A stretch of 64,000 nucleotides of DNA from an uncultured Rhodobacterales bacterium (GTDB taxonomy: Bacteria; Pseudomonadota; Alphaproteobacteria; Rhodobacterales; Rhodobacteraceae): contig CAIQOV010000016.1 in NCBI GenBank assembly GCA_903873585.1, positions 1-64,000 of the forward strand, read 5' to 3'. The notes below the pieces were generated by a model. The model was given only the letters and a program-made list of their open reading frames with translations, had not been told where the DNA came from and ran no database searches. Made by a program: the position numbers and the translations under genes. Shown here one piece after another: positions 1-64,000 of the stretch. How positions within the stretch are numbered: the first letter of the stretch is position 1; each line of letters begins with the position of its first letter.

Positions 1-1
1 C

Positions 2-1147
2 CAAGTCGTGCTGTCTTCGGCCACGCCCAGTTTGGAAAGCTGGGCCAATGCCAAGGCGGGCAAATATGCACGCCTTGATCTGGGGGCGCGCTTTGGTGTG
101 GCCGAACTGCCCGCGATGCACACGATTGATATGCGCGCCCAAAAGCTGCCCGCTGATCGGTGGATTTCAGACCCCTTGGCGCAAGCGGTTCAAGCGCGGG
201 TGGCCAAGGGCGAGCAAAGCTTGCTGTTTCTGAACCGCCGCGGTTTTGCGCCCGTCACCCTGTGCCGTGCTTGCGGCCATCAGGTCGGCTGTGACGACTG
301 CGATGCGCGCATGGTGGAACATCGGTTCCTAAAGCGCCTTGTCTGCCACCAATGCGGGGCGACCAAACCCATCCCGACCGCCTGCCCAACCTGCGCCGTT
401 GTGGGCCGCATGGCCCCCGTAGGCCCGGGGGTTGAGCGTTTGGCCGAAGAGGTTGTCGCCCGCTTTCCCGATGCGCGCCTTGCGGTGTTGTCGTCAGACC
501 TGTTCACCTCGGCCCGCGCGTTGAAAGAGGAAATCCAGCGCATCGCGCAAGGGGCGGCTGACATCATCATTGGCACCCAGATCGTCGCCAAGGGCCACAA
601 CTTCCCGCTGCTGACGCTGGTGGGGGTGATTGACGCCGACCTTGGCCTGCAAGGATCAGACCTGCGCGCCGCCGAACGCACGTTTCAACTGATCCGTCAG
701 GTCGCAGGCCGCGCAGGGCGGGCCGAACGGCGCGGCACGGCCTTGTTGCAAACCTATCAGCCCGACCATCCGGTGATCACAGCCATCTTGGGCGGCGATG
801 AAGAGGCGTTCTGGGCCGCCGAAGCGGACGAGCGCCGCGCCGCGGGCGTGCCGCCCTATGGCCGCATGGCGGGGATCATCCTGTCTTCGCCCGATGTCAC
901 CCAAGTGTTTGATTTCGGTGCTGAACTGGCACGGCGCGATGGCCCCTTGCGCCGGATCGGGGCCAGCGTCTATGGCCCAGCACCTGCCCCGATCGCGCGT
1001 GTGCGTGGGCGGCACAGGGTGCGCTTGCTGGTCAAAGCCGATAAAGGCGCGCCCCTGCAAGCTGCCCTTGCGGAATGGGTGGGCCAGCTAAAACAGCCCA
1101 CCAACCTGCGCCTTGCCATCGACATCGACCCGCAAAGCTTTTTCTAA
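2..1147 (+). CDS. priA: Primosomal protein N' (PriA helicase), 3' part
   Basis: C-terminal 381 residues of the replication-restart helicase PriA; the 5' part lies before the window and the reading frame is already open at base 2. The first visible residues (LSSATPSLESW) match the PriA helicase core motif. The zinc-binding insert follows at about residues 85-135, with CRACG, CDDC, CHQCG and CPTC cysteine pairs. The downstream motifs GTQIVAKGHNFP, DADLGLQGSD and QVAGRAGRAERRG are helicase motifs V and VI. PriA reloads DnaB at collapsed forks. It stands next to convergent maeB. Identification is very secure; only the true start is unseen. Confidence 0.97.
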   Translation, partial: QVVLSSATPSLESWANAKAGKYARLDLGARFGVAELPAMHTIDMRAQKLPADRWISDPLAQAVQARVAKGEQSLLFLNRRGFAPVTLCRACGHQVGCDDCDARMVEHRFLKRLVCHQCGATKPIPTACPTCAVVGRMAPVGPGVERLAEEVVARFPDARLAVLSSDLFTSARALKEEIQRIAQGAADIIIGTQIVAKGHNFPLLTLVGVIDADLGLQGSDLRAAERTFQLIRQVAGRAGRAERRGTALLQTYQPDHPVITAILGGDEEAFWAAEADERRAAGVPPYGRMAGIILSSPDVTQVFDFGAELARRDGPLRRIGASVYGPAPAPIARVRGRHRVRLLVKADKGAPLQAALAEWVGQLKQPTNLRLAIDIDPQSFF

Positions 1148-1163
1148 TCGCCCCCGCTTTGGT

Positions 1164-1193
1164 CGTAACCCGCCTTACCCGTAACCCGCCTTA
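1164..1193. repeat. Short direct repeat at the priA/maeB junction
   Basis: The 14-mer CGTAACCCGCCTTA occurs at 1164-1177 and again at 1180-1193, with a further CGTAA at 1196-1200. The second copy contains the maeB stop codon. It lies between two convergent genes. No hairpin is evident; it is probably a local duplication. Confidence 0.6.
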
Positions 1194-3470
1194 GCCGTAA
1201 ATCGACACCGGAGCACCCGCCAAGGCCGACACGTTCAACAACCCGCGCACGGTGATGGACGGGGTCACGATATGCGCCCTGTTGCCCATGCCCATCAAGA
1301 TCGGCCCAACCTCTAGCCCGCCCGCTTTCAGCTTAAGCATATTGCGGGCGGCGTTGGCGGCATCGGTATAGCCAAAGATCACGATATTCGCCGCCCCTTT
1401 CAGGCGTGAATTCGGAAAGATCCGTTCGCGCAAGTCAGGGTCAAGGGCGGCATCAAGGCTCATCTCGCCCTCATACTCAAAGTCGCATTCGTGGGCGTCC
1501 AAGATCTCCATCGCGGCGCGCATTCTGCGGCCTGAATCGCTGTCAAGGTTGCCAAAGTTTGAATGCGAACACAGCGCCATCTTCGGTTCCACCCCAAAGC
1601 GGCGGGCATGGCGGGCAGCGCCCATAGCGCTGGCGGCGATCTGTTCGGGTGAGGGGATGGGGTTCACCTGCGTGTCGGCCACAAACAGCGGGCCGTCTTC
1701 CAAGATCATCAGCGACAGCGCCCCCACCGGATGCCGCCCGCCGCGCGCCAGCACTTGGCGCACATCGTTCAAATGGCCCAGATATTGCCCGAAAACCCCG
1801 CAAATCATGCTATCAGCATCGCCGCGGTGCACCGCAATCGCGGCGATTGCGGTGGAATTGGTGCGCAAAACCGCCCGCGCCGTGTCAGGCGTAACGCCTT
1901 GGCGTTCCAGCAGTTGGTGATAGCTGCTCCAATACTCGCGGTAGCGCGCATCGCTTTCGGGGTTCACCACGGCAAAATCGCGGTCGGGCCTGATCGACAG
2001 GCCAAAGCGTTCGCAGCGCGCGGCCATCACCTCGGGGCGGCCAATCAAGATCGGCTTGACGGTCATTTCTTCCAGCATGGCACTGGCGGCGCGCAAAACG
2101 CGCTCATCCTCGCCCTCGGCAAAGATGATGCGACGGCTGGATTGGCGCGCTACATCGAAAACAGGTCGCATGATCAACGCCGATTTGAACACCGACCCGT
2201 CCAGCGTGTGGCGGTAAGCGGCCAGATCGGCGATGGGGCGGGTGGCGACGCCACTTTCCATCGCGGCCTTGGCCACAGCACTGGCGACCACGCCAATCAG
2301 GCGCGGGTCAAAGGGTTTGGGGATCAGATAATCCGCCCCGAACGACAGCTTTTCGTCAGAATAGGCGGCAGCGGCCTCGGCACTGGTTGTGGCACGGGCA
2401 AGGGCCGCGATGCCCTCGATGCAGGCCAGCTGCATCTGGTCGTTGATCGTGGTGGCCCCCACATCCAAAGCGCCGCGAAAGATGAAAGGAAAGCACAGCA
2501 CGTTGTTGACTTGGTTGGGAAAATCGCTGCGCCCTGTGGCTATGATGGCATCGGGCACGGCAGCGCGCACCACGTCAGGCAGGATTTCTGGGCTGGGATT
2601 GGCCAAGGCAAAGACGATGGGGCGCGGGGCCATCTTGCGCACCATATCCGCCGTCAACACACCGGGGCCGGATAGGCCAAGGAACAGATCGGCGTCTTTG
2701 ATCACATCGTCTAAGGTCGCAGGCGAAGTGCCTTGGGCGTAATCGGCCTTTTGATCGGTCATCTGATCAACACGGCCTTTGTAAACCAGCCCGGCCAGAT
2801 CACACAGCCACACGTTTTCGCGCCGCACCCCCAGCTTTAACAGCATATTCAGGCAGGCAATGCCCGCAGCCCCGCCACCGGTCGAGACGATCTTGATATC
2901 CTCAAACCGCTTGCCGGCAACGTGCAGCGCGTTGGTGGCCGCAGCACCCACCACAATCGCCGTGCCATGCTGATCGTCGTGAAAGACCGGAATGTTCATC
3001 TTCTCACGGCACAGCTTTTCCACGATGAAGCAATCGGGCGCCTTGATGTCTTCCAGATTGATCGCGCCAAAGGTCGGCTCCAGCGCGCAAACGATGGCGG
3101 CCAGTTTTTCGGGATCAGGCTCGTTCAGCTCGATATCAAAACAGTCGATATTGGCGAATTTCTTGAACAAAACCGCCTTGCCTTCCATCACCGGCTTTGA
3201 TGCCAGCGCCCCGATCTGGCCCAGCCCCAGCACCGCCGTGCCGTTGGTGACAACCCCCACAAGATTGGCGCGTGAGGTGTAGCGGCTGGCGGTGGCCGGA
3301 TCAGCCTTGATCTCTAAACACGCCTCGGCCACGCCGGGCGAATAGGCCCGCGCCAAATCGCGGCCATTGGCCAAGGGCTTGGTGGCGCGGATTTCCAGCT
3401 TACCGGGCTTGGGAAATTCGTGGTAATCTAGGGCGGCTTGGCGGGCGTTGTCTGGGCGCTGCTCGGTCAC
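1191..3470 (-). CDS. maeB: NADP-dependent malic enzyme with phosphotransacetylase-like domain (MaeB type)
   Basis: Oxidative decarboxylation of malate to pyruvate with NADP+, supplying NADPH and pyruvate in the cytoplasm. Residues 1 to about 430 are the malic enzyme domain ([54 protein letters not shown]). The rest is the C-terminal phosphate acetyltransferase-like domain typical of large bacterial MaeB, thought to be a regulatory acetyl-CoA sensor rather than a catalyst. I chose the GTG at 3470 because AGGAG lies just upstream and the resulting 759 residues is the family's usual length; an in-frame upstream extension to 3587 lacks such support and reaches the region of the divergent cupin gene. 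Confidence 0.95.
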
Positions 3471-3610
3471 GATCGTCTCCTCAACCAACTTATCCAACTG
3501 TGCCCTGTAAAGGCGCGCTGAAAAGTCGGATCTTTGGTGCATCTCTTTCCCGCGCTTCTTGCAAATGGGGCGGGTCAGCGCCACCATGTCGCAAAGCCAA
3601 GGGAATTGAA

Positions 3611-4702
3611 ATGCCAGAAACTAAAGCCGAAACCAAAGCCGAACTTGTCCTGCCAACCACCGATCTGCGCGCCGATCTGCCGTTTTTCACCAAAACGCTG
3701 GGGATGCGGATGGATATGATCTATCCCGCCGACAATCCTGCGGTGGCTGTGGTGTCCGGCCACGGGCTGCGCCTGCGGCTGGATGCGGCGTCAACCGCGC
3801 CTGCGGGCCATCTGCGCCTGTTGTCGGACGATTGGGCGAGTTTTGCCGAAGGCGTGCGCGACCTTACCTCTCCGGGCGGCACGCAGGTGACGCTGGATGA
3901 ATTGAACCCGCCCCTTGTGCTGCCCAAAACCGAACACGCTTTTGTCGTGCGCCGCTTGGCCGATCAAGCGCCTTGGGTGATTGGCCGCGCAGGTATGATG
4001 TACCGCGATCTTGTGCCCAACCGTTTGGGCGGGGCGATGATTGCCAGCCACATTCGCGTGCCGGATGGCAAAGTGCCCGATCTGGTGCATTACCACAAAG
4101 TCGGTTTCCAGCTGATCTTCTGCATCAAAGGCTGGGTCGATGTGCTGTATGAAGACCAAGGCGGCATCCGCCGTTTGCATGCGGGGGATTGCTTCATCCA
4201 ACCCCCCACCATCCGCCACCGTGTTCTGGAGTCAGGCGACGGGATCGAGGTGATCGAAATCGGCGTCCCCGCCGACCACATCACCGAAATCGACCACGAG
4301 ATGACCCTGCCCAACGCCACCGTAAACCCCGACCGAGTGTGGGAAGGCCAGCGCTTTGTGCATAACGTGGGGTCCACAGGCCAATTCACCCCCTTCCGCA
4401 TCCCGGGCTTTGAAGCGCGCGACACCACAATCAACGCCAACACCCAAGGCGTAGCCTCGGTTCTCGTCGCCCGCCCCACCGGCATAGCCCCTTGGACAAA
4501 GCACGACGGCGACATCCTTTTCACCTTCGTCATGTCGGGTGAAATGACGCTAGAGGGAGAAGGTAATAACCCCTACCGCCTGCAACCCGGCGACGCCTTT
4601 GTCATCCCCCCCGGCCTTGCCACCCGCTACGCCAACACAACCCCCGATCTGCAACTTGTCGAGGTTTCGCTTCCCGGACAATTTACCACGACGTTGCTCT
4701 GA
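3611..4702 (+). CDS. Double-cupin protein with N-terminal VOC-like segment
   Basis: 363 residues. The N-terminal ~100 residues (TTDLRADLPFFTKTLGMRMD, then GHGLRLRLD) resemble one glyoxalase/VOC half-domain. Two cupin domains follow: the first around VHYHKVGFQLIFCIKGWVDV and LHAGDCFIQPP, the second around WTKHDGDILFTFVMSGE and LQPGDAFVIPPG. The histidines in HYH and the GD turn suggest at least the first barrel binds a metal. Substrate unknown. It is divergent from maeB and is followed directly by a hairpin repeat. The ATG at 3611 begins the conserved region; a longer upstream reading frame overlaps maeB and looks non-coding. Family assignment is good; function is not known. Confidence 0.85.
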   Translation: MPETKAETKAELVLPTTDLRADLPFFTKTLGMRMDMIYPADNPAVAVVSGHGLRLRLDAASTAPAGHLRLLSDDWASFAEGVRDLTSPGGTQVTLDELNPPLVLPKTEHAFVVRRLADQAPWVIGRAGMMYRDLVPNRLGGAMIASHIRVPDGKVPDLVHYHKVGFQLIFCIKGWVDVLYEDQGGIRRLHAGDCFIQPPTIRHRVLESGDGIEVIEIGVPADHITEIDHEMTLPNATVNPDRVWEGQRFVHNVGSTGQFTPFRIPGFEARDTTINANTQGVASVLVARPTGIAPWTKHDGDILFTFVMSGEMTLEGEGNNPYRLQPGDAFVIPPGLATRYANTTPDLQLVEVSLPGQFTTTLL

Positions 4703-4705
4703 CCC

Positions 4706-4758
4706 TTTCATACTTGCAAAAATATCCCACGGGGGTGCGGGGGTGTGAAACCCCCGTG
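4706..4758 (+). repeat. Dispersed Rhodobacterales-type hairpin element, short form
   Basis: Begins four bases after the cupin stop with TTTCATACTTGCAAAAATAT, then CCCACGGGGG. The inverted arms CACGGGGGT (4728-4736) and ACCCCCGTG (4750-4758) can form a 9-bp stem with a 13-nt loop. A second copy in the opposite orientation lies at 41578-41700. Position directly after a stop codon suggests a transcript-end or mRNA-stabilising role, but there is no U-tract. Confidence 0.8.
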
Positions 4759-4827
4759 TCAAAGGGCACGCCGCTTGCAAGACCACACCGTTCAGCCCAA
4801 ACTATAGCCATCAGCCCAGAGGTTCCC

Positions 4828-5217
4828 ATGCTGCTCAAACCCGCCACCGATGTTCGCCTGCGCGCCTATGCCCCCTATTCCCGTTTCAAGGTAGGGGCTG
4901 CCATCCGTGCCACCTCTGGCGCGGTTCATGTCGGCTGCAATGTGGAAAACGTGGCCTATCCCGAAGGGACTTGTGCCGAGGCGGGGGCGATTGCGGCGAT
5001 GATTGCGGCGGGCGATACGGCGATTGCTGAAATCCTTGTCATCGCTGACAGCCCCGCCCCCGTACCGCCCTGCGGCGGGTGTCGCCAGAAAATTGCGGAA
5101 TTTGCCGCCCCCGATGTCAAAGTGACCCTGTGCACCACAGACGGCGCGCAATTGACCATGACCGTTGCCGATCTGCTGCCCGGCGTTTTCACCGCAGCCC
5201 ATATGGCCAAAGCCTGA
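4828..5217 (+). CDS. cdd: Cytidine deaminase
   Basis: Hydrolytic deamination of (deoxy)cytidine to (deoxy)uridine, first gene of the nucleoside salvage operon. 129 residues, the size of the short tetrameric class. Motifs: YAPYSRFKVGAA, NVENVAYPEGTCAEAGAI (zinc Cys plus catalytic Glu) and PPCGGCRQ (the other two zinc cysteines). The start at 4828 gives the usual N-terminus and has AGAGG upstream. The stop overlaps the deoA start by one base (TGATG), indicating translational coupling. Confidence 0.96.
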   Translation: MLLKPATDVRLRAYAPYSRFKVGAAIRATSGAVHVGCNVENVAYPEGTCAEAGAIAAMIAAGDTAIAEILVIADSPAPVPPCGGCRQKIAEFAAPDVKVTLCTTDGAQLTMTVADLLPGVFTAAHMAKA

Positions 5218-6524
5218 TGGACGCCCGCGCCATCATCGCCCAAATTCGCGACGGTTCTCCTCCGCCGCCCGACCAAATCGCTTGGTTTGCGGCTGGCCTT
5301 GCCTCTGGCACAGTCAGCGATGCGCAGGCGGGGGCTTTTGCGATGGCGGTGCTGCTGAAAGGCCTTGGCGAGGCGGGGCGCGTGGCCCTTACCACCGCCA
5401 TGCGCGACACGGGCCATGTGCTGAAATGGGATCTGCCTGGCCCTGTCATCGACAAACACTCTACCGGCGGCATTGGCGATTGTGTGTCGCTGCTGTTGGC
5501 CCCCGCTTTGGCTGCTTGCGGGGCCTATGTGCCGATGATTTCGGGTCGCGGTTTGGGCCATACCGGTGGCACGCTGGATAAGTTGGAATCCGTCCCCGGC
5601 TTTCGCACCGGCCTATCCGAGGCGCAGTTGCAACGCCAAATGGCGCAAATGGGCTGCGCCATCGTCTCGGCCAGCGCTGAAATCGCGCCCGCCGACCGCA
5701 GGTTATATGCCATCCGCGATGTAACGGGGACGGTGGAAAGCATTGATCTTATCACCGCCTCGATCCTGTCCAAGAAACTCGCCGCGGGGTTGGAAGCACT
5801 TGTTTTAGATGTGAAATGCGGCTCTGGTGCGTTTATGAAAACGCTTACCGAAGCGGAAGCCTTGGCCCGCGCGCTTGTCTCGACCGCCCAAGGTGCGGGC
5901 TGCATGACCACGGCGCTGATCACCGATATGTCGCAGCCCTTGGCCACCGCCGCTGGCAATGCGCTAGAGGTGAGCGAGGTGATGGAAACCCTAACCGGCA
6001 CCTCCGTTAACTCTGCCCTATGGGACATCACCGTGGCCTTGGGGGGCGAGGCGCTGGCCTTGGGCGGCTTGGCCCATGACGCCGCCGATGGGGCCAAGCG
6101 CATTGCCCAAGCGCTGGAATCGGGCGCTGCCGCCGAGAAATTCGGCCAGATGATCGCCGCCCAAGGTGGCCCCGCCGACTTTGTCGACCGCTGGCCTGAT
6201 CGTCTGCCCGCAGCCACTGTGATCCGCGATGTGCCCTGCATGACAGATGGCTTTGTATGCACCATTGATGGCGAGGTGCTGGGTCTTGCCGTGGTGCGCC
6301 TAGGCGGTGGTCGTCAGCGCGAGGGGGATAAGATCAACCCCTCTGTCGGGCTGTCAGAGCTTGCGGGAATTGGCGAGCAGATTGGTCTGGGCGAGCCGCT
6401 GTGCATGGTTCACGCCACCACCGAAGCGCAGGCTGAAGCGGCGATTGCCGCCGTGCAAGCGGCGTATGAGATGGGCGATGTGGCCCCCGACGATCCTGCC
6501 TTGATCTTGAAGCGGATCGCCTGA
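5217..6524 (+). CDS. deoA: Thymidine phosphorylase
   Basis: Phosphorolysis of thymidine to thymine and deoxyribose-1-phosphate. 435 residues, the normal length of the family. The signature KHSTGGIGDCVSLLLAP (phosphate-binding region) and ISGRGLGHTGGTLDKLES are intact, as are DVKCGSGAF and the C-terminal LGGGRQREGDKINPSVGL region. The ATG overlaps the cdd stop by one base and the TGA overlaps the deoB ATG, so the three genes are translationally coupled. The deoxyribose-1-phosphate formed here is the substrate of the next gene product. Confidence 0.97.
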   Translation: MDARAIIAQIRDGSPPPPDQIAWFAAGLASGTVSDAQAGAFAMAVLLKGLGEAGRVALTTAMRDTGHVLKWDLPGPVIDKHSTGGIGDCVSLLLAPALAACGAYVPMISGRGLGHTGGTLDKLESVPGFRTGLSEAQLQRQMAQMGCAIVSASAEIAPADRRLYAIRDVTGTVESIDLITASILSKKLAAGLEALVLDVKCGSGAFMKTLTEAEALARALVSTAQGAGCMTTALITDMSQPLATAAGNALEVSEVMETLTGTSVNSALWDITVALGGEALALGGLAHDAADGAKRIAQALESGAAAEKFGQMIAAQGGPADFVDRWPDRLPAATVIRDVPCMTDGFVCTIDGEVLGLAVVRLGGGRQREGDKINPSVGLSELAGIGEQIGLGEPLCMVHATTEAQAEAAIAAVQAAYEMGDVAPDDPALILKRIA

Positions 6525-7732
6525 TGGGGTCCGCAGCAAACCGCGCCTTTGTCATCGTGATGGATTCCGTCGGCTGCGGTGGCGCGCCTGATGCCGCCGA
6601 TTTTGGCGATGCGGGGGCCAATACTTTGGCCCATATCGCCCAAGCCTGCGCCGCAGGGCGGGCCGATGTGGGGCGCAAAGGGCCGCTGCATATGCCACAT
6701 CTGGATGGCTTGGGTCTGGGCGCTGCGATCCGCCTCGCCTCGGGCGCTGACACTGCGGGCCTGTCGCGTGTGCCGCAGGGCCTGTGGGGAGCGTTGAGCG
6801 AGGTGAGCCGTGGCAAAGACACGCCCTCTGGCCATTGGGAGCTGGCAGGCGTGCCCGTGCCGTGGGAGTGGACCTATTTTCCCAACACCATGCCCGCCTT
6901 TCCGCCCGATCTGGTGGCGCTGGTGTGCAAGCTGGCGGGAACGGACGGTATCTTGGGCAACTGCCATTCGTCGGGTGTGCCCATCATCGCCCAACATATT
7001 GAAGCGCATCTGAAAACCGGCTGGCCGATCTGCTACACCTCTGCCGACAGCGTGTTCCAGATTGCCGCGCACGAGGAAAGTTTTGGCCTTGACCGCCTGC
7101 TTGCGCTTTGTGCCGCGCTTGCCCCGCATCTGCACGCCATGAACGTCGGTCGCGTGATTGCGCGGCCCTTCACCGGCACTGTGCAGGCGTTCCACCGCAC
7201 CGCCAACCGCCACGATTACGCCATGGCCCCACCCGCGCCGACCTTGCTGGATTGGGCGGCGCAGGCGGGGCGGGCGACCCATGCGGTGGGCAAAATCGGT
7301 GACATTTTTTCGATGCGCGGCATTGGAAAGCTGTGGAAAGGGCAGGGTGATATTGATCTTTTCGATCATGTTGATCACTTAATCGACCACTCAGAAGCAG
7401 GTTCTTTAACCTTTGCCAACTTTGTCGAGTTTGACAGCCTGTATGGCCACCCCCGCGATGTGGCAGGCTATGCCCGTGCGCTAGAATGGTTTGACACCCG
7501 TGTTGGAACCTTGCTGACCCGCCTTCGCCCCACCGACTTGGTGATCTTCACCGCCGATCACGGCAACGATCCCACATGGCGCGGCACAGATCACACCCGC
7601 GAACGGGTGCCCGTGCTGTGCGCAGGGCAGGGCGTGCGCGCTTTGGGGGTGCGGGCCTTTGCTGATGTTGCGGCCTCGGTTGCGGCACATCTGAACTTGC
7701 CCGATCATGGGGCTGGAGTATCGTTCCTATGA
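6524..7732 (+). CDS. deoB: Phosphopentomutase
   Basis: Interconverts (deoxy)ribose-1-phosphate and -5-phosphate. 402 residues. Alkaline-phosphatase-fold metal motifs are visible: VIVMDSVGCGGAPDA near the N-terminus, GKDTPSGHWE in the middle, and TADHGNDPTWRGTDHTRE near the C-terminus. Coupled to deoA upstream (TGATG) and to add downstream (ATGA). No deoC aldolase gene is present in the window, so the fate of deoxyribose-5-phosphate is decided elsewhere. Confidence 0.97.
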   Translation: MGSAANRAFVIVMDSVGCGGAPDAADFGDAGANTLAHIAQACAAGRADVGRKGPLHMPHLDGLGLGAAIRLASGADTAGLSRVPQGLWGALSEVSRGKDTPSGHWELAGVPVPWEWTYFPNTMPAFPPDLVALVCKLAGTDGILGNCHSSGVPIIAQHIEAHLKTGWPICYTSADSVFQIAAHEESFGLDRLLALCAALAPHLHAMNVGRVIARPFTGTVQAFHRTANRHDYAMAPPAPTLLDWAAQAGRATHAVGKIGDIFSMRGIGKLWKGQGDIDLFDHVDHLIDHSEAGSLTFANFVEFDSLYGHPRDVAGYARALEWFDTRVGTLLTRLRPTDLVIFTADHGNDPTWRGTDHTRERVPVLCAGQGVRALGVRAFADVAASVAAHLNLPDHGAGVSFL

Positions 7733-8709
7733 CCCCCAAGCTAGAACTGCACCTGCATCTGGAAGGCGCCGCCCCGCCAAAGTTTATCGCAGCCCTTGCC
7801 AAAGAAAAGCACATCGACATTGGCGGCATCTTTGCCCCCGACGGGTCTTACCGCTTTGAAGGCTTTGCCGAATTTGTCAAAATCTACGAAGCCGCCTGCA
7901 CTACCCTGACCCGCCCCGAAGACTACCAACGTCTGACCCGCGCGGTGCTGGAAGAACAGGCGCAAAACGGGGTGATTTATACTGAAATCTTCCTGTCGCC
8001 CGACTTTTGCGGCAACCGCGACAGGGGCGCTTGGCGCGAATATCTGCAAGCCATCCGTGAAGAAGCGGCCAAGTTGGAACGCGAAGCGGGCATTACCATG
8101 AAAGCCATCGCCACCTGCATCCGCCACTTTGGCCCCGATAAGGCCCGCCAAACCGCCCTATGTGCAGCCGAAACCGCAGGCGATTTTCTGGTGGGCTTCG
8201 GCATTGCAGGGGTGGAAACCATGGGCAAGCTGAAGGATTTTAAGTGGAGCTTTGATGCCACCCGCGAGGCTGGATTAAAACCCACCGTCCATGCCGGTGA
8301 ATGGGCCGGCGCTTCGGAAGTGCGCGATGCCTTGCGCGATCTGGGCGCTGTGCGCATTGGCCACGGGGTTCGGGCGATTGAAGATTTAGCACTGGTGGAC
8401 GAGCTGGCCGAGCGCGGCATTGTGTTAGAATGTTGCCCCGGATCGAACGTGGCCTTGGGCATCTACCCCAGCTTTCGCAAACATCCGATTGGCCAGCTTT
8501 ATCACCGCGGTGTCAAAGTCACCGTTTCAACCGATGACCCGCCGTTCTTTCACACCTCGATGAAGCGCGAATATGACATGCTGCATCAGGCGTTTGATTG
8601 GGATGACGGCGTCTTTGCCACGCTGAACCGCACAGCGCTTGACGCCGCCTTCTGTGACGCCGATACCAAAGACAAAATCGCCAAGCGGCTGGAGGCTGCC
8701 CATGTTTAA
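7729..8709 (+). CDS. add: Adenosine deaminase
   Basis: Deaminates (deoxy)adenosine to (deoxy)inosine. 326 residues. The metal-binding HLHLEG lies at residues 8-13, with HAGE and SLTDP-equivalent (VSTDDPPFF) motifs and GHGVRAIED downstream, as in the Add/Ade family. Some members of this clan act on adenine or aminodeoxyfutalosine, but position in a nucleoside operon favours adenosine. Starts in a 4-base overlap with deoB and ends 8 bases into upp. Confidence 0.92.
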
Positions 8710-9334
8710 GAACTTAACCGTCGTCAGCCACCCTTTGGTGCAGCACAAACTGACCCTGATGCGCGAAAAAGACACCTCAACCGCGTCGTTCCGCCAGTTG
8801 CTGCGCGAGATTAGCTTGCTGTTGGCCTATGAAGTCACCCGCGATCTGCCGATGACGACGAAAAAGATCCAAACGCCGATCTGCGAGATGGATGCCCCCG
8901 CGATTGACGGCAAGAAACTGGCGCTGATCTCAATCTTGCGGGCGGGCAATGGGTTGCTCGACGGGATTTTGGAACTGATTCCGGCGGCGCGTGTGGGGTT
9001 TGTGGGCCTGTACCGCGACCACGAAACGCTGCAACCGGTGCAGTATTATTACAAAGTGCCCGACCATCTGGACGAGCGCGTTTGCATTGTGGTTGACCCG
9101 ATGCTGGCAACGGGCAATTCCAGTGCGGCGGCGGTAAAGCTGCTCAAAGACTCGGGCGCGCGCAACATTCGCTTTTTGTGCCTGCTGGCTGCCCCCGAAG
9201 GCATTCGGCATATGAACGAAGAACATCCCGATGTGCAGATTGTTACCGCTTCGGTCGACAGCCATTTGAACGAGCACGGTTATATCGTGCCGGGCTTGGG
9301 CGATGCGGGCGACCGGATGTTTGGCACCAAGTAA
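8702..9334 (+). CDS. upp: Uracil phosphoribosyltransferase
   Basis: Converts uracil plus PRPP to UMP, completing salvage of the uracil set free by the operon. 210 residues, typical length. [24 protein letters not shown] and the PRPP-loop [12 protein letters not shown] are intact, as is the C-terminal uracil-binding [14 protein letters not shown]. The ATG at 8702 gives the standard [17 protein letters not shown]-terminus and overlaps the end of add by 8 bases. The next gene converges with a 1-base gap. Confidence 0.97.
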
Positions 9335-9335
9335 C

Positions 9336-10367
9336 CTAGCCCGCGCAAATCCCTTGCAGCCTGATCCAGTCATTGTCTGACAGGATCGGCGCGGGCGAGA
9401 TACCCTTGAACGGGTCACCCCCGATCAACCCCGCCGTGGTTGTGCCGCTTGGGTCAAGGGTGCGGGCATAGGCGCTGGATGACAGGGCGATTTGGCGGAA
9501 CTTTTCCAGCAACTGGTCATCGGCCAAGGCCAATGGCTTGGCGCTCAGCAGGCTTTCGGCATAGCCCGAAAGGGCCCTTGCGGGCAGTTGGCCTGTGGTC
9601 AACAATTGCACGGTCGCGGCCAAGCCTGCGTGGCGCAGAACGGGAATGACGGGGTCGTTGCGTTCGGCCCGCTGCAGGGCCGCCAGAATGAAACCCGCCA
9701 AAGGCTCGGCATCCTCGGGCCCGATCACCAGCGCGTTTGACACCAGCACGATCCCCCCCGGCAGCGCCACGGCCCCCGCAACGCCGTCGCGCACCACGAC
9801 AATTTCGCCCAAGCCTTGGCCTGACAGCTTTTGACCCAAGGCCGCAGCGCCCTGTCGGCCCAAGGCACCTTGACACGCAGAGCCTGTCAGCCGCGCAACC
9901 TCTGCCACCGCAAGCTTGCCGATTTGCACCCGAGTGGCCAGTGGAAGAACTGACGCTGTGTGCCGGATCATCGCCTCGGGCAGCCAAAAGACGCCAAAGA
10001 CCACAACAAAGGTCACGGCCAAGATCAAACTTAGCCCCCGCAAGCGGCCCGGTTTCGCGCGGCGGCGGATCAGCGTGGTGCGCACGGTTTCAAGGGCTGC
10101 GATCATGTCGGGATCGTCGATTTCAACGGTTTCGCTGGGCGCACCGTCATCCAATCGGCCCGGCGTATAAAGCGCGGGCATTTCGCCGGGATTGACCCGC
10201 TCGACCGAGGGCAGCGACCAATGCGACAGCGCCATTTCATTGCGCGGATCGGCCAGAACCAGCGTGGTGTCGCGCAGGCCCACGACCACCTCACGCAATT
10301 GCGCCGAAGCCGTCAGCCGCCACAGCCCGACACATTCCAAACGCTGGTATTTGGTCAGGGCGGTCAT
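9336..10367 (-). CDS. Membrane-anchored M48-like protein lacking the HExxH site
   Basis: 343 residues: a soluble N-terminal part, one strong membrane segment at about residues 110-130, and a C-terminal domain. Residues 198-215 (GAVALPGGIVLVSNALV) closely resemble the stretch before the active site of M48 metallopeptidases, but where HEIxH should follow the sequence reads FILAALQRAERND, so the zinc site appears lost. I infer a non-catalytic (pseudo-peptidase) role. The ATG at 10367 has AAGGTG just upstream; four residues further out is another in-frame ATG. Function unknown. Confidence 0.75.
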   Translation of the reverse strand: MTALTKYQRLECVGLWRLTASAQLREVVVGLRDTTLVLADPRNEMALSHWSLPSVERVNPGEMPALYTPGRLDDGAPSETVEIDDPDMIAALETVRTTLIRRRAKPGRLRGLSLILAVTFVVVFGVFWLPEAMIRHTASVLPLATRVQIGKLAVAEVARLTGSACQGALGRQGAAALGQKLSGQGLGEIVVVRDGVAGAVALPGGIVLVSNALVIGPEDAEPLAGFILAALQRAERNDPVIPVLRHAGLAATVQLLTTGQLPARALSGYAESLLSAKPLALADDQLLEKFRQIALSSSAYARTLDPSGTTTAGLIGGDPFKGISPAPILSDNDWIRLQGICAG

Positions 10368-10541
10368 GGCACCTTGCAAGGTTGGTTTGGCAAAGCTTAC
10401 CCAATCCCCCCAAGCGCCACAATCCGCCCTAAGCCGTGAAGGGGCGCTTTGCGGGGCAATTCATGGGGCAAGGGTCGCATTCAGGCGGGAAAAGCTGCGG
10501 TTTTGGCGGTTGGATGCAGCGGCAAGGCGAAGGAGACGCAG

Positions 10542-11453
10542 GTGACAGGCGACCGGACAATGGCTGCGGCAGGCATGATTGTGATCTATGCCAGCATCAT
10601 CGGCTTCACCGACAATTTCGTGCGCGTGATCGCGGCAGAGGCGGGGCTGTGGCAGTTTCACGCCACGCGCACGGCGATGGCGATGGGGATCTTGCTTGTG
10701 GCGCTGCGCCCTTTGGGGCTGCGCTTGGGGGCTTATAACTGGCGCGCGGTGGTGGCGCGCTCTGCCATTCACGGCTTTGCCATGGTGATCTATTTTGGCG
10801 CTTTGGCCTTTTTGCCGGTGGCTTTGGTGGCGGCAGGCCTGTTCACAGCGCCGATCTTTGTGCTGCTGATCGAGCGCTTTGCTTATGGCACTCGCATTGG
10901 CCCCGTGCGCATTTTTGCTGTGGCCTTGGGCTTTGCCGGTGTGATCCTTGTTCTGGGGCCAGAGGCGATGCGCGGCGCATCCTTGCCCGCCCTGCTGCCC
11001 ATCGCCGCAGGTGCGCTTTACGCTATGGGCAACATCGCCACACGCCGCTGGTGCCCGCAAGAAAGTGCCGAGACGTTGTTGGCAGGCTTCTTTCTGGCGC
11101 TAGGGATCGCGGGGGTGATTGGCATGGTGGTGCTGGCGGTGGCTCCGTTGCCAGTGCCTTTGGGCACGGATGGTTTCTTGATGCGCGGGCCGGTTTGGCC
11201 GAGCCAAGCCTTTTGGATATGGACCTTTGTGCAAGCCGCAGGCTCGCTTCTGGGCGTGGGCTTGATGGTGCGGGCCTATCAGATTGCCGATGCCACACGG
11301 GTTTCGGTGATTGAATACACGATCCTGCCCGCTTCGGCCGCGTGGAGCTGGGCGATCTGGGGTGAAGTGCTGACGCCCTTGGCCGTAGTAGGCATGGCGA
11401 TGATCGTGGTGGCGGGTGTTTGGATTGCCCTAAGGGCAGAACCCAAGGTCTAG
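10542..11453 (+). CDS. EamA/DMT family transporter
   Basis: About ten hydrophobic segments in two homologous EamA halves, typical of drug/metabolite exporters of the inner membrane (303 residues). Visible features include the N-terminal IIGFTDNFVRV segment, the pairing of short helices around GFAMVIYFGALAFLPVALVAA, and a second half with GLMVRAYQIADATRVSVIEY. The GTG at 10542 is preferred because AAGGAGA lies 6-7 bases upstream; in-frame sequence before it is not hydrophobic and lacks a ribosome site. Substrate cannot be inferred. Confidence 0.9.
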   Translation: MTGDRTMAAAGMIVIYASIIGFTDNFVRVIAAEAGLWQFHATRTAMAMGILLVALRPLGLRLGAYNWRAVVARSAIHGFAMVIYFGALAFLPVALVAAGLFTAPIFVLLIERFAYGTRIGPVRIFAVALGFAGVILVLGPEAMRGASLPALLPIAAGALYAMGNIATRRWCPQESAETLLAGFFLALGIAGVIGMVVLAVAPLPVPLGTDGFLMRGPVWPSQAFWIWTFVQAAGSLLGVGLMVRAYQIADATRVSVIEYTILPASAAWSWAIWGEVLTPLAVVGMAMIVVAGVWIALRAEPKV

Positions 11454-11459
11454 GGCGCC

Positions 11460-11595
11460 GATTTTCGCTGAAAAATCGGTTTTCCGGGCGGCCAACGATT
11501 TTTCTGCGAAAAATCACGTTGCGCTTAGCTTCAGTGTCGCAAGACATGGAAAACTTAGACTGTCGCGTTACCAAACGATTTTTCGCAGAAAAATC
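11460..11595. repeat. Cluster of three 18-19-nt palindromic repeats between convergent genes
   Basis: Units: 11460-11477 (GATTTTCGCTGAAAAATC), 11497-11515 (GATTTTTCTGCGAAAAATC) and 11577-11595 (GATTTTTCGCAGAAAAATC). Each is a near-palindrome with 8-nt arms; neighbouring units are inverted relative to each other, so two units can pair into one long hairpin. The cluster fills the gap between eamA and tdk, which converge. Same family as the pair at 18155-18208. Likely acts as a bidirectional transcript end or a REP-like element. Confidence 0.85.
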
Positions 11596-11607
11596 GGGCA
11601 GCACAGA

Positions 11608-12189
11608 TCAAACGTCGCCCACAGCCGCACGCCAATGCCGGCGGCACAGGCTGACATAGGTTTCATTCCCGCCAATCTGCACCTGCTCGCCCTCTTTCAA
11701 CGCAACACCGTCAGCCCCACGGCGGATGACCATGGTGGCTTTTTTGCCGCAGTGGCAAATCGTGCGCACCTCGCGCATTTCATCGGCCCATGCTAGCAAG
11801 GCCGCCGAACCGGGAAAAAAGTTGCCCTGAAAATCAACCCGCAGGCCGTAGCACATTACGGGCACGCCCAGATCATCCACCGCGCGGGCCAGTTGCCAGA
11901 CTTGGGGTTTGGACAGAAACTGCGCCTCGTCTATGAAAACACACGCAACTTTACCCTTGGCAAAGCGGGCTTTGAGCTTTTCGTATAGGTCTTCATCGGG
12001 GGCAAAAGTATCGGCGGGTTCGCCGATGCCGATGCGGCTGGCGATGCGGCCTTCACCTGCGCGGCGGTCAAACTGGGCGGTGATCAGATAGGTCGCCATT
12101 CCCCCCTCGCGGTAGTTGTGCGAGGCTTGCAGCAGCAGGGTGGATTTCCCAGCATTCATCGTCGAGTAGTGAAAATACAGCTTGGCCAT
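11608..12189 (-). CDS. tdk: Thymidine kinase, type II
   Basis: Phosphorylates thymidine to dTMP with ATP; complements the salvage operon at 4.8-9.3 kb. 193 residues. P-loop STMNAGKSTLLL at residues 9-20, Walker B VFIDEAQFL, lasso/lid region VMCYGLRVDFQGNFFPGS, and C-terminal cysteine/histidine groups (CHCGKK, CRRHW) of the structural zinc site. The ATG is followed by the usual AKLYFHYSTMNAGK beginning. Downstream lies the palindromic repeat cluster. Confidence 0.96.
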   Translation of the reverse strand: MAKLYFHYSTMNAGKSTLLLQASHNYREGGMATYLITAQFDRRAGEGRIASRIGIGEPADTFAPDEDLYEKLKARFAKGKVACVFIDEAQFLSKPQVWQLARAVDDLGVPVMCYGLRVDFQGNFFPGSAALLAWADEMREVRTICHCGKKATMVIRRGADGVALKEGEQVQIGGNETYVSLCRRHWRAAVGDV

Positions 12190-12259
12190 GGGGTGATTTA
12201 GCGCAAACTGACGCAGGGTCGCAAGGCTTTGGGCCGGGGGTTAACCCGGCCCTGAGGCT

Positions 12260-13573
<1,314 letters not shown>

Positions 13574-13797
13574 TTGGGATCGTCCATCAAACAAAGGAAC
13601 AATGCACCCTCGCCTCTGACCATGTCAGAAGCCGTGCACATTGCAGGTGCCCCTGCGTGATGGTGGGAACCGTCATCCGGGCCTTTTGGTGCTCACGCGG
13701 CACGGGCTTCGGATAGGGTTCAAATGGGGGCGAAAGGCGCAAATGTCAAGCGGGCTGTTCTGCGGTGCAGAAAAGGTTGCGGCGCGGGCGGTGCGTT

Positions 13798-14562
13798 TCA
13801 GGCGAATTGTTCGACGATCAGGCGCTCTTCCAAACCGTGGCCGGGGTCAAACAGGATGCGGTGGATCACATTGGGTTCTGAGCGGATTTCAACCGAAAGC
13901 ACATCGGTGACGGGCCTTGTGTCGGCATCTGCCCGCACGGGGCGCTTTTGCGGGTCTAGCACTTCAAACCGCACCACGGCCCCTTTTGGCAGCAAAGCCC
14001 CCCGCCAGCGGCGCGGGCGAAAGGCGGCGACGGCGGTTAACGCCAGCACATCAGCGCCGATGGGCAAGATTGGCCCATGGGCGGAATAGTTGTAGGCGGT
14101 TGACCCTGCGGGCGTTGACAAAAGGCAGCCATCACAAACCAGTTCGGGCATACGCTCTTTGCCATCGACCAAAATGCGCAGTTTGGCGGCTTGGGGGCCC
14201 ATGCGCAAAAGCGAGACTTCGTTGATCGCCAAGGCGTGCGTGACAGTTCCATCTGTGCTGGTGGCGGTCATGGCCAAGGGGTTCAGCACGGCTTCTTCGG
14301 CCAAAGCCAGCCGTTCGGGCAAAGCATCTAGCGAGAAGGTGTTCATCAAAAACCCAACCGTGCCGCAGTTCATGCCATACACCGGCAGGCCCGCGCTGTG
14401 ATCGTCGTGCAGGGTTTGCAGCATAAAGCCGTCACCGCCCAAGGCCACGATGATCTGCGCACTGTCCAGATCGGTCTGGCCATAGCGTGCCGTCAGGGCC
14501 ACCAGCGCCTCTTGGGCGGCAGGGGCGGGGCTGGCGCGGAATGCGATTTGGCCTTGGGGCAC
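13798..14562 (-). CDS. nadK: NAD kinase
   Basis: Phosphorylates NAD+ to NADP+. 254 residues. The diagnostic GGDG motif (VALGGDGFMLQTL) lies near residue 44, NCGTVGFLMN follows, then ALAINEVSLLR, and the substrate-binding STPAGSTAYNYSAHGPI. Slightly short relative to many family members but complete for alphaproteobacteria. Upstream 13574-13797 (between this gene and rhlE) shows no additional gene. Confidence 0.96.
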   Translation of the reverse strand: MPQGQIAFRASPAPAAQEALVALTARYGQTDLDSAQIIVALGGDGFMLQTLHDDHSAGLPVYGMNCGTVGFLMNTFSLDALPERLALAEEAVLNPLAMTATSTDGTVTHALAINEVSLLRMGPQAAKLRILVDGKERMPELVCDGCLLSTPAGSTAYNYSAHGPILPIGADVLALTAVAAFRPRRWRGALLPKGAVVRFEVLDPQKRPVRADADTRPVTDVLSVEIRSEPNVIHRILFDPGHGLEERLIVEQFA

Positions 14563-14659
14563 GGGGTTTCTCCATCAAGTGCCGCCACTCTTGGCAGGGT
14601 TGTGGCAGAACTCAACCCCCGGCTTTCAAGGGGCTTGCGGTTTTCAAAAGCCAAGCTAG

Positions 14660-14675
14660 GTTTCCTATCGGAAAC
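14660..14675. promoter_or_regulatory. Inverted repeat upstream of glyA
   Basis: GTTTCCTATCGGAAAC: 6-nt arms GTTTCC/GGAAAC with a 4-base centre, about 95 bases before the glyA start and in the nadK-glyA divergent gap. Symmetry and position fit a repressor/activator site, but no regulator is known from the sequence. Confidence 0.4.
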
Positions 14676-14768
14676 TTTTATCGTGTGCGATCCAAAACCT
14701 GTCGCTTTCTGCCTTTCATGCGCGGAAAGTCTGGGTCTAGATAGCGCCAAGCCATATTGGAGAGCCCC

Positions 14769-16064
14769 ATGACCAAGACCCACCGCGACGCCGGTTTCTT
14801 CACCGAGCATCTGTCGACCCGCGACCCTGACCTGTTCGGCGCGATCACCTCTGAACTGGGCCGTCAGCGCGACGAGATCGAACTGATTGCATCCGAAAAC
14901 ATCGTCAGCCGCGCCGTGATGGAAGCGCAAGGCTCGGTGATGACCAACAAATACGCCGAAGGCTATCCGGGCAAGCGCTATTACGGCGGCTGCGACTATG
15001 TCGATGTGGCTGAAAATCTGGCGATTTCGCGGGCTTGCCAGTTGTTTGGCGTGGCTTATGCCAATGTGCAGCCCAATTCGGGCAGCCAAGCCAACCAAGG
15101 CGTGTTTCAAGCGCTGCTCAAGCCGGGCGATACCATCTTGGGCATGAACCTCGCATCCGGCGGGCACTTGACCCATGGGGCCGCGCCCAACCAGTCGGGC
15201 AAGTGGTTCAACGCCGTGCAATACGGTGTGCGCAAGCAAGACAGCCTGATCGACTATGACGAGGTTGAGCGTTTGGCTGTCGAATCACAGCCCAAGATGA
15301 TCATCGCAGGTGGCTCTGCCGTGCCGCGCCAGATCGACTTTGCCAAGTTCCGCGCGATTGCCGACAAAGTTGGCGCGTATCTGCTGGTTGATATGGCGCA
15401 CTTTGCGGGTCTTGTGGCGGGTGGACACCATCCGTCACCCTTCCCCTATGCTGACGTTGCCACCACCACGACGCACAAAACCCTGCGCGGCCCGCGCGGC
15501 GGCATGATCTTGACCAACAACGAAGAACTGGCCAAGAAATTCAACTCGGCCATCTTCCCCGGCATCCAAGGCGGCCCCTTGATGCACGTGATCGCCGCCA
15601 AAGCCGTCGCTTTTGGCGAAGCGCTGCGGCCAGAGTTCAAGGCCTATACCGGCCAAGTCATCGTCAATGCCAAGGCTTTGGCGGATGAGTTGATGAAGGG
15701 CGGGCTGGATATCGTCACCGGCGGCACGGATACACATGTGATGCTGGTTGACCTGCGCCCCAAGGGCGTGAAGGGCAACGCGACCGAAAAAGCGCTGGGC
15801 CGTGCGCATATCACTTGCAACAAGAACGGCATCCCGTTTGACCCCGAAAAGCCCACAGTCACCTCGGGCGTGCGGCTTGGCACGCCGGCCGGCACCACGC
15901 GCGGCTTTGGTGAGGATGAGTTTCGCCAGATTGGCCGCTGGATCGTGGAAGTGGTCGATGGCTTGGCCGCCAATGGCGAAGAGGGCAACGGCGCGGTTGA
16001 AGCTGCGGTGAAAGCCAAGGTCGAAGCGCTGTGCCACGCCTTCCCGATCTATCCGGGCCTGTAA
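14769..16064 (+). CDS. glyA: Serine hydroxymethyltransferase
   Basis: PLP enzyme interconverting serine and glycine with tetrahydrofolate; main source of C1 units. 431 residues. [14 protein letters not shown] and the PLP-lysine motif [14 protein letters not shown] (Lys237) are intact, as are YYGGCDYVD and NSGSQANQ. The ATG at 14769 has GGAGAG seven bases upstream, better than the in-frame start 12 bases earlier. Followed after three bases by the DUF817 gene. Confidence 0.97.
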
Positions 16065-16067
16065 AAG

Positions 16068-16949
16068 ATGACGCCCTTGGCCAAGGCTAGGGGCACCAGA
16101 ACACTTGAACGCGCGCTCGGTGATCGGGCGCGCGTTTTGCTGCCGCCTAGCGTCGCTGAGTTTGTTATGTTCGTGCTAAAGCAGGGCTGGGCGTGTTTGT
16201 TTGGCGGGCTGATGCTGGGGACGATTGTGGTGTCAAAGGCGGTTTGGCACGACGATTGGGCCTTGCACCGCTACGATGCGCTGTTCCTGTTCGCACTCGC
16301 CGTGCAGGGCCTGTTTCTGTGGGCCAGGCTGGAAACTTGGGCCGAGGCGCGGGTGATTGTGCTGTTCCACCTGACCGGCACGGCGATGGAATGGTTCAAG
16401 GTGGGGGCTGGGTCTTGGGCCTATCCCGAACTTGGGCTGGTCAAACTGCTGGGCGTGCCGTTGTTTTCAGGCTTCATGTATGCCGCGGTTGGCAGTTACA
16501 TCGCGCGGGTGATCCGCATCTTTCAGATGCGCTTTGCGCCCTATCCGCCCTTGTGGCAAAGCTTTGTGCTGGCGGGGGCGATCTATGTGAACTTCTTTGC
16601 CCATCACGTTCTGCCCGACATCAGGCTGGGCCTTTTCGCCGCAACAGGGCTGCTGTTTTGGCGCACAAGGGTTTGGTTTGTTGTGTCAAAGCGCGAACGA
16701 TGGATGCCCATGATTATGGCCGCGTTTCTATCCAGCCTAGCGCTTTGGCTGGCCGAGAATATCGGCACGATGACTGGCAAATGGCTTTATTCCGGCCATA
16801 TTGCGCGGCATTGGACGGGGATGGGCAAGTTGGGATCGTGGTATTTGCTGTTGTATGTGGCCTTTGTGACCGTGTCTTTGGTCAGCCGCGCGGCGTTAGA
16901 GCCTGAATCAAAAGCACTCACACAAACCCGCGCCCATGCAAGACGCTGA
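16068..16949 (+). CDS. DUF817 family integral membrane protein
   Basis: 293 residues with about seven to eight hydrophobic segments. The sequences HLTGTAMEWFKVGAGSWAYPE, YAAVGSYIARV, NFFAHHVLPD and WLAENIGTMTGKWLYSG recur in the DUF817 family, a group of uncharacterised inner-membrane proteins with conserved His, Glu and Trp residues. Three bases after glyA, so probably read through from it. No clear Shine-Dalgarno precedes the ATG; an internal start near residue 34 is possible. Its end overlaps the convergent neighbour by 32 bases. Confidence 0.85.
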   Translation: MTPLAKARGTRTLERALGDRARVLLPPSVAEFVMFVLKQGWACLFGGLMLGTIVVSKAVWHDDWALHRYDALFLFALAVQGLFLWARLETWAEARVIVLFHLTGTAMEWFKVGAGSWAYPELGLVKLLGVPLFSGFMYAAVGSYIARVIRIFQMRFAPYPPLWQSFVLAGAIYVNFFAHHVLPDIRLGLFAATGLLFWRTRVWFVVSKRERWMPMIMAAFLSSLALWLAENIGTMTGKWLYSGHIARHWTGMGKLGSWYLLLYVAFVTVSLVSRAALEPESKALTQTRAHARR

Positions 16950-17289
16950 CCCATAGCACAATCACCGCCAGCAGGGCAAAGGCGATGCGGGCGGCGGTGT
17001 CTAAGATCACGGTGCGGCGACGCTGCGCGCGGTTCAGGTTGCGCAGGTAGGCAAAGCATATGTGATAGGCGTGGCCAAGCGCGTCAGGGTCGAGTTGGGC
17101 GCGCAGCTTGGGGCTTTGGGCGATCTGGTGCGCTGCAACCAGTTGCCGTGCCGCCTTGCGCACCGTGCGCGGCAGGCGCGCGTTGGCGCGGTTTACGCGG
17201 CTCTCAAGCGTGGGGCCACAAACCCGCAGCCGCTGGGCCAACAGGGCAGATAGGCTTTCGGCCATCTGTTCGATTGTCAGTGTCGTCAT
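16918..17289 (-). CDS. Conserved-looking hypothetical protein with C-terminal membrane anchor
   Basis: 123 residues: an Arg/Ala-rich helical soluble part and a single membrane segment at about residues 100-118 followed by a short tail, so a tail-anchored inner-membrane protein. No domain recognised. Converges on the DUF817 gene with a 32-base overlap at the 3' ends. Codon usage resembles its neighbours, which supports a real gene. Confidence 0.65.
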   Translation of the reverse strand: MTTLTIEQMAESLSALLAQRLRVCGPTLESRVNRANARLPRTVRKAARQLVAAHQIAQSPKLRAQLDPDALGHAYHICFAYLRNLNRAQRRRTVILDTAARIAFALLAVIVLWVSVLHGRGFV

Positions 17290-17380
17290 CCCCGCCCCGC
17301 ACGTTGCGCGCTTTTAGCTTGCACAGACCTTGCGTTCAACGGCTATGGCCGAGGTTAGGGCGCTGCGGTAATGTCGGCGC

Positions 17381-18148
17381 ATGCTGAACACGATCCTGCA
17401 CCCCGCTCGTCAAGACAAAGACCTCCCGCCCTTGGTGATTGCGCATGGCCTGTTCGGCTCGGGGCGCAACTGGGGGGCTATTGCACGCAGCTTGGCGACA
17501 CGGCGCGATGTGGTGGCGGTGGATATGCGCAACCATGGCAGCAGTTTTCGCGCCGACAGCCAAAGCTACGCCGACATGGCGGGCGATCTGGCCGAAGTTT
17601 TGGCTAGCCTTGGGCAGGCTGACCTTTTGGGGCACTCGATGGGTGGCAAGGCCGCGATGCAGCTTGCGCTGACCCAAGGCCATTTGCTGCGCCGGTTGGT
17701 TGTGGCCGATATTGCGCCCGTCGCCTATACCCATGATCAAACCCGCCACATCGCTGCAATGCGCGGCCTTGATCTGGACGGGATTAGCACAAGAGCGCAA
17801 GCAGATGACCGCTTGGCCCAACAGGTCGAAGACCCATCCCTGCGCGCGTTTTTCTTGCAATCCTTGGACCTTAAGGCCACCCCGCCCGTCTGGCGGCTGA
17901 ACCTTGATGTGCTAGAGGCAGCCATGCCCCAAATCATCGGCTGGCCCGATACCCAAGGTTGCTTTGACGGGCCGACACTGTTTCTGACCGGTTCACAAAG
18001 TGCTTATGTGAAGGTCGAAGACCGCACGGCCATTCGCGCGCTGTTCCCCCATGCGCGCTTTGCCAAACTGATGGGGGCAGGGCATTGGCTGCATGCGGAA
18101 AAACCCAAAGCTTTCGCCGAGACTGTGGCGCTATTTTTGGACGCTTAG
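17381..18148 (+). CDS. Alpha/beta hydrolase (esterase, YbfF-like)
   Basis: 255 residues. Oxyanion region VIAHGLFGSGRNW near residue 20, nucleophile elbow LLGHSMGGKAAM (Ser near residue 88), and catalytic His in GAGHWLHAEKP near the C-terminus. The DMRNHGSS stretch is typical of the YbfF/ABHD11 esterase group acting on short acyl thioesters or esters. Likely monocistronic; a palindromic repeat pair follows seven bases after the stop. Confidence 0.88.
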   Translation: MLNTILHPARQDKDLPPLVIAHGLFGSGRNWGAIARSLATRRDVVAVDMRNHGSSFRADSQSYADMAGDLAEVLASLGQADLLGHSMGGKAAMQLALTQGHLLRRLVVADIAPVAYTHDQTRHIAAMRGLDLDGISTRAQADDRLAQQVEDPSLRAFFLQSLDLKATPPVWRLNLDVLEAAMPQIIGWPDTQGCFDGPTLFLTGSQSAYVKVEDRTAIRALFPHARFAKLMGAGHWLHAEKPKAFAETVALFLDA

Positions 18149-18154
18149 GGCAAA

Positions 18155-18208
18155 GATTTTTCGCAGAAAAATCGTTTGCGTTGGGTCACGATTTTTCTGC
18201 GAAAAATC
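18155..18208. repeat. Inverted pair of 19-nt palindromic repeats between convergent genes
   Basis: Unit GATTTTTCGCAGAAAAATC at 18155-18173 and its reverse complement at 18190-18208. Because the units are inverted, 20 bases on each side can pair into one long stem with a 14-nt loop. It sits between the hydrolase gene and cytochrome b561, which converge, as does the related cluster at 11460-11595. Likely a bidirectional transcript end, though no long U-run follows. Confidence 0.85.
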
Positions 18209-18262
18209 AGGCTCAGGTGCCAAGGCCAGCGTGACAGGGCCTTGGCTTTGCTGCAAAAACCC

Positions 18263-18748
18263 TTAGCCCGCCTTGCGCATCCGGTTCAACAGGCCGTCTT
18301 TCAGGAAGACGTGGTGATAAATCGCCGCCGCCACATGCAAGCCAATCAGCGCCCAAAGCAGCGATTTCAGCAGTTCGGCGTGCAACTCGCCCAAGGTTTC
18401 AAACCCGCCAAAAAACGCCAAAAGGCCCGTGACAGGCATGGCGATCATCAGGGCGTACAGCGCAAGATGGCCCGCATCTCCGGCCAGTTTCAGCAATGGA
18501 TTTGTGCCCGCAGGCGCATGGGGCACGCCGCGCGTGACCCGCAAAACCAAGCGCCACGCCACAAAGGCCAGCACCGCGACACCCACGATGATATGCACCC
18601 AAGCGCCGGTTGTGGTGGGGGTGGGGCCGGTTTGTTCAATCTGCCGCCACAATTCCGACATGGCGTCGCTGAAGATCAGGTTGAACGCGATCAGCAGGGC
18701 AACGGCCCAGTGCAAAGCGATTTGGGTGCGTGAATAGCCTTTGACCAT
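18263..18748 (-). CDS. Cytochrome b561 family protein
   Basis: 161 residues, four membrane helices, haem-b protein of the inner membrane. Histidines in ALHWAVALL, GAWVHIIVGV, AGHLALYALM, and GLHVAAAIYHH provide the two axial pairs expected of bacterial b561 (CybB-like) proteins that move electrons from quinol. The ATG at 18748 has GGAGGGA upstream. Electron acceptor not evident: no YceI gene adjoins it. Confidence 0.92.
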   Translation of the reverse strand: MVKGYSRTQIALHWAVALLIAFNLIFSDAMSELWRQIEQTGPTPTTTGAWVHIIVGVAVLAFVAWRLVLRVTRGVPHAPAGTNPLLKLAGDAGHLALYALMIAMPVTGLLAFFGGFETLGELHAELLKSLLWALIGLHVAAAIYHHVFLKDGLLNRMRKAG

Positions 18749-18796
18749 GGGTCCCTCCAAGGGGTTATGTGTTGGGCGCGCTGTGCCCTGACTGGG

Positions 18797-19855
18797 TTAA
18801 ACTGTCAAGCTAACGCTGCCTTGGGCGGCGGATTGCTCTGCCCTATCAAGCATCTTTTGCAAGGCAGCGCCCCGCGCGAAATCAGGATCAGCCACGCCTT
18901 CACCGCGAATGGCCGCGATGAAGCGTTCATAGATCGTGCCCAGAACGGGGCACTCTACCGTGGCCCAAGTGGCGCTTTCCAGATCGGGCGCAAGGCAGGC
19001 GCGCAGTGACGAGGTGTTGCGCTCCCACGCCACCTCTAGCCCGCCTTTGGTGCCATAAATCCGCAGGCGCAGGTCATTGAGATGCCCGCTGGCAAAGCGC
19101 GTCGCCCCCACCGTGCCTAGGGCCCCATTCGCCAGACGCAGGTGCATGGCGACGCTGTCGTTGGCATCCAAAGGATACTCGCCAATCTTATCGCCCGCAG
19201 CTTTGGGAAAAGTGGCCAAGCGGGCCGAGATGTCTTTGACCTTTTGCCCTGCGACAAAGGTTGCAAAATCAAGGATATGAATGCCCACATCGCCCAAGAC
19301 GCCCTTTGATCCATGCTTTGTTGAAAGCCGCCACAGCCATTGGCTTTCGCTATCCCAATGGCCCCAAGCGGGTTGGGTCAGCCACGATTGCAGGTAAGAG
19401 GCTTCAAAATGCCGCACCTCGCCAATCGCGCCTTCGGCCACCATCTGTGCCGCCTTTTGCATAGCAGCCACGTTGCGATAGCTAAGGTTGACCATATTGA
19501 CGACACCCGCCGTGGCGGCCGCATCGGCCATAGCCTGCGCCTGCGCCTCGCTGGTGGCGAGGGGTTTTTCGCACAGGATATGCTTGCGCGCCGCCAGCAC
19601 GGGCATGGTGGTGGCGTAATGCGCGGCATCGGGGGTGACGTTGGTCACCGCATCAAATTCGCCCCACGCCAAGGCTTCGTCTAAGCTGGCAAAGCCTTTG
19701 GCGATTTGGTGCTTGGCACAAAAGGCTGCCAGTTGTTCGGGCCGCGTGTCTACCCCCGCCACAAGGGTAACGCCCTCGATCTTGGCGAAATGTTCGGCGT
19801 GGTTGGCGGCCATGCCGCCGGTGCCAAGGATCAGAATGCGCACGGGTTTAGACAT
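18797..19855 (-). CDS. Gfo/Idh/MocA family oxidoreductase
   Basis: 352 residues. N-terminal Rossmann fold (RILILGTGGMAANHAEHF), CEKPLA motif near residue 98, and the C-terminal substrate domain with GDVGIHILDF. NAD(P)-dependent sugar or polyol dehydrogenase by family. The ATG overlaps the thuA stop by one base, so the pair is coupled; ThuA partners often process disaccharides to 3-keto forms. Exact substrate unknown. Confidence 0.92.
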   Translation of the reverse strand: MSKPVRILILGTGGMAANHAEHFAKIEGVTLVAGVDTRPEQLAAFCAKHQIAKGFASLDEALAWGEFDAVTNVTPDAAHYATTMPVLAARKHILCEKPLATSEAQAQAMADAAATAGVVNMVNLSYRNVAAMQKAAQMVAEGAIGEVRHFEASYLQSWLTQPAWGHWDSESQWLWRLSTKHGSKGVLGDVGIHILDFATFVAGQKVKDISARLATFPKAAGDKIGEYPLDANDSVAMHLRLANGALGTVGATRFASGHLNDLRLRIYGTKGGLEVAWERNTSSLRACLAPDLESATWATVECPVLGTIYERFIAAIRGEGVADPDFARGAALQKMLDRAEQSAAQGSVSLTV

Positions 19856-20640
19856 CAACGAAACCCCTTTTCGCCCGCATGATGCAGGCGCGGGCCGCGT
19901 TCCACCAAGGGTTCCAGCGCAATGTCAATCGAGGTGTTGGGCGCGTCATTGGGGTTTGCGATGCGGGTTGCGGGATTATAGGCCCATTTCACCGCATTCG
20001 AGATCACCTTTTGCACCGTGGCATCGTGATAGGTCGGATAGGTTTCATGCCCCGGGCGGAAGTAAAAGATATTCCCAGCCCCGCGGCGATAGGTCAGGCC
20101 CGAGCGAAACACTTCCCCGCCTTGGAACCACGAGATGAAGACCGTTTCCAAGGGTTCGGGCACGCCGAACGGCTCGCCGTACATCTCTTCGGTTTCCAGT
20201 TCGAAATGGTCGGGCAAGCCTTGCGCAATCGGATGCTGGCGGGATGTGACCCATAGCCGCTCACGCTCGCCCGCTTCGCGCCATGTCAGGTTGCAGGGTG
20301 AACCCATCAGGCGTTTGAACGGTTTGGAAAAATGCGCTGAGTGCAGGAAAATCACCCCCATGCCGCCCCACACCGCATCGGTGACACGCTCGACGATCTT
20401 GTCATCAACCTCGCCGTGGGCGGCATGGCCCCACCAGATCAGCACATCGGTTTGGGCGATCTTTTCCGCCGTCAGGCCATGTTCGGCATCTTGCAGCGTG
20501 ACGCTGGTGGCCGTGATGGCGGGGTCGGTGTTCAGGGCTGCGGCGATCGTGCCGTGAATGGCTTTGGGATAAACCTCTGCCACGACTTTGTTCTTTTGTT
20601 CATGGACGTTTTCGCCCCAGACGGTCACGCGGATGGTCAT
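19855..20640 (-). CDS. ThuA-like protein (trehalose utilisation family)
   Basis: 261 residues with a class I glutamine amidotransferase-like fold: [29 protein letters not shown] and [15 protein letters not shown]. ThuA proteins with a ThuB-type oxidoreductase convert trehalose and related disaccharides to 3-keto sugars in Sinorhizobium. Here it is first in a two-gene unit with the Gfo/Idh/MocA gene, but no sugar ABC transporter is nearby, so the trehalose role is not established. Confidence 0.88.
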
Positions 20641-20774
20641 GATTTCCTCTTTCTTGGGGCCACAGGGCGGGTGTTGGGTGGAATTATGCCACAGCTTTGG
20701 GCCGCTGTGCTAGCCGCAGGTTTAGCCGCGCTGGCATTAAGGAAAAATTAACAGGTCTGTGCCAAAACACGGGA

Positions 20775-21062
20775 ATGAGATGGATTTTGCTTCTTTTCGT
20801 GCTGGCCGCTTGCGCCAATTCGCCCTCGCCAAAAATGGTCGGGGCGCAAAGCGTTAGTGTGCGGATAGATGGGCGCGATTACACGGTTTGGCGCAAAGGG
20901 AAGTATTTTGAAATCGTGCGCTATGGGTGGGTCGCTAAGGCTGATCGCCCGCGTGTTGAAGAAACCATGTTAGCCACGGTTGAACAGGTCACCGGCTGCA
21001 AAGCGCGGGTGCAGCGCGGTGACAGTGGCGAAATTCACGGCAAGCTTATCGCTTGTAAATAA
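20775..21062 (+). CDS. Small predicted lipoprotein
   Basis: 95 residues. The N-terminus MRWILLLFVLAACANS is a short signal peptide with lipobox LAAC, so Cys13 should be lipidated. The mature part is basic, with RIDGRDYTVWRKG, and two further cysteines (VTGCKA and the penultimate Cys) that may pair. No family recognised. Its 3' end overlaps the convergent 62-residue gene by 17 bases. A longer upstream frame exists but would bury the signal peptide. Confidence 0.7.
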   Translation: MRWILLLFVLAACANSPSPKMVGAQSVSVRIDGRDYTVWRKGKYFEIVRYGWVAKADRPRVEETMLATVEQVTGCKARVQRGDSGEIHGKLIACK

Positions 21063-21234
21063 GCGTATAGCCCGCATAAACACCTGCGGCGGCGAACAAC
21101 ATCGCCCACATCGGGTCGCCCATCCACAGTTCAACCCCGCCCCAAGCCAAGGGGGCCAAGGTGCAGGCCCAGCGGACCCATGCTTTGGCGAACATCGGGT
21201 GGGCAGGGTCAAGGAACGGTCTGCGCGGTTTCAT
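21046..21234 (-). CDS. Small membrane protein coupled to the FocA-type channel
   Basis: 62 residues, MKPRRPFLDPAHPMFAKAW then two hydrophobic stretches (WACTLAPLAWGGVELW and MLFAAAGVYAGYTLI) around MGDP. Start overlaps the stop of the channel gene as ATGA, so translation is coupled. Unknown function; the coupling suggests an accessory role or simply co-expression. The coding call rests on the overlap and membrane-like composition. Confidence 0.65.
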   Translation of the reverse strand: MKPRRPFLDPAHPMFAKAWVRWACTLAPLAWGGVELWMGDPMWAMLFAAAGVYAGYTLIYKR

Positions 21235-22007
21235 GCCTGCCCCCGCAAAAAGGCAAAGCGGTACGCAAGCGCCACGCCGCCCGCGCCGCCGATGATATTG
21301 CCAAGGCTGACCCAGATCAAATTGCCCACCATTCCCGCCATTGGAATATCTGCCCCTTGCAGCATTCCCAAGGGCAGCAAGAACATATTTGCGACCGAGT
21401 GTTCAAGCCGCAAAGTCACAAAGGCCGTGACCGGCCACAGAATGGCAAAGATCTTGCCCGTGGTGTCGCGCGCCGAAACGCTCAGCCAAACGGCCAAGCA
21501 AACCAAGGCGTTGCACAAAGCGCCCTTGACCAGCCAGACCAGTGGCCCACCGCTTACTTTGGCAAGCGCAACCGCGGCCGCCATCTCGCCGAAGGCTGAG
21601 TTGAGCAGGCCTGATGCCCAAAAGGCCACAGCCAGCGCCACAGCGCCCGCAAGGTTTCCCACCCACACCACGCCCCAATTGCGCAGCAACTCTGCCAGCG
21701 TGATTTTGCCATCCACCGCCGCGATGGTCATCAGCGCGTTGCCGGTGAACAACTCTGCCCCGCCCACGACCACCAGAATAAGGCCCAGAGCAAAGACCAC
21801 CCCGCCCAAAACGCGCGTGGGGCCATAGTTTGGATCTGCCCCGGTGATTGCCATCAGATAAAAGGCCGAGCCTAGGCCGATAAAGACCCCCGCCAGCACC
21901 GCCAGTGTCACCATTCGCCCCAGTGGCATCCGCGCCTTGGCCACGCCTGCGGTTTCCACCAAGGCTGCCATTTGCGCGGGTTTGTAGGAATCGTAATAGC
22001 TGTCCAT
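21231..22007 (-). CDS. Formate/nitrite transporter (FocA/NirC/HSC family)
   Basis: 258 residues, six membrane helices. Typical FNT features: VFIGLGSAFYLMAI, VVGGAELFTGNALM (helix 2 region with the conserved FTGN), WVGNLAGAV, KGALCNALVCLAVWLS, and FEHSVAN-equivalent LEHSVANMF with the pore histidine. Conducts formate, nitrite or hydrosulfide. The formate dehydrogenase operon at 41.8 kb makes formate attractive, but they are far apart. The ATG at 22007 has GAGG upstream and avoids a 14-residue basic extension. Confidence 0.92.
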   Translation of the reverse strand: MDSYYDSYKPAQMAALVETAGVAKARMPLGRMVTLAVLAGVFIGLGSAFYLMAITGADPNYGPTRVLGGVVFALGLILVVVGGAELFTGNALMTIAAVDGKITLAELLRNWGVVWVGNLAGAVALAVAFWASGLLNSAFGEMAAAVALAKVSGGPLVWLVKGALCNALVCLAVWLSVSARDTTGKIFAILWPVTAFVTLRLEHSVANMFLLPLGMLQGADIPMAGMVGNLIWVSLGNIIGGAGGVALAYRFAFLRGQA

Positions 22008-22064
22008 CTTGGCCCTCTTTGTTTCGCGCCAGAGTGGCAGCATGCCCAAGCGGTCGCAACCCGC

Positions 22065-24242
22065 TTAGCGCCGCCGCGCCTTGCCGCCGCGCTGACCTGC
22101 ACGGCCACCGGTTGATCGGCCTGATCGTGAGACAGCCTCGTCCACCGCCTCTTCGATCACGCTTTGCCGCGCCAAGGGGTCGTCTGCCACGGCGAGTTCT
22201 ACGGCTTCCAGCCGCTTCACCTCATCGCGCAGACGGGCGGCCTCTTCGAATTCCAAATTCTCGGCGGCTTTGCGCATTTGCAGGCGCATGGCATCAAGGT
22301 GAGCGGCGAGGTTTTGGCCAACATGGGCGCGGTCGACCTTGGCGGTGATGCGCGACTGGTCGGTGTCGCCCTGCCACAGACCGTGCAGCACATCTTCGAC
22401 GTTCTTTTGAATGGTGTGCGGTGTGATGCCGTGTTCGACGTTATAGGCCACCTGCTTGGCGCGCCTGCGGTCGGTTTCCGACAAAGCACGCTCCATCGAG
22501 CCTGTGATGCGGTCGGCATACATAATCACCCGACCTTCGACATTGCGCGCCGCGCGCCCGATGGTTTGGATCAGTGAGGTTTCTGACCGCAGGAATCCTT
22601 CCTTATCGGCATCCAAAATCGCCACCAGCCCGCATTCGGGAATATCCAAGCCTTCGCGCAAAAGGTTGATGCCCACCAGCACATCAAAGGCCCCCAGCCG
22701 CAAATCGCGCAAGATTTCAATGCGTTCCAAGGTGTCGATGTCAGAGTGCATGTAGCGAATGCGAATGCCTTGTTCGTGCATATAGTCGGTCAAATCTTCG
22801 GCCATGCGCTTGGTCAGGGTCGTCACCAAGGTGCGCATGCCGCGCGCGGAAACCTTGCGCACCTCGTCCAAAAGGTCGTCGACCTGCATTTCCACGGGGC
22901 GAATTTCGACCATCGGGTCAACCAAACCGGTCGGGCGGATCACCTGTTCAACAAAAACACCGCCTGCCTGCTCAAGCTCCCAAGCCGAGGGGGTGGCAGA
23001 CACGAACACCGATTGCGGGCGCATCGCATCCCATTCTTCGAATTTCAGCGGGCGGTTGTCCATGCACGAGGGCAGGCGAAAGCCGTGTTCGGCCAAGGTC
23101 ATCTTGCGGCGGAAGTCGCCCTTATACATCCCGCCGATCTGGGGCACGGAAACGTGGGATTCGTCGGCAAAGACAATGGCGTTGTCGGGGATGAATTCAA
23201 ACAGCGTGGGTGGAGGTTCACCCGGTGCACGGCCGGTTAGATAACGCGAATAGTTCTCGATCCCCGCACAGGCCCCTGTCGCCTCTATCATCTCGACATC
23301 GAAGTTGGTGCGCTGTTCCAGACGCTGCGCTTCCAGCAGTTTGCCTTCCGTCACAAAGCGGTCAAGCGTTTGTTGCAGTTCAATTTTTATGCCCTTGACC
23401 GCCTGTTGCAGCGTGGGGCGCGGGGTGACGTAGTGGGAATTGGCATAGATGCGAATTTGCTTGAACACATCGGTTTTTGCCCCTGTCAAAGGATCAAACT
23501 CGGTGATCGATTCCAACTCTTCGCCGAAAAAGGAAAAGCGCCAAGCGCGGTCTTCTAGGTGGGCGGGCCACAGTTCAATCGTGTCGCCGCGCACGCGGAA
23601 TGATCCGCGCGCGAAAGACATTTCGTTGCGCCGATAGGCCTGCGTCACCAGTTCGGCGATCATTTTGCGCGGATCGTAGCTTTGCCCCACGATCAAATCT
23701 TGCGTCATGGCGGAATAGGTTTCGACCGAGCCTATGCCGTAAATGCACGACACGGATGCGATGATGATCACATCGTCACGCTCTAACAGCGCGCGGGTGG
23801 CAGAGTGTCGCATCCGGTCGATCTGTTCGTTGATCTGGGATTCTTTTTCAATATAGGTGTCGGTGCGCGCCACATAGGCTTCGGGTTGGAAGTAGTCGTA
23901 ATAGCTGACGAAATATTCCACGGCGTTTTCGGGGAAAAAGCCTTTGAATTCGGTGTAAAGCTGGGCGGCGAGGGTTTTGTTCGGTGCCAAGATAATGGCC
24001 GGACGCTGGGTTTGTTCGATGACCTTGGCCATCGTAAAGGTCTTGCCCGTGCCCGTCGCGCCCAGCAGAACCTGATCGTGGTCGCCAGCTTGTACGCCAG
24101 CCGAAAGCTCTGCAATCGCGCGGGGCTGGTCGCCCGCTGGCTGAAACGGCGTGTGCATGACAAAACGCCGCCCGCCTTCCAGTTTAGGGCGGGTCAAAAC
24201 CTCGGGGCGGATGGCAAGTGCGTTGTCGTTGTTATGGGGCAT
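22065..24242 (-). CDS. uvrB: Excinuclease ABC subunit B
   Basis: DNA damage recognition helicase of nucleotide excision repair; its partner uvrC is at 36.7 kb. 725 residues. Walker A LLGATGTGKTF at 60-69, beta-hairpin region YYDYFQPEAYV, motif LVGINLLREGLDIPE, QTIGRAARN, and the UvrC-binding coiled-coil (UVR domain: AENLEFEEAARLRDE) near the C-terminus, then a basic Arg/Gly tail. The ATG at 24242 has AAGGGA six bases upstream; a GTG five codons earlier is weaker. Confidence 0.97.
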   Translation of the reverse strand: MPHNNDNALAIRPEVLTRPKLEGGRRFVMHTPFQPAGDQPRAIAELSAGVQAGDHDQVLLGATGTGKTFTMAKVIEQTQRPAIILAPNKTLAAQLYTEFKGFFPENAVEYFVSYYDYFQPEAYVARTDTYIEKESQINEQIDRMRHSATRALLERDDVIIIASVSCIYGIGSVETYSAMTQDLIVGQSYDPRKMIAELVTQAYRRNEMSFARGSFRVRGDTIELWPAHLEDRAWRFSFFGEELESITEFDPLTGAKTDVFKQIRIYANSHYVTPRPTLQQAVKGIKIELQQTLDRFVTEGKLLEAQRLEQRTNFDVEMIEATGACAGIENYSRYLTGRAPGEPPPTLFEFIPDNAIVFADESHVSVPQIGGMYKGDFRRKMTLAEHGFRLPSCMDNRPLKFEEWDAMRPQSVFVSATPSAWELEQAGGVFVEQVIRPTGLVDPMVEIRPVEMQVDDLLDEVRKVSARGMRTLVTTLTKRMAEDLTDYMHEQGIRIRYMHSDIDTLERIEILRDLRLGAFDVLVGINLLREGLDIPECGLVAILDADKEGFLRSETSLIQTIGRAARNVEGRVIMYADRITGSMERALSETDRRRAKQVAYNVEHGITPHTIQKNVEDVLHGLWQGDTDQSRITAKVDRAHVGQNLAAHLDAMRLQMRKAAENLEFEEAARLRDEVKRLEAVELAVADDPLARQSVIEEAVDEAVSRSGRSTGGRAGQRGGKARRR

Positions 24243-24537
24243 GGTGATTCCCTTCACGCCCTAATCTATTCTGATTTTGTTCCCGTTAAAGGGGCTGGGC
24301 GGCTTCGTTGCGCAATCGTTAAGAAAACCGCTGCAAGTTTCGCTAAATGCCCTATGCGAGGGGCTATTTGACGGTTGAAAATGCCCCAAGTTCAGGCCAA
24401 GTTCACGGGGCAAGCAGCAATCACTGTCGGCTGGCCGCACCACATACCCCACACAATCCCAGTGGTCGGCCGACAGCATCTTGCCTTTCCCCCCAACTTC
24501 GCAATAGTGGCGCTGTCCCGAATTCATGAGGTTTTCT
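24243..24537. other. Intergenic region with an imperfect long inverted repeat
   Basis: No convincing gene. The right half (24424-24476) holds imperfect arms starting CTGTCGGC and ending GCCGACAG, with CACCAC/GTGGT extending the pairing after a small bulge; the inner GTCGGCCGAC is itself palindromic. It could be a structured leader for the 24538 gene, a small RNA, or a DNA-level site. The left half contains the divergent uvrB promoter. Confidence 0.5.
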
Positions 24538-24849
24538 ATGCGCGCGCGCATCTATCAACCCGCCAAAACGGCAATGCAGTCTGGCACGGCCAAGGCCAAG
24601 GGCTGGGTGCTGGAATTTGCCCCCGCCTCGGCCCGCAGCGTTGATCCGCTGATGGGGTGGACATCGTCTGATGACATGGATGCCCAAGTCCGCCTGCGCT
24701 TTGAAACGCGTGAGGCGGCAGAGGCTTATGCAACAGCGCGCGGCATCGAGTTTGACGTGGTTGACCCGCACGCTCGGCGCGCCAACATCCGCGCAGGTGG
24801 CTACGGCGAAAACTTTGCCACCCACCGTCGGGGTGTGTGGACGCACTGA
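24538..24849 (+). CDS. Complex I accessory subunit (ETC C1 / NDUFS4-like, PF04800 type)
   Basis: 103 residues. [53 protein letters not shown] and the ending [15 protein letters not shown] match the NDUFS4-like accessory subunit that alphaproteobacterial complex I shares with mitochondria; it stabilises the NADH module of NADH:quinone oxidoreductase. GAGG lies before the ATG at 24538. It is not linked here to the nuo operon, which is usual. Followed by DUF2125. Confidence 0.9.
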
Positions 24850-24891
24850 TCGGGCAGGTGAAAACCGCCCGCTTGCCTTTGGAGAGACCTG

Positions 24892-26331
24892 ATGAAGAAA
24901 CTTGCCCTTGCCATAGTTCCCTTCCTTTTGGCCTCTCCGGCGCTGGCGCAACCTGCCACGCAACAAGGGGCTGATCACCTTATACAGGTGTTTCAAACCT
25001 ACTTTGGTGCCGGTGCACAGGCGATCAGCGTGGTGGCCAAGGGCGATGCCTATGATCTGACCTTGGATGTGCAGCCCTTGATTGCGCAGGGCAAGGATGC
25101 GGGACTGACCGGCAGCGTTAGCCCGCTTGCGATGCAACTGGTTGATAACGGCGATGGCACTTGGGGTGTCAGCATGGATCAGGCCGTGTCGATCAACCTG
25201 TCGCTGCCCAAGGCGCTGGATGTTCGCGAAAAGGTTGCGAGCTTTTCCTTTAACGGCACGTTTGATGAAGCGTTGATGGCCTTCACCCAGACGCACAGCG
25301 CTTTTTCCGGGCTGGCACTGGTCGAAACGATCTATTCCCCCGATGCCCCGCCCCAAACGGTTCAGATGGCAATCGACGCGGGCTCGACGGAAAGCACTGC
25401 TCAGGCAGGCGCGGCGGGTGGCAGTGATTTTGACGCGACATTCACCGCAACGGGCTTGGCCGAGACGATGACGACCCCTGCGATGCAGGGCGAACCCGCG
25501 ATGCCGGTCACGATCAAGGCCGAAAGCCTGACCGAAACCGTAGCGGGCAACCAAGTCATGGGCGCGCAAATCTTGCAACTGGCCGCTTGGGTCGCGGCCC
25601 ATCCCGACCCAGCGGCGATGGAAGCGGATCAAGGCGGCCTGAAAACAATCCTCACCGCCGCGATGCCCTTCTTTGGCAATATTCATGCCACGGGCACGGC
25701 GGCGATGGTAAGCGTTGATACCCCGATCGGGGCGATGGGCATTGAAAAGCTAGGCTTTGCGGTTGACCTGAACGGCGCCGTTCACGACGGCAAGCTACGC
25801 GGGGGGCTTGCCATCTCTGGCCTGACGTTGCCTGCCGGTCTTGTGCCCGATTGGGCCGCCCCCTTGGTGCCTCAGGCGTTTTCGCTGGATATGCAGGTCA
25901 CAGAATTTGACCCCGCAGCCGCCATCACCGCTGCCCTGTCGGCCCTAGATATGCCCGCAGGCAGCCCCTCGGGGGCAGAGTTTGACGCCAAGCTGCAAGC
26001 CGCCCTGCTGCCCAAGGGCACGGTGACAATCACGCTGAACCCCGGTTCGTTGACCGGCGCAGGCTATGAGTTGACCTATGAGGGTGACATGGTTGCCGGC
26101 CCTGATACTGAAATGCCCACCGGCAAAGCCACCGTAACCCTGACCGGTGCTGATGCGCTGACCGCCGCCCTGAACGCCGCCCCCGATGACATGAAAGCGC
26201 AAGCGATGATGGGCTTTGGCATGGCGCAAGGCATGGCCAAAGCCGAAGGCGACAAGCTGGTCTGGGAAATTGAAGCCGCCACGCCGGGGGCTTTGTCGGT
26301 CAACGGCATGGCCTTGATGGGGGGGAACTGA
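24892..26331 (+). CDS. DUF2125 family periplasmic protein
   Basis: 479 residues with a clear signal peptide (MKKLALAIVPFLLASPALA cut before QPATQQ). The body is a long beta-rich protein with repeated AMPVTIKAESL/LTLPAGLVPDWAAPLVPQAF-type segments characteristic of DUF2125 proteins of Rhodobacterales. Exported, function unknown. GGAGAGA precedes the ATG. The GNAT gene follows after four bases. Confidence 0.85.
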   Translation: MKKLALAIVPFLLASPALAQPATQQGADHLIQVFQTYFGAGAQAISVVAKGDAYDLTLDVQPLIAQGKDAGLTGSVSPLAMQLVDNGDGTWGVSMDQAVSINLSLPKALDVREKVASFSFNGTFDEALMAFTQTHSAFSGLALVETIYSPDAPPQTVQMAIDAGSTESTAQAGAAGGSDFDATFTATGLAETMTTPAMQGEPAMPVTIKAESLTETVAGNQVMGAQILQLAAWVAAHPDPAAMEADQGGLKTILTAAMPFFGNIHATGTAAMVSVDTPIGAMGIEKLGFAVDLNGAVHDGKLRGGLAISGLTLPAGLVPDWAAPLVPQAFSLDMQVTEFDPAAAITAALSALDMPAGSPSGAEFDAKLQAALLPKGTVTITLNPGSLTGAGYELTYEGDMVAGPDTEMPTGKATVTLTGADALTAALNAAPDDMKAQAMMGFGMAQGMAKAEGDKLVWEIEAATPGALSVNGMALMGGN

Positions 26332-26335
26332 CCCT

Positions 26336-26791
26336 GTGATCCAGCAAGAAAACCCGACACGCGCCGATCTGGCCCTGTTATTCGCGCGCCACACCGCCGA
26401 CATGCACGCCGATACGCCCCCCGAAAGCATCCATATGATGGATGCCGCCGACCTTGCCATTCCGCAGGTGCACTTCTTCGTTCTGCGGCAGAATGGCGAA
26501 CCGATTGCGATGGGGGCATTCAAGATTTTTGCGCCCAACCATGCCGAGATCAAATCGATGCATGTTTTATCCGAACATCGCGGCAAAGGCCTGTCGCGCA
26601 TTATGCTGGCGCATCTGGTCGCTGCGGCCAAAACGGCGGGCGTGTTGCGGCTAAGCCTTGAAACCGGCTCGCAAGACTCTTTCACCGCCGCGCGGGTCTT
26701 GTATGAAAAGGCAGGCTTCACCGAATGCCCGCCCTTTGGCGACTATGTGCTGGACCCGATGTCAGTTTTCATGACGCGCACCCTTGCGTGA
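26336..26791 (+). CDS. GNAT family N-acetyltransferase
   Basis: 151 residues. Acetyl-CoA-binding motif A is VLSEHRGKGLSRIMLAHLV around residue 80-98; the C-terminal VLYEKAGFTECPPFGDY is typical of the family. Substrate unknown; similar small GNATs act on amino acids or amines. Starts at a GTG four bases after DUF2125. The tRNA gene begins 29 bases after its stop. Confidence 0.9.
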   Translation: MIQQENPTRADLALLFARHTADMHADTPPESIHMMDAADLAIPQVHFFVLRQNGEPIAMGAFKIFAPNHAEIKSMHVLSEHRGKGLSRIMLAHLVAAAKTAGVLRLSLETGSQDSFTAARVLYEKAGFTECPPFGDYVLDPMSVFMTRTLA

Positions 26792-26820
26792 CATAGCGCC
26801 CTGCCGCTAAATGCGCCTGT

Positions 26821-26897
26821 GGCCCCGTAGCTCAACTGGATAGAGCAAGGACCTTCTAAGTCCGAGGTTGAGGGTTCGATTCCTTCCGGGGTCACCA
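26821..26897 (+). tRNA. tRNA-Arg (anticodon UCU)
   Basis: 77 nt including encoded CCA. Acceptor GGCCCCG pairs with CGGGGTC (one G-U), D arm GCTC/GAGC, anticodon loop CTTCTAA giving TCT, T arm GAGGG-TTCGATT-CCTTC, discriminator A then CCA. The anticodon stem has four clear pairs plus one mismatch at its outer end. Reads AGA codons. It marks the left side of the glycan locus at 27.2-33.2 kb. Confidence 0.97.
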
Positions 26898-27222
26898 TTA
26901 TTTATGAAAAAGTATTGTAAATCATAGGCTTACCTTTTGGTGATGCGCACTGCGCGCCTTTGTCACGAAAATCGCCGATGGCGAACCGCTGCGGGGATGA
27001 ACCGTGGGCGCTATCGCTGGCGTTGGTCTCTGAACAAAAGAAACACCAAAAGTGTGCACTTTCGTGTTGACGGCTGTGGATTCGGGCAGGTATGAACCGA
27101 AGGACGAAATGCTTTCTTGTTAACGTATCTCTGCACACGTGAAGCGAATTGAAGTTTTCCTTGGGTAAATAAAGCTTGGTCTTATTTTTGGCCATGACCC
27201 AAGGCTGATTATGGGGTTGGTT
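26898..27222. other. Intergenic region after tRNA-Arg
   Basis: 325 bases with lower GC than the flanks and no supported gene. A minus-strand open frame across it has unlikely composition (many Cys/His). It probably holds the promoter of the glycosyltransferase operon. I saw no repeat of the tRNA 3' end elsewhere in the window. Confidence 0.5.
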
Positions 27223-28167
27223 ATGAATCAAGTGATATTCCCAAGGCCAGCAGTGGCAAGAAAAGTGGGCGCAGGCCCGAAAACAGAAATCACCTGTTCC
27301 ATTGTGATCGTGGCTTTTCATTCTCTTGATGAACTTCGTCCTTGCTTAAAGATGTTGCGTTCCGGTTCGGCAGAGGCGGGTTTGGAAATCATTGTCGTCA
27401 ACAACTCGCAAGCCGACGCGGTGGCGATGGCGGCGCTTTGTGCGTCGGAAGATGTTTTATGCCGCCAAAACAGCGTGAACCTTGGCTATGGGGCTGCGTG
27501 CAACTTGGGGGCGGCGCGGGCGCAGGGGCGCTTTGTTTTATTCATGAACCCCGATGTGCGGATATCGCCTGCGTCGCTGCAATTGCTGGTTGATCTGTGT
27601 GAAAACAACACAAAACTGGTTGCCATTGGCCCCTTGCAAGGCGATGCGCGCGGCCGTGTGCGCGGCAAGCGCCGTTCGGTCGGTCAGGTCTGGACACCGG
27701 CCTTAAAAACGCTGCGCCGTTTGTCTGCCGCGGGCACGCTGCACGCGACGGGTTTCTTGGGCGGCGGCGTATTGATGGTGCGCAAGGATGCGTTTGATCG
27801 CATCGGCGGCTTTGATGAGAATGTCTTTTTGTTCCATGAGGATGACGATCTTTGCCTGCGTTTGGCAACGCAGGGTCAATTGGCCTATGCTGCGGGGGTG
27901 CTGGCGGTTCATTATGCCGGCAAGTCTACCCCGCCGTCCGCCGCGCTGACAGAAATGAAAGCTTGGCATCTGGGCAATTCAAAGGTTTATGTCGCGCGCA
28001 AGCATTATGGCAAAGTGGCGGCATTTGGCCCGCTGTTGGAAGCCGCAGCCAAATTTGTAAACCCCGCCATTCTTACGTCCAGAGGTCGCATTAAAGCGCG
28101 CGCATTTCTGGCGGGCGCATGGTCTGCGCAATTATATGCCAAAGCCGCCATCAGGCTGGCTGCATGA
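27223..28167 (+). CDS. Glycosyltransferase family 2 (rhamnosyltransferase-like)
   Basis: 314 residues. GT-A core: TCSIVIVAFHSLDEL, EIIVVNNSQ, the sugar-nucleotide NLGYGAACNLGA segment, metal-binding FMNPDVRI, FLGGGVLMVRKDAF and the acceptor-side FLFHEDDDLCLRL. This arrangement is typical of WbbL-like rhamnosyltransferases, consistent with the rml operon at 47.7-51.8 kb. First gene of a three-gene run; its TGA overlaps the ABC gene ATG. An upstream in-frame ATG at 27211 is possible. Confidence 0.9.
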   Translation: MNQVIFPRPAVARKVGAGPKTEITCSIVIVAFHSLDELRPCLKMLRSGSAEAGLEIIVVNNSQADAVAMAALCASEDVLCRQNSVNLGYGAACNLGAARAQGRFVLFMNPDVRISPASLQLLVDLCENNTKLVAIGPLQGDARGRVRGKRRSVGQVWTPALKTLRRLSAAGTLHATGFLGGGVLMVRKDAFDRIGGFDENVFLFHEDDDLCLRLATQGQLAYAAGVLAVHYAGKSTPPSAALTEMKAWHLGNSKVYVARKHYGKVAAFGPLLEAAAKFVNPAILTSRGRIKARAFLAGAWSAQLYAKAAIRLAA

Positions 28168-29936
28168 TACCGCTTACAGGCCAACAAAACTCTATCCTGC
28201 ACGCCATTTTCCGCGTGATGCGAGAAAACTTTCTGGCGCAAAAGTGGATTTATGCGGTGGCGATTGCGGCGATGGTGATCGTGGCAAGTTCTACCGCTGC
28301 TTCTGCTTGGATTATGAAGGCGATCTTTGATGTTTTATCAAATGATCCCTTGGCCTATTCCGCACCCGTGGTGGCGGCGGCAGTTGTCATTATTCTAACG
28401 GGCAAGGGCCTGTCGGGGTATATTCAGCAGGTCGCTTTAGCTAAGGCCGGCAACCGCGTCATTGCCGATATTCAGCGCAAGATTTATCGCAAAGTGCTGC
28501 AACAAGAGGCGGCGTGGTTTGATGCCACCGAATCGTCTGACATTCTGGTGCGCGTGACGCAATCGGCACAAGCGGCGCGCAGTATCATTGACATCGTCGT
28601 CACCTCTTTCGTGCGTGATGCGCTGACTTTGGCGGGTTTGATCGGCGTGATGGTCTGGCAATATGCGCTGTTGTCGGGCGTCTTTCTGGTTCTGGGGCCG
28701 CTGGCCGTGCTGGGCGTGCGCGCGGTGCTGAGCCGTGTGCGCCGGATCATGACGGCAGAATTGGTGTCTTTGACCGAGATTTTAAAGGTGATCCAAGAAA
28801 CCGCCACCGGCCTGCGCGTGGTGCGCGCCTTTGGGCTAGAAGCAATCCTTCAAGCCCGGATGGACAGGGCTGTGCGCGATGTCGAAAGCCGTTCCAACGC
28901 GATGGTGCGGTTGGAAAGCATCACCGTGCCGATGATTGATGCGCTGTCAGGCGTGGCCATCGCCATCATCATCCTTGTCAGCGCCGCAACCTTTGTGCCG
29001 GGGGGCAAGGCCAGCTCGGGCGAATTGATGGCCTTTGTCACCGCGCTGCTAATGGCCTTTGAACCCGCCAAACGCCTGTCACAAATGCGCGTCTCGCTAG
29101 AGGCGGCCTTTGTCGGCGTGCGGATGATGTTTGACATTCTCGATCGCCCCGACGCGATGCAAGATGCCGAAGGCTGCAGTGATCTGCCCGTGCAGGTGGG
29201 CGAAGTGGCCCTGCGCAACGTCAGTTTCAGCTATGACGGTCGTAGCGATGCGCTGAAAAATCTGACGCTGGTCTTTCCGGCTGGGCGCACCACCGCGCTT
29301 GTCGGCCCCTCGGGGGGCGGTAAATCCACCATCATGAGCCTGCTATTGCGCCTGTATGACCCGCAGGAAGGCGCGGTTGAGATCGACGGCCTAAATCTGC
29401 GCGGCGTCACCCGCCAATCCTTGCAGGCCCGCACCGCCTATGTCGGGCAAAACACCTTTCTGTTTGCCACCTCGGTGCGCGAAAACATCCGCATGGGCCG
29501 CCGCACCGCCAGCGACGCCGAGGTTGAAGCCGCCGCCCGCGCCGCCCAAGCGCATGCCTTCATCACCGCCCTGCCGCAGGGCTATGACACCCAAGTCGGC
29601 GAAAACGGGGTGCTTCTGTCTGGCGGGCAACGCCAACGCCTGTCACTGGCCCGCGCCATCGTGAAAGACGCCCAGATCTTGCTTTTGGATGAGGCGACAA
29701 GCGCTTTGGACAACCGCTCGGAATGGCTGGTGCGCGACGCCATCGCCACAGCCACCCGTGGCCGCACCACAATCCTGATCGCCCACCGCCTGTCAACCGT
29801 GCTGGCAGCGGACGAGGTGGCCTTCATCGAGGGAGGGCGTCTGGTGGAGCACGGCGGGCTGACAGAGATGCTGAACGGCAACGGCAAAGTGGCTGGGCTG
29901 TTTGGCGATGCAGGTTTGGTGAGGGATGTGGCGTGA
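28164..29936 (+). CDS. ABC exporter, fused permease and ATPase (MsbA-like)
   Basis: 590 residues: six membrane helices in residues 20-310, then the nucleotide-binding domain with Walker A VGPSGGGKSTIMS, Q-loop YVGQNTFLF, signature VLLSGGQRQRLSLARA, Walker B ILLLDEATSALD and H-loop LIAHRLST. This half-transporter type flips lipids or lipid-linked glycans. Between a glycosyltransferase and a HAD-like gene, it may export a lipid-linked saccharide or modified lipid. Coupled to both neighbours (ATGA before, TGATG after). Confidence 0.93.
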   Translation: MIPLTGQQNSILHAIFRVMRENFLAQKWIYAVAIAAMVIVASSTAASAWIMKAIFDVLSNDPLAYSAPVVAAAVVIILTGKGLSGYIQQVALAKAGNRVIADIQRKIYRKVLQQEAAWFDATESSDILVRVTQSAQAARSIIDIVVTSFVRDALTLAGLIGVMVWQYALLSGVFLVLGPLAVLGVRAVLSRVRRIMTAELVSLTEILKVIQETATGLRVVRAFGLEAILQARMDRAVRDVESRSNAMVRLESITVPMIDALSGVAIAIIILVSAATFVPGGKASSGELMAFVTALLMAFEPAKRLSQMRVSLEAAFVGVRMMFDILDRPDAMQDAEGCSDLPVQVGEVALRNVSFSYDGRSDALKNLTLVFPAGRTTALVGPSGGGKSTIMSLLLRLYDPQEGAVEIDGLNLRGVTRQSLQARTAYVGQNTFLFATSVRENIRMGRRTASDAEVEAAARAAQAHAFITALPQGYDTQVGENGVLLSGGQRQRLSLARAIVKDAQILLLDEATSALDNRSEWLVRDAIATATRGRTTILIAHRLSTVLAADEVAFIEGGRLVEHGGLTEMLNGNGKVAGLFGDAGLVRDVA

Positions 29937-31981
29937 TGGGTGTTCGGCAGGTGTGTGGTGAAGTGCGTGAGAATTCAAGGCGTCCGCTGCCTGCGAGTAC
30001 AACCAGTTCGCTGGCACTTGGAGCGGACGGTCTGAACAAAATAATTGAAAACATAGACATCCTAACACTCGATGTTTTTGATACCATTCTCGCGCGTCGC
30101 GCCGTGGATCCTACTGACGTATTCCGTTGGATCGAAACTGCTGAGGGTTGGACGGGTTTTGCCAGCGCTCGCATCAGTGCAGAGGCGGACGCCCGCCGAA
30201 GACATGCAGCGCGCGGTCAGGAAGTTTCGCTCGAGGAAATATACGAGGTATTAGAGCTAACCATGTCTCTTCCGCCCAATGCCTTGTCAAAGGAACTCAA
30301 GGCGGAAAGTCGATTCTTATATTCAAACCCCGCTATAACGGATCTAATTTCTCGAGCGAGATCGGCGGGGCGCCCTGTAATAGCCATTTCGGATATCTAT
30401 TTATCTTCTGTGCAGGTTAATAGTCTTTTGAAGGCCTCGGGTGTGACGGTCGATAAAGTGTATGCATCGGCCGATTTCCGAAACAGCAATATGGGGAAAT
30501 ATAACGGCAAACTCTTTTCCCATATGCTTGCAACCGAATGTGTACTTGCCGAAAAGGTGCTTCATGTCGGCGACAATCTTGTCTCTGACATCGCAAACGG
30601 TCAGGCCGCCGGACTTTGTGTGTTGGAAACCCAGCAATTGCATCGACTTCATTGCAAGAGCGACCCTAATGCCGCCGCACTGCGTCCCTTCGTAGGTTCA
30701 ACATCCGGAAGTCTTGTGTTAGGGCAGTATATTAAATGGCTTACTCACTCCGCCGAATTACTGTCGCCTATCGAGACTTTCGGGTACGCTTATGGCGGGC
30801 CGATCATTGTCGGCTTTGTGCAATACCTTGTGACACAAGCCAAGAAGCAAGGCATTAGTCGATTCTTGTTGCTTGAACGAGATGGGTTGATCATCGAGGC
30901 CGCATTCAAGGCCTTGGGCATAACTGAAGTTACATATCGCTCGGTCCCGGCATCTCGGAGAATGATGGTATTCCCCGCGCTCGTTAATTCTGATCTTCGC
31001 CGCATTGAGTCATTGTTCGAAGGTCACCAATCAATTACTGAACGAAGTTTTTTTGAAATTTTGGCTCTTACTCCAAACGACTTTGTGCCGGACAATAAAG
31101 AGGCCTTGCCCTTTTTCGAGCACTTCTATCGTCACGAAAGTTTTCTCAGGGCGGTGGCGAGGCAGGAAAAGTCTCTGATTCTCGATTTCTTTGCTGAGGA
31201 AGAGGCGATCATTGCCGAGGGAAAGAAGGTAGCTTGGGTTGATGTCGGATGGGCCTTGACGTCAATTACGGCGCTCAACGAGATTCTTGGGCACGATATC
31301 CCTGCCTTTTGCATCGGGTCACATAATCGAACTTCAGCTGGCTTGCCACACGAAGGATATCTTTTCACCCGTAGTCAACCCACGGAGGTCGTTGAAGCTG
31401 TTTTGGGAGGGGTCGAGCCGATTGAGTTAATCTTTTCTGCCACTTCACACTCGACAGTTTGTTTAAAAAAGAAAGATGGCCTCTTAGTGCCGCTTCAAAG
31501 GGCCAAGTCTCCGGCGGAAATAATAAGAGATGGCTACGTAGCGGAAATTTGGAGGGGAGCACTAGCGTTCATTAAGGAATTTAGTGATCTTTTGCCGGGA
31601 GTTAAAATGGAAGACTTGCGAAGCTATAATAAAACAGCGTTGGCTGCTTTGTGTAAATCGCCGATGAATCTTCAATATGATATATTGGCGGAAATTCCGC
31701 ATGATCGTTTGGTGGGCGGCACTATTTGGCACAAGATTCGCGATTTTTGGACGCCCAGTCTGTGCAGTTGGGGTGCAATTCCGCGCAAAACCGCAGAAAA
31801 TACCGATCTCATGCTTATGTTGCAAATTGCTCGCCGAAGACCACACAAACTCCTAAAGGATCTTTTGGCCTATCGATTTCTTCGCGTTATCATTAAACTT
31901 TCACCTTTCCTTCCGATTAGTATGGCGAACCGTTTTGCTCGGTCTGCCGCAAAGCGTGATCCAAGGCGCCGTGAGAGCTAG
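29936..31981 (+). CDS. HAD-superfamily protein (COG5610-like) of a glycan locus
   Basis: 681 residues. The first third is a HAD hydrolase: DVFDT at 46-50, motif II ISDIYLS near 151, lysine in MGKYNGKLF near 188, motif III VGDNLVSD at 211-218. The remainder, with FLLLERDGLIIEAAF and VAWVDVGWALTS, matches no domain I can name. Such proteins are found among surface-polysaccharide genes. The coding sequence is clearly poorer in GC, with many A/T-ending codons, than the genes on both sides, suggesting acquisition. Overlaps the ABC gene stop by one base. Confidence 0.75.
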   Translation: MGVRQVCGEVRENSRRPLPASTTSSLALGADGLNKIIENIDILTLDVFDTILARRAVDPTDVFRWIETAEGWTGFASARISAEADARRRHAARGQEVSLEEIYEVLELTMSLPPNALSKELKAESRFLYSNPAITDLISRARSAGRPVIAISDIYLSSVQVNSLLKASGVTVDKVYASADFRNSNMGKYNGKLFSHMLATECVLAEKVLHVGDNLVSDIANGQAAGLCVLETQQLHRLHCKSDPNAAALRPFVGSTSGSLVLGQYIKWLTHSAELLSPIETFGYAYGGPIIVGFVQYLVTQAKKQGISRFLLLERDGLIIEAAFKALGITEVTYRSVPASRRMMVFPALVNSDLRRIESLFEGHQSITERSFFEILALTPNDFVPDNKEALPFFEHFYRHESFLRAVARQEKSLILDFFAEEEAIIAEGKKVAWVDVGWALTSITALNEILGHDIPAFCIGSHNRTSAGLPHEGYLFTRSQPTEVVEAVLGGVEPIELIFSATSHSTVCLKKKDGLLVPLQRAKSPAEIIRDGYVAEIWRGALAFIKEFSDLLPGVKMEDLRSYNKTALAALCKSPMNLQYDILAEIPHDRLVGGTIWHKIRDFWTPSLCSWGAIPRKTAENTDLMLMLQIARRRPHKLLKDLLAYRFLRVIIKLSPFLPISMANRFARSAAKRDPRRRES

Positions 31982-31986
31982 TATTT

Positions 31987-33162
31987 CTAAATCAGCTTGA
32001 AATGTGCGATCAAATTTTTTGGATCACGCGTTTTATTTAACACTTGTAAATTGGCCTCAGAACTCTCTGAGCCTGATGAAAACGGTGATTTCTTCAAAAA
32101 CGGAAAGCCCTTTTCGCGCGTCGAATAGGCCGCCAAGGCATAGCTGGCTCCCTGCCGCGACACGGTCAGCAAGATCAGCTTTTCAAGATCTTGCCGCGAG
32201 GTCTTCGGATCTTCCGTTAAGTCTTGCCATAACTGTGACAATTTCGGATTTTCCGGAATGATCAAATCCCCCGCCACCTCACGCAACCGTGCTTCACCAA
32301 GCGCAGCCAATTCGTGGTCTAGGTCGGTCACATCAAGCGTCGTGCCCACGCTAAAAAAGTGCCGCATCGCCCATTGCGTAAAGCCAATCTCGCCGCGCCG
32401 AACCGTGCGTTTCTTCTTATTCGTCAGTCGCAGCCCCCGCCAAAAAGACAAGAAGTTTTCATCTTGCAGCACATTTGGCCGCAAACAAATGGCAAATGAG
32501 CAGATATGAAAATCACGGTGTTGGGTCGAATAAGACCACTTTAAAGACCGAAAGGCGTGCACCTCAGGCCGCGGCGTGCCAAAATTTGAAGCGGCGCCGG
32601 AAAAATCGACCTGCAATTCCTCAACATCATCCAGCCAATCACGGCTGTTTGGCAAGGGAAACCACACCGAATCGTTTATGAAAACCAGCCTTTCAAGGTG
32701 CGGCAAATCTTCGGTCAATGAAAGCACACCATCCCGATACCCGCCGAAATCATAACCGAAATTCGGCCTTTGGATAAAACGCCAACAGTTTTCGGATAGA
32801 ATATTTTTATCTGTTTGGCACAACGGAAGGTTTGAAACGACCAGCGTAGCATATCCCTTCGAACGGAAATAAGCCAATGTGTGCAAATGCGAGTCCAGCA
32901 GACCCGACTTAGGGAAGATCAGAAAAATCGCAATTCGCTTTGATTTTGGCAAGTTGCCATCAAACCTGTCGATCTGCCCTGCAATTTTTCGATCATAATG
33001 CCACGTTGCGAATAAATAGTTGAACACATCTTCTGGTATCGCCCGTGCTTGCGAACCAAAGCGAAACATCTCGCGCCGAATTTTCCAAAACTCTATTGTC
33101 ATAAATATACTCGGCTTTGCTAAATCAGACGGGGGACCAAAATCTTTATCCCATAGCCTCAT
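31987..33162 (-). CDS. RgpF-like rhamnan synthesis protein
   Basis: 391 residues. The central RPNFGYDFGGYRDGV and RLVFINDSVWFPL motifs, plus WSYSTQHRDFHICSFAICL, are hallmarks of the RgpF family, proteins implicated in rhamnose-glucose polymer assembly. Converges on the HAD gene with a five-base gap. Lower GC than surrounding housekeeping genes. Start uncertain: the ATG at 33162 or an in-frame ATG at 33102. Confidence 0.85.
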   Translation of the reverse strand: MRLWDKDFGPPSDLAKPSIFMTIEFWKIRREMFRFGSQARAIPEDVFNYLFATWHYDRKIAGQIDRFDGNLPKSKRIAIFLIFPKSGLLDSHLHTLAYFRSKGYATLVVSNLPLCQTDKNILSENCWRFIQRPNFGYDFGGYRDGVLSLTEDLPHLERLVFINDSVWFPLPNSRDWLDDVEELQVDFSGAASNFGTPRPEVHAFRSLKWSYSTQHRDFHICSFAICLRPNVLQDENFLSFWRGLRLTNKKKRTVRRGEIGFTQWAMRHFFSVGTTLDVTDLDHELAALGEARLREVAGDLIIPENPKLSQLWQDLTEDPKTSRQDLEKLILLTVSRQGASYALAAYSTREKGFPFLKKSPFSSGSESSEANLQVLNKTRDPKNLIAHFKLI

Positions 33163-33247
33163 TCTGCCCGCGCGCCGGCCGTTTGTCCATTCCTTTAAGC
33201 CAAATCGTCAACGGCACTGGCCGAACACCCAAGGGTGCCGCGCCGCG

Positions 33248-33688
33248 TTACCAGCGCGTCAGAGCGCTTTCGTCTTCTTCCTTGGCGGCGACCCATGTTG
33301 CGCCGTCGTGGCCGAATTCTTTTTTCCAAAACGGCGCGCGGGATTTTAGGTAATCCATCAGGAATTCGGCGGCTTCAAAGGCGGCCACGCGGTGGCGTGC
33401 GGCGGTTGCCACCATCATGATCTGTGCGCCCGGTTCCAGCCTGCCATAGCGGTGGATCACCAGCACATCGGCCAAATCCCAACGGGTTTGCGCTTGGGTG
33501 ATGATCGCGCCAATCGCGGCTTCGGTCATGCCGGGGTAATGTTCAATCTCCATCGCCGACAGCGTGCCGTCAGCGTCGCGCACGATGCCTGTGAAGCTGA
33601 CAACGGCCCCAGCGCCCACCACGCCAGCGCTAAAGGCGTTCAACTCTGCGCCTGCGTCAAAGGCTGCCTTTTGCACGGACAGGTGCAT
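33248..33688 (-). CDS. moaE: Molybdopterin synthase catalytic subunit
   Basis: 146 residues. Converts precursor Z (cPMP) to molybdopterin with sulfur from MoaD. GAVVSFTGIVRD near the N-terminus, IEHYPGMTE, RYGRLEPG and the catalytic lysine region YLKSRAPFWKKE are intact. One base after moaD. The cofactor serves molybdoenzymes such as the FdsA formate dehydrogenase in this window. Confidence 0.96.
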   Translation of the reverse strand: MHLSVQKAAFDAGAELNAFSAGVVGAGAVVSFTGIVRDADGTLSAMEIEHYPGMTEAAIGAIITQAQTRWDLADVLVIHRYGRLEPGAQIMMVATAARHRVAAFEAAEFLMDYLKSRAPFWKKEFGHDGATWVAAKEEDESALTRW

Positions 33689-33689
33689 T

Positions 33690-33935
33690 TTAGCCCCCCG
33701 TCATGGGCGGAAAGAACGCCACTTCGCGCACGCCAGCCAAAGGCGCGTCAAACGATGACAGCTTTTGATCTAGGGCCACGCGCAAGCTTTTCAGATCACA
33801 AAAGGCCAAAGCGTAACGCTCTTCGCGGGCCTTAAGCTCTTCGATCAGGGCCATGACTGTGGCGGCGGTGGTGTCAATCTGCTCGCGCGGCAGGCCAATG
33901 CGTTCGCGCACCCATGCGAAATAAAGCACATCCAC
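33690..33935 (-). CDS. moaD: Molybdopterin synthase sulfur carrier subunit
   Basis: 81 residues, ubiquitin-like fold with the essential C-terminal Gly-Gly (PPMTGG) that is thiocarboxylated. Forms the heterotetramer with MoaE, whose gene follows directly. Four bases after pgsA, so pgsA-moaD-moaE are probably one transcript. Confidence 0.95.
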   Translation of the reverse strand: MDVLYFAWVRERIGLPREQIDTTAATVMALIEELKAREERYALAFCDLKSLRVALDQKLSSFDAPLAGVREVAFFPPMTGG

Positions 33936-33939
33936 CGGC

Positions 33940-34599
33940 TTAATCCTTTAACTGTGGCAAGGATTTGCGAAAGTAATCCCAGCCGGTGATCGCGGTAAGG
34001 GCGGCGGCAAACCAGATCAGGGTTAGGCCCGCCCATGTTGCATAAGACGAACAGCCCCGCATCCCGCAAGAGCGGATCGGGTCGGCCAAGCCCTGCGCCA
34101 CAAGGGTTGCGTATTCTTCAATCGTTTTGCCTTGGCGCGCGATGCCTTCCAGATGTTCTAACCCGGTGCCCAAAAACAGCACAGCAATCGCCAGCATCTG
34201 GGCCGAGGTTTTCCATTTGGCCAGCTTCGTCACCTTCAAAAGCCCCGCTTTGGCCCCCAGATATTCGCGCAAGCCGCCCACAAACACCTCACGGAACAAG
34301 ATCACCGTGGCGGGCAGGATCAGCCAAGGGTTCATGCCGGAATAGCCTGTCAGGATCAGCAGGGCGATCACCACCATGGCCTTGTCAGCGATAGGGTCCA
34401 GCATGGTGCCGAACTTGCTTTCTTGCTTCCATAGGCGGGCCAAGTAGCCATCAAAGTAGTCAGTGATGGCGGCAGAGACGAACAGCGTCAGCGCAAACCA
34501 ATCCGCGATGGGGCGGTGAAAATACAAGAACATCACCGGCACGCCGGGGGCGGCCAGAAGGCGCAGCGTGGTCAATATGTTCGGGATCGTCCACTTCAT
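33940..34599 (-). CDS. pgsA: CDP-diacylglycerol--glycerol-3-phosphate 3-phosphatidyltransferase
   Basis: 219 residues, integral membrane. The CDP-alcohol phosphotransferase motif is complete (DYFDGYLAR, then G and DPIAD after the usual spacing). Makes phosphatidylglycerolphosphate for PG and cardiolipin. The C-terminus is longer than usual by a loop with RSCGMRGCSSY before the last helix; its two cysteines may pair in the periplasm. Confidence 0.95.
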   Translation of the reverse strand: MKWTIPNILTTLRLLAAPGVPVMFLYFHRPIADWFALTLFVSAAITDYFDGYLARLWKQESKFGTMLDPIADKAMVVIALLILTGYSGMNPWLILPATVILFREVFVGGLREYLGAKAGLLKVTKLAKWKTSAQMLAIAVLFLGTGLEHLEGIARQGKTIEEYATLVAQGLADPIRSCGMRGCSSYATWAGLTLIWFAAALTAITGWDYFRKSLPQLKD

Positions 34600-34675
34600 G
34601 CGTATTACCTAGCCCATGGCCGCGCTGGCGAAAAGGGGGCGCGACAAAGCCAAGCGCTGCGGCCTGCGAATGCCG

Positions 34676-35593
34676 TTAGAATTTCTGCGGCACGTAAAGC
34701 TCTGGCGGCAGGGTGGCGCGTTCGTAATCGGGGTTAAAGACGCGCTCTGGCAGGTGGATTTCTTCGTGCGGCACCTCTTGATAGTCAAACAGCGACAAAA
34801 GGTGGCTGATGCAGTTCAACCGCGCGCGTTTTTTATCGTTGCCCTCAACGATGTACCACGGCGCTTCGGCAATGTTGGTGCGGGCGAACATGTCTTCTTT
34901 CGCCTTGGTGTAATGCTCCCACCGGATGCGTGATTGCAGGTCCATGGGGGAAAGCTTCCACTGTTTGAACGGGTCATGGATGCGCACCAAAAAGCGCATT
35001 TGCTGCTCTTCATCGGTGATCGAGAACCAGTATTTGACCACGCGAATGCCCGAACGCACCAGCATCCGTTCAAATTCGGGAACCGAGCGGAAGAATTCTT
35101 CCACCTGATCTTCATTGGCAAAGCCCATCACGCGCTCGACACCGGCGCGGTTATACCACGAGCGGTCAAACAGCACGATCTCGCCGCCTGCGGGCAGGTG
35201 GGGGATGTAGCGTTGGAAATACCACTGGGTCTTTTCGCGGTCAGACGGGGCGGGCAGCGCCACCGTGCGCACCACGCGCGGGTTCAGGCGCTGGGTGATG
35301 CGCTTGATGACACCGCCCTTGCCCGCGCTGTCACGGCCTTCGAACAGGACAACGACCTTTTCGCCCGTATGCTGCACCCAATCTTGCAGTTTGATCAGTT
35401 CGGCTTGCATGTGGATCAGGCTGGTCAGGTAATTCTTGCGGTCCAGCGCGTCGGGGTGGCGATCTTTGTAGATCTTGGCGATTTCGCGCGACAGAGCGGC
35501 GTCTTCCAATTCCAGTTCAAAGTCTTCGTCCAGAGCTTCGGCCAATTCCTCGGCCAGCCAGTCTTGGGCAGGTTCGTCTTGGGTGGCTGGCAT
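34676..35593 (-). CDS. ppk2: Polyphosphate kinase 2
   Basis: 305 residues. Walker A FEGRDSAGKGGVIKRI at 84-99, lid and Walker B IVLFDRSWYNRAGVERVMGF, and YLVEGNDKKRAR-like (WYIVEGNDKKRARLN) region. PPK2 uses polyphosphate to phosphorylate nucleoside mono- or diphosphates. The single kinase domain and acidic N-terminus fit a class I-type enzyme; substrate preference cannot be settled by reading. It lies between pgsA and uvrC, genes that are often closer together in this order. Confidence 0.95.
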   Translation of the reverse strand: MPATQDEPAQDWLAEELAEALDEDFELELEDAALSREIAKIYKDRHPDALDRKNYLTSLIHMQAELIKLQDWVQHTGEKVVVLFEGRDSAGKGGVIKRITQRLNPRVVRTVALPAPSDREKTQWYFQRYIPHLPAGGEIVLFDRSWYNRAGVERVMGFANEDQVEEFFRSVPEFERMLVRSGIRVVKYWFSITDEEQQMRFLVRIHDPFKQWKLSPMDLQSRIRWEHYTKAKEDMFARTNIAEAPWYIVEGNDKKRARLNCISHLLSLFDYQEVPHEEIHLPERVFNPDYERATLPPELYVPQKF

Positions 35594-35809
35594 GGTGATC
35601 TCCGCTGTACATCAGCGATCAACCACAGTTGAATGAATCTTTTGCGACAGCGGTTGACCGTGATCTGTTTGGGGTGCCGATTTTGTCATAAATATTCCAT
35701 ATTAATTCCGAAGCACGCCGAAATTAAAAAACACTAAAAAAAAATTAGACAGGTTAAAGAAGCGATGTTTAAATCTTGCCACCCAAAACTTGGATCAAAA
35801 AGGATCATC

Positions 35810-36664
35810 ATGCTCATCGCTCCCATATCAAAAATTGCTGGACTGCGCAAGCTTGCAATCACGGCGGGTTTTTTGACAACCCTCGCTTTGCCCGCTGCCG
35901 CCTGCCCCTTGCCGGCCCCCTATGTCAGCCGCGCTTTGGATGCGGTACTGGTTCCAGTGGATTCGTCGGTTCGCAGCGCTTTTGGTCTGTCGATCCATGA
36001 AGCCGGCCTTTTGGTCTTGGCCGTAGAACCCGGTGGTATTGCCGATACGATCGGGATCAAGACCGGCGACATCATCGGGGAGACTTATGGCCAAGTTGTT
36101 GAAGACCCGATTAAGTTGGACGAGATCGTCTATTACTGGATCAACAAGGGCGTCTTCGACTTTGGCTTTGATGTCTGGCATGAGGGGGCTGTTCAATACT
36201 ACACCAGCACCATCTCGCTGGAATCTTATACGACCGTCATTGATGTGACGACCGTTTCAACTTGGTCTAGCTATTCTTACGAAGGGTTCAGCTATTCGGA
36301 ATACTCGGCAGAATATAGCACCGAAATACACGAAACTTACGTCTCTTCTGAAACCATCATCGAAGAATCTATCATTTCGGAAGAATTCATTGCCTTCGAG
36401 ACGAGCGAAGTTGGCGATGATGACCCGACACTTGACACGGACCACGACGGCACGCCGGATATCGCCGATACTGACGACGATAATGATGGCATCTATGACT
36501 TGGCCGATGCCGATGAAAACAGCGATGGCGCCCTTGATGACCCGGAATGGGACAACGACCATGACGGAACGCCCGATATGTCCGATACCGACGACGACAA
36601 CGACGGTGTTTCGGATGCCGAGGATGGGGACGACAATGGCGACGGTGTCGACGATCAGGGCTAA
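35810..36664 (+). CDS. Secreted PDZ-like protein with Ser/Tyr/Glu-rich linker and acidic Ca-binding-type repeats
   Basis: 284 residues. Signal peptide about 1-31 (LALPAAACPLP). PDZ-like domain at 58-125 (GLSIHEAGLLVLAVEPGGIADTIGIKTGDII is the carboxylate-loop half). Residues 135-200 are rich in Ser, Tyr, Thr and Glu. Residues 203-284 carry repeated DxDxDG-type motifs (DTDHDGTPDIADTDDDNDG and related, each seen twice or more), like thrombospondin type 3 calcium-binding repeats. AAAGGA precedes the ATG at 35810; an earlier ATG (35765) is less likely. Function unknown; probably envelope or extracellular. Confidence 0.8.
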   Translation: MLIAPISKIAGLRKLAITAGFLTTLALPAAACPLPAPYVSRALDAVLVPVDSSVRSAFGLSIHEAGLLVLAVEPGGIADTIGIKTGDIIGETYGQVVEDPIKLDEIVYYWINKGVFDFGFDVWHEGAVQYYTSTISLESYTTVIDVTTVSTWSSYSYEGFSYSEYSAEYSTEIHETYVSSETIIEESIISEEFIAFETSEVGDDDPTLDTDHDGTPDIADTDDDNDGIYDLADADENSDGALDDPEWDNDHDGTPDMSDTDDDNDGVSDAEDGDDNGDGVDDQG

Positions 36665-36686
36665 AACTGACTAAGTCTACGAATGA

Positions 36687-36717
36687 AAGCATCGGGTCTT
36701 GGCCCGGTGCTTTTTTT
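36687..36717 (+). terminator. Rho-independent terminator
   Basis: Stem AAGCATCGGG (36687-36696) pairs with CCCGGTGCTT (36703-36712), 10 bp with one G-T, 6-base loop, followed by a T7 run. It ends the PDZ protein transcript, overlapping the uvrC stop of the convergent gene by two bases. Confidence 0.92.
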
Positions 36718-38566
36718 ATGGATTGAAGAAGTTGTAAATCGCCTCGGCCATCGCTTGCGAGATGCCACCCACGGCCATCAGATCGGGCACACCGGCGCGG
36801 CTAACGGCTTTGGCTGACCCGAAATGCGCCAGAAGGGCGCGTTTGCGCAGGGCACCCACGCCGGGAATATCGTCCAGCGGGGTGATCGACACCGCCTTGG
36901 CGCGTTTGGCGCGGTGTGCGCCATTGGCCCAGCGGTGCGCTTCATCGCGCAGGCGCTGGATGAAGTACAGCACCGGGTCGTTGCGCGGCAGGGCCATGAC
37001 GGGCAGGCCGGTGCGGTGGAACTCTTCCTTGCCAGCATCGCGGTCAATGCCTTTGGCCACGCCGACCACGGCGATGTCTTCCACCCCCAGATCGGCCAAA
37101 ATCCCCGCCACGGCCGAGATTTGGCCCGCCCCACCGTCAATCAGCAAAAGATCCGGCCAAGCATCGCTTTTGCGGTCTGGGTCTTCTTTCAGCAGGCGTT
37201 CAAAGCGGCGTGTCATCACCTCGCGCATCATGCCAAAGTCGTCAGAATTGGCCCCTGCGGCGGATTTGATGTTGAACTTGCGGTATTGGCTTTTCACGAA
37301 CCCTTCCGCCCCCGCCACAATCATGCCCCCCACAGCGTCAGAGCCTTGGATATGGGCGTTGTCATACACTTCAATCCGTGCGGGCGGGGCATCTAAATCA
37401 AACGCCTCTGCCAAGCCGCGCAGCAGGGTGTTTTGGGTAGAGCTTTCCGACATCCGCCGCGCCAGACTTTCGCGGGCATTGCGGGCGGCGTTTTCCAACA
37501 GCTCGGCCTTTTCCCCGCGCAACGGCACGGCGAGTTCGACCTTGCGGCCTGCGCGTTCTGACAAAAGCTGGCCCACAAGGTCGGGGTTTTCAACGGGGTG
37601 TGACAGCAAGATCAGCGGTGGCGGCTCTTTATCGTCGTAAAACTGGGCGATGAAGGCTTCCATAATCTCTGGCTCTTCCGCGCCGGCACCGGTCTTGGGG
37701 TAAAAGTCGCGGTTGCCCCAGCTTTGATGGGCGCGGATGAAGAACACCTGCACGCAGGCTTGGCCGTGATCCAGATGCAGCGCGATCACATCGGCCTGTT
37801 CCACCCCGCGCGGGTTGATGCCTTGGCTTTGCTGCACTTGGGTCAGCGCCTTGATCCGGTCGCGCAGGGATGCGGCGCGCTCAAACTCCATCGCTTCGCT
37901 GGCGGTCGACATTTGCTTGGCAAGATCGGCCTGCACGGCGGTGGTTTTGCCCTGCAAGAAAAGTTCGGCATCTTGCACCAAAGCGGCATAGGTCGGGCCA
38001 TCGACCTTACCCACACAGGGGGCCGCGCAGCGCTTGATCTGATATTGCAAACAGGGGCGGGTGCGCCCTTCAAACATGCTGTCGGTGCAATTGCGCAGCA
38101 AAAACACCTTTTGCAACTGGTTCAACGTGCGCGTCACCGCCCCGCCGCTGGCAAAGGGGCCAAAATAGCTGCCCTTTTCAGTCTTCTTGCCACGGTGCTT
38201 TTTAATCTGCGGAAAGGGGTGGTCTTTGGTGATCAGGATATTGGGGAAAGACTTATCGTCACGCAGCAGCACATTGTAGCGCGGCTTAAGCTGTTTGATG
38301 AGATTCTGTTCCAGCAAAAGCGCTTCGGTTTCGGTGCGCGTGGTCAAAAACATCATCGAGGCGGTTTCATACACCATCCGCGCGATGCGGGCCGAATGGC
38401 CGTAATCGCGGGCATAATTCGACACCCGCGCTTTTAGATTGCGCGCTTTGCCAACGTACAACACCTCGCCTTTAGTGTTCAGCATCCGGTACACGCCGGG
38501 CGAGCCGTCAAGCGTTTTCAGGTAGGCTTGGATGACTTCTTGGCCAGTTTGGACGACGTCGCTCAC
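36716..38566 (-). CDS. uvrC: Excinuclease ABC subunit C
   Basis: 616 residues. GIY-YIG nuclease at the N-terminus ([19 protein letters not shown]), YFGPF and [18 protein letters not shown] motif [15 protein letters not shown], RNase H-like C-terminal nuclease with [18 protein letters not shown] and [11 protein letters not shown], and the final helix-hairpin-helix pair ([18 protein letters not shown]). Makes both incisions in nucleotide excision repair. Starts with GTG. The region upstream is non-coding. Confidence 0.97.
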
Positions 38567-38866
38567 TTCGGGCGTTAACCTTTTGATTCTTGGTTTTCCT
38601 GCTATGATATGGCGGTGGCCACAAGGAAAAAGAAGTCCACCGTTTCTGTGGATAAGTCAGAGGAGAACTTCTGGGAAGCCACATTTTTCCCTTGTTTTCA
38701 GGGCGCTTCGTTGATGTGCCTAAAAAATAGGCACATATTTAAGCTATTGAAAACATAAGGAAAAAACTTTCAGACTTTGTAGCGCGCTGATAATCATGAA
38801 GAATTTGTAACCAAAGCGTGAACGTTAGCGGCAACGTGCACAAGTCAGCGCGGTGTGGGGTAAAGT
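38567..38866. other. Intergenic region with a perfect hairpin
   Basis: 300 bases between uvrC and the SDR gene. ATGTGCCTA (38714-38722) and TAGGCACAT (38728-38736) form a perfect 9-bp inverted repeat with an A5 centre. A 49-codon plus-strand frame (38609-38758) runs through it but has no recognisable feature or good ribosome site, so I do not call it a gene. Lower GC than neighbours; likely holds the uvrC promoter. Confidence 0.5.
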
Positions 38867-39643
38867 CTACTCAACCCCAAGCACATCCGGCGTGGCCCAT
38901 GCCAAATGCTGCCCCCCGTCGACCGCGATCATCTGCCCCGTGACAGCGGGGGAATCGAGGAAAAATCCAAGCGCTGCCGTGACATCGGCAGGGTGCGCCC
39001 CGCGCCCCAAGATGGTTGCGGCGCGTTGGCGGGCGAAGTGCGTATCGCTTTGGCGTACGCCCTGCACGGTCGGCCCCGGCCCGATGCTGTTGACGCGCAC
39101 ATGGGGGGCCAAGCCCTGCGCTGCGGTGCGCGTCAGCGCCCACAGCGCCATTTTGGCAAGGGTGTACGACATGAACTCTGGCGTGGGTTTCCACACGCGC
39201 TGGTCAATCATGTTGACGATCATGGCTTGGGCAAGCGGTTCACCGTTGCCATCCAGCACCGCTTGCGGGGCTTGGGCGGCGAAGGCTTGCGTCAGCAAAA
39301 ACGGCGCGCGCAGGTTTGACCCCATGGCGCGGTCCCAGCTTTGTTTGGTTGCGGTTTGCACCGTGTCATATTCAAAGATCGAGGCGTTGTTGACCAGCAC
39401 CGTCAGCGGCCCGCCCAAGGCGGTCGCCGCGCGGGCGACAAGGCCCGTGACCGCCGCCTCGTCCAACAGGTCAGCCTGCACCATCACCGCTTTGCGCCCC
39501 AAGGCGGCAATTGCCGCCACGGTTTCGGCGGCATCTTCTTGTGAGGACGCATAATGCACCGCCACATCTGCGCCGCGCTTGGCCAGATACAGCGCAATCT
39601 CGCGGCCAATGCGCTTGGCCCCGCCTGTCACCAACGCGCGCAT
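38867..39643 (-). CDS. Short-chain dehydrogenase/reductase
   Basis: 258 residues. Cofactor motif VTGGAKRIGREI at residues 5-16, NNAS at 85-88, catalytic Tyr160 and Lys164 (YTLAK), and C-terminal VTGQMIAVDGGQHL. The TGGAKRIG start and RG at position 23-24 suggest NADPH, like pteridine/FolM-type reductases, but the substrate is uncertain. Its ATG overlaps the stop of the zinc-ribbon gene (TGATG). Confidence 0.9.
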   Translation of the reverse strand: MRALVTGGAKRIGREIALYLAKRGADVAVHYASSQEDAAETVAAIAALGRKAVMVQADLLDEAAVTGLVARAATALGGPLTVLVNNASIFEYDTVQTATKQSWDRAMGSNLRAPFLLTQAFAAQAPQAVLDGNGEPLAQAMIVNMIDQRVWKPTPEFMSYTLAKMALWALTRTAAQGLAPHVRVNSIGPGPTVQGVRQSDTHFARQRAATILGRGAHPADVTAALGFFLDSPAVTGQMIAVDGGQHLAWATPDVLGVE

Positions 39644-39825
39644 CAGCCTTTGCCACACACGCAAGGGGCTGTGCCAATCACCGTGCGCCCGCAGTTGCCG
39701 CATTTCGCCTTGGTTTGGGCTTTGGGGGCTTCAGGCGGTTTGGGGGCAAAGAACTTGGTCACAAGATTGCCAAGCATCGACAAGATCAGCATCAGGCCCA
39801 GAAAGATCACAACGATTTTCAGCAT
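39643..39825 (-). CDS. Small membrane protein with zinc ribbon
   Basis: 60 residues: one membrane helix (about residues 2-20), a Pro/Lys-rich linker, and a C-terminal zinc-knuckle-like CGNCG...CVCGKG. Located between the S49 peptidase (1-base gap) and the SDR (1-base overlap), so translated as part of that operon. No name recognised. A start ten codons earlier would overlap the peptidase gene. Confidence 0.7.
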   Translation of the reverse strand: MLKIVVIFLGLMLILSMLGNLVTKFFAPKPPEAPKAQTKAKCGNCGRTVIGTAPCVCGKG

Positions 39826-39826
39826 A

Positions 39827-40615
39827 TCACATCCCGAAATGCGCGCGCATCGCACGCTCTTCCACCGTTGATAGCATATCTTCGGCCATATGAACCCCCA
39901 GACGCGAAAGCAGGCCGCGCTTTTGGCCCAAGGGCTGCAAGCGCACCTTGTCGCCGTAAAGCGCTTTCAGCTTGGGCACCAGATGCGCCACCCCGTCCGC
40001 CAGCCCCAGATCAACCGCCCGTTGTCCCACCCAGACATCGGCGTTGAACAGGTCTTGATCGGCCAACCGCGCACCGCGGCGGGCTTTCACATGGGCAATG
40101 AAGGCCTGATGAATCGGCGTTTGCAAGGCGCGGATGCGGTCGATGTCTTCGGGCTTTTGCGCCAAGAACGGGTCGGCAAAGCTTTTCGACGTGCCCGCAG
40201 TGACAACGCGCCGTTCGACCCCTTGCCGCGCCATCAACTCTTGAAAGCCGAACGACGAAAAGATCACCCCGATGGACCCAAGGATAGAACTGTCGTCCAC
40301 CCAAATCTGATCCGCCGCGCAGGCCAGCCAATACCCGCCTGAGGCGGCCATATCTTCGACAAAGGCGTGAACCGGCACATTCTTTTCCAGCGAAAGCCGC
40401 CGGATGCGTGCCGCGATCAGGCTGGATTGCACGGGCGACCCGCCCGGTGAATTGATCACCAAAGCCACAGCGGTTGGTTTTGATTTAAATGCGCGCTCGA
40501 TCAGCGGCGCAAGGCCCGCATCAGACAGGCCACGGCTTGACGTGCCAATGCTGCCTTGCAACCGTATCACGGGCACAAGGGCGGGTTTGGGCAGGAAGGG
40601 GAACTTGAAGCGCAT
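39827..40615 (-). CDS. S49 family serine peptidase (SppA/SohB-like)
   Basis: 262 residues, one S49 domain. Nucleophile Ser92 in MAASGGYWLACA, general-base Lys144 in GTSKSFADPF, and the oxyanion INSPGGSP stretch. Degrades signal-peptide remnants or membrane peptides by family knowledge. Short version without the second non-catalytic domain of E. coli SppA. No strong N-terminal membrane helix is visible. First gene of a three-gene minus-strand unit, divergent from the LysR gene. Confidence 0.92.
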   Translation of the reverse strand: MRFKFPFLPKPALVPVIRLQGSIGTSSRGLSDAGLAPLIERAFKSKPTAVALVINSPGGSPVQSSLIAARIRRLSLEKNVPVHAFVEDMAASGGYWLACAADQIWVDDSSILGSIGVIFSSFGFQELMARQGVERRVVTAGTSKSFADPFLAQKPEDIDRIRALQTPIHQAFIAHVKARRGARLADQDLFNADVWVGQRAVDLGLADGVAHLVPKLKALYGDKVRLQPLGQKRGLLSRLGVHMAEDMLSTVEERAMRAHFGM

Positions 40616-40675
40616 CGTTATCAGGTAGGGTGCTTGGGGCTTGCGGACAAGGGCAGATTGCAGTCAGCTTAGGGT

Positions 40676-41563
40676 ATGATCGACAAGTTGGATATGTTCA
40701 TCGCCCTAGCAGCCGAGCGCCACTTTGGCCGCGCGGCAGAGGTGTGCGGGGTCACACAGCCCTCGCTGTCATCGGCCATCCGGCAGTTGGAAGATCAGTT
40801 GGGCGTGCAACTGGTCTATCGTGGCAGCCGGTTTCAGGGGCTAACGCCGGAAGGCCAGCGCGTGCTCGATTGGGCGCGGCGGATTTCGGGCGATGTGCGC
40901 ACGATGAAAGACGAGATGCGCTCTGTTCACGCGGGCCTGTCGGGGATGCTGCGCTTGGGCGTGATTCCCACCGCTTTGGCCATGGTGGCCGACCTGACAG
41001 CGCCCTTCACTGCGCACCACCCCAACCTGCGCGTGACGATCTTATCGCGCACCTCGGCCGAGATTTTGGCCGGCATTGACAGTTTGGAACTGGATGCGGG
41101 CATCACCTATTTAGACAACGAGCCCCTAGGCCGCGTGGCGCAGGTGCCGCTTTACACCGAATATTACCGGCTTTTGTGCCACAAGGGTTCGCCCCTCGCG
41201 GGGCGAGAGCAGGTGACTTGGGCGGAACTGGCCAGTGAATCGCTGTGCCTGCTGACCGCCGATATGCAAAACCGCCGTATCGTGAACCAATTGCTGGCCG
41301 AAGCGGGCGCGCGCGCACAGCCTACGGTGGAATCAAACTCTACCATCGCGCTGATCGCCCATGTGATGTCGGGCAAGTGGGCCTCGGTCGTGCCCATGCG
41401 CTTGGCGCAACTGGTGCAGGGTGAAGCGCTGCGCTCTATCCCCATCGTCGAGCCTGAGGCGGAACATGTGGTCGGCCTGATCACCCCGCGCCGCGATTTG
41501 CAAACGCCGGTGCTGGCCGCGCTGATTGAGGAAGCGGCGCGCTTTGGGGCAAGGGCACGATAG
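40676..41563 (+). CDS. LysR-family regulator, probable FdsR
   Basis: 295 residues. N-terminal winged helix-turn-helix (MFIALAAERHFGRAAEVCGVTQPSLSSAIRQLEDQLG) and a C-terminal periplasmic-binding-like effector domain (RLGVIPTALAMV...). It lies directly upstream of, and codirectional with, the fds formate dehydrogenase operon, as fdsR does in other bacteria, so formate-linked control is inferred. Candidate sites are described at 41706-41761. Confidence 0.88.
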   Translation: MIDKLDMFIALAAERHFGRAAEVCGVTQPSLSSAIRQLEDQLGVQLVYRGSRFQGLTPEGQRVLDWARRISGDVRTMKDEMRSVHAGLSGMLRLGVIPTALAMVADLTAPFTAHHPNLRVTILSRTSAEILAGIDSLELDAGITYLDNEPLGRVAQVPLYTEYYRLLCHKGSPLAGREQVTWAELASESLCLLTADMQNRRIVNQLLAEAGARAQPTVESNSTIALIAHVMSGKWASVVPMRLAQLVQGEALRSIPIVEPEAEHVVGLITPRRDLQTPVLAALIEEAARFGARAR

Positions 41564-41577
41564 CGCGCGGCGGCCCC

Positions 41578-41700
41578 GGCTGGGGGGTTTCACACCCCCC
41601 TCAGCCCAGCCACGGGCTGGGCGTTCTTCGCGAAAATCCTCCACTGGAGGATTTTTTAATCGCTCATCACCCCCCGTGGGATATTTGGGCAAGTATGAAA
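41578..41700 (-). repeat. Dispersed Rhodobacterales-type hairpin element, long form
   Basis: Reverse-oriented counterpart of the element at 4706-4758. On the minus strand it reads TTTCATACTTGCCCAAATAT then CCCACGGGGGG, and ends at a GGGGGGTGTGAAACCCCCC hairpin (near 41582-41600). About 70 extra bases sit between these two parts, holding a CAGCCC/GGGCTG hairpin and the terminator stem at 41633-41655. Located between the LysR gene and fdsG. Confidence 0.8.
41633..41657 (+). terminator. Probable terminator of the LysR gene
   Basis: AAAATCCTCC (41633-41642) and GGAGGATTTT (41646-41655) form a perfect 10-bp stem with a 3-base loop, followed by two more T. It can serve in either direction because the stem starts with A-runs. 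It separates the regulator gene from the fds operon, which therefore needs its own promoter. Confidence 0.75.
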
Positions 41701-41705
41701 TGGGG

Positions 41706-41761
41706 ATTGATAGGTTATAACTATCGAATGACGATACTGCGATATTGATTTTCGTATCAAT
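41706..41761 (+). promoter_or_regulatory. Candidate LysR-type operator region upstream of fdsG
   Basis: Two dyads: GATAG (41709-41713) / CTATC (41721-41725), and ATTGAT (41744-41749) / ATCAAT (41756-41761). ATTGAT also starts the first dyad at 41706. LysR regulators bind paired AT-rich dyads of T-N11-A type near the target promoter. The ATG of fdsG follows 38 bases after the second dyad. Assignment to the adjacent regulator is inference. Confidence 0.5.
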
Positions 41762-41798
41762 TGGGGTAGATCGGGGCAAACGAACGAAGGGCCCCGCC

Positions 41799-42266
41799 AT
41801 GTTGGATTCTGTTGCGACCATTGCACGGGTTGAGGATATCCTCGCCCATCATGACGGGATGGAGGGGGCTTTGTTGCCGATTCTTCATGCCATTCAAGCC
41901 GAATTCGGCCATGTGCCGCAGGTGGCTTTGCCAGTGGTGGCCAAGGCGATGAACATCTCGCGCGCCGAGGCGCATGGGGTGATGAGCTTTTACCACGATT
42001 TTCGCGAGGAACCGGCTGGGCGGCATGTTGTGAAACTGTGTCGCGCCGAGGCGTGTCAGGCCGTGGGCGCGGACCGCGTGGCGGATCATGCGAAGAAGGT
42101 GCTGGGCCTAGACTGGCACGAGACGGCCAAGGACGGCTCGGTCACGCTAGAGCCGATTTTCTGCCTTGGTCTGTGCGCCTGCGGGCCTGCCGCTTTGATC
42201 GACGGCAAATTGGTTGGCCGTGTCGATGAGGCCAAGCTGGACAGCGTGCTGGAGGGTTTGAAATGA
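41799..42266 (+). CDS. fdsG: NAD-dependent formate dehydrogenase, gamma subunit
   Basis: 155 residues, NuoE-like [2Fe-2S] protein. Cluster cysteines C81, C86, C122 and C126 (LCRAEACQAVG and FCLGLCACGP). First gene of the fds operon, which encodes a soluble, molybdenum-containing, oxygen-tolerant FDH oxidising formate to CO2 with NAD+. GAAGGG lies 8-13 bases before the ATG. Its TGA overlaps the fdsB ATG (ATGA). Confidence 0.95.
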   Translation: MLDSVATIARVEDILAHHDGMEGALLPILHAIQAEFGHVPQVALPVVAKAMNISRAEAHGVMSFYHDFREEPAGRHVVKLCRAEACQAVGADRVADHAKKVLGLDWHETAKDGSVTLEPIFCLGLCACGPAALIDGKLVGRVDEAKLDSVLEGLK

Positions 42267-43789
42267 AGATTTACCTGCCGCTGGATTCGGCTGCTGTGGC
42301 CTTGGGCGCGGATGAGATTGCCCATGCGATTGAAAAGCATGCCCATGCCAAAGGCGTTGCCGTCACCCTTGTGCGCAATGGCAGCCGTGGGATGGTTTGG
42401 CTAGAGCCACTGGTAGAGGTGGAAACCCTCAAGGGACGTATGGCGTTTGGGCCGATGACTTTGGCCGACGTGCCCGCCCTGTTTGGCGATCTGTCGGCCC
42501 ACCCCAAAGCCTTGGGCCTGACCGACGATCTGCCGTGGCTTAAGGCGCAAACGCGCTTGACCTTTGCCCGTGTCGGCGTGATCGACCCGCTGAGCCTTGA
42601 CGATTACAAGGCGCAGGGTGGTCTTTCGGGGCTGACCCGTGCCTTGACCATGGACAAGGCCGCCATCGTGGCCGAAGTGACAGCCTCGGGCCTGCGCGGG
42701 CGGGGTGGTGCGGGCTTTCCGACGGGTATCAAGTGGAAAACCGTCAGCGAGGCTGTGGCCGACCGCAAGTACATCGTCTGCAACGCCGATGAGGGCGACA
42801 GCGCCACTTTTGCCGACCGAATGCTGATGGAGGGCGACCCCTTTACCCTGATCGAAGGCATGGCGATTGCGGGCGTGGCCTGCGGGGCGACCAAGGGCTT
42901 TGTTTACATCCGCTCGGAATATCCGGTGGCGATCCGCGTGATGCAAAACGCGGTTGAGATTGCCCGCGCGGCGGGGATCTTGGGCGTTTCGGTGCTTGGG
43001 TCAGGCACGGCGTTTGACATGGAAGTGCGTGTCGGCGCGGGGGCCTATGTTTGCGGCGAAGAGACGAGCCTGTTGAACTCGCTGGAAGGCAAGCGGGGCG
43101 TGGTGCGCGCCAAGCCGCCGCTGCCTGCTTTGCAGGGGTTCATGGGCAAGCCAACGGTCGTCAACAACGTGATCTCGTTGGCATCCATTCCTGTCATCTT
43201 CGAAAAGGGGGCCGAGTTTTACAAAGGCTTCGGTCTGGGCCGCTCTCGTGGCACGATCCCGTTGCAGATCGCGGGCAATGTGAAGCACGGCGGGCTGTAT
43301 GAAATCGCCTTTGGTCTGACCTTGGGCGAGATTGTTGACACAATCGCCGGTGGCACAGCCAGTGGCCGCCCTGTCAAGGCGGTGCAGGTGGGCGGGCCTT
43401 TGGGCGCATACTTCCCGCGCGCGCTGTTCGACACGCCCTTTGGCTATGAAGAATTCGCTGGCAAAGACGGGTTGATCGGCCATGCCGGATTGACCGTGTT
43501 TGACGACAGCGCCGATATGCTGGCCCAAGCGCGCTTTGCGATGGAGTTCTGCGCGATTGAATCCTGCGGCAAATGCACGCCTTGCCGGATTGGCGCTGTG
43601 CGCGGTGTCGAAACGGTTGACCGGATCGCCAAGGGCGACATGGCAGCCATTCCGCTGCTGACCGACCTGTGTGCCACGATGAAAGCCGGATCGCTCTGCG
43701 CGCTGGGCGGCTTTACCCCCTATCCTGTTCTGTCAGCCCTGTCGCATTTCCCTGACGACTTCAACCGTATGAAGGAAGCCGCCGAATGA
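42263..43789 (+). CDS. fdsB: NAD-dependent formate dehydrogenase, beta subunit (FMN/NAD-binding)
   Basis: 508 residues, NuoF-like with an N-terminal extension. FMN motif GRGGAGFPTGIKW at 146-158, NADH-binding region GAYVCGEETSLLNSLEG near 260-276, and [4Fe-4S] cysteines in ESCGKCTPCRIG (435, 438, 441) with a fourth at 479. Passes electrons from FdsA to NAD+. Coupled on both sides by ATGA overlaps. Confidence 0.96.
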   Translation: MKIYLPLDSAAVALGADEIAHAIEKHAHAKGVAVTLVRNGSRGMVWLEPLVEVETLKGRMAFGPMTLADVPALFGDLSAHPKALGLTDDLPWLKAQTRLTFARVGVIDPLSLDDYKAQGGLSGLTRALTMDKAAIVAEVTASGLRGRGGAGFPTGIKWKTVSEAVADRKYIVCNADEGDSATFADRMLMEGDPFTLIEGMAIAGVACGATKGFVYIRSEYPVAIRVMQNAVEIARAAGILGVSVLGSGTAFDMEVRVGAGAYVCGEETSLLNSLEGKRGVVRAKPPLPALQGFMGKPTVVNNVISLASIPVIFEKGAEFYKGFGLGRSRGTIPLQIAGNVKHGGLYEIAFGLTLGEIVDTIAGGTASGRPVKAVQVGGPLGAYFPRALFDTPFGYEEFAGKDGLIGHAGLTVFDDSADMLAQARFAMEFCAIESCGKCTPCRIGAVRGVETVDRIAKGDMAAIPLLTDLCATMKAGSLCALGGFTPYPVLSALSHFPDDFNRMKEAAE

Positions 43790-46665
43790 AAGATTTCATC
43801 ATCCCCGACCGCGATTTTGGCACGCCTGCGGCCAAATCAAAAACCATGGTCACGCTGACGATTGACGGCTTTGACGTGACAGTGCCGGAAGGCACCTCGA
43901 TCATGCGGGCGGCTGCCGAAATTGGCATCGCTGTGCCCAAACTGTGCGCCACCGACACGGTCGACGCCTTTGGATCGTGCCGCCTGTGCTTGGTCGAGAT
44001 CGAGGGCCGCAATGGCACGCCCGCTTCTTGCACCACGCCGGTGGCAGCGGGCCTCAAAGTGCAAACCCAAAACGCCAAGCTGGAAAAGCTGCGCAAAGGC
44101 GTGATGGAGCTGTATATCTCGGACCACCCGCTGGATTGCTTGACCTGCTCGGCCAATGGCGATTGCGAATTGCAGGATATGGCCGGGGCTGTGGGCCTGC
44201 GCGATGTGCGCTATGAGGCGATTGATACCCACTTCAAGGCCAAAGACAACTCTGGCAAATCCAACCCGCAGTATAACCCCAAAGACGATTCCAACCCCTA
44301 TTTCAGCTATGATCCGGCCAAGTGCATCGTCTGCTCGCGCTGCGTGCGCGCTTGCGAAGAAGTGCAGGGCACCTTCGCGCTGACCATTTCGGGCCGTGGG
44401 TTTGACAGTCGGGTTTCGGCGGGGATGAAGGAAGACAACTTCCTATCGTCAGAATGCGTGTCGTGCGGCGCCTGTGTGGCCGCTTGCCCGACAGCCACCT
44501 TGCAGGAAAAGTCGGTGATCGAACTCGGCACGCCTGTGCGGTCAGTGATCACGACCTGTGCGTATTGCGGCGTGGGCTGTTCGTTCAAGGCCGAACTGCG
44601 CGGCGATGAACTGGTGCGCATGACGCCCTATAAGAACGGCAAGGCCAACCGTGGCCATTCCTGCGTGAAGGGCCGCTTTGCATACGGCTATGCCAGCCAC
44701 AAAGACCGCATCCTAAGCCCGATGATCCGCGACAGCATCAACGATCCGTGGAAAGAAGTGTCGTGGTCTGAAGCGATGGAGTTTGCTGCTAACCGCATGA
44801 AGGGCATCATTGCCGATCATGGGCGCCATTCGGTCGGCGTGATCACCTCGTCGCGCTGCACCAACGAAGAAGCCTATCTGGTGCAAAAACTGACCCGTGC
44901 GGTATTCTTGAACAACAACACCGACACCTGCGCGCGTGTGTGCCATTCGCCCACGGGCTATGGCTTGGGCCAAACGCTGGGCACCTCTGCTGGAACGCAA
45001 GACTTTGATTCGGTAGAACAAACCGATGTGGTCATTGTGATCGGGGCCAATCCGGTCGCGGGCCACCCTGTCTTTGCCAGTCGCTTGAAAAAGCGGTTGC
45101 GCCAAGGGGCCAAGCTGATCGTGATTGACCCGCGCCGCACCGAAATGGTGGAAAGCCCGCATATCAAGGCCGCGCACCACTTGGCACTTACACCGGGCAC
45201 CAACGTGGCGATCGTCACCGCCTTGGCCCATGTTATCGTGACTGAGGGGCTCTTTGACGAAGATTTTATCCGCAATCGCTGCGATTGGGATGAATTCCAA
45301 GACTATGTCGAATTTGTCAGCCAGCCCAAGAACTCGCCCGAAGCGGTGCAGTTGTTGACGGGTGTGAAGGCCGATGAAGTGCGCGCCGCGGCCCGCCTTT
45401 ATGCACGCGGCGGTAACGGTGCGATCTATTACGGGCTGGGCGTGACAGAACATTCCCAAGGGTCGACCACTGTCATCGGCATTGCCAACTTGGCGATGAT
45501 GACGGGCAATATCGGCCGCCCCGGCGTGGGCGTGAACCCGCTGCGTGGGCAGAACAACGTGCAAGGCTCGTGCGATATGGGGTCGTTCCCGCACGAATTG
45601 CCCGGCTACCGCCATGTGAAGGGCGAGGCCGTGCGCGACATCTTCCAGAAAATCTGGGGCGTGCAGATTGATGACGAACCCGGCCTGCGCATCCCCAATA
45701 TGCTGGATGCGGCGGTTGAGGGCACGTTCAAGGGCTTGTACTGCCAAGGCGAAGACATCCTGCAATCTGACCCCGATACCAAGCACGTGGCCGCTGGCCT
45801 TGCGGCGATGGATTGCGTGATTGTGCATGACCTATTCCTGAACGAAACCGCCAACTACGCCCATGTGTTCCTGCCCGGTTCGACCTTTTTGGAAAAGGAC
45901 GGCACCTTCACCAACGCCGAACGCCGCATCAACCGCGTGCGCAAGGTGATGGCACCGCGCCAAGGCTATGCCGATTGGGAAGTGACCCAAATGTTCGCCA
46001 ACGCCATGGGCGCGGATTGGACCTATACGCATCCCAGCCAGATCATGGACGAAATCGCCCTGACCACGCCGTCTTTTGCCGGTGTCAGCTATGAAAAGCT
46101 GGAAACCATGGGGTCGGTGCAGTGGCCGTGCAACGAAAAAGCGCCTGAAGGCACGCCGCTGATGCACGTCGACAGCTTTGTGCGCGGCAAGGGTAAGTTC
46201 ATCAACACCGAGTATATCGCAACCGATGAACGCACCGGCCCGCGCTTCCCGCTGCTGCTGACAACGGGGCGCATTCTGAGCCAGTATAACGTGGGCGCGC
46301 AGACACGGCGCACCCACAACGTGGTTTGGCATGCCGAGGATGTGTTGGAAATTCACCCCTCTGACGCCGAAGTGCGCGGGATCAAGGATGGCGATTGGGT
46401 CAAGCTGGCCTCGCGTTCCGGCGAGACCACCTTGCATGCCCAGATCACCGACCGTGTTCTGCCCGGTGTGGTTTACACAACCTTCCACCACCCCGACACC
46501 CAAGCCAATGTGATCACCACCGACTATTCCGATTGGGCGACCAACTGCCCGGAATATAAGGTGACAGCGGTGCAGGTTGGCTCTTCCAACGGGCCGACAG
46601 AGTGGCAGCAGGAATACAACGCCCAAGCCAACCTGTCGCGCCGCATTCTTCCGGCGGCTGAGTGA
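43786..46665 (+). CDS. fdsA: NAD-dependent formate dehydrogenase, alpha subunit (Mo-bisMGD)
   Basis: 959 residues. N-terminal [2Fe-2S] (C54, C65, C68, C82), His-ligated cluster (H114, C118, C121, C127), two ferredoxin clusters (C180/183/186/190 and C224/227/230/234), then the catalytic part with its own cluster (C258, C261, C265, C292). The molybdenum ligand is cysteine, C386 in CARVCHSPT, where E. coli FdhF has selenocysteine; there is no in-frame TGA. Formate oxidation to CO2. The stop overlaps the fdhD ATG. Confidence 0.97.
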   Translation: MKDFIIPDRDFGTPAAKSKTMVTLTIDGFDVTVPEGTSIMRAAAEIGIAVPKLCATDTVDAFGSCRLCLVEIEGRNGTPASCTTPVAAGLKVQTQNAKLEKLRKGVMELYISDHPLDCLTCSANGDCELQDMAGAVGLRDVRYEAIDTHFKAKDNSGKSNPQYNPKDDSNPYFSYDPAKCIVCSRCVRACEEVQGTFALTISGRGFDSRVSAGMKEDNFLSSECVSCGACVAACPTATLQEKSVIELGTPVRSVITTCAYCGVGCSFKAELRGDELVRMTPYKNGKANRGHSCVKGRFAYGYASHKDRILSPMIRDSINDPWKEVSWSEAMEFAANRMKGIIADHGRHSVGVITSSRCTNEEAYLVQKLTRAVFLNNNTDTCARVCHSPTGYGLGQTLGTSAGTQDFDSVEQTDVVIVIGANPVAGHPVFASRLKKRLRQGAKLIVIDPRRTEMVESPHIKAAHHLALTPGTNVAIVTALAHVIVTEGLFDEDFIRNRCDWDEFQDYVEFVSQPKNSPEAVQLLTGVKADEVRAAARLYARGGNGAIYYGLGVTEHSQGSTTVIGIANLAMMTGNIGRPGVGVNPLRGQNNVQGSCDMGSFPHELPGYRHVKGEAVRDIFQKIWGVQIDDEPGLRIPNMLDAAVEGTFKGLYCQGEDILQSDPDTKHVAAGLAAMDCVIVHDLFLNETANYAHVFLPGSTFLEKDGTFTNAERRINRVRKVMAPRQGYADWEVTQMFANAMGADWTYTHPSQIMDEIALTTPSFAGVSYEKLETMGSVQWPCNEKAPEGTPLMHVDSFVRGKGKFINTEYIATDERTGPRFPLLLTTGRILSQYNVGAQTRRTHNVVWHAEDVLEIHPSDAEVRGIKDGDWVKLASRSGETTLHAQITDRVLPGVVYTTFHHPDTQANVITTDYSDWATNCPEYKVTAVQVGSSNGPTEWQQEYNAQANLSRRILPAAE

Positions 46666-47522
46666 TGAAAACCCACACCCCCCTGTCGCGTCTGGCCTTT
46701 GGGCCGGGCGCGCTGGTGGGTTCGGGCAGCCGAATGCTGCCCGAAGAGGTGGCGGTGGCCCTGTCGTTCAACGGGTCAACCCAAGCTGTGATGATGGCGA
46801 CCCCCGCCGATCTAGAAGACTTCGCCTATGGCTTTGCCCTGACCGAAGGGCTGGCAAAACCGGATGAGATCCTGTCGGTTGAGGTTGTCGACACATCCAA
46901 AGGCATCGACGTGCAAATCTGGGTGACGCCTCAGGCCGAGGCCCGTTTGGCCAAACGCCGCCGCACGATGGCGGGGCCGGTGGGCTGTGGGCTGTGCGGG
47001 ATTGATTCGCTGGAAGAAGCGATGCGTGAGTTGCCTGCCGTGACGGCGGATTTTCAAATGACGCCAGCACATGTGCGCGCGGCAATAGCTTCGCTGCCCG
47101 GTGCGCAACCGCTGCACGATGCCACCCGCGCGGTGCATGCGGCGGGGTTTTGGAACGGGGCGCTGTTGGCCGTGCGGGAAGACGTCGGGCGGCATAATGC
47201 GTTGGATAAGCTGGTGGGGGCGGTACGTGGGGGAATGGTGCGTGCCGGAGAGGTGCGTGCCGGAGAGGTGCGTGCGAGCACGCACCCTACGGGCGCTGTT
47301 TTGATTACGTCGCGTGTGTCGATTGATATGGTGCAGAAGGTTGCAGCCTTGGGCGCGCCGGTTTTGATCGCCGTGTCAGCCCCGACAGTGCGCGCTGTGA
47401 GCATGGCGGATGCGGCTGGCATCACCCTGATCGCCCTTGCCCGCCCCGATCGTTTTGAAGTTTTCACCCATGAAAGCCGCCTGTCAGGTGGCCTAAGTTC
47501 AGGAGATATCCATGTCGCATGA
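46665..47522 (+). CDS. fdhD: Formate dehydrogenase sulfurtransferase (FdhD/FdsC)
   Basis: 285 residues. Needed for sulfuration of the Mo cofactor of FdsA. The catalytic Cys pair is in VGCGLCGID near 106-114, with NGALLAVREDVGRHNALDK downstream. At about 190-208 an extra GGMVRAGEVRAGEVRASTHP, encoded by a DNA tandem repeat, lies between LVGAV and GAVLITSRVS, where I would expect a shorter loop. The frame stays open, so the protein should still be made. GTG at 46662 is an alternative start. Confidence 0.95.
   Translation: MKTHTPLSRLAFGPGALVGSGSRMLPEEVAVALSFNGSTQAVMMATPADLEDFAYGFALTEGLAKPDEILSVEVVDTSKGIDVQIWVTPQAEARLAKRRRTMAGPVGCGLCGIDSLEEAMRELPAVTADFQMTPAHVRAAIASLPGAQPLHDATRAVHAAGFWNGALLAVREDVGRHNALDKLVGAVRGGMVRAGEVRAGEVRASTHPTGAVLITSRVSIDMVQKVAALGAPVLIAVSAPTVRAVSMADAAGITLIALARPDRFEVFTHESRLSGGLSSGDIHVA
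47237..47286. repeat. Tandem 15-mer and perfect palindrome inside fdhD
   Basis: GGTGCGTGCCGGAGA at 47237-47251 and 47252-47266, then a partial third copy GGTGCGTGC (47267-47275), which pairs with GCACGCACC (47278-47286) around GA: a perfect 9-bp arm palindrome. Unit length is five codons, so the frame is kept (RAGEV repeats). It looks like a small mobile palindrome or its remnant inserted in a loop-coding part of fdhD. Confidence 0.88.
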
Positions 47523-47742
47523 CGCCCACACCAAGCTGATCTACATGGCCAACCAGATCGCAAAGTTCATGGAATCTAAGCCCCATGCCGAAGGTTTGGC
47601 AGGTTTAACCAGCCATATCAATGACTTCTGGGAGCCCCGTATGCGCAAGCAGTTGTTTGAGGTGCTAGACGGTGGCGGTCAGGGCCTGCGCCCCTTGGTG
47701 GTGGAAGCAGCAGGTCTGATCCGCAGGCCACAGGCGGCGTGA
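47512..47742 (+). CDS. fdsD: NAD-dependent formate dehydrogenase, delta subunit
   Basis: 76 residues. YMANQIAKFMESKPHAEG, HINDFWEPRMRKQL match the short FdsD family, an accessory protein of NAD-linked FDH with a likely chaperone or structural role. Last gene of the operon, overlapping fdhD by 11 bases; the rml operon converges one base after its stop. Confidence 0.95.
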   Translation: MSHDAHTKLIYMANQIAKFMESKPHAEGLAGLTSHINDFWEPRMRKQLFEVLDGGGQGLRPLVVEAAGLIRRPQAA

Positions 47743-47743
47743 T

Positions 47744-48622
47744 CTAGTCTTTGTCGCTAAGAAGACGCAGCAAATACTGCCCGTAGTCGTTCTTGCGAAA
47801 GATCGCTGCGCGGGCTTCAAGGGCTTTGCGGTCGATCCAACCGGCATGAAAGGCGATTTCATCGGGGCAGCCCACTTGCAGCCCTTGGCGCGCTTGCAAG
47901 GTGCGCACGAAATTGCCCGCATCCAGCAAACTGCCATGGGTGCCGGTATCCAGCCAAGCAAAACCGCGCCCCATTTTCTGCACGCTTAACGTGCCCTCGG
48001 CCAAATAGGTTTCCAACAGGTCAACAATTTCAAGCTCGCCTCGGGGCGAGGGGCGGATGGTTTTCGCCCGCGCTGAGGCTGTGCCATCAAGGAAATACAA
48101 CCCCGTCACGGCGTAGTTCGACGGTGGCACTTCGGGCTTTTCGATAATCTGGCGCACCGTGCCATCGGCATCAAACTGCACCACGCCGTAGCGTTCCGGG
48201 TCTGACACGCGGTAGCCAAACACCGTGCCGCCCACAGGTTGGGCAAGGGCTGCGGACAGCACCTCTGGCAGGCCGTGGCCGAAAAAGATGTTATCGCCCA
48301 GCACCATAACCGAAGAGCTGCCCGCCAAGAAATCTTCCGCCAACAGATAGGCCTGCGCCAGCCCATCGGGTGAGGGCTGGATGATATAGCTGATCGACAG
48401 CCCCCATTGCGACCCGTCGCCCAACAGGCGGATGAAGGCGGGCTGATCCTCGGGGGTGGAAATCAGCGCAATCTCGCGGATGCCGGCCAGCATCAGCACC
48501 GACAGCGGGTAATAGACCATCGGTTTATCGTAAATCGGCAACAATTGCTTTGAGACACCCATGGTGATGGGCCAAAGCCGTGATCCAGACCCACCTGCAA
48601 GGATAATGCCTTTACGAGTCAT
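47744..48622 (-). CDS. rmlA: Glucose-1-phosphate thymidylyltransferase
   Basis: 292 residues. First enzyme of dTDP-L-rhamnose synthesis (dTTP plus glucose-1-phosphate). Nucleotide loop [14 protein letters not shown] at the start, [14 protein letters not shown] and [16 protein letters not shown] follow. AAAGGAGA precedes the ATG at 48622, which overlaps the rmlD stop (ATGA). Last gene of the rml operon. Confidence 0.96.
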
Positions 48623-49467
48623 GCGGAAATCTCCTTTAAAATAACGCTTAAACCCTGCCGCCAATCGGGCCGCTGCACGCCAAACGCGCGTTCAAACCCA
48701 CGGCAATCCAGCCGAGAGTTCAGCGGCCGCGCCGCTGGCGTTGGATAGGCCGAGGTTGGAATATCGTTAATCACGCACGCCAACCCCGCCTGCGCCATGA
48801 TCGCGCGGGCAAAGCCTGCCCATGACACATCCGGCGCGCCCGCAAAGTGATGCGTGCCGCCATCAGCGCCATCAACCATCGCCTTAGCGGCCACCAACAC
48901 CGCATCGGCAATATCCGCCGCAGGCGTGGGCCCGCCGATCTGATCAGCCACCACGTTCAAACTGTCGCGCGCGCTGCCCAAACGCAGCATGGTTTTGACA
49001 AAATTCGCCCCATGGGCCGACACCACCCACGAGGTGCGCAAGATCAAATGGCGCGGGCTTGCGGCGCGAATGCCAACCTCTCCCGCCAGTTTGGTGCGGC
49101 CATAGGCGTTGCGCGGGCCGGTCGGGTGATCGGCCGCGAAGGGCAGGGTGCCTGCGCCGTCAAACACGTAATCGGTCGACAGGTGCACGAAGGGAATATC
49201 CAAAGCGGCACAGCGCGCGGCCATGGCGATGGGGGCTGTGGCGTTGACGGTTAGTGCCGCAGCCTCATCCGTTTCGGCCTTGTCCACCGCCGTATAGGCT
49301 GCGGCGTTGATCACGGCGTCGCAGGCGCCAATCGCTTCGGCGCAGGCGGCAGGATCAAGCAAATTCGCCTGATCGCGCCCCAAAAAGCGCGCGCTCATAC
49401 CTTGGGGCAAGCGCCGCGCCAGTTCCTGCGCGACCTGTCCGCTTTGGCCAAACACCAACAGCCGCAT
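48619..49467 (-). CDS. rmlD: dTDP-4-dehydrorhamnose reductase
   Basis: 282 residues. Final reduction to dTDP-L-rhamnose with NAD(P)H. Rossmann motif [12 protein letters not shown] at 4-15, STDYVFDG, and the YGRTK catalytic pair. The ATG at 49467 gives the standard [13 protein letters not shown]-terminus, one base after the ydcF-like stop. Overlaps rmlA. Confidence 0.95.
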
Positions 49468-49468
49468 C

Positions 49469-50248
49469 CTAGTGCCCCGCCAACTGATAGGCCAAAAGGC
49501 CCACATATTCCCGCAACGCGCTGTTGAGTTCTTGCAAATGCGCATCCAACGCCCATTCCGCCACCCAAGGTGATCGACCAGAGCGGTAATCGACCGGCCA
49601 TGCCACCAAACCCACCCACCCTGCGCGTTCAAAACTGCGCATCGCGCGCGGCATATGCGCGGCAGAGGTGACAAGCAGACGTACCCCTTCGGCACTGGGC
49701 TTGACCAAATCGCGCGTCATCGCCGCATTCTCGGCCGTGTTGCGCGAGGCGCTTTCCACTACGATGCGCTCTGGGGCAACGCCCAGATCGACCCAAGCCT
49801 GAACCATCATCGCTGACGGATCATCGTGGCCGCTATTGCCCCCCAAGCCCGAGGTTCCGCCGGTATAAACCAGCTTGGCCTGTGGAAAACGGCGGGCCAA
49901 AGCCAGCCCTTCCACAAAACGCTCGCCTGCCGTGTTGAGTTGCAGGCCGCCCCAACGGCGATAGGGGGCTAAATCCTCATCCCCGCCCAGAACGATGATG
50001 AAGTCGACGTGATCAACAGCGGGTTGTGAGGGATATTGGCTTTCCAAAGGGGCAATCAGCGCGCTGCCTAAGGGATAAATTGTTAGGGCCAGAGTTGCTG
50101 CAAAGGCGATGAAGATCAAAGATTTGGCAAAGCCTATCCGCCCGCGCCACAGGGCCAAAAAGACAAATGCCAAGACAACAAGCAACCAAGTCTCTGCCCG
50201 CGCCGCCATGCCGATGGTCTTGCTGGCGATGAAGAACAGGTTGCTCAT
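49469..50248 (-). CDS. YdcF-like (DUF218) membrane protein
   Basis: 259 residues. Two N-terminal membrane helices followed by a DUF218 domain: [41 protein letters not shown], and [24 protein letters not shown]218 proteins (SanA/ElyC/YdcF) affect envelope polysaccharide and lipid-carrier metabolism. It is set inside the rml operon and overlaps rmlB by four bases, so a role tied to rhamnose polymer or undecaprenyl carriers is plausible. Confidence 0.9.
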
Positions 50249-51285
50249 CCCCCGGTTCCCAACCGTTGGCCAACCCCTTGGCGGGCCAACAAGGGTTGCC
50301 ACCACGCTGCGTTGTCCAGATACCAGCGCACCGTCTTGCGCAGCCCCTGTTCCAACGTGACCGAGGGCTGCCAGCCCAATTCGGCGCTGATCCGTGACGG
50401 GTCAATCGCATAGCGCGCGTCATGGCCGGGGCGGTCGGTGACAAAACTGATCAGCCGCGCATGGGGCGCGCCGGATGGGTGCATTTCATCCATCAGGGTG
50501 CAAATCATCTGCACCAGATCAATATTGCGCGCCTCATTCCGCCCGCCGATGGCATAGGTGCGGCCCACTTGGCCTTGGGTTGCGACGGTTAGCAGGGCTT
50601 GCGCATGATCTTCGACATAAAGCCAATCGCGAATATTCTCACCCGCACCGTACACCGGAATGGGCCGCCCGTGCAACGCGTTCAAGATCACGACGGGGAT
50701 CAGCTTTTCGGGAAAATGATAGGGGCCGTAGTTGTTGGAACAGTTGGTGATCACCACCGGCAACCCGTAGGTTTCGCCCCAAGCGCGCACCAGATGGTCG
50801 CTGGCGGCTTTGCTGGCCGAATAGGGGCTGCGCGGGTCGTAGGGGGTGGTTTCGCTGAATGTGCCTGCGGGGCCAAGACTGCCAAACACCTCATCGGTCG
50901 AGATGTGGTGGAAGCGAAAGCTGTCTGGCTTGCTGCGTTTGATCCAATAGGCGCGGGCGGCTTCCAGCAGGTTGAAAGTGCCGGTGATGTTGGTTTCTAT
51001 AAAGTCGCTTGGCGCGTCGATTGATCGGTCAACATGGCTTTCAGCGGCCAAGTGCATAATGATGTCAGGGTTATGCGTGCCAAGAACGTGATCAAGGCTG
51101 GCGCGGTCGCGGATGTCGGATTGTTCGAATGTGTAAAGTGCCGACTTCGCAACCGATGCCAGATTTTCCAGATTGGCGGCATAGGTCAGCGCATCAAGGT
51201 TGATCACGTGATGCCCCTGCGCCACCGCCAAGCGCACCACGGCAGAGCCGATAAACCCCGCGCCGCCTGTGACCAAAAGCTTCAT
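50245..51285 (-). CDS. rmlB: dTDP-glucose 4,6-dehydratase
   Basis: 346 residues. Extended [17 protein letters not shown] at the N-terminus, [23 protein letters not shown] and [14 protein letters not shown] (catalytic Tyr/Lys), [14 protein letters not shown]. Second step to dTDP-rhamnose. Overlaps rmlC at its start and the ydcF-like gene at its end, four bases each. Confidence 0.96.
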
Positions 51286-51842
51286 CCCACGCTCCCTTCA
51301 AACGGGCTTTGCCAGTCCGCCATCAGCGGTGCAACCTGATCTTTGGCTGACAAAACCGGGTCGGCAACGCCCCAGTCAATGGCCAAGGTCGGGTCGTTCC
51401 AGCGAATGCCACCATCGCAATCAGGCGCGTAAATGTCTGAACATTTGTACTGCACCTCGGTATCGGGCAGGCGGGTTACAAAGCCGTGCAGGCAGCCCTT
51501 GGGCACGAAAAGTTGTTTGCCGTTGTCGGGGGTTAGGTCAACCCCGACCCATCGGCCATAGGTGGGCGACCCCAAGCGCACATCCACCGCCACATCAAAG
51601 ATCGCCCCGCGCGTGCAACGCACCAGCTTGTCTTGCGCATGGGGCGGGCGTTGGTAATGCAGCCCACGCAACGTGCCTGCGGTAGCCGAATACGAATGGT
51701 TGTCTTGCACCCAATCCACCGCCAGCCCCGCTTGCGCCAAGCGGGGGGCGTTAAAGGTTTCGCTGAACCATCCCCGCGCATCGCCAAATCGCGCCGGGGT
51801 CAGGATTACAACATCACGGATCAAAGTCATTTCAAGTTTCAT
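51282..51842 (-). CDS. rmlC: dTDP-4-dehydrorhamnose 3,5-epimerase
   Basis: 186 residues, cupin fold. [32 protein letters not shown] (active-site His), [16 protein letters not shown]. First gene of the minus-strand rml operon; promoter likely within 51843-51964, shared with the divergent thioredoxin gene. Start could be the ATG at 51842 or the one four codons later. Confidence 0.95.
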
Positions 51843-51964
51843 GCGATTATTTTGCAATAAACCCCCTCTTTTGCCAAGGACTTTATCAAACTGGCGCTCT
51901 GCCTCTTGGACTTTCCCACACGGGTGCGCATATATGAAGAAAGTTTTCGCCGCATGAGGATGCC

Positions 51965-52888
51965 ATGTTCGGAACAGCCCAACCCACCCCAGCCGCCAAG
52001 TCGGCAACGCCTGCCGACCTGATCAAAGACGGCTCTGAAGCCACGTTTATGCAAGACGTGATTGACCAAAGCATGACCGTGCCTGTGATCGTCGACTTTT
52101 GGGCGCCGTGGTGTGGCCCCTGCAAGACCCTTGGCCCCGCGCTAGAGGCGGCTGTAAAAGGCGCTAAGGGCGCTGTCAAAATGGTCAAGATCGACGTGGA
52201 TAAGGCGCAAGGCTTGGCGGGGCAGTTGCGCATTCAATCTATTCCGACCGTCTATGCCTTTTGGCAAGGCAAGCCGGTTGACGGGTTTCAAGGCGCTATT
52301 CCGGGATCAGAGATCAAGAAATTTGTCGACACTTTGTCTGCCATGGGGGGCGGCGCTGATGGCGGCTTGGCCGAGGCTTTGGAAGCCGCCGAACAGATGC
52401 TGGCCGAAGGCGCGGCAGCGGATGCCGCCGAAACCTTTGCCGCGATCTTGGCCGAAGAGCCTGAAAATGCCTTGGCCTATGCGGGCCTGATCCGCGCCTA
52501 TCTGGCGATTGATGACATCGAAAAGGCTGACGCCTTGGCAAATGCCGCTTCGCCCAAAATCGCGGCCTCGCCGGAAATGGCGTCAGCGCGCGCGCAGATT
52601 GAACTGGCGCGGCAGGCTGCCAATGCGGGGCCGGTGCAAGACTTGCGCGCCGCTTTGGCCCGCGATCCGGCCAACCGCCAAGTTATGTTCGATCTGGCCA
52701 CAGCCCTGCACGCCGAAGACAACGTGGCCGAGGCGATTGATCTGTTGCTAGACCTGTTCAAGCTGGACCGTGAGTGGAATGACGGTGCCGCCAAGGCGCA
52801 GTTGTTCACGCTGTTTGGCGCGCTTAAGCCGCAAGATCCGCTGGTTCTGGCGGGGCGTCGCCGACTATCTTCGATGATCTTCGTCTGA
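51965..52888 (+). CDS. Thioredoxin-TPR protein (CnoX-like)
   Basis: 307 residues. Thioredoxin domain with active WCGPC at 49-53 (FWAPWCGPCKTLGP), cis-Pro region IQSIPTVYAF, then a C-terminal helical repeat domain of TPR type from about residue 130 (LAEALEAAEQMLAEGAAADAAETF). This architecture matches CnoX/YbbN, a chaperedoxin. Unlike E. coli CnoX, it keeps both active-site cysteines as most alphaproteobacterial forms do. Codirectional with the Lon-N gene. Confidence 0.9.
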   Translation: MFGTAQPTPAAKSATPADLIKDGSEATFMQDVIDQSMTVPVIVDFWAPWCGPCKTLGPALEAAVKGAKGAVKMVKIDVDKAQGLAGQLRIQSIPTVYAFWQGKPVDGFQGAIPGSEIKKFVDTLSAMGGGADGGLAEALEAAEQMLAEGAAADAAETFAAILAEEPENALAYAGLIRAYLAIDDIEKADALANAASPKIAASPEMASARAQIELARQAANAGPVQDLRAALARDPANRQVMFDLATALHAEDNVAEAIDLLLDLFKLDREWNDGAAKAQLFTLFGALKPQDPLVLAGRRRLSSMIFV

Positions 52889-52927
52889 CCCTTTGCCAAG
52901 GGCAGGCCGCGCACTAGGTTTTGTGAC

Positions 52928-53572
52928 ATGAAACACATTGCTGACCTGCCCGATACAATCGCGGTCTTTCCGCTGCCCGGTGCCATCTTGCTGCCGCGCT
53001 CGCGCTTGCCGCTGCACATCTTTGAACCGCGCTATCTGGCGATGGTGGAAGATTGCCTGAAAACCGATCACCGCATGATCGGCATGATCCAACCGCGCGC
53101 AGGGCAAGGCGGGGCGGCTGTGCTGTCGGCGGTTGGCTGCGCGGGGCGGATCAGCTCGTTTTCTGAAACGGACGATGGGCGATATATGATCACGCTTGCT
53201 GGCATCTCGCGCTTTCGGGTTGCAGCTGAGGTGGCAGGATTTGTCCCGTACCGCCGCTGCACGGTCGATTGGTCGGATTTCGCCGATGATCTGCGCGCCG
53301 AAGATGGCAAAGCCGATTTTGCGCGCGATGATTTTATGGAAAAACTGGCTCGCTATCTGAAGCAGCGCAATTTGGGGGTCGATTGGTCGTCGTTGAAAGA
53401 GGCGGAAGATGAATTGCTGGTCAACGCCCTGTCAATTCTATGCCCCTTTGCCCCCGAAGAAAAACAAGCCTTGCTAGAGGCGCAGACGCTATCAGACCGC
53501 CGCCGCGTCTTGGAAACGCTGATCAGTTTTTCGCTGCAATCGGGCACCACGGCGGGGGATGTGGTGCAATGA
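52928..53572 (+). CDS. Lon N-terminal-like substrate-binding protein
   Basis: 214 residues. [31 protein letters not shown] is the Lon N-domain (LAN/PUA-like) signature; no ATPase or protease domain follows. Stand-alone proteins of this family are uncharacterised. TGA overlaps the Trm112-like ATG, so the two are coupled; the CnoX-like gene upstream may share the transcript. Confidence 0.9.
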
Positions 53573-53766
53573 CCCAAACGCAAGATGCGAACACTGCCCA
53601 AACTGACCGGCGGATGTTGGAATCGTTGGTTTGCCCGCGCTCTCAATCAGCGCTGCGTTACGATGCGCGCAACCAAGAGTTGATTTCAGATCAGGCGCAA
53701 TTGGCCTTTCCCATTCGCGACGGCATTCCCATCATGCTGATCAGCGCCGCGCGCAGTTTGGGATAA
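53569..53766 (+). CDS. Trm112/YcaR-like small protein
   Basis: 65 residues. [38 protein letters not shown] matches the UPF0434/Trm112 family. Only one Cys remains at the CPxC position (CPRS), so the zinc site is probably absent. Overlaps the Lon-N gene by four bases. Likely a binding partner of methyltransferases by analogy, unproved in bacteria. Confidence 0.88.
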
Positions 53767-53885
53767 AGCCGCCCCTTGCCCACATTTTGCGGCGGCATTG
53801 GGTCCAGATTTGTAACAAGGGCTTGACACAAACAGCGTAAGACGCTTGGTGAAAAGTCAACAATTGCACCGCCGGAAGAACGCCC

Positions 53886-54734
53886 GTGATCAAAATACTC
53901 GCCCAATGCGCCGCCTTGGCCCTTATGACCATGCTGGCTGCCTGCGCCCCAAAACCGCCTGAACCGCAAACGCCCCCCCCACCTTTGCCCGGCTATGAAG
54001 CGGTCGAGGACGGTGGTTTTCAAATTCAAGCTGTCGATCCGCGCTTGATGGCCGATGGCTACCAGCGCACCGAAGTCACCTATACTGGCGACGAAAAGCC
54101 CGGAACCATCGTGGTCGACACCTTTGCGCGTAAACTTTACCTTGTCGAAGAGGGCGGCATGGCCACGCGCTACGGCATCGCGGTTGGCCGTGAAGGGCTG
54201 TCGTTCAAAGGCGCTGGCGTGATCGGGCGGATGGAAAAGTGGCCGTCGTGGACGCCGACTGTGCATATGGTCAAGACGCGGCCTGATCTGTATCTGGAAT
54301 ATGCTGGCGGCATGTCAGGCGGGTTAGACAATCCGCTGGGATCGCGGGCGATGTATTTGTATCGCAATGGCAAGGATAGCAACTTCCGCATCCATGGCAC
54401 GATCGACAATAACTCGATCGGGCATGCCACCTCGGCGGGGTGCATCCGGCTTTACAACCAAGACGCGATTGATCTGTTCTCGCGCATCAAGGTTGGCACC
54501 AAGGTTCGTGTGCGCACGCTTGCGGAAAGTTTGGCGCTGGAAGGCCCCTATATGGAAGACGCCTATGGCCGCGCCGTGCCCGACACGCCCGAGAATCAGG
54601 CGATAAAGGTCGAAGAGGCCGCAGCCCTTGCCGCAGCAGAGGCCGCGAACCCCGCCCTTGCCGCCTATGACGCTGCCGCCCGCGCCGAGGAAGAGGCCGC
54701 AAAGCGCCAAGCCCAAGCAGCGGGCGGCTACTAA
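53886..54734 (+). CDS. L,D-transpeptidase lipoprotein (YkuD)
   Basis: 282 residues, starts with GTG. Lipobox LAAC places the lipidated Cys at residue 20, followed by a Pro-rich linker. YkuD domain with H170 (FRIHGT), S183 and catalytic C186 in SAGCIR. Cross-links peptidoglycan stem peptides or attaches proteins to them. The C-terminal 45 residues are Ala/Glu-rich and probably helical. Confidence 0.93.
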   Translation: MIKILAQCAALALMTMLAACAPKPPEPQTPPPPLPGYEAVEDGGFQIQAVDPRLMADGYQRTEVTYTGDEKPGTIVVDTFARKLYLVEEGGMATRYGIAVGREGLSFKGAGVIGRMEKWPSWTPTVHMVKTRPDLYLEYAGGMSGGLDNPLGSRAMYLYRNGKDSNFRIHGTIDNNSIGHATSAGCIRLYNQDAIDLFSRIKVGTKVRVRTLAESLALEGPYMEDAYGRAVPDTPENQAIKVEEAAALAAAEAANPALAAYDAAARAEEEAAKRQAQAAGGY

Positions 54735-54749
54735 GCCGCCCCGCCTTGG

Positions 54750-55097
54750 TCACGCTACGATCACGTAGTCTTTCAACGTGGGTTCCACCACTTCCCACGT
54801 GCCCGCAAAGCCGGGCCGCAGGATAAAGCTGTCACCCGCCTTCAGGTGGGTGACTTGCCCCGCCGTATCGGTCAGGATCGAATGGCCCTCAAGAATATGC
54901 ACATATTCCCATTCGGTGTAGCGCGTGCGCCACAGGCCCTTGGTCGAATGCCACAATCCGGCAAACAGCTTGCCGGTGTCTTCGATGCTCCACGTGGTGT
55001 GCACGGGGTCGCCAGAGATAAGGCGTTCCGGGCCGGGGCGAGTGATTTCGGGGGTGATGCCATCGCGCATCACTTTGATCAGGGTCGGGTGTGTCAT
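54750..55097 (-). CDS. Small cupin protein
   Basis: 115 residues, one cupin barrel of the DUF861/EutQ-like sort: FAGLWHSTKGLWRT, EWEYVHILEGHSIL, LKAGDSFILRPGFAGTWEV. Function not known; many such proteins bind small acids. AAAGGAG precedes the ATG at 55097. Divergent from panB; the palindrome at 55155-55175 lies between them. Confidence 0.88.
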   Translation of the reverse strand: MTHPTLIKVMRDGITPEITRPGPERLISGDPVHTTWSIEDTGKLFAGLWHSTKGLWRTRYTEWEYVHILEGHSILTDTAGQVTHLKAGDSFILRPGFAGTWEVVEPTLKDYVIVA

Positions 55098-55154
55098 GTA
55101 GGCTCCTTTTCTGGGGGCATAGCGCCCCAGCGATGCCGTCAGGTCAAGCCGCCT

Positions 55155-55175
55155 TTGCGCCGCAATGCGGCGCAA
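55155..55175. promoter_or_regulatory. Perfect 21-bp palindrome between cupin gene and panB
   Basis: Arms TTGCGCCGCA (55155-55164) and TGCGGCGCAA (55166-55175) around a single central A. A perfect dyad with one-base centre is unsuited to an RNA hairpin loop and typical of a dimeric repressor site. It lies 66 bases before panB and 58 before the cupin start, so could control both. Confidence 0.6.
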
Positions 55176-55240
55176 GATTCTTGCGGCGGGCGGCAAACCG
55201 TGTCCATAGTGCAACAAAGTGAAGCTTGGGGGCGTGAAAG

Positions 55241-56089
55241 ATGAGCGCGACACCATCCACAGCACAGGGCACCCACCGCCCCGTGCTGCCGCCTGACATT
55301 CGGGCGCGCAAGGGGCAGGCACCCTTGGTTGTGTTAACCGCCTATACCACGCCCATGGCGCGGCTGGTTGATGCGCATTGCGACATTGCGTTGGTGGGCG
55401 ATTCGGTCGGCATGGTGCTGCACGGGATGCCATCCACCCTTGGCGTGACGATGGAGATGATGATCCTGCATGGCCGTGCTGTCACGCGCGGGCTGTCGCG
55501 GGCCATGGCCGTGATTGACATGCCCTTTGGCAGCTACGAACAAAGCCCCGCCCAAGCCTTTGCCAACGCCGCCCGTCTGATGGTGGAAACCGGCGCCCCT
55601 GCTGTGAAGCTCGAAGGTGGCGCGCGCATGGCCGAGACGATTGCCTTTCTAAGCCAGCGCGGCGTGCCTGTGATGGCGCATATCGGGCTGACGCCGCAGG
55701 CCGTGAACACTTTGGGCGGCTATAAGGTCGTGGGCCGCGATGCGGGCGCGCAACAGGTTCTGCAAGACGCCCAAGCGGTCGAAGCCGCTGGCGCGTTTGC
55801 CGTGGTGCTGGAAAAGGTGCCCGCCGCTTTGGCTGGCCGTGTGACGCAGGCGCTGGCTATCCCCACCATTGGCATTGGCGCAGGGGTTGACTGTGACGGT
55901 CAGGTGCTGGTGGTCGATGATATGCTGGGCACCTTCACCGAGTTTCGCCCCAGATTCGTGCAACGCTACGCCGAACTGGGCCAAACCGCCGATGCTGCCA
56001 TCGCCGCCTATGCTGCCGATGTGCGCGCGCGCCGCTTTCCGGCACCCGAACATGGCTACGCTGACACTGCAACAGGGCCTGCCGCTTGA
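55241..56089 (+). CDS. panB: 3-methyl-2-oxobutanoate hydroxymethyltransferase
   Basis: 282 residues. Makes ketopantoate for pantothenate/Co[48 protein letters not shown] and [14 protein letters not shown] (family GIGAG motif) are intact. Followed within two bases by panC. Confidence 0.96.
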
Positions 56090-56091
56090 CG

Positions 56092-56937
56092 ATGCTGATC
56101 ACAACCTTGGCCGACCTGCACCAACAGGTCGCGGCTTGGAAGGCCAAGGGCGAAAGCATTGGCCTTGTGCCCACAATGGGCGCTTTGCACGCAGGCCATC
56201 TAAGCCTTGTGCACGCCGCGCGGGCCGAGTGTGACAGGGTGATCGTCACGATCTTTGTTAACCCGACGCAGTTCAACTCGGCCCAAGATCTGGCGTCTTA
56301 CCCCCGAACCGAGGCGGCCGATGCCGCTCTTTTGGCACCCTTGGGGGTTGATGTGATCTTCGCCCCCGCGCCAGATCAGGTTTACCCCGCAGGCTTTGCC
56401 ACCCAAATCACCGTGTCTGGCGTGGCTGACCCTTTGGAAGGCGCGCTGCGTCCGGGGCATTTTGCCGGCGTGGCGACCGTGGTGGCCAAGCTGTTCGGCA
56501 TGACCCAAGCCGACCGCGCCTATTTCGGGCAGAAGGATTGGCAACAGTTGCAAGTCGTGCACCGCATGGTGGCCGACCTGAATATGGCGGTGCAAGTGAT
56601 CGGCTGCGACACGCTGCGCGAAGCGGATGGGCTGGCCATGTCGTCCCGCAACGCACGCCTGTCCGCCCAAGCCCGCGCCGCAGCGCCAGCGCTGTATGCC
56701 GCGATGACGGCGGTGGCGGCCTCTGTCACGGCGGGTGGCCAGGCTGACAATGCGCTTAAAGCTGCGAGAAAAGCTTTGCTTGACGCAGGGTTTGAGCGGG
56801 TCGAATACATCGCCCTGCACGACGGCGAAACGATGCAACCCAGCACCGACCTGTCACGCCCCCTGCGCCTGCTGGCCGCAGCATGGCTTGGGGGTGTGCG
56901 CTTGATTGACAACGTGGCCGTCACACCCGCGCCTTGA
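56092..56937 (+). CDS. panC: Pantothenate synthetase
   Basis: 281 residues. Joins pantoate and beta-alanine. [15 protein letters not shown] (HIGH-type signature), [23 protein letters not shown] and SSRNARLS are present. The ATG at 56092 lies two bases after the panB stop; a TTG at 56086 overlapping the stop is possible. panBC operon. Confidence 0.96.
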
Positions 56938-56986
56938 CGGCGGCAAGCCCCGTACTTACCTGCAAAGCCTGCACAAGGAGACTGCC

Positions 56987-57244
56987 ATGCTGCAACTTCT
57001 GATCGGCGGGTTTATCGGTGTAACGGTGCTTTATGGGCTTTTGTCGGTCTATTCCCGCTCGATCCACCGTGAAAAGCTGGAAAACGAATTCGACGCGGGC
57101 GCAATTGCGGGCCTGCGCGAGGATTTCGTGCGCCAAGGCATGATGGAGTACGACCACTCGCTGCGCAAAAGGGCGCTGCGGCTGATCTATGTGATCCCGG
57201 TGGTGCTGATTGTGGTCATCGCCTATGTCGTCAACCACAGCTAG
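56987..57244 (+). CDS. Small two-helix membrane protein
   Basis: 85 residues. Membrane segments at about 4-22 and 66-82 with a charged middle (RSIHREKLENEFDAG). AAGGAG precedes the ATG. Family not identified. Ten bases before the DUF1523 gene, so probably expressed with it. Confidence 0.75.
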   Translation: MLQLLIGGFIGVTVLYGLLSVYSRSIHREKLENEFDAGAIAGLREDFVRQGMMEYDHSLRKRALRLIYVIPVVLIVVIAYVVNHS

Positions 57245-57254
57245 GGAGAGTGCG

Positions 57255-57878
57255 ATGCGCAAGGTGAAATGGGTGATCCGGGGTGTCTTGGCGCTGATTG
57301 TGGCGGGGCTTTTGCACTATAACCTGCCCCAGCACGATGTGGTGCGGATCACGGGGCTGGACAACCGGCAGACGACGGTCAGTTGGGTGAACAAGTATTT
57401 CTACGCCTCGCCCGATTCCGGCACGGCAGAATCCGCCACCAACCGCTATCTGCGCCTGATCTACACCGCCAACCCCGATGGCAGCACCGGCACGGTGTTT
57501 CGCAATGAGGACACCGGCTGGATCTGGCCGCCCTATTTCAAATACGACAGTTCCAGTCTGCAAGCCGCAGCGGCGAACTACCAGTCAACCGAGGCCACCG
57601 CGAAATGGGTGCAAATCACCCACTACGGCTGGCGTATCCCGATCCTGTCGATCTATCCCAACGCCGTGCGTATCGCGGCAGTCTCTGGCCCAGATTACAC
57701 AGCCTTCCCGTGGCTGAACGTGATCATCTTGGTGCTTCTGGCATCGGCCGCGCTGCTGGCACGCCGGATGTGGCTGCAATTTTGGGAACGGGTGGTCGAC
57801 CCTGCCTTGGCAGATGTGCAAGAGGCGGGCGACCGCACACGCGGCTGGTTCGCCCGCCTGTTTGGGCGCAAGTCTTGA
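57255..57878 (+). CDS. DUF1523 family membrane protein
   Basis: 207 residues. N-terminal membrane helix (about 7-22), a soluble domain with NRYLRLIYTANPDGST, VFRNEDTGWIWPPYFKYDS and HYGWRIPILSIYPNAV, a second membrane helix (about 151-168), and a short basic tail. DUF1523 is an uncharacterised family of alphaproteobacteria and relatives. AGGGAGAG precedes the ATG. Confidence 0.85.
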   Translation: MRKVKWVIRGVLALIVAGLLHYNLPQHDVVRITGLDNRQTTVSWVNKYFYASPDSGTAESATNRYLRLIYTANPDGSTGTVFRNEDTGWIWPPYFKYDSSSLQAAAANYQSTEATAKWVQITHYGWRIPILSIYPNAVRIAAVSGPDYTAFPWLNVIILVLLASAALLARRMWLQFWERVVDPALADVQEAGDRTRGWFARLFGRKS

Positions 57879-58155
57879 AACGCTGCCTTGCTGGAACAAG
57901 CTTGGGGGGAGCACGTCCCCCCGCATTTTCGAATTTTTACATATATTTTTCAGTAATTTAAAAAGTAGTAATCTCATTTGGTATGCCGTAAATTGTGCGG
58001 TTCTTTTCGGCGGGACCTGATCTGAACACCCTCAAACCCGCTCACAAGATCAGCACATCCGTAAAAGCCAGCGTCGGGTGTCCATCCAACACCCCGATCT
58101 GAACCGCTGCACGTCACCGCGTTGGCGGTGCGTCGGCACCCGATCACCTTGCCCC
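57879..58155. other. Intergenic region
   Basis: 277 bases between the convergent DUF1523 and TIGR03032-like genes. The left half (57920-57975) is AT-rich. No supported gene, RNA or clear terminator was found. Confidence 0.5.
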
Positions 58156-59262
58156 TCAGTGCGTCATGAACTTCACGATTTCTGGCGCGTTTGGCCCGAT
58201 CGACATGGGGCAGGCGTGGCCTTTTAGAACGGCGACATCGAACAGTTCTTTCACCGCGCCGTCGATGCGGAACCATTCGGCGCAGACCCCTTTGGTCAGG
58301 TCGATGATCTGAATGCCGCACCACGGTTCACTGTCAGCGTCGGCCAGCCTTTGATCAAGCGCAAGGCCTTCAAATCGCTTGTAGCGTGGCTTGGAAAGGC
58401 CGACGAAGGCGTAATTGCCCGCAAAGGCCAGACCGCGCGCGAAGCCGGGGCAGAAGACGCGGGGAACGAACTTACCCTTGCCAGAGGCCGCGCCTCCCAC
58501 AACGCCCAATTCCCCGGTGCCAGAGTTCAAAAGCCAAAGCTCGCCCTGATGCAAGCGGGGCGAATGGGGCATCGACAGGCCCTCGCAGATGATCTTGTTG
58601 GTGCGCACATCAATCACCACGCCACCACTATCGCGCCGGTCACGCCAGCCATCAATGGTGTCAGATCGGCTGATGGCCGTCACATAGGCCGCCTTGTTCT
58701 TGTCCATTGCCAGACCATTCAGGTGGCAACGGTCCTCGTCGATCAGGGCCGAGATGAACGGCGGGCGCCAGACCTCGCGGAAGCTGTGGCGCGCATCGGT
58801 TGTGGCCAGACAGTTGAAGCGCGTGTTGATGAACAGCGGCTTGCCTTGGGCATCAATCCCAATTTCATGCGCATCCAACTCGCCCGTGAAATGCACCTCG
58901 CGCGGCACAAAGCAGGCGTCGAACTGGTCGTTGACGCGCTGGTCAGGATTTAACCCGTTCTTAAAGCGCAGGATTTGATAGCCCGCTGACAGGGTAAAGG
59001 CGTTCTCATCCTCGACACACAGGCCCATGGGCTTGGCGATGGCCGCCTGATGCAGATGCGCGCCGCCACTGGTCCCGTAGCCCAGCATATACAGCAGGCC
59101 CGACTGGTAGGACGAAAACAGGATCGACAGCCGTAGTTTCGACATAAGCCCCACAAGGCCGCTGGATTGGCTGAAGGTCGTCGTCTCGGCTTGCGCAGCC
59201 TCAGCGGTTTGAGGTTCGCTGGCACCCTTGGTCGGCTTCTTGGTGGTCAAGGCGTGGTCCAC
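58156..59262 (-). CDS. TIGR03032-type protein, likely beta-propeller
   Basis: 368 residues, GTG start. SSYQSGLLYMLGYG, HEIGIDAQGKPLFINTRFNCLATTD, SFREVWRPPFIS, HLNGLAMD and SMPHSPRLHQGELWLLNSGTGEL are typical of the uncharacterised TIGR03032 family; the repeated strand-rich pattern suggests a propeller. The N-terminal 40 residues are Thr/Ala-rich and not part of the family. No signal peptide. Lies 46 bases after the autotransporter gene on the same strand, so they may form a unit. Confidence 0.85.
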   Translation of the reverse strand: MDHALTTKKPTKGASEPQTAEAAQAETTTFSQSSGLVGLMSKLRLSILFSSYQSGLLYMLGYGTSGGAHLHQAAIAKPMGLCVEDENAFTLSAGYQILRFKNGLNPDQRVNDQFDACFVPREVHFTGELDAHEIGIDAQGKPLFINTRFNCLATTDARHSFREVWRPPFISALIDEDRCHLNGLAMDKNKAAYVTAISRSDTIDGWRDRRDSGGVVIDVRTNKIICEGLSMPHSPRLHQGELWLLNSGTGELGVVGGAASGKGKFVPRVFCPGFARGLAFAGNYAFVGLSKPRYKRFEGLALDQRLADADSEPWCGIQIIDLTKGVCAEWFRIDGAVKELFDVAVLKGHACPMSIGPNAPEIVKFMTH

Positions 59263-59308
59263 TTCCTACAAGGCGCGATGTTCGGCCCAATAGGCTGCAC
59301 CATACAGA

Positions 59309-62300
59309 TCACCATGCCATCGACAAGGTGACCCGCAGACCATGGGTGCTGTTGGTCTTGCCGATCTTGCCGCTATAGCCACCTGCCAGCACGGCACCGG
59401 AAGACAGTTGGATGCTGGCCTGCGCTGCAAGTTCGATGGCGTTTTGATCAAGGGCGGCGCTGTTCACCTCATAAGGCGTATCTACGCCCGCCATGCTTAA
59501 GGTGGTGGGGGCAGAAAGATCGCCCGCGCTGTGCTGCCAAGCGGCAGAGCCGCTCAGCGTTGTGGAGCCCGCCACATAAGCCCCACGCAGGCCAAAGCTT
59601 GCCGTCCGCAGGTCATTGCTTTGTGCCGCACCGCTTAGGGCAGCGCTGCCCCCCGTCTCGGCAAAGGCATCGCTATCAACCTTTGCATAGGCCAAGCGCG
59701 CAAAGGGTTCGATCTGCACATTGCCCGCCTTGGCCAGATCGTTCGAGACTTCGCCAAAGACCTGATAGCTGGTGCCTTGCGCCGTGCTGGTCAAAGTCTG
59801 TTCCAAGCCCGTGATGCTGATTGACCGCTGTCCCTTGGCCGAGGTGCTGGCCAGCGCGCCGCCCATGCCGAAGGCAAGGCCTGATCCAGCGTGCCGGTAG
59901 CCCGCATAGGCCGCAGCCCCCGTGCTGGTGACATCGGAATGGCCAAGGCTGGCAAGATCAACGCCTGAGTTGGTATAGCTGAACATCCCGCCGTAGGTGA
60001 TATCGCCCTGCGCAAAGTCGACCCCCATCAGGACGCCGCTTAGCTGGGTCGTGATCTTGGCCCCCGTTCCATCGGCATCGGCCGTGCCCCATGATCCCAG
60101 ACCCTGCGCCCAAAAGGTGCCCCCCGCGCCCCCCGTCAACCCGCCACCCAAGCGATCAAGGGCTGCGTCACGCACCACGCGCGTGTCGTCCAAAGCCGCC
60201 CGACGTTCAGCACTGTGCAGCTCGCCGGAAAGCTCGTGCAGCTTTGCGTTCAGGGTGTCGGCTTGCGTGTAAAGATTGGCAAAGGCCTGCGGATCAAACC
60301 CACCGTCCACCGCCGCATCAAAAGCCGCTGCCACCGCACGGGCGTTGGGGCTTAAGCTGTCACCGCCCAGTTCCAGCAAGGAATTCGGATCAAACCGTAA
60401 AAGAACCGAGGTGTCCGTGTATCTGAGCGTCGTCTTATAGCCGCCCGAGACCGACACATCGCCAAACGTCCCTGTCAGCGCGCGGGCCTCGATCAACGTA
60501 TATTCTTGCCCAAAGGTCAGTGCCTGCCCCGGGGTCACGACCAAATCGCCCGCAATCGTGGCCTCATCCGTGGCCAAGATCAGCGGATCGGCCCAATCTT
60601 GCGGCACGCCCATCGTCAAGGTCGACTCAGCCGCAAGCGTCATCGCCCCGTTCAGCGTCAGCGTCCCCGCGCCCGTTTTGCTAAAGCTGCGATCGCCCAA
60701 GGTGAAACCGTTCAACGCGAAATCACCGCCGCTGGTATCGGCATTGATCACTTCCCAATCAATCAAGAGACCAGACCAACCACTGCTGATGTTCAGCGTG
60801 TCTGTGTAGTCTTTGGCATTATAAGAATCGTCTTCGCCACCAAACATATACGTCACCCCAGACAGGTCTACCCCAGAGGCAATGGTCAACGTGTCGTTGC
60901 CATATTCCAGCGAAATGTCGCCTGTCACCAACGCGCCCGCGTCTATGGTGACGACAGCATCGCCGTCATTATCTGTAATCGCGGAAGCCCCGCTCACACT
61001 AGAGGTTGACAGCAAGTGGATCGCAACCTCACCGCCTGCCGCAGAACGGGTCTGGATGCCCCCGGCCTGAGAACTCGCGCCGGCGACAACTGCGCCAGAA
61101 ACAGTGATCGACAACTTGCCGCTGCCTTTGTTATTCGCCAAAACAGCATCGTTGTACTTGCCACCCGAGACTGAGTTCACCGAAATGGTCAGGTCTGTTC
61201 CGTAGTTAGTGGCCCCGATGCCATCCGAATAATCTCCAGCTCCGCTGACAGTGCCCGTCGTGGTGATTTCCAGCGCGCCGGTGCCTTTGTTTTTGGCAAT
61301 AATGCCGTTGCTGCTGCCGGAAACAGACGTGGCAGCAATGGTCAAGTCGGTGCCTTTGCCATAGGCATATATGCCGTCGTCGTTGGTACTGGTCACAGCC
61401 CCTGTCGTGGTGATCGCCAGCTCGCCCTTGCCTTTGTTCTTGGCAAAAATGCCTTTGCCATAGCCGGAAACCGAGGTTGCAGAAATGGTCAGGTCGGTGC
61501 CGTACTCTTTGCCGAAGGCATATATGCCGTGGTTGCCAGAGCCAGTCACGGCCCCCGTTGTGGTGATCGACAGCGCGCCTGTGCCGTAGTGTTTCACACT
61601 CACGCCCCTACGGTACCCATATACTGACGTGGCAGAAATGGTCACGTCGGTGCCGTAGCCGAGGGCACTAATGCCGTGGCTGCCAGAGCCAGTCACGGCC
61701 CCCGTTGCGGTGATATCCAGCGCGCCTGTGCCCTTGCTGTTCGCTATAATGCCCGCATTGCCACCAGTGACGGCCGCGGCAGAAATGGTCAGGTCTGTGC
61801 CGCCGCCATACATATCGGCATAAATGCCTGTGCCAGCGGCGCCAGTCACGGCACCTGTTGTGGTGATTGTCAGTGCGCCTGTGCTCTTGTAGGTAGACGC
61901 ATTAATGCCGAAGGTGCCACCAGAAACCGACGTGGCAGAAATGGTCAGGTCGGTGCCACTGCTGCCGTAGATATAGGCATAAATGCCCTCTCCGCTTGTG
62001 CCAGTCACGGCCCCCGTTGCGGTGATCGACAGCGCGCCTGTGCCATAGTTGGCCGCAGAAATACCCGTGGTGCCACCAGTGACGGCCGCGGCAGAAATGG
62101 TTAGGTCAGTGCCGTAGCCGCCGGCAGAAATGCCCCTTGCGGTGGTGCCAGTCACGGCCTCCGTTGCGGTGATCGACAGCGCGCCTGTGCCGTAGTTGGT
62201 TGCAGCAATACCCGTGGTGCCACCAGTGACGGCCGCGGCAGAAATGGTTAGGTCTGTACCATAGTTACTGGCATCAATGCCTTTGTATCCTGACCCACCA

Positions 62301-63325
62301 CTCACCGCACCCGTTGTGGTGACAGACAGCGCGCCTGAGCCCAGATTGCTGGCATGAATGCCGTTGGCGTTGCCAGAGACTGACGTGGCGGAAATGGTCA
62401 GGGATGTAGCTGTCGCCGAGTTAGAGGCATAAATGCCGTCACTGTACTGCGCGTTAACATCGTCTGACGCAGTGATCGCAAGCGCGCCCGTTCCTTGCTG
62501 CGTGGCCGTAATATTACCAGAGACTTTAGCCGCGTTTATAGTAAGGCTGGTGCCATATTGATAGTTCGTCGCTTGAATGCCTCTCGTGACTTCGCCCGTT
62601 GTGGTGATCGACAGCAGGCCCGAACCTTTGCTTTTAGCCGATATACCATTCGAAACCGTGGCAGCAGAAATGGTCAGGTCTGTGCCTTCGTTGATGGCGA
62701 TGATTCCTGCGCCATTTGCGCCCGGTGTCTCGACGCCCACCGCACCCGTCGCGGTGATTGTCAACGCACCTGTGTTGAGAACGCCTTGGGCAGAGATTGC
62801 AGTACCGTTACCTGCACCCATGACCGACGCCACAGATATGGTCAGGTCGCCGCCGTATTCGTTCGTGACCTGAATGCCATCACCGTCATAAGAACCGACT
62901 TTCTTGCCCGTCACAACGCCAGTGGTGGTAATTGTAACCGAATTGCGCGGGTAAACGCCATTGACAGTTTGGTCTCTGTTCACAGCATTGATCCCGCCAT
63001 AGATGCCAGTGATCGCTGATTGATTGGTGTCAGTGAAACTGATCCCGCCCCTTGAATAAAGGTCAATCCCCACCCCACCCCCACCCAAGGGGCCTGTCGT
63101 ATCGACGCTAAAGCCCGAAGCCGTCGTCACAACCAAAGGTGATCCCGCTGCCACGGTGGGGCTTTGCGTGGTGGTCTGCGCCCCCGACAGCACCTGCTGC
63201 GCCCAAGCCCCCGACACCGGCAGCGCCACCGTGCCCAGCATCAAAGCCAAAACGCCCCGTTGCGACACCCGCGCCAAACTACCGCTTTGGGTGAAGTTTT
63301 GCACTGCATTTGCTTTCGAGTTCAT
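59309..63325 (-). CDS. Large repeat-rich autotransporter (type Va)
   Basis: 1338 residues. Signal peptide ending AWAQ near residue 42. Passenger with about a dozen ~40-45-residue repeats of the pattern GTDLTISA..VSGG..GI.A.N.GTGALSITTTGAVTG, predicted beta-helix. An autochaperone-like region (TLTLNGAMTLAAESTLTM) precedes the C-terminal barrel at about 1070-1338, which ends SMAW, a usual aromatic terminal residue. Adhesin or surface structure likely. ATG at 63325 chosen because it begins the signal peptide; an earlier start adds Cys-rich sequence. Confidence 0.9.
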   Translation of the reverse strand: MNSKANAVQNFTQSGSLARVSQRGVLALMLGTVALPVSGAWAQQVLSGAQTTTQSPTVAAGSPLVVTTASGFSVDTTGPLGGGGVGIDLYSRGGISFTDTNQSAITGIYGGINAVNRDQTVNGVYPRNSVTITTTGVVTGKKVGSYDGDGIQVTNEYGGDLTISVASVMGAGNGTAISAQGVLNTGALTITATGAVGVETPGANGAGIIAINEGTDLTISAATVSNGISAKSKGSGLLSITTTGEVTRGIQATNYQYGTSLTINAAKVSGNITATQQGTGALAITASDDVNAQYSDGIYASNSATATSLTISATSVSGNANGIHASNLGSGALSVTTTGAVSGGSGYKGIDASNYGTDLTISAAAVTGGTTGIAATNYGTGALSITATEAVTGTTARGISAGGYGTDLTISAAAVTGGTTGISAANYGTGALSITATGAVTGTSGEGIYAYIYGSSGTDLTISATSVSGGTFGINASTYKSTGALTITTTGAVTGAAGTGIYADMYGGGTDLTISAAAVTGGNAGIIANSKGTGALDITATGAVTGSGSHGISALGYGTDVTISATSVYGYRRGVSVKHYGTGALSITTTGAVTGSGNHGIYAFGKEYGTDLTISATSVSGYGKGIFAKNKGKGELAITTTGAVTSTNDDGIYAYGKGTDLTIAATSVSGSSNGIIAKNKGTGALEITTTGTVSGAGDYSDGIGATNYGTDLTISVNSVSGGKYNDAVLANNKGSGKLSITVSGAVVAGASSQAGGIQTRSAAGGEVAIHLLSTSSVSGASAITDNDGDAVVTIDAGALVTGDISLEYGNDTLTIASGVDLSGVTYMFGGEDDSYNAKDYTDTLNISSGWSGLLIDWEVINADTSGGDFALNGFTLGDRSFSKTGAGTLTLNGAMTLAAESTLTMGVPQDWADPLILATDEATIAGDLVVTPGQALTFGQEYTLIEARALTGTFGDVSVSGGYKTTLRYTDTSVLLRFDPNSLLELGGDSLSPNARAVAAAFDAAVDGGFDPQAFANLYTQADTLNAKLHELSGELHSAERRAALDDTRVVRDAALDRLGGGLTGGAGGTFWAQGLGSWGTADADGTGAKITTQLSGVLMGVDFAQGDITYGGMFSYTNSGVDLASLGHSDVTSTGAAAYAGYRHAGSGLAFGMGGALASTSAKGQRSISITGLEQTLTSTAQGTSYQVFGEVSNDLAKAGNVQIEPFARLAYAKVDSDAFAETGGSAALSGAAQSNDLRTASFGLRGAYVAGSTTLSGSAAWQHSAGDLSAPTTLSMAGVDTPYEVNSAALDQNAIELAAQASIQLSSGAVLAGGYSGKIGKTNSTHGLRVTLSMAW
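61080..62860 (-). repeat. Tandem coding repeats of the autotransporter passenger
   Basis: About twelve units of roughly 125-140 bp. Nearby units at about 62007-62108 and 62150-62250 are almost identical in DNA, differing by only a few bases, which shows recent duplication or conversion. Outer units are more diverged. Edges are approximate. Confidence 0.85.
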
Positions 63326-63909
63326 CTTTTCAGCCCCACATATGCAGCGCGAACACCCGCGGTTGGAGAGATTGCTAAACGGGGCCAGACAATGCGCCAA
63401 TAGACAAAACAAAAAGGTGATCACTCATTTACCGCAAAGCGAGTAAGGAATTTATGGTATTATTATCAATAGGTTGGCGTCATCATATTCCGCTGCAAAT
63501 GTGATCACTCAAAAAGGTCTTATTGGCCTGCCCCGCCTCATCCGCGATCGGTCTTGAAACATGGCTGTTGGTTCTGTGATTCACCCAACCTTGATTAACC
63601 AAAAGCCACCACAAGCGCCGCTTCAGCCGATGACCTTTGCGAAAGTGGCAAGCTCAGGAAAGTCAGATCGTCGAATGCTCTGCCCGTCAAAGAGGTCGCA
63701 CAGCGGGCGGCAAGGTCAGTCGATGCCCGCGATCCGTGGTGTGAATCATCACCGTGTTTTCGGGTTGCGTGAAAGCAAAGCCCCTAATAGTGTTCAATCG
63801 CCGCCTGCTACCGACTGCTTCAACGCTCTTGCAAACAAAACGTCGTGTCAGGTCTTTAAGAACCTACCAAACCGCAGTTATAGCATTACATCACATCCAA
63901 GGTTTTTCC
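63326..63909. other. Intergenic region between autotransporter and TetR-like gene
   Basis: 584 bases. The left part is AT-rich and carries two GTGATCACTCA boxes. The right part (63600-63850) is more GC-rich and has a short minus-strand frame ending GHRLTLPPAVRPL that I cannot assign; it might be the remnant of a gene. No intact gene supported. Confidence 0.5.
63417..63511. promoter_or_regulatory. Twin GTGATCACTCA boxes upstream of the autotransporter
   Basis: The 11-mer GTGATCACTCA occurs at 63417-63427 and 63501-63511, 84 bases apart (about eight helical turns), each containing the palindrome GTGATCAC. They lie 92 and 176 bases before the autotransporter start. Spacing and symmetry suggest a regulator binding both, possibly the adjacent TetR-like protein. 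Confidence 0.5.
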
Positions 63910-64000
63910 ATGCCCGACCGAATTAAGATTGAATTTGCACAAAGCAAACAAGATCGCTCCAAGCAAACGCTTGATGATATTCTGGAAGCGGCATCCAATC
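63910..64000 (+). CDS. TetR-like regulator, 5' part
   Basis: Only 30 codons visible; cut by the window end. MPDRIKIEFAQSK, then RSKQTLDDILEAASN resembles the start of the TetR helix-turn-helix domain (RERILEAA-type helix 1). If correct, it may regulate itself or the divergent autotransporter. The call is tentative. Confidence 0.5.
   Translation, partial: MPDRIKIEFAQSKQDRSKQTLDDILEAASN

Follow-up and report, generated by a model that had tools for sequence, protein, structure and literature searches.

The window analysed here, a stretch of 64,000 nucleotides from an uncultured Rhodobacterales bacterium, holds between ppk2 and uvrC a gene that raises two questions: what kind of protein it encodes, and whether it came to this junction as a unit. 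A reading made from the letters alone (the sequence-only reading) had taken the product for a secreted PDZ protein with a linker rich in Tyr, Ser and Glu and with calcium-type Asp repeats. It had known no named family for this architecture and had taken the gene for a single inserted unit. Our answer is that the gene was likely gained or shifted as a unit, and that its product is a predicted exported protein whose PDZ domain is related to PDZ1 of DegP and DegQ and is followed by a conserved Ser/Tyr/Glu-rich (SYE) segment and an acidic tail.

An apparent single-gene insert between uvrC and ppk2

The ORF is intact, with 284 amino acids and a stop, and lies, as had been noted, between ppk2 and uvrC, both on the minus strand. 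Its parts follow one another as signal peptide, PDZ domain, SYE segment and acidic tail (residues 205-284), an order that had been proposed earlier and is borne out by ORF, domain and fold data (Table 1). A longer in-frame ORF begins at 35765; we prefer the ATG at 35810 for its better ribosome site. The upstream region had been called an AT-rich promoter region, and of this the AT-richness stands (61% A+T in the 220 bp before the ATG) but not the promoter, since a stock scan listed no sigma-70-like site on the + strand of that region. The terminator claimed after the gene is seen as a hairpin with a T-run, though the stock scan, by its own rule, listed none there. The T-run (36711-36718) overlaps the uvrC stop codon (36716-36718, opposite strand), which places the right border of the insert at or within that stop codon. 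GC3 is 0.607 for the PDZ gene versus 0.724-0.767 in four neighbours, a value to which the unusual amino acids of its product may contribute.

Table 1. Features of the PDZ gene and its surroundings in the window.
Feature	Position	Strand	Basis
Apparent single-gene insert, by comparison with relatives having an empty junction	35689..36718	+	BLASTN; borders approximate (left 35650-35689, right 36712-36720)
AT-rich leader, putative promoter region	35689..35799	+	A+T content
Shine-Dalgarno-like AAGGA	35800..35804	+	5 bases before ATG, read from sequence
Exported PDZ / SYE / acidic-tail protein	35810..36664	+	ORF list, translation, homologues
Predicted signal peptide, residues about 1-31	35810..35902	+	Simple hydropathy rule
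Most conserved motif, residues 33-49	35906..35956	+	Entropy 0.69; aligned with HtrA ligand-binding loop
PDZ domain, HtrA/DegP PDZ1 type, residues 38-134	35921..36211	+	AlphaFold2, Foldseek, VIA-align, hhalign
Conserved SYE segment, residues 135-200, mostly helix in the prediction from 162 on	36212..36409	+	Alignments, AlphaFold2
Acidic tail with six 13-residue TSP3-like DxDxDG units, residues 209-284	36434..36661	+	Motif scan, repeats
Intrinsic terminator hairpin (36685-36714) and T-run	36685..36717	+	Sequence read, hairpin rule

Three relatives whose ppk2 is 98% (G001), 97% (G007) and 95% (G014) identical to that of the window have 81, 84 and 81 bp, respectively, between uvrC and ppk2, as against 1125 bp in the window, which upholds the idea of insertion as a single unit. 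When locus L105 was compared with the window by BLASTN, strong homology on the left stopped at 35649 and a weak 20-base piece (E 0.42) reached 35688; on the right, homology restarts at 36712-36720 in L105, L106 and L107. Inspection by eye showed neither a target duplication nor a terminal inverted repeat at the insert, nor a recognisable mobile-element gene next to the PDZ gene in the window. The simplest reading is that the gene was likely gained at the junction, or shifted to it, as a unit; loss in the relatives combined with a rearrangement is an alternative that we do not favour over it. G006, G011 and G013 carry the gene on the opposite side of ppk2, adjoining pgsA.

Other ORFs occupy the uvrC-ppk2 gap in G011 and G008, and the junction (window 35594-36718) has the look of a minor hotspot for insertions. 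The gene is also found near uvrC, two ORFs away, in two Cypionkella loci (L046, L048), which points to an old association with the region and argues against a wholly recent arrival. The junction of G011 (2267-3051 of L110) holds an ORF for about 200 amino acids; that of G008 (3177-3637 of L116) holds one that is cupin-like by eye.

A rare family without a model in the libraries scanned

Domain searches in Pfam, NCBIfam, PHROGs and PADLOC found no model covering the full-length protein, in agreement with the earlier view that it belongs to no known named family, and no description of it was found in the open-licence papers searched. From sequence comparison we define a putative, unnamed alphaproteobacterial PDZ-SYE-acidic family by an LPxPYVSRAL-type motif, a PDZ domain, an SxW-S/Y/E segment and an acidic tail, all four of which the window protein has. 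Scanning contigs from named organisms with two patterns yielded 26 loci, which belong to Rhodobacterales, Devosia, Mesorhizobium and Aquamicrobium, the Rhizobium type not being among the matches, and plasmid records gave 6 Rhizobium matches. Environmental isolates with the gene include Rhodobacter sp. KR11 and Rubellimicrobium rubrum. Removal of four loci whose frames are broken in the stored sequence or truncated at a contig end (L048, L056, L057, L067) leaves 22 members, and counts out of 25 below comprise the window protein, these 22 relatives and two Rhizobium proteins from two of the six plasmid records. Overlapping searches returned the same genes under two labels (L042/L003, L044/L002, L045/L004, L057/L005, L055/L013, L058/L014, L061/L015, L062/L016, L059/L007 and L060/L008).

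Within the window's genus an intact gene is present in 4/16 genomes, the window's own included, and a fifth genome has a broken copy; the raw tally was 6, with G003 matching inside a DegP-like frame of 551 residues, and the incompleteness of several genomes in this set leaves absence uncertain. A core profile at E 1e-12 matched 5/394 genomes of the family sample, again with the own genome included. At E 1e-8 it matched 129/385 genomes of the class sample, where the listed matches are mostly the PDZ part of DegP-length frames; an SYE-only profile was therefore used for the class, and at E 1e-5 it matched a single genome of 385, the window's own, although this profile holds no Mesorhizobium-type rows and could miss members of that type. 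The gene is best explained as accessory rather than core. Our verdict on the protein is that it is real, rare and without a name in the libraries scanned, and that it belongs among exported PDZ proteins. In the broken copy, that of G005, the gene parts lie at two contig ends (1-330 of L113 and 1-260 of L114), as if an insertion sequence stood between them.

A PDZ domain of the DegP PDZ1 type

By a simple hydropathy rule, a hydrophobic core is found in 25/25 aligned proteins and a net positive n-region in 22/25. The protein would be exported by a Sec signal, to the periplasm or beyond; an outer-membrane export signal was not recognised. Sequence models match the PDZ domain weakly: Pfam PDZ_6 gave E 0.0028 (17.8 bits, cut-off 27), and the NCBIfam DegP model gave E 3.1e-05 (23.1 bits, cut-off 416.2) over its PDZ part alone (model positions 242-302 of 434). 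Structure prediction nevertheless returned a clear PDZ fold, as the sequence-only reading had expected, with AlphaFold2 block means of 90-97 over residues 41-140 (confident PDZ; alignment of 23 sequences). The top VIA-align match was PDZ1 of DegQ (Z 11.9, 99 residues, 1.9 A); MamP (Z 11.3) and other HtrA proteins came at most 1 Z unit lower, and Foldseek ranked MamP first, followed by DegP/HhoA. An hhalign comparison with 23 PDZ1 domains of DegP, drawn from 27 inspected loci, gave a probability of 97.1% and E 5.6e-11. Profile and fold comparison together show that the domain is related to PDZ1 of DegP/DegQ.

Like the window protein, DegP and DegQ are exported, but these HtrA proteases have a trypsin-like protease domain and a second PDZ domain, both of which the window protein lacks, whereas it has the SYE segment and the acidic tail. 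It was rejected as an HtrA protease itself, because the roughly 37 residues before its PDZ domain, mostly signal peptide, leave no protease domain. A passage of PMC11642142 describes DegP PDZ1 as binding the C-terminal portion of substrates. In the hhalign register the L-G-V of the HtrA ligand loop falls on L43-D44-A45 of the window protein, within the most conserved motif, whose column entropy of 0.69 compares with 1.67 for the remaining PDZ. P37, S40, L43, A45 and L47 are invariant in 25/25 members, and position 41 is R or K in all 25. The Gly position of the HtrA loop (44) is D in 19 members, K in 2 and G in 4; being non-Gly in 21/25, the loop could have altered or lost its peptide binding.

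The SYE segment is conserved and the calcium-type tail is not

Column entropy in the SYE segment is 1.56-1.61, no higher than in the PDZ domain, and 2.13 in the tail, across relatives from Rhodobacterales, Devosia, Mesorhizobium, Aquamicrobium and Rhizobium. W152 and an aromatic at 162 (Y or W) are present in 25/25, Y169 in 23, I173 in 22 and Y177 in 20. These values do not support the description of the stretch as a linker; since its conservation matches that of the PDZ domain, we read it as a probable working part of the protein. In the full protein, AlphaFold2 block means for residues 141-190 were 80-87. Modelled alone, the segment had a mean pLDDT of 58, with helix over the matching residues, and its standing as a fold of its own was dropped. 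Helical amphipathicity was also dropped as proof of structure: it was not above shuffles in the window protein (z -1.3) and reached p<0.05 in 3/23 proteins tested, the window protein not among them (L063 and L066 were omitted owing to segment length).

In the tail of the window protein, the pattern D.[DN].[DN][GS]..D begins at residues 209, 222, 235, 248, 261 and 274, a spacing of exactly 13, and the TSP3-like Asp repeats noticed earlier are thus real. Six sites compare with a mean of 0.35 in 5000 tail shuffles, none of which reached six. At the DNA level, a 20-base repeat family recurs at 78- and 39-base spacing, and by eye the array resembles two copies of a block of three units. The 13-residue DxDxDG units are shared with TSP3 repeat proteins, but the tail alone scores under the Pfam TSP_3 cut-off (E 0.024; 14.8 bits versus 25), and TSP_3 was not listed in the whole-protein scan. 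Judged from the motif, this tail probably binds Ca2+.

Acidic tails are found in 22/22 complete relatives, with net charges of -21 to -95 and with varying sequences (GGDD, EESYEEPV, EDPAA and DSSDD runs). Arrays of 13-residue units, however, occur in 3/25 members, six units in the window protein and three each in its genus homologues L042 and L044. Sites without an array are present once each in L050, L051, L055 and L064 and twice, not 13 apart, in L065. Such arrays therefore do not define the family, and calcium-type repeats lose the place in the full architecture that they had been given. The calcium idea is reasonable for the window member, not for the family. The Rhizobium plasmid proteins, annotated generically in RefSeq as 'PDZ domain-containing protein' (WP_260299732.1, L102), share with the window protein the signal, the motif (ISKALDALLLP), the PDZ domain, the S/Y/E segment and the acidic tail, but differ in having no TSP3-like units. 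Of these two proteins, one carries an acidic tail; the other, L103, stops shortly after the SYE segment and is nearly tailless.

Several other identities were considered. MamP, a magnetosome PDZ/magnetochrome protein, resembles the window protein in having a PDZ without a protease domain; an identity as a magnetochrome protein was rejected, the CxxCH haem motif being present in 0/25 members. The GG.G.D of RTX nonapeptide arrays (GGxGxD) is absent from the window protein and matches once among the 25, in L061. As for a phage origin, 0 of 13 pattern matches in viral contigs were confirmed, no match was found in phage records, and the best PHROGs match had E 0.023 over 42 residues. PADLOC assigned 0 families, against a defence system, and a single sub-threshold Rfam match lay outside the gene, against an RNA element.

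Possible function

Neighbour genes vary between most groups of loci and so indicate no partner. A terminator stands directly after the gene in 12/23 members, under a rule that was set after the sequences had been inspected; 60 base shuffles averaged 0.33 and gave 3 at most. Together with the varying neighbours, this suggests that the gene often stands alone. In Mesorhizobium and Aquamicrobium (L063-L066) the same-strand downstream genes encode exported proteins, with matches to DUF4424 (E 4.4e-84, L063) and to M60 peptidase (E 1.7e-44, L066), and also a protein with two DTG motifs by eye.

We tentatively propose that the protein is an exported, stand-alone PDZ1-like peptide-binding adaptor with a polyanionic and, in the window's genus, probably Ca-binding tail. 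After Sec export to the periplasm or beyond, the DegP/DegQ-related domain would grip other exported proteins by their C-termini or by exposed peptides. The Tyr/Trp-rich segment may pack on or beside the PDZ domain and tune or cap it, a proposal that accords with the segment being modelled confidently with the PDZ domain present (80-87 versus 58 alone). The disordered polyanionic tail might keep the protein soluble and bind divalent cations, and in the window's genus it would have been turned into a TSP3-like array likely to bind Ca2+. To judge by the terminators, the protein would mostly be expressed alone. The family, which no model in the libraries scanned covers, has an HtrA-type PDZ that is not part of a protease and is joined to a conserved Tyr-rich module. 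Were the adaptor reading true, or one in which the protein modulates DegP, some bacteria would have a dispensable means of regulating how envelope proteins are handled. The three- and six-unit tails of the sister proteins offer a natural test of the change from acidic tail to calcium site.

The same parts can be put to other uses. The tail could bind Ca2+ outside the cell in a surface or biofilm-matrix protein, with the Tyr-rich segment serving in adhesion or cross-linking and the PDZ domain as an anchor. The six regular units, the acidic tails of all complete relatives, the conserved Tyr-rich segment and the exported-protein genes (M60 peptidase, DUF4424) beside L063-L066 fit such a role, but we hold it to be rather unlikely given the lack of a recognised outer-membrane export signal, the lone RTX-type match in 1/25 and the restriction of calcium-type arrays to three members, with isolated sites in five more. 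The gene could also be neutral or selfish, an accessory picked up at a hotspot for insertions and of little effect on the cell. This would account for the patchy spread, the low GC3, the other ORFs at the junction in two relatives and the broken copy; strong conservation of the loop and SYE segment across orders speaks against it, as does the lack of a recognised mobile-element gene alongside, and it is the least probable of the readings given here.

A free PDZ1-like domain might instead act as a decoy or assembly modulator of DegP, competing for PDZ2 or for clients, with its Tyr segment mimicking the Tyr444 lock. The positions aligned with DegP L276 and M280 (numbering carried over from the VIA alignment of 41..143 with 263..359 of 3otp_E) are V54 (V in 20/25) and F58 (F/Y in 25/25), and L68 (L/Y/M/F in 25/25) aligns with what we take, from the E. 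coli sequence, to be F289. A passage of PMC8654288 reports that the M280 patch of PDZ1 receives Tyr444 of PDZ2 and that the M280-Y444 contact locks DegP oligomers. The hydrophobic/aromatic patch makes a Tyr-based clamp thinkable; yet the needs of the fold may suffice to explain its conservation, 5/25 members have Ser or Thr at position 54, no genetic link to degP was seen, and the class-wide core-profile matches are mostly PDZ domains of DegP-length frames, with SYE in the own genome alone. We judge a decoy role unlikely. Still more doubtful is the joint idea that a DegP-derived PDZ1-like family with its own Tyr-rich clamp controls periplasmic quality by competing with or capping DegP, a cation-sensitive tail adding Ca2+ dependence in the window's genus. 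Our preference stays, tentatively, with the peptide-binding adaptor.

Observations at related loci

In two genus members there is, besides the gene itself, a longer paralogue of about 480-500 amino acids with an EDPAA-type acidic tail (1384-2820 of L007; minus strand of L008), which lies next to ABC-exporter-like and sulfotransferase-like ORFs named by eye. Exported-protein genes in varying combinations lie at 5941-10359 of L063, 5869-9183 of L064, 6010-9343 of L065 and 5947-12264 of L066, and comprise two-DTG proteins (pepsin-like by eye) with weak PATR repeats, DUF4424 proteins and an M60 peptidase with a lectin domain. At both Devosia loci a tRNA-Lys gene (5681-5756 of L050, 5683-5758 of L051) ends about 150 bp upstream of the PDZ gene; tRNA genes are a common kind of integration site.
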